A stretch of 64,000 nucleotides of DNA, taken from NCBI GenBank assembly GCA_947561715.1, contig OX387202.1:868001-932000 (forward strand), read 5' to 3'. Positions 1 through 64,000 of the stretch are shown here, piece by piece. A model generated the notes under the pieces. It ran no database searches. It saw nothing but the letters and a program-made list of their open reading frames with translations, and was not told the DNA's origin. The stretch's first letter is position 1, and the number at the start of each line of letters is the position of its first letter. The DNA comes from Ascidia mentula (taxonomy: Eukaryota > Chordata > Ascidiacea > Phlebobranchia > Ascidiidae). The translations under genes were made by a program, and so were the position numbers.

Positions 1-158
1 GCAGTTTTTTATGTTGCATAAATATGGAAAATTAGCAAAGTTTTTTTTCATTGGCCACACCGAGTACATCACAATTTTTACAAATTCTGGGATTTTATCA
101 AAGTACGCTTATCTATTCTGCATGAGCGCACACACATTGTTGAAATCTTCCTGCTCAC

Positions 159-3100
159 CTGCAACCCCAGATCAATCAAACAATTCCTCACAAAGTTTTT
201 ATACGCTTGATCGCTCTCCAGATACTGGGTGAGAATTTCAATGAGGAAATCCTCACTCCCTCCATTCACCGTCTGATAAAGTTTCACAGTCGACCGAAGA
301 AACATCGCTTGGTCCGGGTCCTGGGAATAAATGGATGTTGTACTTTATTACAATAACGTCAAAGTTTCTTAACTGATGAAAAATTCCATACGATTTTGAG
401 AATTAAATTTTACCATGATCCAAACTGGACACATGGATGAAATACCACATTTATGTAAGAAAATATAGGAATTGCATCAGATATATTTTTCTAATTTATC
501 AGGTAAATCGAAGGCATTCATTCCTTTCGAAAAAAATGCAAATTTTCTTGCAATCTTGGAAACTAAATGTGTGTGATTCAAGAGAACAAACCTTAGGATT
601 GGGAGGCACTGAAGCATTAAGAATTGAACCAAGTGCTGCCACCAGGTGGCGATGATCCCGCAACTCCTCCTGTTGCCATAACAACAGCAGTGCATCGGCA
701 ATCCCACATCGATGAGCCCAGTCAATAGATATTCCGATCACATCACAGATAACATTGAAGTATTGTGAAATGGAATAAGGTTTTGTGATTCTCTGAAATG
801 ATTGGTTGTTTCAAAGTTGGGAGTTTCCCTTATGCATTAATTTTTTTTCAAATCAACAGATAATTATTATCTTTATCCATTCGATGATAATATCATTCAT
901 TAATTAAAAAACTGTTGTGAACAAAGTTTATGATTTAATTGGCTTTATGGGGAATATATATTTAAACAATCTTAAATTTTATTCCAGAAAAACCATTTTG
1001 AGACAAATCAAAATTTTATTAGTAAAAAATACCACCACAAACCTGGTTGATGTATGTCTTGTGTCTCTCAAACCATGACAACCCATCAAACTGTGTGAGG
1101 TAATTGGGGGGTGGTGTGGGTGGAGGTGGTGTAGGTGGGGGCGGTGTGGGTTGAGGTGGTGTGGGTGCTTTGGGTGGAGGGGGTCTTGAGACAAACTTGA
1201 CTATCGGCTTCGATGGCTTGGCCGGAACCTTTACTTTCGGTTCTTCAACAAAATATAAAGAATTACTCTGAATGGATAATCAATTTTTCCATTAACAATA
1301 TTGCAGATGTGTTTATTACATATAAAGTAAAAATTGGTGTAAAAACAATTGTACAAAAATAAATTTTATTATCATGAAAATGTTTTTATTTTCTTTTGGT
1401 TCATTTTGCAAAACACAGTAGACATTAAGATTTCAGCAAAGCAGTAATTGTTAAGATTTAACCACTGTCTATAACTCTACTGCCACCTGGTGGTTGTGGA
1501 GGTGGCGTGGGTGGAGGAGTTGGATCTTTAGGAGGAGGAGTTGGAGTCCTCATTGCAGATCTCATCTTCTCCATCAAGGCAGACGGCTTCTTCTCAATTG
1601 TTTTCTTCTTCGGTTTCTGAATGCTGACTTTCTTCTTTGGTTTGGGTGGAACTCCAGCTAAAGTTTAAATAACTTCAAACAGAGCAAGTAATCATGTGAA
1701 CCATCATGTGAGTAGAGCAAGTAATCATGTGAACCATCATCTGAGTAGAGCAAGTAATCATGTGGACTTTCATCTGAGTAGAGCAAGTAATCACATGGAC
1801 TTTCATGTGAGTAGAGCAAGTAATTACGTGGACTTTCACGTGAGTAGAGCAAGTAAGGAATTTTCAGTAAAACATCCAAGATCATATGGCAGTCTAATTT
1901 GACTCACCTGATGGTTCGATTGTTTCTTCATCAAAAACTTCCTCCACGACAGAATCTGTGTCAGACTCCATGTAAAAGACAGCATCCTCATCTTCCTCCA
2001 CTGCATCCTCTTCTTCTGATGGAAGTTGCTGAGTAACAACAGATGTTGAGTGAATTACAACAAAGGTGTTAACATGTAGCCCACTTTCCAGCAACAAAAA
2101 CACCTTAACAACTAATTTTTGCATTTTTTTTTACTGAAATTTCAATTTTAAAGACTGTGCTCTGTGCAAATGTACTGAACTCAATTCAGAATAACATGGA
2201 TTAGTTCTTGCACTTTGTACACTTGACTGATCTGTTTAAATAGGCAGATCTGTTCTTGCACTTTCTACAACTTTTTTTCTATTCTGACTAATTCTTTAAT
2301 ATTATTCCTTAGAAGTCATACCATGCCTGTTGACAATGGTGGCAGCTTGATATCTTTGTCGGCCCAAGTGATTTCCCCCTGCCAACAAATATCAGCTGGT
2401 TTTCTCCTTTTAAGATTGACAGCTCGACATTTCAACATAACAACATACTGCACTGTATCTCGTGTGAATAATTAAACATAGAAACCTGAATACCTCTATA
2501 ACTAAGAGTAACAAAAAGTGATGATATGAGTTTCACTGAGGCCAACACAGATGACTCAACATTAAACATCCTTACAGCTTTTGCTTCCTTCTCCATCTCA
2601 GCAATCATCTTCAATTGTTCCTCGGAGAGAGTTGGAGGCTTCCATGCATCCTCCGCCAACTTCTTCACCTCACTTTGTGGCCAGAGGAGTTTGACGAGGA
2701 TCGAGTTAGGAATAAAACCACAGGGATTGGTGATAAACTTGTCACCGTAATCGGGACCAGAGTCTGTCAGATGCTGTGGAAAAATACAAAAAAGCCACAA
2801 ATAAACAAATGTTTTTATGTCTTTAATATTTATACCCATAATTAAAACAACTGTCAGTAAATATAAAGCCATTTTTTGTAGTTTGTTCCTTCGCTGTTTT
2901 CAGATTAAAATTATATAGGAATTTGGTCCTTAAGTAAAAGTATAATTATTGAATTATGTCGTGAAACATAAGGGGTTTACTGAGCAGAAATTTTAACTTT
3001 TATTTTTGCATTTTTATGCTTTTCTTGTAACTAGGCAACGAGTTATATTCCAATAGAAGTTTTTTATCCAATTTTACAAAGAAACAACGAATATTACAAA

Positions 3101-6100
3101 CAAATTTTAAATTTAACCTTTTCCTTCTCGAGTCCATCTTCCAAAATATCTTTCATGGGTTTTGCAGTATCAATTGGGGGGAAAAACCCAATCTTTCTTT
3201 CAGGAAGCCATTCTTTGGGAGCTTGACAAAAAAAAATAATTTTTTCAAAATAATTGTCCTCAAAATTCTCCAAAACTCTGGGAGCCCCAAAACTACTAGA
3301 AATGTGAAGTTGTTTCAAACTTTCTTGTTTGTTGGAAATTTAAATTTTGTGGCTAGTGGGCTTTCTTTAATTAATAGGATTTCTATAAAGATCTCCAATA
3401 AAATTAAAAGCCAGAAATTCTTTCGGTTCAAATAACTTACTGTTAGCAACAAACTATAACTTACTGGGTTCACGCACAGGGTGAGGGTCCGGGTCGAAAT
3501 CGTCTTCATCAGGAATCTGAACCAGAGAACAAACAAGTCAAAGATTATGTTTGAAAAATACCAAACAACACACATGGATGCTTTCAACCATGCGTTACCT
3601 TTACAATAGGAAGGGAATTAAGTTAGTTCAAAGCAAACTGTTCAATATTGTTTGTTGTATCGTCTTGATTTTTTTATTTTTGTTGCTTGAGGTTTTGCAA
3701 AGTATTGCTAATATCCAGTTTAGTTATTCACATGCCTTGAAAATAAAAGTTTGTCGATAAATTCAATTACAACCTTGACTTTCTTGGGTCTGTCCCAAAA
3801 CAACGCCATGTATTTTTTGAACGCAATCGACTCCATTCTCTTGCTTGGTTTCCTGGAGGCTCTCTTTGGTCTCAACATTCCATCCCGGATGTGAGCAACA
3901 TCCGACTCTCTCTGTAGGAGGAGTTGATATGCTCCCAACCTCCCTCTCCTCTCCTCTGCAAGCTTCTCCTGCTCCTCCACTGACATCGGATCCCACTCAT
4001 AATCCATCCTGCATGATATTGAAGACATGATTTCAAGGAGATTTGTTTTCGTGACATTAAGTCTGACAAACACTGATTCGAAAGAAGAAAACAATTAATC
4101 GGTTTATCAGCCGAGTGGCCTCCTAACATCCAATGCACCCTGTAGTAACCCACAACTCCTAAGTGTGATAAGCTATGATTCTCTGTAAGGAATAACTTGG
4201 TTTTGTCGATTCTTAGCCCATGTTTATTGAAGTGCGCTTGGAAACTTTAAATATCATTCAACTCTTTTTTTTTAAAACTGATCAAAATTCATGACCAACT
4301 TTCAGGGAACATTTCATGTCAGATCTTTTCAAATTTTAATTTGTTAAAATTGTGCAAAACCTCATGTAGAGCGCTTTGGCTCCTTGGATCTTTCTCAGGA
4401 TGTCTTTATCCAACTTCATCATCAACTTCCGATTGATGGAGATCGGAGCTTCCACCTCCTCCTCTGGAAATTCCATGCAAACCATCTTGAAGATGTACAT
4501 CCGAGGAAGATAGCTCTTGTGCTCCACCCGGTGGAGGTTTCTTCCCAGTCCGATTAGAAGATCACCTTTCTGGTTGCAGAAGTCGATGCTTTTTGGCTCA
4601 TCGTTGATCTTCAGGATCCTGTGAGTTACGATTAAAACTTAATCAGTTGTCTGTGTTTTGCAAATTTAATGTTGGTGCTTTTTAGATGTAAATGGCTGCA
4701 GAAAAAAATCAACGTGGAACACATTTGTAACTCCTAAGCTTTAATCATTTGTCTCTACGAAAACATTCTAATGATACCTTTTTTTTTTAAACTTATGACT
4801 TGAATAGAAAAGTTTTTACTATTTAGGTTCATTGTGCTCCAGTAAATCCCCCCAAAATAACATCTAAAGAAAATATTGTCACAATAATATCTTTAATTAA
4901 AATTGTCTACGAAGTTAACATTCATAATCCACCTGACGAGATCATTTGTCTCATTCCATATCCTGATTGTTCCATCTCTGCTCGCTGAAGCGAAAAGTTT
5001 GAGTCGAGAGCAACAAGTGAGCCCAGTCAGCTCGTCTGTGTGGTCGTGGTCGGGACTGTGATCAGAACGCTCTAAAAACAAATAGGAAACACTTTTTTAA
5101 GTAAACAGTTTGAACGATGCAGATTGATTACATCATAAATAAGTCAAGACAACAGTTTGTGATGAATACAAACAGCTACGCAGTTAAAAACACTTAAAAA
5201 CTTGGGTTACCACAAAAATTACACTTGAAAAATGAATTTGCATTTACTTGGACTTTACTGTTTGCATTGAACAAAATACAAAGGTGACAAAAAAACAACA
5301 AAACCAACTTTTTGATTCCAGATCATAGATAACCATTGTGTAGGTGGCAGTAGCGAGCTGTTGAAATGCAACTGCTAGTTTTGATCCAGATATGGTCATG
5401 TGACGTGGGGTGTGAGCACAATAGAACGACATCAGTAAGCTCATGGATTCCATTGTGTTCGGAAATATTCTCCACACTTTTACAACATTGTCTATAAAAA
5501 AGTCAATTGTTGATACGAGACAACTTACTAGAAATGCATTTTGCGAAACAAAAACAGAACAAACAAGGATTGGTAAAGTTTAAAATAACAAAAAACATGC
5601 AAGCAACCTTGTCCAGCGCTGATAACTTGGTCATTCCTGACGTTAGAGAGCAACCCGATCACACCTTTCGCTCCATGAGCTTCAGTTCGAAAGAGAACTT
5701 CTCCTGTATTTGTGTCGAGGCTGCTGATGTAACCATCCTTGCAGCCGGCCAACAATAATATTCTGTTGCCATATCTGCACAAAATTAACATGAGTTGGAG
5801 TGAAAATAATCCGAAACAAATATACTGTGATGCATTTTTAAAGAAAATTATTTTTTTCATTTTCCCACTGGTTTAATATTAAATTAAATATTTCATTCCT
5901 TTCGCAAATTTTTTAATTCTTACTGTGGATTTCTTTGTTTACGTTTCTTGGTGAGAATTTTTGCCTCTTTTAATTTTTTCCATTTCTCTTTAAGTTCAGT
6001 GATGTTGAGAATATATTCATACATACACAAGCAGTTGGCATGACAACCTGTTTGAAGACAAAATCATTCTAAAACTGAAACCACATGAAGTCCTCTACAA

Positions 6101-9100
6101 GTGAGTAATATTAATACATTAAATCCTTGAGTTACAACAAAATAATGGAAATAAGGTAAAGCAACAAAACTAATCAAGAATTATTTCTGTAAAAAAGTGG
6201 ATTGATTTTAATCTTATTGATAAATCTAAGTTATTGTTTAAAACCAAATTGACCTTCTTCAAATTTCCAGGTCTTTTCCATCATGGCCGGGTTTGAAACC
6301 GCGGAAGCTTTGATGAGAACTCCGTTGTTGTAAGCAACAAATAACATCTCCAGTGGAAGACAATAGACGGCGTCAAGTAAAAACTTTTCATTGTCAGGAA
6401 CAAAGGAGCTGGCGGAGGATCGGCTCCGGGCACTGTTGACTGGGGGGAGGAGGGGATCGATAACGGGGGGTGGAAGAGTCGTTAGGATGGAACCATCGAC
6501 CGGGGATAATAGACGAACGAATCCATCTTCAGTTGAACAAACTACTCGATTCATCAGCTAAAAAACAATCGACTACATTTAAATATCACTAAGTGCAACT
6601 TGTTAATTTTGAAGCAAACCACTGTACGTATTGATAAGTAGATATTGCAATAAATATTTAATATTTAATTTCACAAATATTAAAATATTCAAAAGGGAAA
6701 GCATTTAGTGCTGAAGTGGTAAAACTGCTATTAAACCTGTAAGTAATTTGTTGTATTCAATTTCTGAACAGGATTTCTGTAAAATAAGAAAGAATATTTT
6801 TATTCATGTGATTTTAAATGTTAAAGTTTTCGATATGATTTTGAGTGTTTTTAAAGCAGCAAAGATTTACGCCAATTATTTCAACATTAGTTGTAAATAC
6901 ATAAAGTGATCGGCCAGTCTTACCCGATAGCTGTAAATATCTGGTGGACATGAGTGATCGCCCACAAGTTGACTGCATACTGTGAGAATGAAAATAATGT
7001 GGAATTGTTAGGAGTCGTTCCAAGCCCAACAACCGGTTCATCCATGTTTATTCTGGTAATAAAATACATACTCTTTTTGACAGTAGAAACAGAGTTAAAT
7101 GGTAAAGTCTGTTTAAATGTTTAATGGTAAAAATTATTACTGGCGAAATTTTTTTTGCAATTTATGCAATTTATTACCGAGGTAGAATTGTACGTCGTGG
7201 AAAGAGGTTTCAGCTCGACATGTTTGATTACAAATTCATTAAAATTGTGTTTAGCATTGAAATAATCCTGTTTCGGTTGGCAAAGGGAAACGCTTTTTGC
7301 TTATTGTTGAACGGGATGTTTTTATTCAAATCTTGAAGGTAAAATGTTGAATCAGGGGCAGTGACACAAACTCACAAGTCAACTTCATCACACGTATCCA
7401 TGCTCCATACCCTGATGCTGCAATCGAGGGACGTTGACATTATGTAGGGACCCTGAAAAAAACATGGATTTGCTCAAAATATTCAACCAATCATATTTCA
7501 ACACAACTTGTAACTATGACAACATGCACGGGGACTGTAGGGAAAACAATTTAAACATCTTATATTTTAGTAGGCATCATTGGTCAGTTATGTCTGGCAC
7601 AGTTTCCACAAAATGCTTAGTGGTGTTCTGTATTATTACACAATATTATTTGCACAACTTTACCTGTGGGTAGAGATTGAGTGAAGTTACCGGGCCGTGA
7701 TGACCGACAAACACAAGTTTTATCCCGAATTCTTCATCCCACACTTTAATGGAACCGTCCCGAGAACCCGTTACAATAAATTTGAGTGGATTGAAAAACA
7801 AAATACTGCAAACGACAACACCAAGTGTTTTTATTCAGCACAGAAGGATTTTTGTGCACTAATATTTAGAGTCATCGTGTAACTTATAAACCTTGAAACA
7901 TCTGACCTAGTAATATTTCTGACATGAAGATCTTTCTTGTATGTCAGCAGAATTCCATCATGCAAGTTGAAGACCTGACAAAAAACATACAAAAAAATAT
8001 TTCTTCAATCTAAACAAATTTAGAAGATCTTCTGGCAATTAAATTAATGTAGATTTTATTGTAAAGTATTTGAGTAGCTTGAAAATATCAGTTAGAAAAT
8101 TGCCTTGACCAAGAAAACATATTTAAGCACAAACTTACAGCAACAGCGGTCCCACAAACAGCATAACATTTCTGTGTTTGACTTGCTGTGTTTTCAAGTG
8201 TGATTTTCTCGAACACATCCCGACAAGTGAGACCTTCCATTATGACCTTGTGTGGAATCATGTAACGATTTCCATATCGGAAACACCAGGTCTGTTTAAA
8301 CAATTACTTGTTTCCAATGGGTTCTCACAGCTGATATAACTTGCTGTTGCATTTAAGCATTAAAGTTTTTCATTATGTCTAAAAATGTGTCTGTGTGTGT
8401 TTTGATTTGCTTTTGTACATTTTGCATATTTTACATTACTCTCCTCTCCTCCAACTGTGTGTGTGACAACAGTCCAACAACTCTAACATGAGATTATATT
8501 TTAACTTACTGTAATGTTTCCTGGTCCAGTTGTAATTACTTCGCTTGTACTTTCGTTGTAAATTAAACTGAAACAGTGAAGCAGAAATGTTGGTTTGTTT
8601 GCAGAATTAAATCAGAGGTTCTCACCAATATATTTTGTGTTGGCTTTTTGCTGCTGAAACCAGTTCAAATTCAGAATTAAACAGCTGTAATTCAAAATAA
8701 ACGTGTTACGTATTTTTTTCTCAATTTCCCTAAAATGTAGCCTTGACATTTTTAAATTGTGACATTAATAAAATAAGCACATTAAAAATCACCTTCATTT
8801 CATCGTTGTTGAAAAGTCCAACATATTGAAGAGAATGACGACAGAATATTATTTTGTTGATTCCATCACTGGAGTCGATGATGTCTTTTCTTCTTCCATC
8901 TTGATAATAAACACGAAGAAACTGATGATCCAACGTCACAATCTCCTAAACACAAAACGTGAATAGAATATGAGGGAAAATACACCTATTATTAGTCAAT
9001 AATACACCACAAAAATTTAAAGTCTAAAGTTGGCTGTCATTGTTACTAGATAACGAAAAAAAAGAAACAATCAAAGGTTAAATCTGTGGTTGTAATGCAA

Positions 9101-9714
9101 GTTTAATTCTTGCAAAGTATATATTTTATATTCTGTTTGATTTGATTTTTTTTAATCTGTTAGTCGTTACCTCAGCCAATGGGTTGTAGAGGACGTCAAG
9201 AATTGTTTCATCTTGACTTATTTTCCTCACATGATGAGCTCCGTGACTTATTGTTGAGGGTTGGACGTCAGCTTTCTTCACTCGTTCAGTTGTTAACTTA
9301 ACACTGTCCCTAAAATAATCAGTTAAGTTTGTTAGATCCTGGGACAATGTCCATCATTTCTAACTGTAACATGACTTGCAGTCACATCTCATGTCTGCTG
9401 TTCACAAAGCTGTGATCCAATAGTTATGTAAATTTACTTAATTAATAACAAAGATAGAACTGATTTTACCTTGTTTTCGGGCTAAATCTCGGTGGGGGCC
9501 CTTATTTTACTCATGTGAAAACTAGTTTTTATGATACCGCAAAATTAGTAAAAAAGTAGCATTTTTTTTATTGAAAGTTGACATAAAGCAATTATTCCAA
9601 CCTCAAAAGTGTCCACAATTCTTTTGCTCTCTCTTTATTCTTTTCATTCCAGCTTGGATTATCTTGTGGTGTTCCAGGTAAATTAACTGGATGCTCAACA
9701 ACTTCAGCAGCCAT
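159..9714 (-). CDS. WD-repeat protein of the WDR97/WDR87 type, 27 exons, 3' end beyond the window
   Basis: I read 27 coding exons with consistent GT-AG sites and phases: 9714-9602, 9309-9171, 8945-8793, 8684-8626, 8567-8510, 8291-8139, 7974-7907, 7805-7664, 7452-7376, 7052-6924, 6776-6737, 6557-6254, 6047-5924, 5774-5608, 5491-5309, 5071-4933, 4618-4361, 4008-3774, 3516-3465, 3221-3118, 2773-2576, 2378-2322, 2028-1908, 1657-1487, 1242-1043, 792-592 and 320-159. They total 1,269 codons. The start is the ATG opening MAAEVVEHPV. WD40 signatures include GSRDGSIKVWD, SLDCSIRVWS and SASRDGTIRIWN. After the propellers come a Lys/Arg-rich helix, an acidic exon, a Lys/Pro-rich exon and a PPPTPPP tract near 1090-1190. 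A helical C-terminus then contains ILTQYLES. This order fits WDR97/WDR87 relatives, which are poorly characterised and testis- or cilium-associated in vertebrates. Family placement is from memory. The 5309 donor was chosen over 5305 because the latter creates a stop. The final exon was not found. Confidence 0.8.
1684..1856. repeat. 33-bp minisatellite in an intron of the WD-repeat gene
   Basis: About five copies of a 33-bp unit built on gagcaagtaatcatgtg lie between the exons at 1657-1487 and 2028-1908. The unit length is a multiple of three, so both strands show open frames with an 11-residue period. Those frames are bounded by splice sites and are not coding. Confidence 0.85.
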
Positions 9715-9853
9715 GAGAATTTTCACATATTTTTCAAAACATTTTCAACAAACCTAAATCCATATTCTGCAATCATATCCTGGTGCAAACAATAACTGAA
9801 CAATATAATTGAGAGCTGGAAACAGGTGTGACACAATGATCCAACATGTAAGG

Positions 9854-10104
9854 TCTCATCAGTGCAGCTGGTGACTGTGGCATAGCTCTCTCAGCATTAT
9901 TGTTGTTTTGCACGTATATAAATTGGATGCACTATCGGATACCAAGCAGTCGTTTGGCCATACACTCCACAGTGGTTTATATCTGTTTATTGGTACCTAG
10001 TTGAGTACTCAAAGGATCAACGTTGACCGAAAGGAACCACAAAGTGGAAAATAGTGTGCCCGCTAGTGTAAAAGCAAGCCCAGTTACCAGCTGCACTGAT
10101 GAGA
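9854..10104. repeat. Inverted repeat pair, possible small MITE or hairpin element
   Basis: tctcatcagtgcagctggt at 9854 reappears as its reverse complement at 10082-10104 with one mismatch over about 22 bp, enclosing roughly 205 bp. It lies in the 1.9-kb gap between the divergent WD-repeat and SRD5A genes. No target duplication was identified. The open frame at 10023-10229 starts inside it, resembles nothing known to me and is not called as a gene. Confidence 0.4.
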
Positions 10105-11600
10105 TCTTATTGACCGAAGCAGTGTGTACACCTGTCTACAGAAGTGCCATACATAAGAGGTCCAAGTGTTCAAACAGCTGCAAGTGCTGTATGTCTTTGG
10201 TATTATATTCTGAATTATGTAGACCTTGAAAAATTTTGTTTATGGAAAAAAGTTTAGTGAATCACAATAGAATAATTTTCAGGGAATAAAATAATTACAT
10301 TTCTAAAATCATCAAAAATGTCTGCATTTTCAAGAAAATTAACTGTCTTTTGACCCGGGGCATATTGGCTTTAAAACCGAAAATAAACTCAAAAGTGAGG
10401 TTCACTCTGGAACTCTACGTACGCCTAACCTAAAGCGCTACCTTTTGTACCAAACGTTGCAGCATCTTTCAACAGATTTATCAAAACAACCCTTATAAGA
10501 TATTTCTACAACAAATTACAACGATTACAAACAATCAAAATACGAAATTATTGAAGATAAGAAATAAAAACAAGACCAAGTTCTTGGGGAAGTACCCAGA
10601 CAAACTGCGTTGCTTAGCAACTCAATAGATCAAAACTCATAGAAATTGTACTTATATTCATGACATGTAATTAACATTAATGAATATGTATAGCGGTATT
10701 AAATATAACCAAAATTCTATGATCAAAAAACAAATAATTTTTTATAACCACATAAAAATAATTGATGAAAAAAAGCGGCTGAATTAACTTGATTAAAAAA
10801 GTGTGCAAGGAAATGCAAATAATGTATTTGAATTTAATACAAAATACACAAACATATTTAAATCAGAATATGTAATACGGAAAAACGGAAGTTTAAAAAA
10901 CCATGACCTTTGACCACCTCTGTATGTTATCACGTGGTTTCTGAATCAGAAGCGGGTTTCGTGTTTTGTCCTTGGAACAATCAAGCGAGTTGCTATTCGA
11001 AAATGTTGGAAGTCGGTGTGATAACGTTGCTGAAGTATTATGTTTTGTGTTTTAAACAAACACTATGTGTTTGACGATCGTGCAATGTGTTAATAGATTA
11101 TCAATGATTTGTAATTTGCAAACAGGATTTTTTTTCCGCGAACGATATCAAATCATCAGCTCGTTTTACGTAGATTCCCGATAAAATGTATGTGGAAGGA
11201 TCTCGGCATTCCTCCACTTCACTCACATTTGTGAAGTTGGGTGCAATCCATATGCAAGTCCAATGCCTGCTTTTGTGGAATATGTTTGTTTATTATTATA
11301 TAGACTCGAATTTCATGTAAACCTTCTATTCCGAATTTAAAACCAGTCTACACACTGCACCTTATTGTGTATAAATTTACTTGTAGCATCAAAGTGTTAA
11401 GTGGAACTAAAAGTGCCAACAAATTATCACTTATGCTGTGTGGGCAAATTAAACTTAAACTACAGTGTTGAGTGGTTTGCTTGGCACAGTAGCATTGCAA
11501 GAGGTGGGAAATTTTAAAGCTTTGATTAGAAAATAAAAAATAAAATAACGAAACAAAATTATTTTTCTCTTTTGCTATTTGCTAGTAGGCTTTCAGCACT
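10105..11600. other. Intergenic region between divergent genes
   Basis: AT-rich sequence with no convincing exon. It must contain the promoter and 5' UTR of the plus-strand SRD5A gene and probably promoter sequence for the WD-repeat gene. No recognisable core element could be assigned. Confidence 0.5.
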
Positions 11601-13017
11601 ATGCCAAGTTACTTGTTTAACTTTTACAACATCTTGATAAGTGGTGATGATGAACTGGCCAGAATTAACCTAATGGCTGGAATTTTGATTGGCATTTCAC
11701 CAATTATCCATCTGATACTCATGTCTGGTATCAATGCACCTTATGGAAGATACACGTCAGATAGTTGGGGCATTCTACTGGATGCAAGATTAATTTGGTT
11801 CCTACAGGTAAATATTGTGTGCTTAAATTCCATGTAAGGTATTTATAAGGAGCTTTGTTCTGTTGTGTTTTTGTATCACTGTTGGCCTGTAAGGAAAGAA
11901 TAGCAGCCTCAATAACTACATTTTTTTTAATGCCCCTGTCATTTGTTAATAATTTGAAGCAAATTAACACTTTTGTTAGGTTTCTGCAGCAGACCAAAAG
12001 TTATTTTAGTATTTTCTTGTGTGCTGTTGAAAATATGTGTAAAATAACCAACAACTTGCATTTTGAGTAGAAAATCTGATGTGTGATATGATGTTTAGAA
12101 GCAAATAGTAGTCATGAAATGCACATATCCAATTCCTAAATGTTTGTTTGAAGGAACTGCCCTCGTTCGTGATCCCAGTTTTTATGTTTCTTACGAACGA
12201 AAGATCCGACCTCTCTCTCCCCTCTACCATCCTCCTCAGTATCTTCATCGTGCATTATTTCAATCGGACGTTTGTGTATTCCTTCTCGATCAGAGGGGGA
12301 AAACCAACTCCACTTTCAATCTTCTTCATGGCTCTCTTCTTCTGTGTATGCAACGGATACATGCAGGTAAACATTCACTTGGTTGTTTATGGCCTGTGTT
12401 ATAGTAACATTATTACATGTAAGCATTGAAACGTTCGTATCCAGGTTGAAATATATTAATTAAGTAATATTATGACCAATCAATTTTAAGTGTTTTTTAG
12501 TCACTAGTTAAAAATCTGTAGTTAAAAGTAAGCAATTGGTGGATTGAATAATTTACATTTTCTCCATTGTTCCATATTTTGCTCGTTCACCTCAAAAGTT
12601 ATCGTTTGCATTACAAATAATGTTTTCCAGTCTTCATACCTTCTCCATTTCTCCGACTACAAACCAGAGTACATACTGGAGTGGAACTTTGTTATCGGAA
12701 TGGCAATTTTTGCATTTGGATTTTATGTGAATACAACCTCCGACCAGATATTGAGGAACCTTCGGAAACCTGGTGAAGTGGGGTACAAAATACCTCGGGG
12801 TGGAATGTTTGAGTACGTCGCAGCGGCAAACTTATGGGGAGAAGCTGTAGAGTGGTGTGGTTGGGCGTTGGCTGGTTGGTCACTACAAGGGTTTGCTTAC
12901 GCTGTTTTTGCAGTTTTGTATCTTTCCGCGCGAAGTTACAACCACCATGTTTGGTATTTAAAGAAGTTTGACGATTACCCAAAGAATCGCAAAATATTTA
13001 TTCCATTCATTGCATGA
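11601..13017 (+). CDS. SRD5A1: 3-oxo-5-alpha-steroid 4-dehydrogenase (steroid 5-alpha-reductase)
   Basis: Three coding exons, 11601-11807, 12154-12366 and 12631-13017, all join in phase 0 and give 268 residues, against 259 in the human enzyme. The family reduces the delta-4,5 double bond of 3-oxo steroids with NADPH in the endoplasmic reticulum membrane. Diagnostic stretches are the exon junction WFLQ/ELPSF, RGGKPTPL, CNGYMQ, ILRNLRKPG, GYKIPRGGMFEYV, NLWGEAVEWCG and the C-terminal KKFDDYPKNRKI followed by PFIA. Several hydrophobic helices are present, including exon 1 residues 20-45. The start is the first ATG, and upstream sequence gives no longer frame. Vertebrate SRD5A genes usually have five exons, so introns are fewer here. 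SRD5A2 is an alternative label; the motifs look closer to SRD5A1. Confidence 0.95.
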
Positions 13018-13227
13018 GTGATGTATGTTTTTTCAACACGTTTTCCTGAGTGGTTATTTCATGTTAATGCTGCTATAATGGTTGTTTTAATTGTGTTTTT
13101 AATTATGCTTAAGTTATTGACTTGTGCTGCTGTCCTTGACTGATTTTTGTTCAAATTGTTTGGATAAATGTTTGTTCCCTTAACAGATTTTCAATTTGGA
13201 ACTTCTAGATTATTAAAATCACTGTGA

Positions 13228-13233
13228 AATAAA
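13228..13233 (+). terminator. Poly(A) signal of the SRD5A gene
   Basis: AATAAA 211 bases after the reductase stop codon, on the same strand, with no other candidate gene between. Confidence 0.55.
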
Positions 13234-13329
13234 AAATATTTTTTTGCCAGCAGTTACGTATATTCGTGAGTGCAAAATTCTGTCGTATGTGTTTGTGTGT
13301 TTGTGTGAAACAGTACAAAATACAGTGAC

Positions 13330-14110
13330 TGTTGCTGTCAGACGTAGTAAATTTAAAAGAGCTGTCAGTTGATTCTATTGTGACGACGTATCCATCCGGC
13401 GAGACTTCAGGGTTTTGGAACGCAAAAAACACCAAAAACTCGTCACGTGACCAGGTGTGCAATAGGTTTGTAGTCGCTGGAAAGTACACACATTGTCCCT
13501 TGTCATTCACACAATGGTTGTTCTTGTGAATGTGGAGCGTCTCTAGGAATAGACGTTTTGTGTGGTCCTCCTCCATCTCTAGGACTCGGACCTCGTCAAA
13601 GTTAACTCGGTGACTGAGTGTGGCAGCGTTAGTGATGTGTTGCACCGGATCAGGGTACCCGGACCCGGCCGGATATATTGACCAATTTTTAATACCCGGA
13701 ACCGGCCGGATAATACACTTAATTTTACCGGGTAGTTGGGAAAGCATTTTTGTCCTAAAAACGGACACTTTTTGCAAATTACTCGTTTTTGGGACCCAGT
13801 CTGTGATACTCGCCGACTTCCGATTTTCTGTTGTTTGTTATCAAGGTTTTTCGTGACGTGTTATACCATATTACTAAATGCCCACGTTTATTTGTTTCAC
13901 TAATGATAAACATAGCATTCTGTTTGGCAATCAAACAGTTTTGCCATGCCGATAAAATACACGAATCGGTGTTAACTAACTGCCGGATCCAAATTATCCG
14001 GCCGGATTTGATTGAAAGCTATCCCGATCCGGCCGGGCCGGATAATTTGGATCTGGGAACATCACTAGGCAGCGAGTCATTCAACCCCAAATTTGACCTT
14101 ACTGAATCAC
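13330..14110 (-). mobile_element. Penelope-like retroelement remnant, interrupted
   Basis: On the minus strand an open frame reads NFDEVRVLEMEEDHTKRLF followed by LETLHIHKNNHC. In Penelope-like and related retroelements this segment follows the GIY-YIG endonuclease. The frame is broken by the hAT-type insertion at 13630-14067, with target sequence resuming after 14067. Downstream on the minus strand, CCCTGAAGTCTCGCCGGATGG corresponds to the CCTGAGGAAG-type tail of the related fragment at 37380-37665. This is a decayed fragment only; no reverse transcriptase is visible nearby. Confidence 0.6.
13630..14067. mobile_element. Non-autonomous hAT-type element (MITE), 438 bp, with 8-bp TSD
   Basis: The element begins TAGTGATGTG and ends CATCACTA, so its ends are inverted. 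It is flanked by ggcagcgt (13622-13629) and ggcagcga (14068-14075), an 8-bp target duplication with one mismatch. Eight-base duplications and TA-type hAT termini fit the hAT superfamily. Inside are several CCGGCCGGAT motifs, and a strong hairpin near 13984-14054 whose arms read GGATCCAAATTATCCGGCC and its complement. It encodes no transposase and sits inside the Penelope-like remnant. Confidence 0.7.
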
Positions 14111-14609
14111 CGGTTTGAAATCATACAAGAAGTATAATGTGGATTTGCGAGGACCAGTTTTGGCGATCACGTAAAATTATAAGTGGAACCCGGCCTTCAC
14201 AAACGAAAAAGAAATCCCCATTGCTGTTCTCTAAACCTCATGTGCCCTGGTGCGCCAAACCGTTTGAACCCTCTCGTGGATCCTGCTAGGGCTGTCTTTA
14301 CGTTTGACGGATTGTTAGATCATTTTTAACTCTTGTACATTTAAATTTTGGTCTGCTACTGGTTATTTAATAAATTGCTTCGAAACATCAAGTTTTGATA
14401 AATTGCAGCATAGAACACTAAAACAAATAGAATGCTGCTTTAGTATTCTATGATTGCAGTTTATTAACTGAAAATTACCACCGATTACTAAAATCTGGGG
14501 AACCACCAGGTACTTACGTGTCGCCTATTTGGAATTTTGTTTGAAGCGAAATTTGTGGTTTGATCGTTTACTGTGGAAGTTTAACAAACCTGCAAGAAGA
14601 ACCACAACC

Positions 14610-15342
14610 ATGGTAAGGCAATAGGTCGGTTATAACAACATTGTAATGTTTTTTTTAATCAAATTAATTACAGGTAGCGATATTCAACTTCCAAAGCATG
14701 CTAGCAGTCGTGTTGTTGTCCATATGTACATGTGCTTACGTTCGGGCGATGGCGCCGAGCTTGCTTGACAAAAACAAGACTGGGTTTTTGGGAATATTTT
14801 GGAAGTTTGCAAGAATTGGTAAGATCACTTTTGTTGCTGTATTGTTGGAACATTTATGCACAAAATTGTGAGTTTCCAATTGTCCAAACGCTTCCTTACA
14901 AAACCGGACAGATTTTTGCGAATAAGTGTTATTTATTTCTGTTTGTGATTCACAAGCTCTCCTAGCAAAAACTTTATACTTGATCAAACTTTTGTCTGTT
15001 ATATAATTGACATACATTAGGACATAGTGGACAAGTCTTGCACAATTTGTACTTAATAAAGCCATATTTTAAAATTACAACCTAGTTTGTTGCATATTGA
15101 AGTATCTATGCAAGTCAACTTCATTGAAAAATATTGTAAATTGAAAGTTTGCAGGCACAAACCTAAAATAAGTTCATACAATGAAGCGTTATTGAAGCTT
15201 TTCAAATAAATAGATTAAAAAATAGGCTCCTGTGCCCCTCCCATTGAACTAACGCCACCTTGTTTTTGTTGCAGGTGAAAGGTTAAGTCCCTACGTAGCA
15301 ATCTGTTGCCTAGCGATGGGACTAAGTGTTCTCTTCTGGTGA
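14610..15342 (+). CDS. TMEM167A: Protein KISH (TMEM167 family)
   Basis: Three coding exons, 14610-14612, 14674-14818 and 15275-15342, give 71 residues; human kish-A has 72. The first coding exon contributes only the ATG before a GTAAGG donor. The protein has IFNFQSML, then a hydrophobic segment with [19 protein letters not shown], then [16 protein letters not shown], and a second hydrophobic segment [25 protein letters not shown] is a small two-pass Golgi and secretory-pathway membrane protein. Sequence is near-identical to animal kish proteins; the A versus B paralogue choice is less certain. It converges on PSMA7, 452 bp away. Confidence 0.95.
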
Positions 15343-15794
15343 CAAAAAATTTTTAAATTTACAAAATCCATCGAAGTTTTTAATATGATGGAAGGTAAAT
15401 GTTATTTTTGCGCGCTGTGATAAAGGTTTGCAAATCCTTTATGCACAAACATGTTATTTAAGTTGGGTTGTTTTGCTGATTATTGATTCAGAATATTCAT
15501 CGTTAGGATTTTTTGGTTCTCTGTGAAATATATTTTATGTCATTGGAACGTTAAATTATAACAAACTTTGTGATGATCAACGGAAACATGTTTGATTTTA
15601 TTCTCATTCACAGCAATAAATGCTTCAATGCAAATCACCCAAACGTTTTCAACGACAAACAATGGTGCAGTTAGCAGCACAAAACTGTATCAGTTCCTAA
15701 ATGTGGAGAGGAAATTAACAGAAAACTTTGTCATCAGAAAGTGGTTCTGCTTAACAACAGATGTGAACTTTGGACAATATTTAAAGTTTAAGTT

Positions 15795-18029
<2,235 letters not shown>

Positions 18030-18050
18030 TATTTTTACCTGTAAACAAAA

Positions 18051-19106
18051 CTACTTTTTTGTAAAATTGAACCGACTCAAAATATCTCGATACGGGGATT
18101 TCGACTCATTTTTCAAAATAGGAATTTTAAAAAATTGTTTTACTTTAGGAGATCTTAAGAATAGTGCTTGCACTACTCCATATAAACTTGAATAAACCCA
18201 GTATAAAACTACACCAGAGGGCAGTTGACAAGCGACAGGAAGCAAAACTATCGACAAGCCTCGGACGCTGTAAACCAGGTATTTATAAAAGCCCTGCAAT
18301 GGAGTTTTTCCATCGCCACGGTAAACTTCAATAACAGACAAATTTGCCAAACAAAAAATTACAGGCAGAATAAAATAAGGGTCCGGTGCCAACAAGTTGG
18401 TGAACCACAAACAACCTTCATGCAAAAGTTGGTCAGCAATGGCCAACTTTTCTATGCTGGGTTGAGTTAAGGTTGGTAAGCTCATTGTTAGGTCTCTCAG
18501 TGCAACTGACAATGATACCCACAAAGGTATTTGGACCCAGGGTAATAGAAAGCGACGAAATACACCCGGAACTTTGTGCTTTTCAAAAATATTTTTCTGA
18601 TGACGTTTAATGTTCGATCGATACTGCAAGTTCGCCATCTCATCTGACCATTCATATTCATCTTTTGCTACTTTTACTTCTGCTTTAAGTTCCTTGTCGA
18701 CCTTTTTAAGCAAGGGCATTATTCGTTGGAATTTACCCATACTTTGCAGTTGTACGATCATCAACGGAGTCATGACCAAACTTCTCATTGCAAATGTACA
18801 AATCAAAATCGACAGCCACCAGGGGGATCCAGTGACATCATGAACCGTTGTTAAATATTCTTCAACAGTTTTTATCCAGCTTGTATCAACTAATTCGTGA
18901 TAGATGCTTTCAACTTTGCTTGGTTCTGCATATTTCCCATAATCTGAGCCAACATTTCCACCATAGCACCTTACGGCGGTGTTGGACGGATGGAAAGGAT
19001 TTGTTGATGAAGTTTTGATTAAATTAGCAGCACTTTTATCACAACATGCGATAATGTTATATACATTAAACACTGAAGTTTGTCGGTTGCACAGAATACG
19101 AATCAT
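18051..19106 (-). CDS. COX18: Cytochrome c oxidase assembly protein COX18, mitochondrial
   Basis: A single uninterrupted exon encodes 351 residues (human about 333). It belongs to the OXA1/YidC/Alb3 insertase family. COX18 helps translocate the C-terminal tail of COX2 across the inner mitochondrial membrane. The N-terminal 80 residues are basic and Ser/Asn-rich, consistent with a transit peptide. The first membrane segment is near SPWWLSILICTFAMRSLVM. A charged loop follows (KAEVKVAKDEYEW), then LPWVQIPLWVSLSVALRDL, LLAPDPYFILPVIFCLANL and LPSGVVLYWVYSSLYGV. WFTNLLAPDPYFILP matches COX18 better than OXA1L. The start is the first ATG (MIRILCN) because the frame upstream has only non-ATG codons. 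There is no poly(A) signal before PSMA7. Confidence 0.92.
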   Translation of the reverse strand: MIRILCNRQTSVFNVYNIIACCDKSAANLIKTSSTNPFHPSNTAVRCYGGNVGSDYGKYAEPSKVESIYHELVDTSWIKTVEEYLTTVHDVTGSPWWLSILICTFAMRSLVMTPLMIVQLQSMGKFQRIMPLLKKVDKELKAEVKVAKDEYEWSDEMANLQYRSNIKRHQKNIFEKHKVPGVFRRFLLPWVQIPLWVSLSVALRDLTMSLPTLTQPSIEKLAIADQLLHEGCLWFTNLLAPDPYFILPVIFCLANLSVIEVYRGDGKTPLQGFYKYLVYSVRGLSIVLLPVACQLPSGVVLYWVYSSLYGVVQALFLRSPKVKQFFKIPILKNESKSPYRDILSRFNFTKK

Positions 19107-19393
19107 CACGTCAAGAGATTTTTGCGGCACCCAAGCATCGTTGCATTGTCACTGCAAAAACTTAAGTTCGACCTCATTTAGAATAAATACAATTTGCAAT
19201 TTCATTCACGTTCCTAAGGTTTCATTCATGCGTGACGATTTATCAAATCCATGTTGTCATGATATTTTTAATCCAGGTCTTCACAGTTCAAAACAAAAAT
19301 TGTGAATTTCGACAATTTGCGTGAAACGCGTTTTCTGATCAAATCTAGTTTTACCTCCATTGCAAAAAATCATAAGTGAAAAAGTTGAGAAAC

Positions 19394-19468
19394 ATGGCAC
19401 AAAATTCCAACGTGGAAATCGAATTTCTTGTTGGTAAAGGAGTTGGGAATAACATTTTTTAGATTCAG
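19394..19468 (+). pseudogene. Possible first exon, disrupted in copy A
   Basis: An ATG-started stretch of 25 codons ending at a CAG/GTAAAA donor is shared with copy B (49321-49395). Here codon 23 is TAG where copy B has TGG. It is divergent from COX18. No function recognised and no second exon found. Confidence 0.3.
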
Positions 19469-21247
19469 GTAAAAATGTTTTTTTACAATCTGAATTCTGA
19501 AACAGTATTCTATGCTAAAACAAAAAATATTTCTAATGGAAAATAAAATAAATCAAAACAAAAGTATCTTTTTCAACAGGAAACATATAAGTTAGTAAAA
19601 ACTACATCGACAGAAGAGTCTCTTTGTTCGCTGCAACATTTGTAATAGAATAGCAACACATTGGTTTGAATTTGGAAGGTATCATTCACAAATCTGTCAA
19701 CAACCTTTTACTATAAGGCAAACTTTCAAATAAAAGGATTTTTAGATTACGTGAACAGCATGGAAAAAAATCAACCGACTGCAACTTAAAACGTACATTC
19801 GTATCTCATATTTTTAGTTCGCTGCCATGTCTGACATGAAACAAAACGCTTCTTGAAATAAAAGGTATGAAGTAATAAGGTCACCTAAAACGCAGTAATG
19901 TTCCATGCAATCGACCCTCTGCGCAGGTCGTTTGGCGAATCGAGATCATCAGGTTTACAGGCTTCGTGGCCCCGACATTGCATCCTACTTAGATTAGCCA
20001 CTTTTTCCCGACAAGTCGGAGCGAGATTTGAAAGTTCAAGCTCCTGGTGAGGCTTGAAGTCACAAATGCAAAAAAAAACACCGAATCTCGAGCGTTTTAG
20101 CTGCAAGCTCAAAAGAGAGAACACGAAATACTATACGTTTGTTCTCTTAATGTCTGACTTTGTCACTTAAATCAGCAAACTATTTATCAATGGAAGAGTT
20201 GCAACACTCAAAGCACGCACGCCACTCAAACGGATGACCAACCGCGACCCAAATAAAAAAAACGAAACGAATAGAGAGCACGTTGCAGTATCGGGCATTG
20301 AAGCGCTGATTTACAGATGGACTTAACGAGATATAAGTTAGAGTAGCCACGCGTGCCAGTAACAGTGACTACAAAACTAACTCATAAAAAATAAAAAAAG
20401 TTTTTTATTACGTGGCGTCAGGGAAAACTTGTGTGGTCGATCCGGATGCCTGAAGGCTGTTGGAGTTCTGCAAGAAAGCCAAGCTTCGTTTGGGTTGTGG
20501 GTGCTTGAGGGAAATGCCCTTCTCGAAACCAAGTTAATTGTGTGTGACATTAACAGGCTACGCATGGGTGCCAGAGTTTGGGTTGAATGAGCGCAGATGC
20601 ACAGGCTGTTGCCAGGGCAATCTTCAGCGAGTTTGGGGCAGTTTTACTTTGGTTTTCAGGGTTTTTAGTCTGGAAGTCAATTGGTAGAGGGCGCTGTTAA
20701 AAATGTCTAAATCATTTAGTTGGGTTTTGTGGAAATTTGAATTACAAAAAGATTTAGTGTTATAGTCTTTTATTTACGAATTATGGTCAAATTTATTATT
20801 TTCGAGGCAACTACCTTAACCTCTCCCCAAGGGCAATTTTTCCACTGTTGGAATGGCAGTTTTGGGGCAAGCCTGTGCAAAACCTCAACGTGTGCTGTCT
20901 TACTGCAGCTGCAATCTTTTTTTTTACTGTTGAGCAAAAGTAGTCCTCTTCCATGAGTCATCAGACCCCGCAATTGTTTTGCAGGCAGCATAAGCGTTGT
21001 TAGCGCCCTTCACGTTTTCCTCGTATTATTTCGTTGTATTTATCCCTGCTGAAATTCCAGTTAAGACATTTTGTAAACACTTTCTGGTGTCGATCATGCG
21101 TGACCAGTTTCAACCAATCACGTTCTTAGGCCTCTTTCGAGGGCGACTGTATTCCCATTCTCTTTTGTCACGCCATTAAATGTTTACTGAATCGCAGAAT
21201 TATTGATCACAAGATTGATGCCAACCTTAGGGTTTGTTTGATTACAC
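19469..21247. other. Non-coding part of copy A
   Basis: Short open frames here, such as 20770-20991 minus, differ from their copy-B counterparts mainly by amino-acid-changing substitutions, so I see no sign of coding constraint. No RNA gene recognised. Confidence 0.5.
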
Positions 21248-21372
21248 TCAGTTATAATTGTTGTCCATATTGTCCTGGAAAGCTGAGCATGCGTGCAAAA
21301 CTGGATCTGCCACATTCTCCAACTTAAACATTTCGACACCCAAGGCCAAAATACCTGTTCTTGATATCAGAC
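21248..21372 (-). CDS. Possible terminal exon, duplicated; could be an alternative NLR 3' exon
   Basis: Acceptor TTTTGTCAG is followed by 41 codons (GLISRTGILALGVEMFKLENV onwards) and TGA after NNYN. Copy B (51333-51430) has the same frame and stop, and differs by in-frame deletions of 18 and 9 bases, which suggests coding. The exon needs one preceding base, matching the donor phase at 23437 in the NLR gene, so it may be spliced to that gene. Not recognised otherwise. Confidence 0.35.
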
Positions 21373-23407
21373 CTGACAAAACTTTTCTATTATATTTTGT
21401 ATTTTTATTCGAATACAGGAAGAATGAAAAAAATTGAAATATACACCAAAATACAGATATCCTGACAATGTGTTTGTCGGCTAACCTATCTACCAGCATA
21501 CAAAACGTCCAACTGAGCAACGTAACTAAAATCCGCAATGATTTGTGCGTATATCGAGTGTGTGAATTAAGTTGCAGAATATCAAGTACATGAAGGTATC
21601 AGTTGAATCTGGTATGAAAATATATCATGGGGTCGAGAAATGTAACGGTTTATGAAGGAACGGAGCAGTGTTTTTATCTGCGGTGAAGGGATTACTTTTT
21701 CGAAACAAAAGGAAACCGAAAGTACGAGAAAACAGAACACAATTCATGCAAACGGAGATTAAAACATAACAATTAAATATGGCGACACAGTCATGATTTG
21801 CATATAATGCAGGTGACTTCAAGCAAGATTTGAAAAAATACAAACGAATACGCTACATCTTCTATTGATTATGAAGCAGTAGTTTAAACAAAGATAATCA
21901 TAAATTTGTACACCATCAAAACCTGTGGTTGGGCCGTTTAAACCCCGGGGTACGATATAATGAAGGAGATATAATTTGCACAATGAACATGCGAATTTTT
22001 GAGCTCTTTCCTCATTCAGTTGAATGTGATTGAATTCTATATCAGTGATGGCCATCATAAAGGAATTGAAAACTGTGGCTTCAAGGTCCATCATCTAAAT
22101 AAACACATATTACATTAAACGTTAACTGCTATTGGTAATTGATACCAGCTTTTGTCACCTGAGGGATGTTAGTTGACAAAAAAAAATCGCCATTTAACAA
22201 ACGTTTGAACGCGAGTTACTGTCGGGTTGGAGTAAGTTATTGTTGAATTCCGCATAGCCAACCGGAGCCTTATTTGTTAATTTTTTTTTGATTGTTTGAT
22301 TTCATTCGATAGTAGGAGGTTATAAGATTGTTTTTGCAAAAGAACAGCCCGGGCAAGGCTTGTGCGAAGTTTTATCGACGTAATTATGCAGCGAACCACT
22401 CCTAGACCGTGTTAACAATAGGGGGGTATGCGTTTAGGTGTATTCGACTCGTACAGCGGAAGTTCCCTGTATTTTTAGACAAGTTTAATATTTTTGGAAA
22501 GCTTGATTTACGTGCTTTCATTTGGTTGCAAATTGAAAGTGGGATCGTAACTATGGAAAAAGTTATTGAAGAAAAGTCGATATTTTTTCATGTTTTCAAA
22601 ACATAAATTCATATTTCGGGAATTTTCCAATCGATTTTTTAAAATATTTTAATATCCTTTGAAAGAGTTACGCGCGTAGAATGCTTTGCGTTTAACTGGG
22701 CGAATCTCTCTTTCGCTACTTATGACATGATCTTTAACGTGTAAACTGTCAGACGACTTTGCTGACCAAACGGCCAAGCAAAGACTTCCACTTTGTGGTG
22801 ACTATGTCACCACCGTCATCCGTTGGGCACCAAACTAGGTGCAACCAAAACGGAGAAAACAAGGTGGAAACACTATGGCCAAGCAAAGCTGAAGCAATAG
22901 TGCCGTCAGGCCCTATTTCACAATTTCAGTAAGTTTTTTTTTGGCAGGAAATACACTTTTTTGCCCTCTGTCTCGGTGGTTAAGAATATGGATTAAAAAC
23001 TAACGTTAATTTGTGGGAAATAAATCACAAAAACCTTGTACTGTCCAATGACACAAGCCAGAAATTGTTTTGTAAAATAAGCAGAACAGTGGGTATTATA
23101 AAGAGGGCCCTGAAAGTAAACTTTTTGAATTTAAACTAATATCGGGTCTTGTCATGCAAACGTTGAAAAATTAACTTCTTTAAATTGTTGCACCGAAGTT
23201 TTCAAAGCCACATCTTTTTGTTTAAAGTGCAGATAACTTGAGTTAATGTGTAACTTGAGGTCACAATTGTGACACCATGAAAATTTGGCCAATTTTTAGC
23301 GCCGTTATGCGGAATCAAATTAGAGTACTTTTGCAACATCTGTTGAACATAATTAAATAAATTTGTGTGTCCGCAGGAATAGAAAAAGAAGCGTTCTCTA
23401 ATAACTA

Positions 23408-26400
23408 TTAATGAATTAAATGAGCACCATACAAACCTGGTGATGAAGTTGGTGGCGGTTGTTGAGTGTTTGATGTGGTTAATGAGCTACCTGATGTGTT
23501 TACGTTTGAGTTATTCAGCACACAGTCAATAATTGTAACATCTGGATATGACAAATAAACAAGATTATAAAAAGCATTTACATTTTATATGTGTTTTGAC
23601 ATACTTGCTTGTGGTCCTTGTGGCCTAGCACTTCCAATATCACACTGCTGTTGTTCATTCTGGCAAAAAAAAGTATGTATGGTTAAATCATAAAGCAATA
23701 TATGCCAGTTCTTACAGTAAACTGACAAAGGATAAATTATATCTTACTTGGTTTCGTTGTTTTTTATATTCTACAGGAAAGCTGGCGTCCTTTACTCCGC
23801 CGTTGACTAAGTCCAGTTTAACAACAATTATTTGGTAACCATCGTGTGGGTCCAATTTTAAAACAAGCTGGTGTGTTGCTGTATTGTTTTCGTAAAAATC
23901 GCTTAACTTGAGTCGATTTTTAACAAAGGTAACTCGACCACTTTCATTTTCAAGTGTTAGTGTTGCTTCATTTTGATCCCGTCTAGAAAAACATTATGTA
24001 ATGCGGTTGGTTTCTAACAATATTCAAAGGAAATTTTGTTAAATTAAATACAAGATATTTCTTATTCACTTCTGTGCATTAACATGATGAAATATTGCAC
24101 TTTTCAGTTTGCTAGTGATGTGACAACCAGAAGACGTCAAAACCACTGTACAGATTCTTTGCATTGTTCACCCATTTTTTATTTAGAATTTTGATTAATG
24201 GACTTAACGCGTCTGAATTAAATATCCCCTGTTGATAAGTTTTAGGAGAATAACATATGCATAACAATTATTTTTTGCTTTATTACCTTAAAGGGAAACT
24301 GAATAACTCGTCTAAATTTTGAGGATTTTCCTGGTTAAATTCCAACTTGTCACAAATATATAATTTCCATACTCTTTCAATGCTGTCTAAACTTTCATGT
24401 TTTGGAAATCCACCAAAAAACTGTTTAGTTTTTGACCAACCCCAAAAATTGGCAATTGATGTTCGAAACCTGAATAAATTACATTAGATCCGGTGTTGTT
24501 TATTGTATTTTCATCGGCAAATTACATTAGATTTACAAAAATTCTTATCTACAGTATTTATTAATTGTAGGCCGCTTGTTTGTAGGCAAGTGTACAAAAA
24601 AAAAATTAATATTAATTATATATATAGTAAGCCACATATAAATGTTTAAGGCCAAGTTAGGAGCCTTACAATGATAATTGTAAACAAATCTGTCCTCCAA
24701 AGATATGGTGATAACTGTGCGTAACTAAACTTATCCGTACATTAGAGTCGGTTAATAGTGAATTTTATTCACAAACAGAGCTATAGAAATAATGTTGGTG
24801 TAACATTAAAATATGTACGCTGACTTCCATAGTAAACTGCACAAACGGTAGGTTAAAAGAGTTGACTTACCATCAAGTAAATACGGTGATACAAATATAA
24901 TTGGGATACAAGGAATTTTTTTTTCACATAACTATTGACTATCATACACTTAAAAAGTGTTTTTGGAACAAGAATGACGTCAAACAAAACAGACAGAGAA
25001 ATGTTACACTTACCACGTAAAGTGAGTTACTTTAAATGTAATCTTCCCTTCCCCATTGTAGGATAAAGTTTGATAATCTTCCCATGTTTTGCCGTCTTGA
25101 CTTGTTTTAACCTTAAATTTGGGATTATGTCTAATTATACTTCCTAAAAAAACACAACTTAGCCAAAGATATAAACAAACATTTGTTTGGTTCTTCACAC
25201 TCTAAAGTTTCCAAACAACAATGAATTAATATTGAAAGCTATACAAATGTTTACAGGTTTATAAAAAATCCTGGCAACCTGGTACTGCTTTTCACTTACC
25301 ACAACAAATTGTGGAAAACTTTCACACACAAAACATGTTGGTAAAGTGATGGTGACATCTTTGGTGAACTCCAACCCACTTGGTCCACAATACAACAATG
25401 GAGTAATTTCCATCTGTGAAATTAAGTAAATGCAAGTTATTCAAATTTGTTTGCTAGTTATGGTGGACAAAGCTCTTCAAAACAATTTAGTTTAGACACA
25501 AAAAAGTGAAAAAAAATTCTGTTCCTGGAAATTTAAATGTATTGAAATAAAAAGTCAATTATGCTGATTTCTAATGAGAATTGCAACATGAACCACATAC
25601 GCTAGGCTCCTTATTTCCATAGTAGCCTCTTAACCAAATTTTTGCATCTGTATCCAGTGCATTAGGAGGAATATCAACAATACAACCCATCACTTCAAGT
25701 TTGCCACCTTCTACACCAACGAATGTGGATGTTGACTGGATTACTTCATAATCGGTGTGTTTCTGTAAATATTTCAAAAAATTGTTCGACCAAAACTTTT
25801 CTTTCGTTTTTAGTTAAATTTTTTTCAATTATTTCTATTAATGTTGTAAAAATAAAATTTATTTTGACATTTCCTACTGGAGCATTTGTTTAGTAAGAAT
25901 TTAGAGAAAGGTAATATTTTGACATTTTTTGATTAACACAGACTCCATAAATCTACGATAATGCTGAAAGAGTTGCTTGCTACATCCCAAATTGATACAC
26001 ATATATATCAACAGGTTTAGTGCTGACTTATTTCTACCTTCAATCTATTGAAATCCTTATTTGCTTGTCCCCATTCATAAATACACAGTGTATTAATGTT
26101 GTGAACGCATGCAGCCAATGACTCAGCACTTTCATTCGTCAAATCATTGAATAAAACATCAAGAAACCCCATCTAAACAACAAAATAACTCAAAAAAAAA
26201 TAAAAAATTGTCCAGATGCAAATACAATATTTTTGGCTGATTAGAATTTATTCCTTGTAAGCCAGAAACTGCAGCCTCTAACAGTGCTTGGTTTATAATG
26301 TTACACAATGAAAAATGTCTTTATTATGTTTGCTGAATGTATGTATATTTCTTATGTAGCAAGAAGTCTATGATTGATATCAGTTGAGGATTGTAACTGA

Positions 26401-29400
26401 ACACTTCTCATAATTTGATGTTGCTAATGTAAAGACCATGCTTGGTTTCCTCTGGTAAAAAGAGATAAATTTGCTATGTAACTATGTTTATTTTCTATGA
26501 CCACATATTTGTAAATGATAAATGTTGTCTTACAGGATTTTCCAAATCTTTAATGTTCTTTGATAAACTTTCCACACCATGATCACCAATGTTACAACCT
26601 CTAAGATAAAGTTCTCTAATGTTGTGAATGCAATGGGCCAATGCAATTGCTCCACTATCTCCTATCTTGTTACCGGAAAGGTTGAGTTTCTTAAGCTAAA
26701 TAAAATAAGAAACAAATGATAACAACATTGTTGCAGCCATGGATGTGAAATGAAATGTGATAGGCATAGGCTTATCCAGAATTTTTTAAAGGGGGGGGTC
26801 CAATTTTTAGGTGTAAACCAAGGTTAATTGTGGTCGAGAATCGCAAAATACAAACGCCTGGCGCGAGTAGTCACATAAACGGTGGCTTCCTGGCTTGCGC
26901 AATTGTGTAACGCTATGGAACACTCGATGCGAGTTTTAGCGGTAGTACTTTCGCCATAGTCTTATTACCACGACCTTCAAAGAAAGGCTTGAATATATTT
27001 GTAACCAAAAGGGATCAAACGTGGGCTTACGTTGTCAAGAAAACAAACAAATAAAAACTATTTTTCCAAGCAGTAGCCTTATATCCCTCTTTGCACCTAT
27101 GCGAGCGCTAACATTTGTTTTCAACATGCGTAATATTGGCAACGTGTTTAACAACTAAACTAATTGACTTAACGTGACCTCTAAAAAACGACGTTTCGTC
27201 ATTAGACTGACGAAAAATGACACTTATTCCGTAAAAATGCAACATGTTTGGTAACAATGCCAAGTGTTCGGTAACAATGCTCCCTGTTTGGAAACAATGG
27301 CGAATGCAAGCACGATGCGGTTTTCAGGTCAACGTCAAAGATATTTCTGGTTTTCACGCAGATTTTGAAAAAAAAAATACAGTGGCGTTTTCTTAGCTAC
27401 AAACACAGACCAAAATATTTCCCAAAACGGTGCGTCTGGGTTTCACACACTTCAGGACCTTGTAATACATGGAGCAAATTCACATAAATACAAGAAAATT
27501 TGACACATGCAGTTGTGTTGCTAATTTTTTGTTACATTTTGTTTTATTTCATTCTTACAGGTTTGGGCAAATCCTTAATCTTCTCAGAGATGATTTCTAT
27601 GCCATATCCTCCGATCTCACAATCCCTCAGATCAAGTTCTTCAATGTTATGAATGCAAAGAGCCAATGCAGCTGCTCCAATATCCCCTATCTTGTTAAAG
27701 GGGAGATTGAGCTTCCTCATCTAAATGAAATAAGAGAACAGCACATGACAAGAAAAACCTTGGTTAAACGCCATTGGTTAAAAATGAATGTGTCAAAAAA
27801 GAGTGTGTAGTAGCCATTCTGGACAATCAGAAGGCATCCATTGCGGTTATTAAGCTGGACAAATCAATTGTTCACTTCTGTGTGAGAATTGGCTGGTGAT
27901 TTTAGGGGTGCCGACAAGTAAATATGTTTTGTTTCAAGTGTGAAAGACCACAAACGCTTAGAAGATAAGTATTCTATGCCACCTTTCTGAAGCACAGGCC
28001 CCTCTTTCAGGAGTGGGACACGGTTTTGTCAAATGAGTCAGGGGAGAACCCGTAGTTTACCCCCCCCCCCCCCCCCCCCCCGAACGCAAGAGAGTAATGG
28101 TATTCTGGATATGTTTCAAAAATAAAGGTTGATGTGAAGTGTTTTGGTGGCAATTCTTAATGTAAAGAAAAGGTGGGTTTGCAGTCTGTATGAAAATCCA
28201 TAAAAGTTACCATGCACCAAAAAAATACAGAGAATCATTAACCAACACTGTTAGGGAGTGTTTCTTCATATTTTTATATGCCCACAGTAAATAAGCATGA
28301 AAAAAACGACAAAACAACATTTATTGATGCCTGCTGCTTCTTACAGGTTTTAATAAATCTTTGATCTTCTGTGATAGAATTTCTACATCTCCTATGTGAC
28401 AATCACCCAGTCCAAGTTCTTCAATGTTGTGAATGCAATAAGCCAAATCAGCTGCTCCTTTATCTTCTATCTGGTTGCCATAGAGATTGAGTACTTTCAG
28501 CTACATAAAAATTACAAATTTTGTTACAATAAACATAGGCGAAGTAGGTGACTGCCTATCTTAACACAAGTATTAGGGAACAATGATACAAGCTAAGAAA
28601 ATAATTTCTCTGCAAAAAAGGTTTAATAATTTTTGCAACAAGTTTGGTACATATTTTATTCCATTTAAATCTTGCACTTTGCACAAATTTGACAGATTTT
28701 CAAGATTAAATCGCTTACTGAATTTTTCAACAGTTTCATCGCCTTAGATAAATGTCCTGCACCACTGGACAATATGCCGCAATTATTAAGAATAACTTGT
28801 TCAACGTTTCGGATGCAGTATGCAATGTAAACTGCACCATGGTCTTCTACAGTGTTGTCGGCAAGGGTGAGCATCTTCAGCTGAATGAAGTAAGTTGAAA
28901 CAAATTATATATAGGTAACAACTTGGAATGCATACAGGATGAACATAACATGCTTTTAAAATTTGTGCTTATTTTGTGATAGTGTCTTACAAAACGTGCA
29001 CATTTTGGACATGCTTTTCCCATCTAATCATTTTTCATTAAACACAGATCATGAGTGATATTGAATTTTGGGACAGACTAGCTTGACCTTATTAACCATT
29101 AGAAAAATTCGGTATAAAAAACAGAAATGAGAAATTTCGTTTGCAATGTGCAAAAGAAATCTGTCAATTCCGCAGATAAGTATTGGTCTAGTTTTTCATG
29201 GTTGACTCAGTAATTTAAGTCCAGATTACACAAGTATGTTCACAACTTCGAAGCATGGTAAAACTTTGCCATCAGTGGTAACATCCGGTATTGATAGTAA
29301 GTTTAAGTCTGCTTGCACATAGTTGTAGTTAAAGCATTGACGCACACCATGTAATGATCATGCAACCGGCAAAAGTTTATATGAAGCATATTGATATAAA

Positions 29401-32400
29401 CAGAACAAAGATATTATGGTTATAATACATAACCTGCAATGTATCATTCTTCATTCAACATTTCTTTAAACTAAACCATTTGCTTCATTTTGTCTTGTAA
29501 ACTTTTAAATGACACAGCAACTAAATTGAGAATTAAATGGCCAAAAATCAACTTTGTTTTAAACAAATTTAAATTTAACAACATCCTACCGGTTTGCTTC
29601 TCCTTAAAATCACTGGGGTGAGATTCTCGAGGTCGGTCAGAAAGACTGATAACGGGTTAAAACGGATCTCCTCAGGGAGTAAGGAGGACACGGATGAAGT
29701 TATCTCCTCATCGTTCGCTTCATGAGCCCAGCTGCAACATCGAAGTATCGCTTGGTTGGTTGGTTCCCCCATATACGACGATGCGAGATCCTTCAGCAGC
29801 TTCTTCTTCGCTTTCAAATATTCACGTGAACATCCGGGAACTACGGCTTCAATATCGTTGAAAACTGAAGAATCGCAAATTCCGAACGCGATCTTGGCAA
29901 CAACCTCCCATCTAGCATCGGTAAATCGGGTGTATTGTTCCCTGAATTCTTTCAAAGGCATGATCGTCATCAGGTAAACCGCGGAGAAGAATTCTTGCCA
30001 AATGAGTTGTGAAAAATGCCTACGTTTATCTCCGTCCAATATTGTCAACTTTAAGTTTCCCTTCTTTGCAACTGAGGTATTCATAAAAGCATTAACTGTT
30101 GAGTCATTCAATTTTGCGCTTTTGAAATCTTGTACTTTGAATACAACTTTCTTGTTCCGAAACCCGTCCCAGGCCAGTTTTGAAAGTTTGTTCAACTGTG
30201 GATTTTCATTCTTCAGGTGTTCAGTTTGTGAGTACTGAACACAAGTAGATGCCAGAACACGGGTAAGCGAAATATGCTGACTATCATCATCATGATTCAG
30301 CAGATAGTTGACGGTCAGTATGAAATTAACCGGAACGTAACAGTAAGAGAACATATTGGTGTTTTGTTCAAGTTTGTTCTGTACAGAGTCATATCTTGCA
30401 CCGAATATCTGTTGTCCAAGTTCTCTCTGTGAGTTTGGAGTTAAGCCGAGTATCTGAACAATAAACCTTGGTCGATGTGAAGGATGGAGTTTGTAGAATG
30501 GAGCCGGTCGTGACGTGAATATCTTCCGGGAACGTGGAAGCAAATTTCCACTCAATAAATGCCTGAGATAAACTTCTGCTTTGTTTTCTTTATCCAACAG
30601 GGGAGTTGGAGCTTTACTTGAGAATGATTTAAAAGCTGCTTCATTGACTCCGTCGAAAACCAAGAGAACATCTGGATCACCATTGATTGCTTGCATTATG
30701 CCCTGAGCTACCTCTGGGTTGTATTCCCAGCTAAGTAGCATGGCGTGGAGGAGAAACCGAAGGAAAGTCATGCTTGTTTTGAAATTTATATTTCGGATTA
30801 CAATGTAGAAGATGAAGGATATTTTCCCAAACAACTCTCTATGCAAAGCTTGTAAAGCCCATTTTTTGCATGAAGTAGTTTTTCCGATGCCCGCTTGACC
30901 AAGAACGCCAACAATATTTCCATGTTTTTCCACGTACTGGAGTTTTGCTTCCACTTGTTCTCGTTTAAATTTCTGTTCTGCTTCTCTCTGTGCTGTTTGC
31001 TTTGCACGAGTAAACATTTCTTCAGGGCTAATGTCACCGGATGGTCGATCGTAAACTTTAGCCAACTCCTCTCTACGATGGTAATGTCCTTCTGCTTGAA
31101 ACTCGTCATCAATTTGTTGTGGTTTGCTGACTATGGATAGGTTGACTGGTGTGATGTTTCGTTGGATAATTTCTGCAAGTGATGATTCTTCACTGGCGAT
31201 GAATTCCACTTTATCTTTTAAAGTTGACTTCAGTTCTTCGCCTACAATAATATGTTTTTTTTGTAGAACGTGTGAGGTGTTTTGTAGAACAAAAAATGGA
31301 TGCCTACGCATTGGTTTGTGATGTCACAAAGTAAGCAGATGAACCCTTAAATTCATGTTCTTAAACATGAAGCACAGTTAATCCCACGAAACCAAATAAA
31401 AAGTATGACCCAACGAATTTGCATGTGTTGATAAAACAATGGCGAAAATGTTCGTTCTGTTTCACTCAACAATAACTGACGATCAGTAATTGATTATATT
31501 GCATTATGTCCTAATAATATGTTCCTTCTAGAACGGATAAAGTTCCGCCACTTGTCGCTTCATGGTGTTGGGATTCGACAAAACCCAAGTCCATGTTTAT
31601 ACCATCCGATTTGGTAATGCCCACCGTACAAGATAATAGCTTGTCGTTCAAGTTGATGTAGTGCTCTCCCTCGGCGGCAATTTAAAAATCATACAGAGTC
31701 TGTTACGGTGGCTAAGGACAGATATTCCACCAGGAGCGACAACGAAACACTAGACTGGGTGGGCTTCATCGCGAATACATCCAACTCGCTTTTCGCGCAG
31801 CTCATTGAGTACTCGTTGATCAGTGCCATCCTTCAAGCCACAATCTCGAATGTTGACCTCGGCGATGTACGGTTTTTGACAAGAAATGGTCAAACGCATA
31901 ACGACTTCTTACGAAACGATCACGTCACCCGCTTGAAATGATATCGGTTTGCCTCCACCGTCATATAAAGCAATTTCGATGACGTCGACCTCGTCGCACG
32001 CGAACCGGATGTTAAGCCAAACGCGTGTAGCGCACTCGATGCGTTTTGCCGATTTCACCCTCAGCCGGAACGATCTCCAGCAGCGGGCTCATGGTATTAC
32101 CAACAGAGCGCGACTGTACGATGTCTGTGTAGACGAATATCCCCGAGAAATCCTAGGAAACGTCGCATGGATGCAATCTCGTATGCCGGCCTGGTGGCAG
32201 CTCGGTGCGCTTGAAACCAAGCATTTTGGTCGAAAGCGGCACTGCAAATCCTTACGGAATGTGTGCAGAGGAGCGTGTTTCGTCGAACGTAAATAGACCG
32301 TGACCGACCAGGCGCTTGATCTTGAAATCGCATTCGTTGTACCAGAATTCGACCAGTTTCGTAATGACCGGTTTCGAGCGTGTATCGAAACGTGCTTCCA

Positions 32401-35400
32401 CAGTGCGAAATATCAAACCAGCCCTCGAATTCGTCTATATTATCCAATGAGCGTGGGAAGATTATTTCGCTGAGGCCGATCTCCCATTCACCGGGCTCCA
32501 AGGAAATGACCGTCGGCAGATTCGTTGTGAAATTGGACGGGCTATTGTTCGGAAAGTGTTCGACCGAGTTGTTTGACGGAAGGGTCACGTATATCGCGCT
32601 ATTTCTTCATATTTGGGGCCGGTAATATACCCACTGAGCTGGAAAGCAGGGCGGTCCACAGGGTTTGGTAAGGACTCTCCATCGTTAGGTTAAACAAGCT
32701 CGTCACAACCACGGAATATATGATGATACTCTGAAACACGAACACCACCTCTGATCACGGAACGTCCCTGTCGAAAAAGCTCAACGATTCTTCTTGGGTC
32801 CCCTTCTGAAAACTCGTCTATCGATCCAGGAGTTAAACTGCTCGCCATAATGTCACCACATCACCAGGTATTGCTTGACGCTAAATTGAGCGACCGCGAC
32901 CGGGTCCATGGCAATGCTACGATGATGGCTAGGATTGTAACTCGCCACTATTTGCATCACATCGATAAACTTTTGTCGACGCTCGTCAAATAGCGCCACA
33001 CTCGATCTTCCAGCGTTCGATTAAATCGTTCCTCGACCGACGCTTTCGTTTCCTAATCGTATGTGACGTAAAATCGAATTCGACGCCTGGAAAGCCACTT
33101 CTGAAAGATCTCGTTGAAAAACTCACGACCCGCATCGGTTTGTAACAGATCCGGTCGATGTCCGCTGGCTCGCATCACGTGATCGAAAACACGGACAAGA
33201 TTTGAACCCGTTTTTCTTTTAATGCCAACAAACCCAAGCGTGTTTCGTAAAAACATCGATGATGGTTACCAAATAACGCTCACCACGGTTTCGAGATGAC
33301 AGTGATTGCACATCAACCAGATCCATTTGCCATACAGCGTCGATACCCGATACAACAACACGCGAACTGACCGACGTCTGCGTTTCACGCTGTCAACGCT
33401 GACGCCGCCCAAGCTACCAGGATGAGCAGGATTAAGGTAAGCAGCACCTAAATCTCTTGCCGTCGCGTCAATGACTCACGTACAATGTGTGAAGTGGAAG
33501 GGATTGGAGCCGGCGCAGACCTTTTACCCAAAAGCGTCTTGGGCGCGTTCTGGTGATTTAGAGCCACGATAAATTCAGCCTCACCGGTCGGTTGCAAGTT
33601 TCGCGGTTCCCTTTTCCGCAACACACTGTGTATCAGGTCCTCGATATTACTATAAGGGACGCGTTGTCCTTTCAAAACTAATTCGCCCGACGGCAAAAAA
33701 TCAATACCGCTTCCCGAATAAACAAAACTAAAGAATCCGCTTTAACTTCAAGTGTTTTGGGGATCGTCCGGATGACGCGTTGTGCAATCGACTGCTTTCG
33801 ATCGATCAGGTTGTCAGCTGGGCGCTCGGTTATCGTCATCATTATGATTTCATTCGTCTGCTCCTTGCTGAGTAATCGAAAGAGCTGCAGGGCTTGATCA
33901 TAAACCTTCACTTTATTTTCATCAGACCTTATTGCATTTAGGATATTCGACATTTCACGATCATATTCCGTTAAAAACAGCTCCACAGTTGTCACGCATT
34001 GTCTTTAAAACATTGGGATCAACCAGAGCCATTTTTGCACGGATTCCATTAGCAAGGAGCGACTAAACCCGCTTCAATGAGAGGCCCCAGGAGTGCGGAC
34101 AGGAATCCACAGGGTTGAATCAACTTCCGGATCGCCCTGTACGAATTCAATTGTGTCAGGTAGGTTCTGGTACGCAGGATGCCATTGACCATAGTACGAA
34201 ATAATCCGTTCTGGACGGGGCACGATGAGATTTTCCTTTATCATGCGCGCGACAAAACAAGTCTTTCCACTCCCGGTTGGCCCAGAATTAAGGCATGCAA
34301 ACGGGTGCGCCTATTCCATATTAACGCAAAAACGAACAACGCAAATTAAATACTTTCCACCGGTCGTTGCCCGTAACCCGCACACGAATCGGTAATTAAG
34401 CCCAATTATACCAACATGAATTTCAAACGCAATGTCGCAAAACCCACACCGAGATCAGCTTCAAACAGCGATAGGCAAAATAATTTTCACCGAAAGGCAT
34501 AATTTACACATGCGATCAAAAATATTGACGAATTACACTTTTATTGCCACTGAGCGGCGAACATAATTCACGAAATTATTTAACTCACCCGCCTCCACGC
34601 AATCTTTGTAATGATATTATTCATGACGCCATGTAGACATTGTCCGAATGTAGGAAGCAATTCAACCTCCATTAACACGATTTAGCTTTGCAATGGCCGA
34701 GATCAACAAGCTTCGGCACACCGAGACGAAATGTCGATGTAATCGGAAATAAAGCGACAAAACGTCATATTGCCATGCGCTCAGCTAAGTTCACAGAACA
34801 TATTGTCGCAAGCTGCATGTAACATAAGAAACAGGAAATACAACAGGACTTTGGTAAGAAAATTTCTGTTTGATTTTGAGGGGGCGGGGCTTAATTAACA
34901 CCCCTCTGCGATTGTGTATTGCGAGTGACCGGATAATCAAGCCTGTACATTGTGAAACATACATATGGCCCGACATTGGAGGGATCATTAAAATCATGAC
35001 GCATTTAATTTGAGCCATCGTGATGTCATTAAAATCATGACGCGATTTAGACCTTACCCGAATCATACAGGAAGCAATTCAACCGCCATTAAAACGATTT
35101 TGCTTTGCAATGGCCTAGACCAAAACAAGCTTAGGCACACCGAGACGAAAACGCCTAACAACTCGATGGACAAGGGTCAAACCGGGGTCAAGACTACACG
35201 TTGTGAACGTAATAGTTGTTATGATCTGCCTTGGCGTCCTTCCACGCTGCTGAAATGTCGGACTTAAATCCGAACCCAAATGCGTGAAGCGATCTTGGGG
35301 CATTTTGTTAATTTCACCCCAAGCTCTGACAATCTCCAGCAACCAGGCCAATAATCTGCTCCGGCCGCGGCACGATAAGATTTTCCTTTGTTTGACGCGC

Positions 35401-37850
35401 GACTAAACAAATCCTTTCACTCTCAACGTAATCTGATCGATCAGCTGACCGAACAAACGCTTTTCATTCCTGCTTTCAAATCAGCGCCGAACACCTGCAC
35501 ACGATCAGTGCCTACTTGATGATGTGGCAAGTCAAAAAATACGAACAATTACAACTTAATCAATCACAACACCCTAAAATCTCACTGCGAAATTAACTAC
35601 AGAGGTTATAAAAATTCCGCGGTAAATCGAGTGGAATAATTCCGCAGAAGGATGAAATTTCACTCGTATGACGTCAAAAGTGTTAACAGCAGTTTTCCAA
35701 ATCACACAAAGAAATGCTCGTAAATTAGAATTATTGTTCTAGCGACAACCGTGTCGGATTAAAGGGGTCACGACCTTCCTGATGTCATTAAAATTATGCT
35801 ACAGGCAAAACACATTTCCACTGATGTATACAGGAAGCTGTTCACCCGCCGCAAAACGACTTAGCTGAGCAAAGACCCAGGACACCACTGCTGTCACCCA
35901 CCCTCGGCTTACAAAGTTCTTTGTGCTCGGCGATGGATGGAAAAGGGTCAGGCAGGGTAGAAGGCAATAAATAGAATCACAGATTTCTCCCGCGTTAGGG
36001 AGAAGAATATGGAACTCCCAATCGAGACCGAAACAAGATGTAACTGCGTCTTCGTAAGACGATTTGCGATTTAAAATGCACGGATGTGAAAGGAAACATA
36101 TCTTCCCTGTCCCCAAATCGAAAGAGGAAACACAAAGACAGGAAGCAAGAATATTCAAAATGCATTGTGTCACACATTGTTGTGTTTAATGCGCTTCTAT
36201 AGAATATGCCCTCAGGTTTCGTGCAGGTATTCGTGGCCGCTTTGACATCTGCATGATCGTTTTGGTCGTTACATTACATAATATTATAAACAACCCTATA
36301 TGTAGAATAGCACAGTAGCGAACCGCGAATTTATTCTGGAATCTTATTATTATTCATTGCATGAATGTAAACAAATCACTTCTTTCGGGCTAGCGACTTT
36401 TCAGCCCTCACCCATGTAGAATTTGTGACGTACTGTGCAGCCTTTGTATATTCTAGGGTGGCAAGTTACCCATGTGTGACAACACTTTATTCTACCAATG
36501 TTTACTCACATTTTTCCTGTATTTCTAATTGTAGGTTGGATTGTTGTGGTGCTGTATGTTGAACAACGTTGACCTGTTGTTTGATCGTAACTGCGTTGAA
36601 GACTGAACCAGTTGTGTGGATGTGTTGGTCGCCAAGGATAGGGCCTTCTCCTTGGATATTCTGCATGTGACGTGTCAAAAATTCAGGGTTGAAATAGGCA
36701 GCTAGGTGTACTCGATGTGTAGTTGATACAACCAAACATTTCTATCGACAAGTTGCACTAATCACAGACAGAATATTTTGTAACAACAGATTATTCTAGT
36801 TCATGAGAAATAAACAACACATGGATTGGCCTCAAAAGGAAAATTCAACCTCGTCATGCAGTGATTGAAAATACCAGCAGGCCTAGCAACGCTTACCACA
36901 CAGGGGAGTCACCGACTTACAATTTCACGTTGTCCAGATGTCCCTGGAACATCAACTACGTCATGTTGGCTGGTCATTGGTAGAACATCCAACATTGGTT
37001 CTGGGTTTTCTGCACATTTAGGAGCAGTTTGATTCACATCTTCATCTGCATCACTCGATTCCTGACTGGAGCTATGTTGTGATGAGTCATCCGTCGTTTG
37101 TGATGACTAAGCAGAATCACACATTGCAACATTGTAGCAAAATTATATTTTCTAATTGATATCTCTACATTATAACTTACCACTACACGTTGTGCAGATG
37201 TCCCTGGAACATCAACTACGTCATGTTGGCTGGCCGTTGGGAGAACATCCAACATATGTGAGAGATCATCCACATCTCTTGAACTGCCAGCTTGATTGAT
37301 ATATGAATGTTTTAGTTGTATGGAACATGTTAATTTTAATTGCATTAAAATTAACCACACAAAATGTTTATTCCTAGAAACGCTCCACATTCACAAGAAC
37401 AACTATTGCGTGAATGACAAGGGACAATGTGTGTACTTTCCAGCGGTTTAGAACAATTTGTTGTGTTACGCCCCGCTACAAACCTGGTCACGTGACAATA
37501 CAAGCTGTGCCAATGTTACCCGTTCCCCCCTTTTTCTTACGTTTTTCTTGCGTTTTTACTGTTTATGCGTTTGATGCATTATCGTTGACATAACCCTGAG
37601 GAAGTCTCGCCGAATGGCAGACGAAACGTCAAATAAACACTTTAGAAACTAAGTGCCAGAAGAGCTATTCCGATTAATTAAAATTACTGTTTTGTGAACA
37701 TGCATGAAGCTTACGTTATAGCAGTTAAACTATTTCATGTGGACAGAGCAGAGGGATTATATTCACTGAACCAACTCATTTCTAGAGCGCTTATATATTT
37801 ATAAAAGTTGATTCGACGTTACCTGGTTCTTGTGGAGCAGGAGATGACAT
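23408..37850 (-). CDS. NLR protein: NACHT, LRRs, ZU5 and UPA-like region
   Basis: Seventeen exons with matching phases: 37850-37823, 37290-37181, 37106-36921, 36660-36510, 31241-29590, 28880-28719, 28500-28345, 27720-27559, 26695-26534, 26172-26038, 25762-25601, 25413 to about 25296, 25143-25014, 24469-24287, 23982-23748, 23659-23605 and 23541-23408, giving about 1,306 residues. Residues 1-158 are Ser/Asp-rich and hold two copies of a QHDVVDVPGTS motif. The NACHT has Walker A GQAGIGKTT (about 273) and Walker B VLLVFDGVNE (about 350), with the NLR motif HFSQLIWQEFFSAVYL later. Five exons encode 28-residue-type LRRs (for example KKLNLSGNKIGD). ZU5 follows (GVEGGKLEVMG; TKDVTITLPTC), ending in KVTHFTW, then a UPA-like segment and a Ser/Thr/Pro tail. 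NLRs are cytosolic innate sensors. The 25296/25143 junction is uncertain, and the last exon may splice onward. No DEATH, CARD or PYD domain was seen. Confidence 0.8.
25014..25031 (-). other. HF/T site at the ZU5-UPA boundary (copy A)
   Basis: The exon ends with codons for V-T-H-F-T and the first two bases of Trp, completed by the exon at 24469. In PIDD1 the ZU5 domain self-cleaves before Ser in an HFS motif, and CARD8 and NLRP1 cleave at the equivalent F-S bond. Here the position of the nucleophile is Thr (ACG), about residue 1104. Copy B has Ser (TCA). Confidence 0.6.
28060..28081. repeat. Homopolymer of 22 C in an NLR intron
   Basis: An uninterrupted run of C bases lies between LRR exons 27720-27559 and 28500-28345. 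Its length is likely unreliable in the assembly. Confidence 0.8.
31520..31829 (-). pseudogene. Fragment of an F54H12.2-like (putative capsid) gene
   Basis: The frame opens with a Met-Ala start, then an ECAKSELD-like segment and a PTQ motif. This start is shared by proteins annotated as F54H12.2-like in many invertebrates, which accompany Maverick/Polinton or adintovirus-type elements and are thought to be capsid-related. A stop occurs after about 46 codons, and related sequence resumes in a shifted frame down to about 31520. Most of the gene is missing. Family recognition is from memory. Confidence 0.5.
31915..32588 (-). pseudogene. Decayed TLPSN-type protein gene of a virus-like element
   Basis: The frame starts MTLPSNNSVEHFPNNSP and contains GEWEIGLSEIIFPRS. 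This N-terminus is typical of a protein of unknown function, perhaps structural, that sits beside F54H12.2- and F54H12.3-like genes. The ORF is open for 163 residues. The expected C-terminal part, with a VYTDIV-like segment and VDVIEIALYDGGG, continues only in another frame, so at least one frameshift is present. Confidence 0.5.
32640..33440 (-). pseudogene. Retroviral-type integrase (rve) remnant, F54H12.3-like
   Basis: The minus strand shows AVWQMDLVDVQSLS (first catalytic Asp region), then after a frameshift KRKTGSNLVRVFDHV and LLQTDAGREFF (second Asp), then after a stop VEERFNRTL (catalytic Glu). The three acidic positions of the DDE core are therefore recognisable but spread over broken frames. 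The type matches F54H12.3-like integrases of Maverick/Polinton and adintovirus-like elements. Inactive as it stands. Confidence 0.6.
33448..33995 (-). pseudogene. Two overlapping hypothetical frames of the virus-like element
   Basis: 33995-33678 (105 codons) begins MTTVELFLTEYDREM and is mostly helical. 33696-33448 (82 codons) begins MPSGELVLKGQRVPYSNIEDL and contains HSVLRKREP. Together they look like one protein broken by a frameshift. Similar sequences occur next to the integrase and ATPase genes of these elements. Function unknown. Confidence 0.4.
34078..34320 (-). pseudogene. Fragment of a packaging-type ATPase of the virus-like element
   Basis: Minus-strand frame with Walker A GPTGSGKTCFVARMI, then RPERIISYYGQWHPAYQNLP, ending at a stop about 80 codons later. 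This matches the start of the A32/FtsK-like ATPase found beside F54H12.3-like integrases. Only the N-terminal region remains. Confidence 0.55.
34655..35410. repeat. Degenerate direct duplication beside the virus-like element
   Basis: The stretch ggaagcaattcaacc at about 34660 with 80 following bases is repeated near 35068. The part encoding the ATPase around 34195-34280 is echoed at 35345-35430 in degenerate form. This suggests a second, more decayed copy or a tandem duplication of element ends. A weaker echo of the first repeat lies near 35825. Confidence 0.45.
35431..36509. other. Remainder of the large NLR intron
   Basis: No convincing coding exon. Frames such as 35799-36173 minus resemble nothing known to me. 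Confidence 0.4.
37380..37665 (+). mobile_element. Penelope-like retroelement 3' fragment in an NLR intron
   Basis: cattcacaagaacaactattg and the following 50 bases match the minus-strand element at 13330-13630. After an internal deletion comes ccctgaggaagtctcgccga, cgaaacgtc, an aataaa and agtgccagaagagc, a tail shared by several insertions in this window. It lies between NLR exons 1 and 2. Confidence 0.6.
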
Positions 37851-38599
37851 ATTTGTTTTCAAGTTTCAACGTTACTGCTATGTTTTCTGAAAATAAAAAA
37901 ATAATGTGAAAATAAAACTCACGATTTTATAAATCTTTAAGACAAACAAAGACCATGTGACAACTAAGATATTCATTTTATGGACGTTTTGGTCGTTGCC
38001 ATCGTTACCGCTGTATTTTGTCCGCATTGAGAATGATTGCAGTAACCATTGAAACGTCCGTAACATTAATTTCGTTGAAGTTACATAGGCTATATTTTTG
38101 TCATGCAATATTTAATTTTTTTCTCGTCATAGAGATAATATAACAAAATACACTAGGAGTTCTGATCAATAGCCAGTTTGCCTGGATAGTTTGTGACACG
38201 ACAAAATTTATGAATTTATATATTCGCACCAAACACCTGGCAAAGTGATATTGACAAGACGCCCAAACCCAACTGCTGCACAACTTTTATTTGACGTTGC
38301 ATTCACAAATACTTATTTGACAAACATCAACCTAACCTAAAACTGATAAGGCGACAGCATATTTGTAAATACTGAGCAAGATTCACTAAAGTCTTAAACA
38401 ACAAAATATCACATATGTACTTTCCTTAAAATATCTCCTTCTGAATTCTCAAGCTTTCGCAACCACAGCAACTTCACGTTCATCTAAACCCAGCCTGTCA
38501 AAAGCTATTTGATCACACCCGACTCTACTGTGTTCATCAGAGTGGAACATAAGCATCACTTTAACCAGCCGACGGTTTATCCAAGCCACACTTACCCCA

Positions 38600-38705
38600 G
38601 CCAACGGTTTATCCCAGCCACGTTTACCCCAGCCACGTTTACCCCAGCCACGTTTACCCCAGCCACGTTTACCCCAGCCACGTTTACCCCAGCCATGTTT
38701 ACCCC
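38600..38705. repeat. 15-bp minisatellite
   Basis: About seven copies of cagccacgtttacc plus one base follow each other upstream of the NLR gene. The plus-strand frame reads a TFTPA pentapeptide repeat that I take as incidental. Confidence 0.85.
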
Positions 38706-41700
38706 ATCCAAAGGATTACCCCAGACACGCACATCGTCGCTGAAGCGTATAAACCTTTACCCGAAAAATGTACAAAATTTGTTTTGACCTCAATAATAAA
38801 GATTTTTCAATTGCTGTTGCAAGTTGGTTTTAAATAATGAGTCAAATGACAGTTATCAATACCATACAATTGTTAGTGATTTGCATGAAAACGTCAACCA
38901 AACACATATCTTGTTGGTTTCGCTTTTCTCAATAAGTTTGAAAAACTGTGCTTTAGTGTTTGCGATATTGTTTGTGTATGGAAACGGTTTGTATGGACGT
39001 TATAATTGGTGCGGTTACAAGTGACGTACGAATTATACATGTGCTTCCTTGATTAAATTTTCGGTGATTCTTATTTAAATGCATCAGAGGAATGACAACC
39101 AAACTTTACATATTACGCCTGAATTCAAAACGCGTTGTTTGAGTTGAATGGTTTTTGAACGAATACAATCAGGATCGGAGTATTGGACTGAACTACCGTC
39201 AGGATAAGTCAAGCGAAACGTCAGGAGACGACGCATTCTTTGTGCAGCCACCTGTAACGAACGCTTGGTAACGAACAACGTTTCGCCAACGTACATAAAC
39301 TGAAACGACTTTAATGCACTGTACGATTGTCAACCAAACTTTTATCTGACAACGCGAAAGTCTTTCATGCAACCACGTGGGAGATAGGATTGTCGCACTG
39401 TCCAGACTGGCGTTTAATTTCAATCCATAACTTACCTTATAACTGGGCTTGGTCAGGCTTTCAACATTACTTGATCCACGTTCAATTCACTTTCGACCAC
39501 ACAACAAATAATATCCTTCACTATAATAAAACCTAATTCCTAAACCTGCAGGTTTCTTTGCACAAAGTCTAACATACAACATTTAAATGCAGGTTCCATT
39601 AATTACTTACAAAACAAAACCGATTTTTTGCAACAACAAAAGTCCCAATATGTTGTTAACATTGAATAAATTCAAAGCTCTTCTGGCTGAACTTATTTAT
39701 TCGGTCGATGCTTTGAAATTGTTTTAGGACGCGGATTGGTATTTCTATAAAAATAAATTTTAGTGCTGGGAAATGCCCACCGTGTAGACTTGTGTCACAA
39801 TGTCTACAAATTTTGATCAAAATTAGTCCCTGGAAAAATGGTTTAGCCATCCCCCTAGGGGCATTTGCCCCCCTGGTTAGTCAATATTTTGGTTGTGTTT
39901 TGTTGTTTTAATGAATCGATGTGTTTGTTGTTTTAATGAATATAATTGGAGGGTAAATCTTAAAGGTCTGAAGACTTTGTTTAAACAAGTAGAGCAGGAT
40001 TCAGATATACGGCAGTGTTATATTTTGTACTACGCCCCAGTACGGGTCAGTGCACCTATATAGGTCCTTAAATAAAAGTTTCCTTTAGCAATTCAAACAT
40101 TTACTGACATCCTGAAACAAACCCCATGCATTTAAATGAATTTGGATGTCACACACTTATGATAATAATTAATAATTCCTTGCATTCACAACAACAAACC
40201 TTCTTTGAACAACATTTACCCAAACACACCACGCTTCAGTGAACGCCCTGCCCTTTCTGGAGAGAGAGGTTGATGGGAAGGTTGGTCGTGCATTTGGCAA
40301 GCTGAGGTTCCCGGTAAACACTGACATCGACCGCGACAAATGTAAACGCTTCGTGTTTTTCGCTCAAACCAGGCAAGCTAAAACCTCCATAAAATCATTT
40401 TCCCCAGTTTTCCCAGGAAATTGTTTTAATACAGAATAGAAATATTACTTTCAAATCATTTGTTCTCGTTTGAAATTAGTTTTGATCTTGTCAGATTGAC
40501 GAATGACACCAACGTTGACCAACCGCTTACTTCGTTCAACTTCGATGGAATTTCACACACGACTTACTCTGTTTAATCTATTTAAACTTCAACACTTGTT
40601 GGAGATATCAGGTGTCCAAATTGTGACAAAGCAAGCAGTGTAGGTTCGTGTAGGAATCAACAATGCAACAAACCCACGGTCAAACATCTCAAAACTTTTA
40701 CATTCAAGGAATGGAATATCACAAAGTTCTTGAATCGAGATTTTTTCATTTTCAGAAAAATTAAATTGTTGTTGAAACTAAACCATGTTGTAGACTGGAG
40801 AGAACATTTCTAACTCGGTAAACTAACCTGGTAACAAAACAAACAACAAGTCGGCTTTATGACGGGACAAAAGTGAATTCTTACGTTCTGTCAACATAAC
40901 GTCCCTACTAACTAATACGCGGGTGTTAGTTAATACCATATAAGGGCATGGAACGAATGATGGCAAACATTTATAAGTAAATAATGAATAGTTTTGCATC
41001 ACTATTGCTTCCCATATATGAGAGTTTGGTTATATGACGTTTCGTCACGCTTCAGTGAAGGCAGAGAAATATCTCAACAGAAGAAGGGAGGGAGATTTAG
41101 GTGAAAGTTTACCGCACAGTGTGACGATATGGTTGGCGTCAAACACCGACATCTGATGCGAACCATTTCTACTCATGAGCGACATCTAGCGTATCACCTA
41201 CTGTGTCTGGCGAGAAGAAGGGAAGGAGATTTAGGTGAAAGTTCAGCTTACACGAAAAAATTATTGTTTATCAATCAGTCGTACCTACGGATGTTGTGTA
41301 CAAGAACCAGTTATAATTGTGCAATGTATGCGTGGAGTCTTTAATCGTACGCTTTAATTCAATTCAACACCACATGATGAAAAGGCCGAAGACCTTTCTC
41401 CCAACAATTGCGTGCTGTAAACCAACTTATTCCAACAGGAATTTGGTGATATGTGGAAGTGATATGTTCAAAGGTGGGTAATACAAGTCCTATGGATTCT
41501 ATTTGAAAAAGATATTGAGGATGATTTTCACAAAAATATCTCGCCTTACCCAGACTGACAGATTTTACCTGCGAAAAAACTTAATGACTTTGCCCGAAAA
41601 GTTTTCTTGATTGTGGTACAAGTCCTATGGAGACAACAATACATTATTAAGACAGGCCATATGCTTTCAAGCCTAAGAAAACATGAGTGCAATACCCCCA

Positions 41701-42360
41701 ACAACGAGAAGAACCGAAAAATGCAAAGTACAATGTCTTTCATGCTTTTATAAGACACACGAGTTCAATAAGATCAGAGAGATGTTAACAATGCAACTGG
41801 GATCTTCTGCCATCGGGGAATTAACTTGAACTTCACCTTTAACATGACCGGTGCAGTTCCTTCACTTACAGAAGAAGTTGCACTCACTGTCGCCTACTTG
41901 TGTAGCCATGGAGCACTTCGTTTTTATAACTTGTAGTACTGCTTGAACTTTATACTATCTTTTGTAGGCTACACTAGTATGCGTTTCTATCCTCTTTACG
42001 CTATATTTTGATGGGTTATGACCGAATACGAGCAAAATTACTTGCAACCTCAGCAAAACAATTCAATAAACTTTTTATAATTTTAATGCAGAAAAGTCAC
42101 GTTTCTTGCAAGAAATGTAGATAAATGTCATTGAATAAGCGATTTAGGAAAGTTGTAAGGACTGAAATGAGAGTGGAGTCAAATTGGGCAACGTTGTTTT
42201 GCCGAGTGATTCACTTGGTGCAATATCAAGTGCAAGCACTTTGCCGAATCCTGTTGTGTGAAGTTGCTCCAATGAGTTTAGACCACATCACTGCTGCGGG
42301 TGTTTGACGATAGTGACCGCAAAGTAAAGTAGTCTGCCTGGTTAGGTAACTGGCCACCTT
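38706..42360. other. Gene-poor interval with weak retroelement traces
   Basis: No gene could be supported. The frame at 40239-40439 plus contains LPFLEREVDGKVGRAFGKL, faintly like a Penelope reverse-transcriptase segment (LPFLD and THTD region). A 30-base sequence, agaagaaggga followed by ggagatttaggtgaaagtt, is repeated at about 41077 and 41212. Confidence 0.35.
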
Positions 42361-45300
42361 GCTGTGATGTGAGTGTCGACTCCAGGAAGAAACATCGTGA
42401 TTGTGTGATGTGAGTGTCGACTCCAGGAAGAAACATCGTGATTGTGTGATGAGAGTGTCGACTCCTGGAAGAAACATCGTGATTGTGTGATGTCAGTGTC
42501 GACTCCAGGAAGAAACATCGTGATTGTGTGATGTGAGTGTCGACTCCAGGAAGAAACATCGTGATTGTGTGATGTGAGTGTCGACTCCAGGAAGAAACAT
42601 CGTGATTGTGTGATGTCAGTGCCGAATCCAGGAAGAAATATCGTGATTGTGTGATGTGAGTGTCGACTCCAGGAAGAAACATCGTGATTGTGTGATGTGA
42701 GTGTCGACTCCAGGAAGAAACATCGTGATTGTGTGATGTGAGTGTCGAATCCTGAAAGAAACATCGTTATTGTGTGATGTAAGTGTCGACTCCTGGAAGA
42801 AACATCGTGATTGTGTGATGTGAGTGTCGACTCCAGGAAGAAACATCGTGATTGTGTGATGTAAGTGTCGACTCCAGGAAGAAACATCGTTATTGTGTGA
42901 TGTAAGTGTCGACTCCTGAAAGAAACATCGTTATTGTGTGATGTAAGTGTCGACTCCTGGAAGAAACATCGTGATTGTGTGATGTGAGTGTCGACTCCAG
43001 GAAGAAACATCGTGATTGTGTGATGTAAGTGTCGACTCCAGGAAGAAACATCGTGATTGTGTGATGTGAGTGTCGACTCCTGAAAGAAACATCGTTATTG
43101 TGTGATGTAAGTGTCGACTCCAGGAAGAAACATCGTGATTGTGTGATGTGAGTGTCGACTCCTGAAAGAAACATCGTTATTGTGTGATGTAAGTGTCGAC
43201 TCCTGAAAGAAACATCGTGATTGTGTGATGTCAGTGCCGAATCCAGGAAGAAACATCGTGATTGTGTGATGTCAGTGTCGACTCCAGGAAGAAACATCGT
43301 GATTGTGTGATGTGAGTGTCGAATCCTGAAAGAAACATCGTTATTGTGTGATGTGAGTGTCGACTCCAGGAGGAAACATCGTGATTGTGTGATGTGAGTG
43401 TCGACTCCTGAAAGAAACATCGTGATTGTGTGATGTCAGTGCCGAATCCAGGAAGAAACATCGTGATTGTGTGATGTAAGTGTCGACTCCAGGAAGAAAC
43501 ATCGTGATTGTGTGATGTGAGTGTCGAATCCTGAAAGAAACATCGTTATTGTGTGATGTGAGTGTCGACTCCAGGAGGAAACATCGTGATTGTGTGATGT
43601 GAGTGTCGACTCCTGAAAGAAACATCGTTATTGTGTGATGTAAGTGTCGACTCCAGGAAGAAACATCGTGATTGTGTGATGTGAGTGTCGAATCCTGAAA
43701 GAAACATCGTTATTGTGTGATGTGAGTGTCGACTCCAGGAAGAAACATCGTGATTGTGTGATGTGAGTGTCGACTCCAGGAGGAAACATCGTGATTGTGT
43801 GATGTGAGTGTCGACTCCTGAAAGAAACATCGTTATTGTGTGATGTAAGTGTCGACTCCAGGAAGAAACATCGTGATTGTGTGATGTGAGTGTCGAATCC
43901 TGAAAGAAACATCGTTATTGTGTGATGTGAGTGTCGACTCCAGGAAGAAACATCGTGATTGTGTGATGTAAGTGTCGACTCCTGAAAGAAACATCGTTAT
44001 TGTGTGATGTCAGTGTCGACTCCAGGAAGAAACATCGTGATTGTGTGATGTGAGTGTCGAATCCTGAAAGAAACATCGTTATTGTGTGATGTGAGTGTCG
44101 ACTCCAGGAGGAAACATCGTGATTGTGTGATGTGAGTGTCGAATCCTGAAAGAAACATCGTTATTGTGTGATGTAAGTGTCGACTCCAGGAAGAAACATC
44201 GTGATTGTGTGATGTGTGTGTCGACTCCTGGAAGAAACATCGTGATTGTGTGATGAGAGTGTCGACTCCAGGAAGAAACATCGTGATTGTGTGATGTCAG
44301 TGTCGACTCCAGGAAGAAACATCGTGATTGTGTGATGTGAGTGTCGACTCCAGGAAGAAACATCGTGATTGTGTGATGTGAGTGTCGACTCCAGGAAGAA
44401 ACATCGTTATTGTGTGATGTGAGTGTCGACTCCAGGAAGAAACATCGTGATTGTGTGATGTCAGTGTCGACTCCAGGAAGAAACATCGTGATTGTGTGAT
44501 GTCAGTGTCGACTCCAGGAAGAAACATCGTGATTGTGTGATGAGAGTGTCGACTCCAGGAAGAAACATCGTGATTGTGTGATGTCAGTGTCGACTCCAGG
44601 AAGAAACATCGTTATTGTGTGATGTGAGTGTCGACTCCAGGAGGAAACATCGTGATTGTGTGATGTGAGTGTCGAATCCTGAAAGAAACATCGTTATTGT
44701 GTGATGTGAGTGTCGACTCCAGGAGGAAACATCGTGATTGTGTGATGTGAGTGTCGAATCCTGAAAGAAACATCGTTATTGTGTGATGTAAGTGTCGACT
44801 CCAGGAAGAAACATCGTGATTGTGTGATGTGTGTGTCGACTCCTGGAAGAAACATCGTGATTGTGTGATGAGAGTGTCGACTCCAGGAAGAAACATCGTG
44901 ATTGTGTGATGTCAGTGTCGACTCCAGGAAGAAACATCGTGATTGTGTGATGTCAGTGTCGACTCCAGGAAGAAACATCGTGATTGTGTGATGAGAGTGT
45001 CGACTCCTGGAAGAAACATCGTGATTGTGTGATGAGAGTGTCGACTCCTGGAAGAAACATCGTGATTGTGTGATGTCAGTGTCGACTCCAGGAAGAAACA
45101 TCGTGATTGTGTGATGTAAGTGTCGACTCCGGGAAGAAACATCGTGATTGTGTGATGTGAGTGTCGACTCCAGGAAGAAACATCGTGATTGTGTGATGTA
45201 AGTGTCGACTCCGGGAAGAAACATCGTGATTGTGTGATGTAAGTGTCGACTCCTGGAAGAAACATCGTGATTGTGTGATGTAAGTGTCGACTCCGGGAAG

Positions 45301-45549
45301 AAACATCGTGATTGTGTGATGTGAGTGTCGACTCCTGGAAGAAACATCGTGATTGTGTGATGTGAGTGTCGAATCCAGGAAGAAACATCGTGATTGTGTG
45401 ATGTGAGTGTCGACTCCAGGAAGAAACATCGTGATTGTGTGATGTGAGTGTCGAATCCTGGAAGAAACATCGTGATTGTGTGATGTGAGTGTCGACTCCT
45501 GAAAGAAACATCGTTATTGTGTGATGTAAGTGTCGACTCCTGGAAGAAA
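42361..45549. repeat. 41-bp minisatellite array, about 78 copies (3.2 kb)
   Basis: The unit is gtgtcgactccaggaagaaa followed by catcgtgattgtgtgatgtga, with point variants. 41 is not a multiple of three, and the unit has no stop in any minus-strand frame, so long overlapping open frames (up to 293 codons) run through it with a 41-residue period. These are not called as genes. Higher-order copies occur: the blocks at 43997-44281 and 44612-44896 are offset by 615 bp (15 units), and other blocks by 205 bp (5 units). Confidence 0.95.
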
Positions 45550-45589
45550 GATAAGATGGAAAATAATATCAACACCTGAACTAATAAGA

Positions 45590-46260
45590 GGATACACGGG
45601 CAGATCCGACCCGGGTAACAGAATATACGTCAATTAAAGAGAAAGTTACAGATAGATGAAGGATGCAAACAAGGATACTTAAGACCGATAGATGAAGGAT
45701 GCAAACAAGAAACAAGGATACTTAAGACCAGCAATGATCCTAAGTGGCGTCTGTGCAAGGAACACGATGAAACGATCAGTCATATCCTGACCGGATACCA
45801 CAAGATCGACAACACCGAATACCTAAAGAGACATAATAACGCACTTGTTCACAGGAGCATATGCGAACATTACAAACTCCCAGTGGCAAAAAGGCAGTGG
45901 ATGCATAAACCGGAGACCTTAACCGAGAACGAGATGGTGAAGATTCTGTGGACAGGGAAATATGAACTGATAGAAAGATATCAGCACGGCGCCCCGAAAT
46001 CACAGTGATCGACAAGCTATCTAGAGCCGCGACAATAATAGTCTTCGCATTCCCGGACGACGGAAACATCGATCTCAAGAAGCAGGAGAAGATAACCAAG
46101 AGAGTCGTGAGATGAAAGCGGGGCCCCGGAGAAAAAGAAATTTAATTTTATTTGTTGTTGATTAGTTGGGATTACCCTGAGGAAGCCTTGTTGAATAACA
46201 GGCGAAACGTCGGTGAATAAAGTTACGTTTTTGTATATGCCAGAAGAACAGATTATTAAG
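45590..46260 (+). mobile_element. 3' end of a non-LTR retrotransposon, decayed
   Basis: Plus-strand frames, broken by stops and frameshifts, read WRLCKEHDETISHILTGYH and then RRPEITVIDKLSRAATIIVF. These are the segments that follow the reverse transcriptase in a common class of LINEs. The 3' end has ccctgaggaagcc, gcgaaacgtc, aataaa and gccagaag. A 20-base block, agatgaaggatgcaaacaag, is duplicated at the 5' side. The reverse transcriptase itself is absent. Confidence 0.6.
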
Positions 46261-47295
46261 TTGGGATTAGATTTAAAAAATGTTTTTGAGGCCACAATGC
46301 TGCGAAAAAAATTAATAGACCTTCCCGACGGTGTATCAACTGACTCTCCCCACTTTTCATGCTACGATTCAACGAATTTGTTGTGCTAAAAGTAAACTTG
46401 GTCGGTTTCGGCCTTTTTGCTTGTATACGAGCGAATTAGGTATTGCATGTCACTTGTTCATACCTGCTCCATATCAGAAGGTTTTCTACTGAATGCTCTT
46501 CAGAGTAACTGTGCAGTCTATTGCCAAGTTATTTTATAACGTCATCACAGCAGGTCTGTCGTAATCAACACTGTTCCATTCCCATTGCCAAACATCTTGC
46601 CATCGACATTGTAATACAACACAGGCACATTATAGAAGAAAAGGCATTTTACCTATTGTAATATGACTTGCCTTTAAGCCAGGTTACACAATGTTAGAAA
46701 CAGGTTCTGCAGTGACGAGCAAACGACGAACTCAAACAATGACAACAACGTCCTTACGTGTCAGGGGAAAAGTTGGAAACGAGCTTCACGGCATTTACGG
46801 TTGTTTTGTTTTAGAATCCAAGTCACAATTACATATTTTATAAATGAAATATTAACATGTTCGCAACAAGGGCACGCGCGTGCCAAATGTGGATGTAAAG
46901 TAGTTCACACAAATGTTTTTTACGGGAGTAAACACAACAAACACGATCCGGCTTACTACAAACTATAATGCTTCGAACTTGTGTTTACAGTGGGCATTAA
47001 GTAATACCATTTATAATCTATTGCTAATTTTCCATGATATATAAAAAAATAAGGCAGCCCAGCGTTTAGTGCAAGGTTGTTTTCACTTTTATTGAAAATG
47101 TTAAGCATCTGAATTTAAAAGACATCTTTAAGTATTATAGCATCACCATATTAGGAATTATTGTCAAACTGAACTCGAATGAAAAAGCATTTCACAAAAT
47201 TTTTGCACGCAATCCAAGAGTCCTAACTTGCTTCTCGTAATGCATCGCTGGATTTTGGTCACGGTATACTGCCCCCGAAGGCAAAGCACGTGTGT

Positions 47296-47362
47296 TGACC
47301 ACCCTCATTCTGGCAGAATTCTGGCAGAATTCTGGCAGAATAATTTTGCAAATTTGCCACAT
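47296..47362. repeat. Left arm of an inverted repeat flanking a LINE remnant
   Basis: Contains three copies of ttctggcagaa, then ttttgcaaatttgccac. The reverse complement, with one ttctggcagaa copy, is at 48999-49040, where copy B of the segmental duplication begins. Between the arms, a 65-base stretch at 47418 is also repeated directly at 47622. Confidence 0.55.
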
Positions 47363-47709
47363 TTTACAAGGAAAAACAGGCATTTACTCAAAAACTGGTT
47401 TCTTTTGACCTAATACAAACAATTCTGCTCGGCGTTCTTGTAACAGGTGCCAATATTGACCAACACAAAGAGAACGGAAATTTAATGTTCTACAACATGC
47501 AATTAACAAATTTGAAATTAAGGGCCGGACGATCTCCAAATCGACCATTGAAGACGACCCGCTTTTCGCGAATCAGCATAATAGCGTAATGTTGGCATGC
47601 GAAAAACTTCCCTATTAAAACAATCCTGCTCGGCGTTCTTGTAACAGGTGCCAATATTGACCAATATCAAGAGAACGAAAATTTAAGCTGGTAGAATATC
47701 TGTTCACAA

Positions 47710-48990
47710 TCTAAAGGTGTGATCACCCTGTTTCCTAAAAGTGGGAAAGGTTTTCTTTATCCCCAAAATTATCGCCCGATACCTTTGCTAAACGTGGACT
47801 ACAAGATCTTCTCAAAAGTCGTCAACTCAAGATACGTGGTTTTGTATTGAAGGAGCGACACGGCTTCCAACCGCACCAATATATAGGGTCAAATATCCGG
47901 TTGCTGTTCGACATGATTGACATTAGGGACCATTGCCATTTTTCCACATACATGTAAATTTTCGACACTATATTTCTTGGAATCGTTTGACATACGTGGC
48001 GTCAAACAAGGTGACCCACTCTGCTTGTATAACTTTGTTCATGGGCTGCATGAATAAAAATCATCCCTATTTGCAGACGATACCATTGTTTTACGAAAGG
48101 TTCGGATACTGATTTCTCAAAAATCTTTCAAATTTTATAGGACTTTGGTGAAATGACTGATTGCAAAGCGAATATGGAAAAGTTCTCTGCCTTTTTCGTG
48201 TGCCCGAATCGCTGAATCCATGCAATATAAACCCTTTCAACATACTGGACTTCGGACTTAAGGTGGTAATAAAAGGATCTGGAAATAATTGAATTGAACT
48301 TTCTCCCTTCCCTGAAAAAGTCAACATAGTTATGAACCTTTGGGCGACCAGAGGTATAACCCTTATCGGGAAGATAACAACACCTAATGGGAAAGAAATA
48401 AAAGCGTTACCATATTCTAAATTTTGGATGGGCGGGGCGGGTATGATAGATAATGAGAATCATATGTTGCCTCTTAATTTAAAGCGCTGTTATCCAAGTT
48501 ATCCAAGTCCCCATAGCTTGACAAAATTATAAAAAAGCGCAGTAAATCATTTTTTAGAAAATTTTAACGAGGAGGGAGTATTTGCTCTTGTTGACCTGTT
48601 GGTATATTCGTTACAGAGTTTGGTTTTGAGCCAAATACAACATTTTTCTTCAAGTTTCTAAAGTTTGTAGCAAGTCTACATGAGGAGTGGGTCGCAGTTC
48701 CTTTGCAAACAAAAAAGCCAACATACGTCTCAAAAAATATCTTACAACACTGTGGGTACACAAAGACCTTGTATACTTGGTTACAGAATGGTAATACAAA
48801 TCCAGCCAAAGCATTGGTTTATGGGACTCCTTATTAGCGGATAGGTTACCCTGGAGGCTAATCTCCAAAAAAGCTGTAGTGGAGAGGAAACTAATAAGCT
48901 CCAAGTTTAAACCGAACCCCATGGCTGTCACGACCAACAAACAATTAAAGGAATTTAAGCTGGCAAAACGGGCGATTTGAAGGTCATCCG
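47710..48990 (+). pseudogene. LINE (L1/Tx1-type) reverse-transcriptase remnant
   Basis: Across several frames with many stops: NYRPIPLLNVDYKIFSKVV, GVKQGDPLCLYNF, FADDTIVL, and further on NLWATRGITLIGKI. These correspond to ordered reverse-transcriptase motifs, including the FADD catalytic box, and the post-RT region of L1/Tx1-like elements. Inactive. Confidence 0.65.
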
Positions 48991-49320
48991 GCACCTTAAA
49001 TGTGGCAAATTTTCAAAATTATTCTGCCAGAATGAGGGTGGTGATTTTTGTGGCACCCAAGCATCGTTGCATTGTCACTGCAAAAACTTAAGTTCGACCT
49101 CATTTAGAATAAATACAATTTTGCAATTTCATTCACGTTCCCAAGGTTCCATTCATGCGTGACGATTTATCAAATCTATGTTGTCATAATATTTTTAATC
49201 CAGGTCTTCACAGTTCTAAATAAAAATTGTGAATTTCGACTATTTGCGTGAAACACGTTTTCTGATCAAATCGAATTTTACCTCCATTGCAAAAAATCAT
49301 AAGTGAAAAAGTTGAGTAAC

Positions 49321-49395
49321 ATGGCACAAAATTCCAACGTGGAAATCGAATTTCTTGTTGGTAAAGGAGTTGGGAATAACATTTTCTGGATTCAG
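49321..49395 (+). CDS. Possible first exon, open in copy B
   Basis: ATG followed by 24 codons (MAQNSNVEIEFLVGKG onward) to a CAG/GTAAGT donor. Copy A has a premature TAG in this stretch. No downstream exon or homologue recognised. Confidence 0.25.
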
Positions 49396-50699
49396 GTAAG
49401 TTGGAAAAAAATGTTTAGAGAAAAACATGTTTTTTTTTTCTCTCTTTGTCACTGCAACCATAGAATAGAATACTGTTTTAGTATTCTGTGCTGCAACATT
49501 TGTAATAGAATAAATTTAGAAGGTATCCTTCCCAAATCTGTCAACTACCTTTTACTAAAAAGCAAACTTTTAAACAAGGGGGTATCTTACCTGAACAGTA
49601 TGGCATAAAAATAAACCGGCTGCAACTTAAAACGTACATTCGTATCTCATATTTGTACTTCGCTGCCATGTCTGACATGAAACAAAACGCTTCTTGAAAT
49701 AAACGGTTTAAAGTAATGTAGTCACCTAAAATGCAGTAATATTTCATACAATCGCATGATTGGCAGGATCGCCCCCACTGCGCAGGTCCTTACTTGGCGA
49801 TCACAGCTATCGTATCGAGATAATTAGATTTACAGGCTTGGCCGGCCCGACATTGCATCCTAGTTAGATTAATCACTTTTCCTAAGAAGTCGGGAGATTT
49901 GAAAGTTCAAGCTCCTGGTGAGGTTTGAAGTCACAAATGCAAAAACACACACAATGCCGAGCGTTTTAGTTGCGAACTCAAAAGAGAGAACACGAAATAA
50001 TATACGTTTGGCCTTAAGATAAAACATTTGTTAATGACTGAATTTGTCACTTAAACCTGCAAACTATTTATCACTGGAAGTGTTGCAACACTCGACCCGT
50101 GAAAAGCACACGCGCCACTCAAACCGACGACCAACCGCGACTCAAAGCACAAAAACGAAACGAATAGAAAGCACGTTGCAGTATCGGGCAGCGGGGCGTA
50201 ATTTACAGATGGACTTGACGAGATAAGGTAGAGTAGTAACAGTGACTACAAAACTAACTCCGAAAAACAAAAAGGTAATTTTTTACGTGGCGTCAGGGAA
50301 AAGTTGTGTGTCAATTGGTAGAGGGTGGAAATGTCTAAATCATTTAGTTGGGTTTTGGAAATTTGAATCACAAAAAGTACATTTCAAATCACAGAAATAT
50401 TTAGTGTTAGTCCCCATATCTACTAATTCTTGTCAAAATTATTTGCGAGACTACTACCTTAACCTCTCCCCAAGAGCAATTTTTCCACTGTTGGACTGGC
50501 AGTTTCGGGGTAAGCCTGTGCAAAACCTCAACGTGTGTTGTCTTACTGCAGCTGCAATCATATTTTTTACTGTTGAGCAAAGGTAGTCCTCTTCCATGAG
50601 TCATCAGACCCCGCGATTGTTTTGCAGGCAGCATAAGCGTTGTTATCGCCCTTCACGTTTTCCTCGTTTTATTTCGTTTTATATTCGCTGCTGAAACTC

Positions 50700-51262
50700 C
50701 AGTCCCCACATCAGTATTAAATCCCCAAAATCAAGTTTTGAAGGCTATTAACATCAACACCCATACTGAGTGATTGGCTTGTTTGCCAACAACAATTCCT
50801 GTGGTCAGCTGCATCGGGCAAGACACAGCAAGGATTTAAGGAGCCTCCAGGAGGATCTTATGTCCTATAGGATAGCAAAAACAGTCCCAGGGGGTAACCA
50901 AAGCAACTTTTCTGTGACAATTTTTTGGGAAACTGCGTAGAAAAGGGTTGGGGCCAACAATAAATTGCAAATTGGATGAGGTTTTTGTGATTCATTTTTT
51001 GCAAAACCAACTTACATTTTCTGCAGCCTGTTCAGCTAAAATAATATCTCACCATGGGCCGAAATGCCCCCTGGGGGGCGCTTCAAGCAACTAACTTTGA
51101 CCTGAATGCGTAGCCAAGAGGCGGGCCTAACATAAAATCACATATTAAGGCATACTTCTGTGATTCAATTTTGAGCTATGAACTCTTGAACATTTTGATG
51201 CTTTTTCAACTAACTTTTACGTCCCGTAAATAAAGTTTGCCAGAAGGGCAGTATTCAGCAAC
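50700..51262. mobile_element. Insertion specific to copy B, with retroelement-like tail
   Basis: Replaces about 120 bp of the copy-A sequence (around 21056-21172). It ends cgtcccgtaaataaagtttgccagaagggc, the same type of tail (cgtc, aataaa, gccagaag) as the elements at 37665, 46250 and 55600. No coding potential seen. Confidence 0.45.
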
Positions 51263-51332
51263 GCCATTGAATGTTTACTGAATATTGATCACAAGATTGT
51301 TGCCACGTTTCGGGTTTGTTTGAATCCAATAC

Positions 51333-51430
51333 TCAGTTATAATTGTTGTCCTGGAAAGCTGAGAATGCGTGCAAAACTGGATCTGCCACATTCTCCAACT
51401 TAAACAAATCGGCACCCAAGGCCAAAAGAC
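51333..51430 (-). CDS. Possible terminal exon, copy B
   Basis: Counterpart of 21248-21372: acceptor TTTTGTCAG, then GLLALGADLFKLENVADP onwards to NNYN and TGA. It is 27 bases shorter through two in-frame deletions. Confidence 0.3.
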
Positions 51431-52038
51431 CTGACAAAACTTTTCTATTATATTTTAAGTTTTTGTTTGAATACAGGAAGAACGGTAAAAAATATGTTGG
51501 TTGGCTAATTTATCCCACAGCATACAAAACGTTTAACTGAGTAACGTAACTAAAATCCGCAATGATTTGTGCGTATCTCGAGTGCACGAAGTTGCAGAAT
51601 ATCAAGTACATGAAGGTATCAGTTGAATCTGGTATGAAAATATATTATGAGGTCGAGAAATGTAACGGTTTATGAAGGAACGGAGCGGTGTTTTTTTATT
51701 TGCGGTGAAGGGATTACTTTTACAAAACAAAAGGAAACCGAAAGTACGAGAAAACAGAACACAATTCATGCAAACGGAGATTAAAACATAACAATTAAAT
51801 ATGGCGACACAGTCATGATTTGCATATAATGCAGGTGACTTCAAGTAAGAATCGAAAAAATACGAATACGCTACATCTTCTATTGATTATCAAGTTGATT
51901 ATGAAGCAGTAGTTTAAACAAAGATAATCATAAATTTGTACACAATCAAAACCTGTGGTTGGGCCGTTTAAACCCCGGCGTACGATATAATGAAGGAGAT
52001 ATGTTTTGCACAATGAACATGCGAATTTTTGAGCTTAC

Positions 52039-52137
52039 AGCAGAAAAGCTTTCCTCATTCAGTTGAATGTGATTAAATTCTATATCAGTGATGGCCATCA
52101 TAAAGGAATTGAAAACTGTGGCTTCAAGGTCCATCAT
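52039..52137 (-). CDS. Possible 33-codon exon, intact only in copy B
   Basis: Acceptor TTTATTTAG, 33 codons starting MMDLEATVFNSFMMAITDI, donor GTAAGC. In copy A (22094 downward) a short deletion removes the donor. Phase excludes direct joining to the NLR exon at 23541. No homologue recognised. Confidence 0.3.
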
Positions 52138-53339
52138 CTAAATAAACACAAATTACATTAAACGTTAACTGCTATTGGTAATTGATACCAGCTTTTGTTA
52201 CCAGAGGGATGTTAGTTGACAAAAAAAAATCGCCATTTAACAAACGTTTGAACGCGAGTTACTGTCTGGTTGGAGTAAGTTATTGTTGAATTTCGCATAG
52301 CCACCGGAGCCTTATTTGTTAATTTTCCATTCGATAGTAGGAGGTTATAAGATTGTTTTTGCAAAAGAACAGCCCGGGCCAAGGCTTGTGCGAGGTTTTA
52401 TCGACGTAATTATGCAGCGAACCACTCCTAGACCTTGTTAACAATAGGGGGGTATGCGTTTAGGTGTATTCGACTCGTACAGCGGAAGTTCCCTGTATTT
52501 TTAGACAAGTTTAATATTTTTGAAAAGCTTGACTTACGTGCTTTCATTTGGTTGTAAATTGAAAGTGGGATTATAACTATGGAAAAAGTTATTGAAGAAA
52601 AGTCGATATTTTTTCATGTTTTCAAAACATAAATTCATATTTCGGGAATTTTCCAATCGATTTTTTAAAATATTTTAATATCCTTTGAAAGAGTTACGCG
52701 CGTAGAATGCTTTGCGTTTAACTGGGCGAATCTCTCTTTCGCTACTTATGACATGATCTTTAACGTGTAAACTGTCAGACGACTTTGCTGACCAAACGGC
52801 CAAGCAAAGACTTCCACTTTGTGGTGACTATGCAAAGCTGAACCAATTGTGCTGTCAGGCCCCGTGTCACAATAATAATAAGATACGCAAAGAGGCCGAC
52901 ACAGTGGATGGTTAAGAATATGGATTAAAAACTAACGTTAATTTGTGGGAAATAAATCACAAAAACCTTGTACTGTCCAATGACACAAGCCAGAAATTGT
53001 TTTGTAAAATAAGCAGAACAGTGGGTATTATAAAGAGGGCCCTAAAAGTGAACTTTTTGAATTTAAACTAATATCGGGTCTTCTCATGCAAACGTTGAAA
53101 AATTAACTTCTTTAAATTGTTGCACCGAAGTTTTCAAAGCCACATCTTTTTGTTTAAAGTGCAGATAACTTGAGTTATTGTGTAACTTGAGGTCACAATT
53201 GTGACACCATGAAAATTTGGCCAATTTTTAGCGCCGTTATGCGGAATCAAATCAGAGTACTTTTGCAACATCTGTAGAACATAATTGAAGAAATTTGTGT
53301 GTCCGCAGGAATAGTAAAAGAAGCGTTCTCTAATAACTA

Positions 53340-55311
53340 TCAATAAATTAAATGAGCACCATACAAACCTGGTGATGAAGTTGGTGGCGGTTGTTGAGTG
53401 GTTGATGTGGTAAATGAGCCACCTGCTATGTTTAAGTTTAGATTATTCACTGTACAGCCAGAAAATGCAGCATCTGGATATGACAAATAAACAAGATTAT
53501 AAAAAAGCATTTCCATTTTATATGTGTTTTGACATACTTGCTTGTGATCCTTGTGGCCTAGCACCTACAATATCACACTGCTGTTGTTCATTCTGGCAAA
53601 AAAAAGTATGTATGGTTGAATCATAAAGCAATATATGCAAGTTCTTACTGTAAAGTGACAAAGGATAAATTATATCTTACTTGGTTTCGTTGTTTTTTAT
53701 ATTCTACAGGAAAGCTGGTGTCCTTTACTCCGCCGTTGACTAAGTCCAGTTTAACATCGATTAGTTGGTTACCATCGTGTGGGTCCAATTTTAAAACAAG
53801 CTGGTGTGTTGCTGTATTGTTTTCGTAAAAATCGCTTAACTTGAGTCGATTATTAACAAAGGTAACTCGACCAGTTTCATTTTCAAGTGTTAGTGTTGCT
53901 TCATTTTGATCCAGTCTAGAAAAACATTATGCAATGCTGTTGGTTTCTAACAATATTCAAGGAAAATTTTGTTAAATTAAATACAAGATATTTCTTATTC
54001 ACTTCTGTGCATTAACATGATGAAATATTGTGCTCTTCAGAAATATTGTGTTTGTTAGTAATGTGACAACCACAGGACGTTAACACCACTGTACAGATTC
54101 TTTGTTCTGTTCACCCATTTTTATTTACAATTTTGATTAATGGACTTTATGTGCCTGAATTAAATATCCCCTGTTGGATTCGTTCACTATTTATTGTAGT
54201 GCCATTTATGTCTATGGGGTAATACTTCACTAATACGTTGATTGATAAGTTTTAGGAGAATGACATACGTATAACAACTTTCCTTTATTACCTTGAGGTG
54301 AAACCAATTAACAAGTTTAGATGTTGAAGATTTTCCTGGTTAAATTCCAACTTGTCACAAATATATAATTTCCATACTCTTTCAATGCTGTCTAAACTTT
54401 CTTGTTTTGGAAATCCACCAAAAATCTGTTTGTCTTTCAACCAACCAAAGAAATTGGCAACTGATGCTCCAAACCTGAATGAATTACATTAGATAAAAAC
54501 TTCTTAACTACAGTATTTATTAATTGTAGGCTGCTTGATTGTAAGCTAGTGTACAAAAAAAATGAATACTAAATTTATGTAATGTAAGTCACACATAAAT
54601 GTTTAAGGCCAAGTTAGGAGCCTTACAATGATAATTGTAAATAAATCTGTCCTCCAAAGAAGTCAGATATGGTGATAACTGTGTGTGACAAAACATATCT
54701 GTACATTAGAGTAGGTTCAAAGTGAATTTCATGAAAAAACAGAGCTATAGACATAATGTTGGTGTAACATTAAAAAATGTATCTCTACTTCGATTGTAAG
54801 CCACACAAATGGTAGGTTAAAAGAGTTGACTTATCATCAAGTAAATACGGTAATACAAATATAATGGGGATACGTGGAATGTTTTTTCACATAACTATTG
54901 ACTATGTTACACTAACCATGAAAAGTGAGTTACTTTAAATGTAATCTTCCCCTCCCCATTGTGGGATAAAGTTTGATAATCTTCCCATGTTTCACCATCT
55001 TGACTTGTTTCAACCTTAAATTTGGGATTATGTCTAATTATACTTCCTAAAAAACACAACTTAGCCAAAGATATAAACAAACATTTGCTTGATTCTTCAC
55101 ACTCTAAGTTTCCAAACAACAATGAATTAATATTGAAAGCTACATAAATGTTTGCAGGTTTATAAAAACTCTTTACAACCTGGTATTGCTGTTCACTTAC
55201 CACAACAAGTTGTGGATCTTCACACACAAAACATGTTGGTAAAGTGATGGTGACTTCTTTGGTGAACTTTAACCCACTTGGTCCACAATACAACAATGGA
55301 GTAATTTCCCT
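53340..55311 (-). pseudogene. 5'-truncated ZU5-UPA gene fragment (NLR copy B)
   Basis: Six exons matching the 3' part of the NLR gene: 55311 to about 55195, 55046-54917, 54474-54292, 53915-53681, 53592-53538 and 53473-53340. The last five have exactly the copy-A lengths and keep the reading frame. The ZU5 start is cut at 55551, and NACHT and LRRs are missing, so no complete gene is present, but the remaining exons have no stop or frameshift. The ZU5-UPA boundary reads KVTHFSW, with Ser at the autoprocessing position. The intron between the first two exons also lacks stops in this copy. It could be expressed as a fragment if a new promoter and start exist. Confidence 0.65.
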
Positions 55312-55551
55312 CTGTGTAATAAAGTAAATGCAAGTTATTCAATTCAAATTTGTTTTCTAGTTATGGTGGACAAAAGCTCTTTAAAGCAATTAAGTTAAGG
55401 ATTTATTAAAATATAAAAATAATGCAAACAAAGGTAAACATAAAAAGAGAATAAAACTTCTGTCAAATAAACTGAAATAAAAAGTCAATTATGCTGATTT
55501 CTAATGAAAATTGTAACATGAACCACATACGCTAGACTTCTTATTTCCATA

Positions 55552-55605
55552 TGGTCGAAACGTCGATATAATAAAATTATTGCCAGAAGAGCCGTATTGC
55601 AGCTA
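55552..55605 (+). mobile_element. Retroelement-type tail truncating copy B
   Basis: ggtcgaaacgtcgatataat followed by aaaattattgccagaagagc shares the cgaaacgtc and gccagaag motifs with three other element ends in the window. It abuts the duplicated ZU5 exon directly. Confidence 0.5.
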
Positions 55606-56159
55606 CATCTTTTTTCTTTATTTCTGAAATAAAGTCCGATTTTTGTTACCAACACCGAAAAATTTTCGCACTAATAACTATAGTTTCCTACAAAGTATTG
55701 TAGGAAAATTGTAGTCATTCTGATTTCGGGTTTCAGATCGATGACGCGGTGGTCGCCGTTAACACCTGACGATTTTCTTCGCCTAAGCGTAATTTATGTT
55801 TGCAGTGCTTGGAACTTATAGGTTTCAAAAATTTCTGCAAATAAATCGTCCCGATTCATGAAAACTTCAAAAATATTTGATGCCCGAATGCTGATATTGC
55901 GCCGACTTTGATTTCAGTTGATTTTTAAATAAAAAAAAATGTTTGTTAAAACTTGTTAAAAAGCACTATTGTCATTCTGGCAGAATCCTAAATTAAATTT
56001 GTACCAAAAACGTTCCGCTTCAATGAGCAGCGTTTCACAACAAGGTTTAACTTCCACAACTGAGTTTCTACTGGGTGTATAACAGAAAATGTTACAAAAT
56101 TGAAAAATAATTCACTTGACAATTATTTCGCATAATTATTACATCATAAATCTATGTCT

Positions 56160-59100
56160 TTCATCAGAATGACCTCAAACACGGACCTTTATTACTATTT
56201 ATTTTTTTGCCGGTGACGTCACGTCCAATCAGGTGCGAAACCACTTTCCGCTCCCTAGAATTTTTTTTAAATCTCTGTATCTGTCAAGAATTGCGTGCTG
56301 AACAGCGTGAAAGTAATAAAAATCGGTAGAGATATCACGTATTCCATTAGAATGACCTCAAACATGGCCTTTTAACGTTTTGCGCTTTACCGGTGACGTC
56401 ACTTTCAATCAAGTGCCAAACCACTTTCAGCTTCCTAGAATTTTTTTATAATCTCAGTATTTGTCAAGAATTGCGTGCTGAACAGCGTGAAAGTAATAAA
56501 AATTGGTAGAGATATCACGTATTCCATCAGAATGACCTTCAAACAGGGCCTTTTTACGTTTTGCGCTTTACTGGTGACGTCACTTTCAATCAAGTGCGAA
56601 ACCACTTTCCGCTCCCTAGAATTTTTTTTAAATCTCAGTATTTGTCAAGAATTGCGTGCTGAACAGCGTGAAAGTAACAAAAATTGGTAGAGATATCACG
56701 TATTCCATCAGAATGACCTCAAACAGGGCCTTTTAACGTTTTGCGCTTTACTGGTGACGTCACTTTCAATCAAGTGCCAAACCACTTTCCGCTCCCTAGA
56801 ATTTTTTTTAAATCTCTGTATCTGTAAAGAATTGCGTGCTGAACAGCGTGAAAGTAATAAAAATTGGTAGAGATATCACGTATTCCATCAGAATGACCTC
56901 AAACAGGGCCTTTTAACGTTTTGCGCTTTACCGGTGACGTCACTTTCAATCAAGTGCCAAACCACTTTCCGCTCCCTAGAATTTTTTTTAAATCTCAGTA
57001 TTTGTCAAGAATTGCGTGCTGAACAGCGTGAAAGTAATAAAAATTGGCAGAGATATCACGTATTCCATCAGAATGACCTCAAACAGGGCCTTTTAACGTT
57101 TTGCGCTTTACTGGTGACGTCACTTTCAATCAAGTGCCAAACCACTTTCCGCTCCCTAGAATTTTTTTTAAATCTCAGTATTTGTCAAGAATTGCGTGCT
57201 GAACAGCGTGAAAGTAATAAAAATTGGCAGAGATATCACGTATTCCATCAGAATGACCTCAAACAGGGCCTTTTAACGTTTTGCGCTTTACTGGTGACGT
57301 CACTTTCAATCAAGTGCCAAACCACTTTCCGCTCCCTAGAATTTTTTTTAAATCTCAGTATCTGTCAAGAATTGCGTGCTGAACAGCGTGAAAGTAATAA
57401 AAATTGGTAGAGATATCACGTATTCCATCAGAATGACCTCAAACATGGCCTTTTAACGTTTTGCGCTTTACTGGTGACGTCACTTTCAATCAAGTGCCAA
57501 ACCACTTTCCGCTTTCTAGAATTTATTTTAAATCTCTGTATTTGTCAAGAATTGCGTGCTGAACAGCGTGAAAGTAATAAAAATTGGTAGAGATATCACG
57601 TATTCCATCAGAATGACCTCAAACAGGGCCTTTTAACGTTTTGCGCTTTACTGGTGACGTCACTTTCAATCAAGTGCCAAACCACTTTCCGCTTTCTAGA
57701 ATTTATTTTAAATCTCTGTATTTGTCAAGAATTGCGTGCTGAACAGCGTGAAAGTAATAAAAATTGGCAGAGATATCACGTATTCCATCAGAATGACCTC
57801 AAACAGGGCCTTTTAACGTTTTGCGCTTTACTGGTGACGTCACTTTCAATCAAGTGCGAAACCACTTTCCGCTTCCTAGAATTTTTTTTAAATCTCAGTA
57901 TTTGTCAAGAATTGCGTGCTGAACAGCGTGAAAGTAATAAAAATTGGCAGAGATATCACGTATTCCATCAGAATGACCTCAAACATGGCCTTTTAACGTT
58001 TTGCGCTTTACTGGTGACGTCACTTTCAATCAAGTGCCAAACCACTTTCCGCTCCCTAGAATTTTTTTTAAATCTCAGTATCTGTCAAGAATTGCGTGCT
58101 GAACAGCGTGAAAGTAATAAAAATTGGTAGAGATATCACGTATTCCATCAGAATGACCTCAAACAGGGCCTTTTAACGTTTTGCACTTTACTGGTGACGT
58201 CACTTTCAATCAAGTGCCAAACCACTTTCCGCTTTCTAGAATTTATTTTAAATCTCTGTATTTGTCAAGAATTGCGTGCTGAACAGCGTGAAAGTAATAA
58301 AAATTGGCAGAGATATCACGTATTCCATCAGAATGACCTCAAACAGGGCCTTTTAACGTTTTGCGCTTTACTGGTGACGTCACTTTCAATCAAGTGCCAA
58401 ACCACTTTCCGCTTTCTAGAATTTATTTTAAATCTCTGTATTTGTCAAGAATTGCGTGCTGAACAGCGTGAAAGTAATAAAAATTGGCAGAGATATCACG
58501 TATTCCATCAGAATGACCTCAAACATGGCCTTTTAACGTTTTGCGCTTTACCGGTGACGTCACTTTCAATCAAGTGCCAAACCACTTTCCGCTTCCTAGA
58601 ATTTTTTTTAAATCTCAGTATCTGTCAAGAATTGCGTGCTGAACAGCGTGAAAGTAATAAAAATTGGTAGAGATATCACGTATTCCATCAGAATGACCTC
58701 AAACAGGGCCTTTTTACGTTTTGCGCTTTACCGGTGACGTCACTTTCAATCAAGTGCGAAACCACTTTCCGCTCCCTAGAATTTTTTTTAAATCTCAGTA
58801 TCTGTCAAGAATTGCGTGCTGAACAGCGTGAAAGTAATAAAAATTGGTAGAGATATCACGTATTCCATCAGAATGACCTCAAACAGGGCCTTTTAACGTT
58901 TTGCACTTTACTGGTGACGTCACTTTCAATCAAGTGCCAAACCACTTTCCGCTTTCTAGAATTTATTTTAAATCTCTGTATTTGTCAAGAATTGCGTGCT
59001 GAACAGCGTGAAAGTAATAAAAATTGGCAGAGATATCACGTATTCCATCAGAATGACCTCAAACAGGGCCTTTTAACGTTTTGCGCTTTACTGGTGACGT

Positions 59101-59779
59101 CACTTTCAATCAAGTGCCAAACCACTTTCCGCTCCCTAGAATTTTTTTTAAATCTCAGTATCTGTCAAGAATTGCGTGCTGAACAGCGTGAAAGTAATAA
59201 AAATTGGTAGAGATATCACGTATTCCATCAGAATGACCTCAAACAGGGCCTTTTAACGTTTTGCGCTTTACTGGTGACGTCACTTTCAATCAAGTGCCAA
59301 ACCACTTTCCGCTTTCTAGAATTTATTTTAAATCTCTGTATTTGTCAAGAATTGCGTGCTGAACAGCGTGAAAGTAATAAAAATTGGTAGAGATATCACG
59401 TATTCCATCAGAATGACCTCAAACAGGGCCTTTTTACGTTTTGCGCTTTACCGGTGACGTCACTTTCAATCAAGTGCGAAACCACTTTCCGCTCCCTAGA
59501 ATTTTTTTTAAATCTCTGTATCTGTCAAGAATTGCGTGAAAGTAATAAAAATTGGTAGAGATATCACGTATTCCATCAGAATGACCTCAAACAGGGCCTT
59601 TTAACGTTTTTCGTCTTTGCCGGTGACGTCACTTTCAATCAAGTGCCAAACCACTTTCCGCTCCCTAGAATTTATTTTAAATCTCTGTATTTGTCAAGAA
59701 TTGCGTGCTGAACAGCGTGAAAGTAATAAAAATTGGTAGAGATATCACGTATTCCATCAGAATGACCTCAAACACGAGT
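56160..59779. repeat. 180-bp satellite array, 20 copies, each with a TGACGTCA site
   Basis: The unit starts gaatgacctcaaacagggcc and includes ggtgacgtcactttcaatca, ctagaatttttttt, gaattgcgtgctgaacagcg and gatatcacgtattccatca. Twenty consecutive units of 180 bp are present; the penultimate one has a 12-base deletion and the outer ones are diverged. 180 is a multiple of three, so a 60-residue periodic frame appears on the plus strand; I do not treat it as coding. Two sub-types, ctttctagaatttattt and ctccctagaattttttt, alternate in blocks. Each unit holds one perfect palindromic CRE (TGACGTCA). Confidence 0.95.
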
Positions 59780-60589
59780 CTGTTTACCGTTTTTTGTTTA
59801 ATGACACGAAAATCTTTGCAAATCCGAAGCTTCACAATTTGGAAGGTAAAAATCGGCTTCCCCTCACCATATGGTGGAACACTAATTAGACCTGCATGAC
59901 CATTTTATTGGCTGATAAGCATTTAAAAAATTTCCCGATTTTTTGAATGTGTAAAAATGACCATTAAGTTAACACAAGTATAATAAAAAAGAAGTTTGAA
60001 ATGAAATGAACAAAATTACACGATGTATATGAAAGTATGTAAAACACAAATTTATGCATGATATTAATGCATGCATGATTGGTAAAAGTTAATCACAATG
60101 TTTGATGTAAAAAATTTGAGAAAACTCCAATGACAGTTTTGATAGTGGCACAATAAAACAAGCATGCAGGTTTTTTTTTCTGGCAGTTTTAATTGATCAA
60201 CACAGACTTTTAAAAACTGCCAAATTTGTTATATTTGGATCAAAGATGGCATGAAAAACTTCTGTGCCATAGGTGGTCGCTTCTGGTGACAGGATAAAGC
60301 ATTGCTGTAGTTTTATGAATCTGAAAAAATAAATATACCCCAGCAGAAAACTACTCTTGAAATAAGGAAATATAACATTTCTGGCAATATTATTGTCAAT
60401 CACCCTTGTTCAGTATAATTGTACAATGCATACAAGGGCAAAAGCTAGAAATATTCTATAAATGCAGAGATAAGGTGGTAATATCAATGATGATTTTAAA
60501 ATTATTGAAAAATTTTTTTCCTTTATTTTTTAACAAGTTACCTTGGCACATTTTTTGTACGAACAATTACAAAACACAATGATACCATT
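59780..60589. other. Interval between satellite and protease ORF
   Basis: Includes a minus-strand AATAAA near 60522-60527 that would serve the ORF ending at 60590. The frame at 60323-60197 minus (FILSPEATTYGTEVF) follows a good acceptor and might be a downstream exon, but its phase does not match a donor seen at the end of the ORF. Confidence 0.4.
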
Positions 60590-63500
60590 TTAATGTTTAC
60601 TTAAATATGTGGCAATAAAACCTAAAGATAATGATGCCTTGTTATATGACAGTTTTTCTGTAAACATCACTAACAAAGTTATACCTTCTATATACAAAAC
60701 TTGTGATAAATACGTATCAACATTCAGCAAGTTACTCTCAAGTTTTTTCTGCAAACTACTTCCATAGACAACAAATTCAGGTTTTATAACTTTACCAACA
60801 AAAGATTCACGAAAAAGTTGATCCCCAACAAAGCACTGTCGCCACTGATGTTGACAAATGGAATAATTTAGAAATCGAATAAGGTTTTCAAAATCAAGAT
60901 TTCTTAGGTTCGTGTTGGTTAATGATAATAAAGAGTTGAACTCAATTAGTTTTTTTCTCTGGTCACTGAAAAACAAATGAACCCTGTAAAATTCTGGAAA
61001 TAGATTTGCTTCACAAACAGTTTGGCGCATTATTATGGATAATGTTTTGAGTATTTGTTGGTAAGTAAAATTTACATTATTACTTAACATCGCTGGGGTT
61101 GCACTATCAATTAACTTGCCATCAATATGCTGGGTTAACTTGACATCTTTTAAAATCAGTTTTTCACATGTTTTGACTGCATCCAAGTTGCAGTGGCGAC
61201 GCTTTCTGGGGATCACTTTAATTGGCATTTTAACAAATTCCTCTACAACACGGTAATAAAATATACATCCACCAGTATACAGAGCCTCATTCACTACTCC
61301 TAAAGGCACACACCTAACCACTTCATCATTAAATTCAAGCACCCATTCCTCATCAATTAACTTATAAGTAACATAATGTCCACAATTAACATTTGACCCA
61401 ACATGAACAATTACAGAAACCAACTTAAGCATAAATTTATGGGAAGGGGACTGAAAAGTCAAGGTTTTGTCTGGGATTACTTTCTTCATACATTTTTTAC
61501 CACCAATGTTTCTATTTAAAACTATGCAAACAACTTGAGACATCTTTTCAAATGTCATTTCAAAAGCCATTTTACCTTTAGAATTACAAGCTTGGCAAAG
61601 ACTGACTGAAGTAGTATTAAATTCAGTTTTACAATAACTACTAAGAAAACAACCATCCAACATATTTTCAAACATAGGCAAAGTGAGTGCTGATTGGTTT
61701 CTGACAAATCTTTCAATTTTACTGCAGGAGTGACATTTTTTTATTGTGACCAATTGAAATGTGACATCTAACCCACACTTCTGAAAAACAGTACCTAAGT
61801 CAAAAACAAAAATGAACTCATTGGGATCTTGTTGCGCATTCAAAACCCAGTGTAGGTGCTTGCATATATCTTTAATTAATTGAAGATACATGACCCTGTC
61901 TAATCTGCCACATGCAACTTCACTAATCATGAAAGCTAGTCTACCAGCAACACCACCTTTGCATTCCAAACTCATAGGGACTTCTTCGCAAAGACATCTA
62001 ATACCCTGTACAACAGAGTTTAACCAACAATTGTTATATTTATTTGTAAGTCCAATAAAAACAAATTCAAAACTCTTTAAACCACACCTGTAAATTGCTT
62101 CCTCACAACTATGTGAATTACACACTAAACTAAACACCATCCACATTCGAAACATCAAAGCATTAAAAGGTGAAATTTGCACTTTTAAGATCTTACATGC
62201 AATACAATCCACTGCGTAACAAACACACAGACCACAACTAGCATCATCACATTGTTTCACAATTGAACCATTTTCAAACATGACTGCATGGCCAGTAAAC
62301 ATTTGCAAAGTGGGAATTAGGTTATGCTTGATCAATGCTGTCAATTCTTCATCAAAGCTCAAGAATGAGTTGTATAATACCAGTTTATTACCAGATTTGT
62401 TAAACCACAAAACAACGAAGTGACTCTTAAACAAAACAGGAATGAAAACATTTTCACACATTGTTTTATCATCACAAAAAATACTAGCGAAAGCCTTAGG
62501 CGCATTCTTAAAACATTTACCACTTAACACTTCCATAGTCAAAGCAGTTGACAAACATGCAAATGTTTCAGGCGATACAGCATTACACAATGTAACTGTT
62601 CTGGCTATGTAAACATCAACTACCTTATCAGTTAGCCAACCTAAAGTGGAGTCCGAATGTGACTTAGCAGCATTTTCTGTCAAAGCGATGTAAGTTTTAT
62701 TACATGGTTTCAAACAGAGTGAACACAAATCCAACCATGACAATGACTGGTGACAATGCATAATCAAAGCAGTTTCAAATATTGAAGTTTTGTTTAACTG
62801 GTCGTGGGTCCATATTTTATCAGCTATGGGTTTACAAATCCGGTGAACTACTTCTTCAGGGGGGCAGAAAATATATGGTGAGGCAAAGGGAGAAGGTTTC
62901 ATGTTGTTATTGTACAAATGTTGAACTGTTTCATTTTTGTACTTAATTCGTTTTGAAGCAGTACTGGATGAATAATAGCTACTAGGATTGTTCTTACGTT
63001 TTTTAAACTTCGATTCAAAAACATGGGCCCCATTTCGTTGTAAATTTGAGATATTCGAACTACAAGATTTGTCCCGAAATGTTTTAAATTGCATAAATGT
63101 ATCACAGAATATCTTAATCAAAATCTTTAGAGAATTGTAATATTTAACAACAAAGTCATCAATTTTTGACATTCGCTTGCCATCTAAAATGTTAGTCTTT
63201 AAATCACGAAAATGTTCTTCTATTATACCTTGAGTGTGATTGTCGCGCATTATTGTTTGGTGATCCTTATTTTTTAATGCATTACAATGGACTTTCTGTG
63301 GATGATACATTTGTGCTTGTGCATTACTCGTTGTGTCACCGTTAACATGTCGGGACAAATCTCCCAGCATTAATTTGGAAGTTGAACATATTCTTGAAAC
63401 AATTACCTCCAAAACTTTTGTACAAAAATCAGGGTTGTGATAAATGTTCTTTGAAATTTCTGGGTCAATATGTTGCTTATAAATATCAGAGATAAAAAAA

Positions 63501-64000
63501 TCATCAAGCTTTTGCTTATATCTTTGATAAAATGGTGAGCGTTTTTCCTGTAATCTATCTGTTGCTTTTGCAGTAAAAAAATAATCAGTTCTGTCTATGC
63601 CATTGTCACCATCAATGTCATGGTCAGTTTGAGTTTGAGTAATCCTTTCTTTAATATGATTAAAATGAAATTCAACAATTGAGGAAGAAGCTTCACAATT
63701 AGTTAGAATAAAAAAACTTTCCATTACTTTATCTAGTCCAGCCAATGTGTCACAAGAAAACATTATGTTAATCCAATACAGATATGTTTCAACAATTTTC
63801 TTACTTTTGCTATGTTTATGACAAAAAATTTTGGCAGCCCTCATTGCATGGCTGTAGCAATTGTGCAATACAGTCTTGCTCAAATCTTTCTCATTAGGAA
63901 TACCAGTTACAATACGATAACAACGATTGTAAAAGTCTAAGCGCAATTCTTGACAATATGCCTTCAAAACTGCATTCCACATTGCCATGGAGCCATCAAT
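60590..64000 (-). CDS. Transposon-type protein with C48 (Ulp-like) and C19 (USP) protease domains, 5' partial
   Basis: Open to the window edge; 1,132 residues from the first in-window ATG (63988), though the frame continues upstream. Residues 1-130 (MAMWNAVLKAYC, CYRIVTGIPNEKDL, NCYSHAMRAAKIFC) resemble the C-terminal part of a transposase family seen in aquatic animals. A Lys/Ser-rich nuclear-type linker lies near 320-350. Residues about 448-600 look like a Ulp1/SENP peptidase: GWLTDKVVDVYI, His523 in SHFVV, LYNS at 538-541 (Asn540 where Asp is usual), Gln579 and Cys585 in DDASCG. Residues about 645-915 look like a ubiquitin-specific protease: Cys box YNNCWLNSVVQ (Cys654), two CxxC zinc knuckles (752/755, 798/801), and His box CGHYVTYKL (His871) with FND at 886-888. 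The C-terminal 200 residues are unrecognised. Cleavage of SUMO and ubiquitin is inferred from motifs only. Confidence 0.8.
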   Translation of the reverse strand: MDGSMAMWNAVLKAYCQELRLDFYNRCYRIVTGIPNEKDLSKTVLHNCYSHAMRAAKIFCHKHSKSKKIVETYLYWINIMFSCDTLAGLDKVMESFFILTNCEASSSIVEFHFNHIKERITQTQTDHDIDGDNGIDRTDYFFTAKATDRLQEKRSPFYQRYKQKLDDFFISDIYKQHIDPEISKNIYHNPDFCTKVLEVIVSRICSTSKLMLGDLSRHVNGDTTSNAQAQMYHPQKVHCNALKNKDHQTIMRDNHTQGIIEEHFRDLKTNILDGKRMSKIDDFVVKYYNSLKILIKIFCDTFMQFKTFRDKSCSSNISNLQRNGAHVFESKFKKRKNNPSSYYSSSTASKRIKYKNETVQHLYNNNMKPSPFASPYIFCPPEEVVHRICKPIADKIWTHDQLNKTSIFETALIMHCHQSLSWLDLCSLCLKPCNKTYIALTENAAKSHSDSTLGWLTDKVVDVYIARTVTLCNAVSPETFACLSTALTMEVLSGKCFKNAPKAFASIFCDDKTMCENVFIPVLFKSHFVVLWFNKSGNKLVLYNSFLSFDEELTALIKHNLIPTLQMFTGHAVMFENGSIVKQCDDASCGLCVCYAVDCIACKILKVQISPFNALMFRMWMVFSLVCNSHSCEEAIYRCGLKSFEFVFIGLTNKYNNCWLNSVVQGIRCLCEEVPMSLECKGGVAGRLAFMISEVACGRLDRVMYLQLIKDICKHLHWVLNAQQDPNEFIFVFDLGTVFQKCGLDVTFQLVTIKKCHSCSKIERFVRNQSALTLPMFENMLDGCFLSSYCKTEFNTTSVSLCQACNSKGKMAFEMTFEKMSQVVCIVLNRNIGGKKCMKKVIPDKTLTFQSPSHKFMLKLVSVIVHVGSNVNCGHYVTYKLIDEEWVLEFNDEVVRCVPLGVVNEALYTGGCIFYYRVVEEFVKMPIKVIPRKRRHCNLDAVKTCEKLILKDVKLTQHIDGKLIDSATPAMLSNNVNFTYQQILKTLSIIMRQTVCEANLFPEFYRVHLFFSDQRKKLIEFNSLLSLTNTNLRNLDFENLIRFLNYSICQHQWRQCFVGDQLFRESFVGKVIKPEFVVYGSSLQKKLESNLLNVDTYLSQVLYIEGITLLVMFTEKLSYNKASLSLGFIATYLSKH

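Follow-up and report, generated by a model that had tools for sequence, protein, structure and literature searches.

An apparent NACHT-fronted member of an ascidian LRR-ZU5 gene family with a predicted PIDD1-like cleavage site

Introduction

What self-cleaving ZU5-UPA sensors do is known from the vertebrate proteins NLRP1, CARD8, and PIDD1. Work on these proteins, as far as the available text goes, has placed the cut at an HF/S motif in PIDD1 and at SF/S in NLRP1 and CARD8, and has shown that the human self-cleaving proteins tested use Ser, the chemistry admitting Ser, Thr, or Cys (PMC3210808). Once freed, the C-terminal piece of NLRP1 and CARD8 is described as oligomerising via its UPA and CARD (PMC7794386). 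Available excerpts of other work report TRADD-N fused to ZU5-UPA (PMC8195603), mention NACHT-ZU5 for early-diverging animals (PMC12909245), and place ZU5 with NACHT in cnidarians (PMC8260672). The NLRs of ascidians are described, in the part of the source at hand, as NACHT-LRR or NACHT only (PMC11508797), and a literature search for ZU5, NACHT, and tunicate together found no paper among 5.39 million.

The window discussed here is a stretch of 64,000 nucleotides of the Ascidia mentula genome (195.8 Mb in 79 contigs), positions 868001-932000 of contig C70. The same genome has two glycosyl hydrolase family 6 (GH6) loci above cut-off among three matches. Among animals, GH6 is known as a tunicate trait, with which these loci agree.

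Anatomy of the Gene

An earlier note on this DNA had proposed a 17-exon NLR gene, and its model held when all three frames were read and each boundary was fixed. The gene lies on the minus strand, runs from an ATG at 37850 to a stop ending at 23408, and encodes 1294 amino acids; all of its introns have GT donors (16/16) and AG acceptors (16/16) with phases in register, and none of the 17 exons contains a stop or a frameshift. The domain order is N-terminal exons (E1-E4), NACHT plus winged helix (E5), LRR (E6-E9), cap (E10), ZU5 (E11-E13), UPA position (E14-E15), and tail (E16-E17). The features, all on the minus strand and in window positions, are as follows, each with the evidence that bears on it.

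37823..37850, minus: E1, start codon and first 9 codons; ATG (without independent support), GT donor, phase 1 out
37181..37290, minus: E2, Ser/Asp-rich (MLDVLP..SQHDVVDVPGTS), with a near-duplicate in E3; paralogous exons at many C70 NLR loci
36921..37106, minus: E3, Ser-rich, ending with the MLDVLP..PGTS unit of E2; paralogous exons and splice model
36510..36660, minus: E4, conserved motif G-D-x-N-I-H-T-T-G-P-V; 16 distinct places, 15 on C70 and 1 upstream of a C52 NACHT (L044)
29590..31241, minus: E5, NACHT, winged helix, and post-NACHT region; Pfam, PDB, dN/dS, and a donor site conserved in the related locus L087
28719..28880, minus: E6, LRR exon 1 (two repeats), phase 0-0; Pfam and splice model
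28345..28500, minus: E7, LRR exon 2, phase 0-0; Pfam and splice model
27559..27720, minus: E8, LRR exon 3, phase 0-0; Pfam and splice model
26534..26695, minus: E9, LRR exon 4, phase 0-0; Pfam and splice model
26038..26172, minus: E10, degenerate LRR cap exon before ZU5; counterparts in the array unit L012 and in L014
25601..25762, minus: E11, ZU5 part 1; Pfam ZU5, and 22 family copies with exon and splice sites intact
25300..25413, minus: E12, ZU5 part 2 (TPLLYCGPSGLEFTKDVTITLPTC); Pfam, family copies, and matches to the ZU5 of ZO-1, UNC5B, and ankyrin-2
25014..25111, minus: E13, ZU5 end with VTHF|TW as putative cleavage motif (its T is aa 1092); VTHF[T/S] in 17/17 readable copies
24287..24469, minus: E14, UPA-position exon 1; dN/dS over 7 loci, without a Pfam match
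23748..23982, minus: E15, UPA-position exon 2; 11 matches outside the window at ~40% identity, without a Pfam match
23605..23659, minus: E16, short linker exon needed for phase; splice sites and phase
23408..23541, minus: E17 (T2), Asn/Ser/Thr/Pro-rich tail exon and stop; recurs elsewhere in the genome
53343..55550, minus: copy 2, 5'-truncated, with the end of ZU5 part 1, ZU5b, ZU5c (HFS), UPA1, UPA2, T1, and T2; sequence read

For E13 (ZU5c), a start at IIRHNPKFK was rejected because array units have stops there, and the exon was set to begin in phase 0 at 25111; the queries used for Pfam domains, for the C-terminal genome search, and for the homologue search included the extra residues of the IIRHNPKFK start.

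Downstream of the NLR, also on the minus strand (window 16277-19148), lie an Oxa1/COX18-like gene (60KD_IMP, 3.1e-15) and proteasome alpha exons (1.6e-5). The window also carries a 41-bp tandem array of ~78 copies with a strong skew of G over C (42363-45549) and a 180-bp satellite of ~20 copies (56162-59774), the latter directly upstream of truncated copy 2.

N-Terminal Exons, NACHT, and LRRs

Pfam, run on the protein of the gene, returned NACHT (8.6e-17), NOD2_WH (8.9e-8), and LRR_6 (5.9e-28). The combination by which an NLR is recognised, a NACHT with Walker A and B plus a STAND winged helix, was found in E5, with Walker A (GQAGIGKTT) at aa 273 and Walker B (VLLVFDGVNE) at aa 350, where DGVNE compares with DGVDE in L087. 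LRR exons follow the NACHT exon in phase, as read from genomic DNA, across a junction with a homologous counterpart in the ZU5 array described below. What had been counted as five LRR exons proved to be four exons of two repeats each and one degenerate cap exon.

In the first 267 amino acids, Pfam recognised no domain above its cut-off. Exons E2-E4 recur at many places on C70, in many cases a few kb ahead of a NACHT exon, and no counterparts of them were found in the ZU5 array. The G-D-x-N-I-H-T-T-G-P-V motif stands ahead of NACHT in NLRs of two families, which lie on different chromosomes (E4, window 36510-36660, and L044). An amyloid (RHIM-like) pairing of this motif with the C-terminal tail was considered and rejected: the two look alike by eye (VLGDQNIHTTG / VLNNSNVNTSG), and the profile test was not significant, the E4 profile placing T2 at ranks 63 and 3204 of 3536 scored, shuffles among them.

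The intron between E4 and NACHT harbours a Polinton/adintovirus-like relic (window 32097-34310, minus), with fragments that resemble a packaging ATPase of the IVa2 type (3.3e-4) and the core of an integrase (9.6e-5), both under the Pfam cut-off. Elsewhere in the genome, dense NACHT exons of another family occur, among the matches listed, at C71:0.68-0.95 and 14.2-15.3 Mb.

One Gene or Two

The best explanation of the locus, to which about an even chance may be given, is one 17-exon NLR gene in which NACHT-LRR leads into a PIDD1-type ZU5, then a stretch standing where UPA would, and then a tail, together forming a poised self-cleaved sensor born of the joining of a NACHT gene and an LRR-ZU5 gene. 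Its main rival, rather unlikely on present evidence, is a pair of neighbours lying head to tail: a NACHT gene whose 3' exons are lost or elsewhere, and an LRR-ZU5-UPA-like gene without first exons.

Much of what bears on this choice comes from the family to which the ZU5 exons belong. The C-terminal protein, searched against its own genome, gave 141 exon matches, with ZU5 in a plus-strand array at C70:2.09-2.64 Mb and at further loci on C70, C52, C71, C1, and C69. Placed by their first ZU5 match, there are ~45 loci, 27 of them in the array, a count that leaves out window copy 2 (which is without ZU5 part 1) and two C69 matches. The order LRR-ZU5-UPA repeats across the array, and most members of the family are, by their exon order, LRR-ZU5-UPA-like, as in PIDD1. 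An ordinary homologue search (581 candidates) returned none at E up to 10, its database seemingly being without relatives.

Upstream NACHT is the exception in this family. Among the NACHT matches listed (the best 95 of 317 and the best 75 of 399 candidates, with C71 entered in part), only 3 of the 45 ZU5 loci have a same-strand NACHT in the 15 kb upstream of them: C70:786 kb, C1:24.51 Mb, and the window gene itself; at the C1 locus, NACHT and then ZU5c-UPA1 lie on one strand within ~6 kb (C1:24.507-24.513 Mb). Considering this rarity, the window gene has the look of an uncommon member of the LRR-ZU5 family with a NACHT in front, probably made by exon shuffling. The same count can of course be turned around: with 42 of the 45 loci lacking such a NACHT among the matches listed, and with NACHT and ZU5 families interleaved on C70, the adjacency in the window could be chance, as the two-gene reading would have it.

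The junction itself can be examined by comparison with the array. In the array unit that was read, an exon termed X leads, in phase 0, to LRR exons, the cap exon, and ZU5, and what stands before the LRRs there is X plus sequence of no known kind, not NACHT, a point for two separate genes. Exon X shares homology with the final part of the window NACHT exon (E 2.3e-5, 40% over 65 aa), ends in the same phase, and occurs at 25 places in the plus-strand array C70:2.09-2.64 Mb, besides one weak match. In the window, the X-like part is fused to NACHT, and the first LRR exon follows 710 bases on; neither an X exon nor an alternative first exon was found in those 710 bases, and between LRR1 and UPA2, both included, each of the ten exons is whole and has proper splice sites, unlike a decaying fragment. 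On C2, an NLR cluster has the same LRR exon type ~0.9-1.1 kb behind its NACHT exons. Exon X homology and the C2 arrangement together mark the junction from NACHT end to LRR as old, and this homology to the array argues against two genes.

That the donor of the window NACHT exon is conserved in L087, its closest NACHT relative among the matches listed, counts for one gene. Other loci speak for the rival. No LRR exon was found at L087 in the 1.5 kb after the NACHT exon; moreover, many C70 NACHT exons, the closest C70 relatives of the window among them, seem to be followed by X-like exons, not by LRR-ZU5. At 947 kb, LRR and ZU5 exons occur with neither NACHT nor X among the matches listed, so that a missing X exon at a ZU5 locus is no proof of fusion.

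At two other ZU5 loci (C70:11.47 and 11.484 Mb), exon X lies in open frames 865 and 952 aa long, which are Q/K-rich and show no NACHT in the part read; at 11.484 Mb, an open Q/K-rich frame of 833 aa, likewise without visible NACHT, was found in the 2.5 kb ahead of exon X.

Taken together, the exon anatomy tips the balance towards the NACHT-LRR and ZU5 exons belonging to one gene. The earlier claim that exon phases link them was upheld as regards splicing in register, and a single transcript is what that anatomy suggests.

The ZU5 Domain and Its Putative Cleavage Site

That a ZU5 module is present, as the earlier note had claimed, is clear from Pfam, which matched it in the window gene at 5.5e-5 and 23.8 bits (cut-off 21), at 23.8-24.9 bits across the gene and paralogue tests, and in 12/12 paralogue rows submitted. 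At the end of the domain, VTHF is invariant in the 17 copies with a complete readable exon (L025 and truncated copy 2 included), and the next residue is Thr in 15 and Ser in the other two (window copy 2 and L017). The residues of the PIDD1-like HF/[S] site are thus kept as H-F-[T/S] in 17/17 copies, a predicted cleavage site; even L025, which has stops in a neighbouring exon, and truncated copy 2 keep Thr or Ser there. Since six kinds of codon (ACG, ACC, ACA, ACT, TCA, and AGT) are used at this position, drift by silent change is no explanation for the conservation of the nucleophile.

The ZU5 exons are under purifying selection. Across parts a, b, and c at 15 loci, the median dN/dS is 0.43, with 103/103 usable pairs (dS >0.03, of 105) below 1; part b alone, compared with the window at 16 loci, is weaker, at 0.31 to 2.91.

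A second rival would keep the single gene and make its ZU5 a plain, non-cleaving scaffold like that of UNC5, ankyrin, or ZO-1. Its basis is that the PDB sequences matched by the ZU5 profile are ZO-1 (0.0023), UNC5B (0.19), and ankyrin-2 (1.3), and that Thr replaces Ser in 15/17 copies. The invariance of H-F-[T/S] amid neighbouring positions that vary counts against it, as does the report, in the text available, that UNC5B has Leu where cleaving proteins have a buried Phe (PMC3210808), and a scaffold is accordingly quite unlikely. Self-cleavage at the end of ZU5 is what the conserved residues would predict. The best PDB matches of the profile were in fact to OAA-type lectins of bacteria, limited to a short segment (1e-6; also NCBIfam, 0.0013), probably a short-motif resemblance.

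The UPA Position

Of the ZU5-UPA module proposed earlier, ZU5 stood, and the region behind it occupies the place of UPA without matching it. Pfam left UPA undetected in the window gene and found it in 0/12 paralogue rows, only 2 of which contain the second UPA exon, and a PDB sequence search with the segment returned no UPA protein. Other approaches carried little information: one UPA exon modelled alone reached pLDDT 44, too poor for fold comparison; a genome search for UPA matched nothing at any place and so says nothing of this locus; and a profile comparison with UPA segments of known proteins aligned only the post-cleavage junction with PIDD1 and is insensitive, most known-UPA positive controls having failed. 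As for selection, E14 has a median dN/dS of 0.40 over 7 loci, with 20/20 usable pairs below 1.

The Tail Exon and Signalling Domains

A Ser/Thr/Pro tail on the putative released piece, also proposed earlier, was borne out: E17 is Asn/Ser/Thr/Pro-rich and recurs behind other UPA2 matches, a tail match lying 150-250 bases behind 8 of the 11 outside the window. A search with E16 and E17 gave 32 matches, all on C70, to which the two window copies contribute four; E17 accounts for 30, of which 28 are outside the gene (one of these in window copy 2), and E16 had no match outside the window. Eleven weak tail-exon matches (E 0.0045 to 1.05) occur at C70:3812193-3819949 (minus), nine of them at intervals of 340-341 bases. 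They lie downstream of, and on the same strand as, a ZU5-UPA locus (3.821-3.824 Mb); the single E-values being poor, this array is recognised by its spacing and place. No Pfam domain was found in the tail.

The earlier note saw no DEATH, CARD, or PYD at either end of the protein. For the first two this was extended genome-wide. Of 27 DEATH matches (E up to 0.1), none falls in the first 6.4 Mb of C70, which include the window; of 9 CARD matches (E up to 1), none falls in its first 11.7 Mb; and none of either lies near the ZU5 and tail loci, in searches that read exon by exon and could thus miss domains split by introns. For PYD, the claim was covered by Pfam on the first 267 aa, with nothing above cut-off. 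Elsewhere, at C1:5920150-5920815 (minus), the genome has a CARD followed by a DEATH on one strand, an order that we take to resemble the PIDD1 adaptor CRADD/RAIDD.

Copy 2 breaks off inside ZU5 part 1 and has HFS instead of HFT at the cleavage site. Its dN/dS against the window gene is 1.06, and the flanking non-coding DNA is equally similar between the copies, for which reason copy 2 was rejected as proof that the tail is coding; the case for a coding tail exon rests instead on its recurrence elsewhere. That the window locus is decayed, intact by accident with its expression lost, might be read from truncated copy 2 alongside, the virus-like transposon relic in the large intron, and dN close to dS between the window copies, and is highly improbable given 17 exons free of stops and frameshifts and dN/dS values against other loci, averaged over both lineages, of 0.36 for NACHT (with L087) and 0.24-0.55 for ZU5.

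A Proposed Mechanism and Origin

If the locus is indeed a single self-cleaving NLR gene, its protein would begin with disordered N-terminal exons carrying the short G-D-x-N-I-H-T-T-G-P-V motif. The ZU5 would fold and cut its own chain at F1091|T1092, leaving a C-terminal piece of 203 residues in the hold of the N-terminal part. That piece would then be freed when NACHT-LRR senses a trigger or when its N-terminal partner is lost, and could oligomerise via its UPA-like region and signal via the tail exon, not via a CARD or death domain. Such a gene may have originated by the joining of genes from two C70 families, the large NLR family giving an N-terminal/NACHT gene and a separate, more numerous one giving an LRR-ZU5-UPA-like gene, as the exon anatomy suggests, the putative fusion point being a phase-0 exon junction common to both.

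A bolder version, which must be regarded as a long shot, is a chordate family of self-cleaving sensors that signals via a new, non-death-fold tail exon, one found repeatedly across the LRR-ZU5 array; the ~11 tandem tails at one ZU5 locus would make the freed fragment multivalent and possibly polymerising, and the window gene would couple an NTPase switch to it by exon shuffling.

Were the single-gene reading true, a non-vertebrate chordate, with a NACHT-LRR-ZU5 gene beside dozens of LRR-ZU5 paralogues that keep a hydroxyl nucleophile in every readable copy and have no death-fold domain found near them, would show that the device of cut, hold, and release is older than its CARD output or independent of it. 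The family would further offer a natural set of Thr and Ser nucleophiles for testing the chemistry, and would bring the shuffling of exons between sensor and release modules into direct view.

Comparison with Known Systems

The earlier suggestion of an independent or ancestral NLRP1-like self-cleaving form found no support as worded, considering that NACHT occurs at 3/45 ZU5 loci among the matches listed, that the motif is PIDD1-like, and that NACHT-ZU5 has already been reported, in the available text, for sponges and cnidarians (PMC12909245, PMC8260672). NLRP1 and the window gene, as modelled, do share the layout of NACHT-LRR and then ZU5 with a region in the UPA position, and the NACHT matches NLRP1 structures (7wge, 2.3e-16). 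The best match of NACHT-LRR among PDB sequences is, however, NLRP3 (4.5e-22), the motif is HF[T/S], not the SF/S of NLRP1 and CARD8, and no CARD was found on C70 below 11.7 Mb.

The NACHT-ZU5 proteins of sponges, cnidarians, and ctenophores have the same pair of domains and, compared by description only and as far as the available text goes, are described without LRR, cleavage motif, or tail (PMC12909245, PMC8260672). The ascidian NLRs of PMC11508797 are likewise NACHT-LRR without CARD; they differ in that no ZU5 or FIIND is noted for ascidians in the part of that source available. UNC5, ankyrin, and ZO-1 share the ZU5 sequence, have no NACHT, and are not self-cleaving at that position, UNC5B having the Leu described above.

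The remaining comparison is with PIDD1 (LRR-ZU5-ZU5-UPA-DEATH). It differs from the window gene, which has NACHT in front, one ZU5 and not two, a UPA undetected by sequence, and no DEATH found on C70 below 6.4 Mb. Both have LRR before ZU5, and the HF/S of PIDD1 corresponds to HF/T or HF/S here. Moreover, the stretch after the cut, VTHFTWF..W..K..GG here, aligns at 44% over 25 columns with VTHFSWYWLWYTTK..GG, the target taken as the PIDD1 sequence, and the score against that target is 34.4, compared with at most 19.8 in 40 column shuffles.
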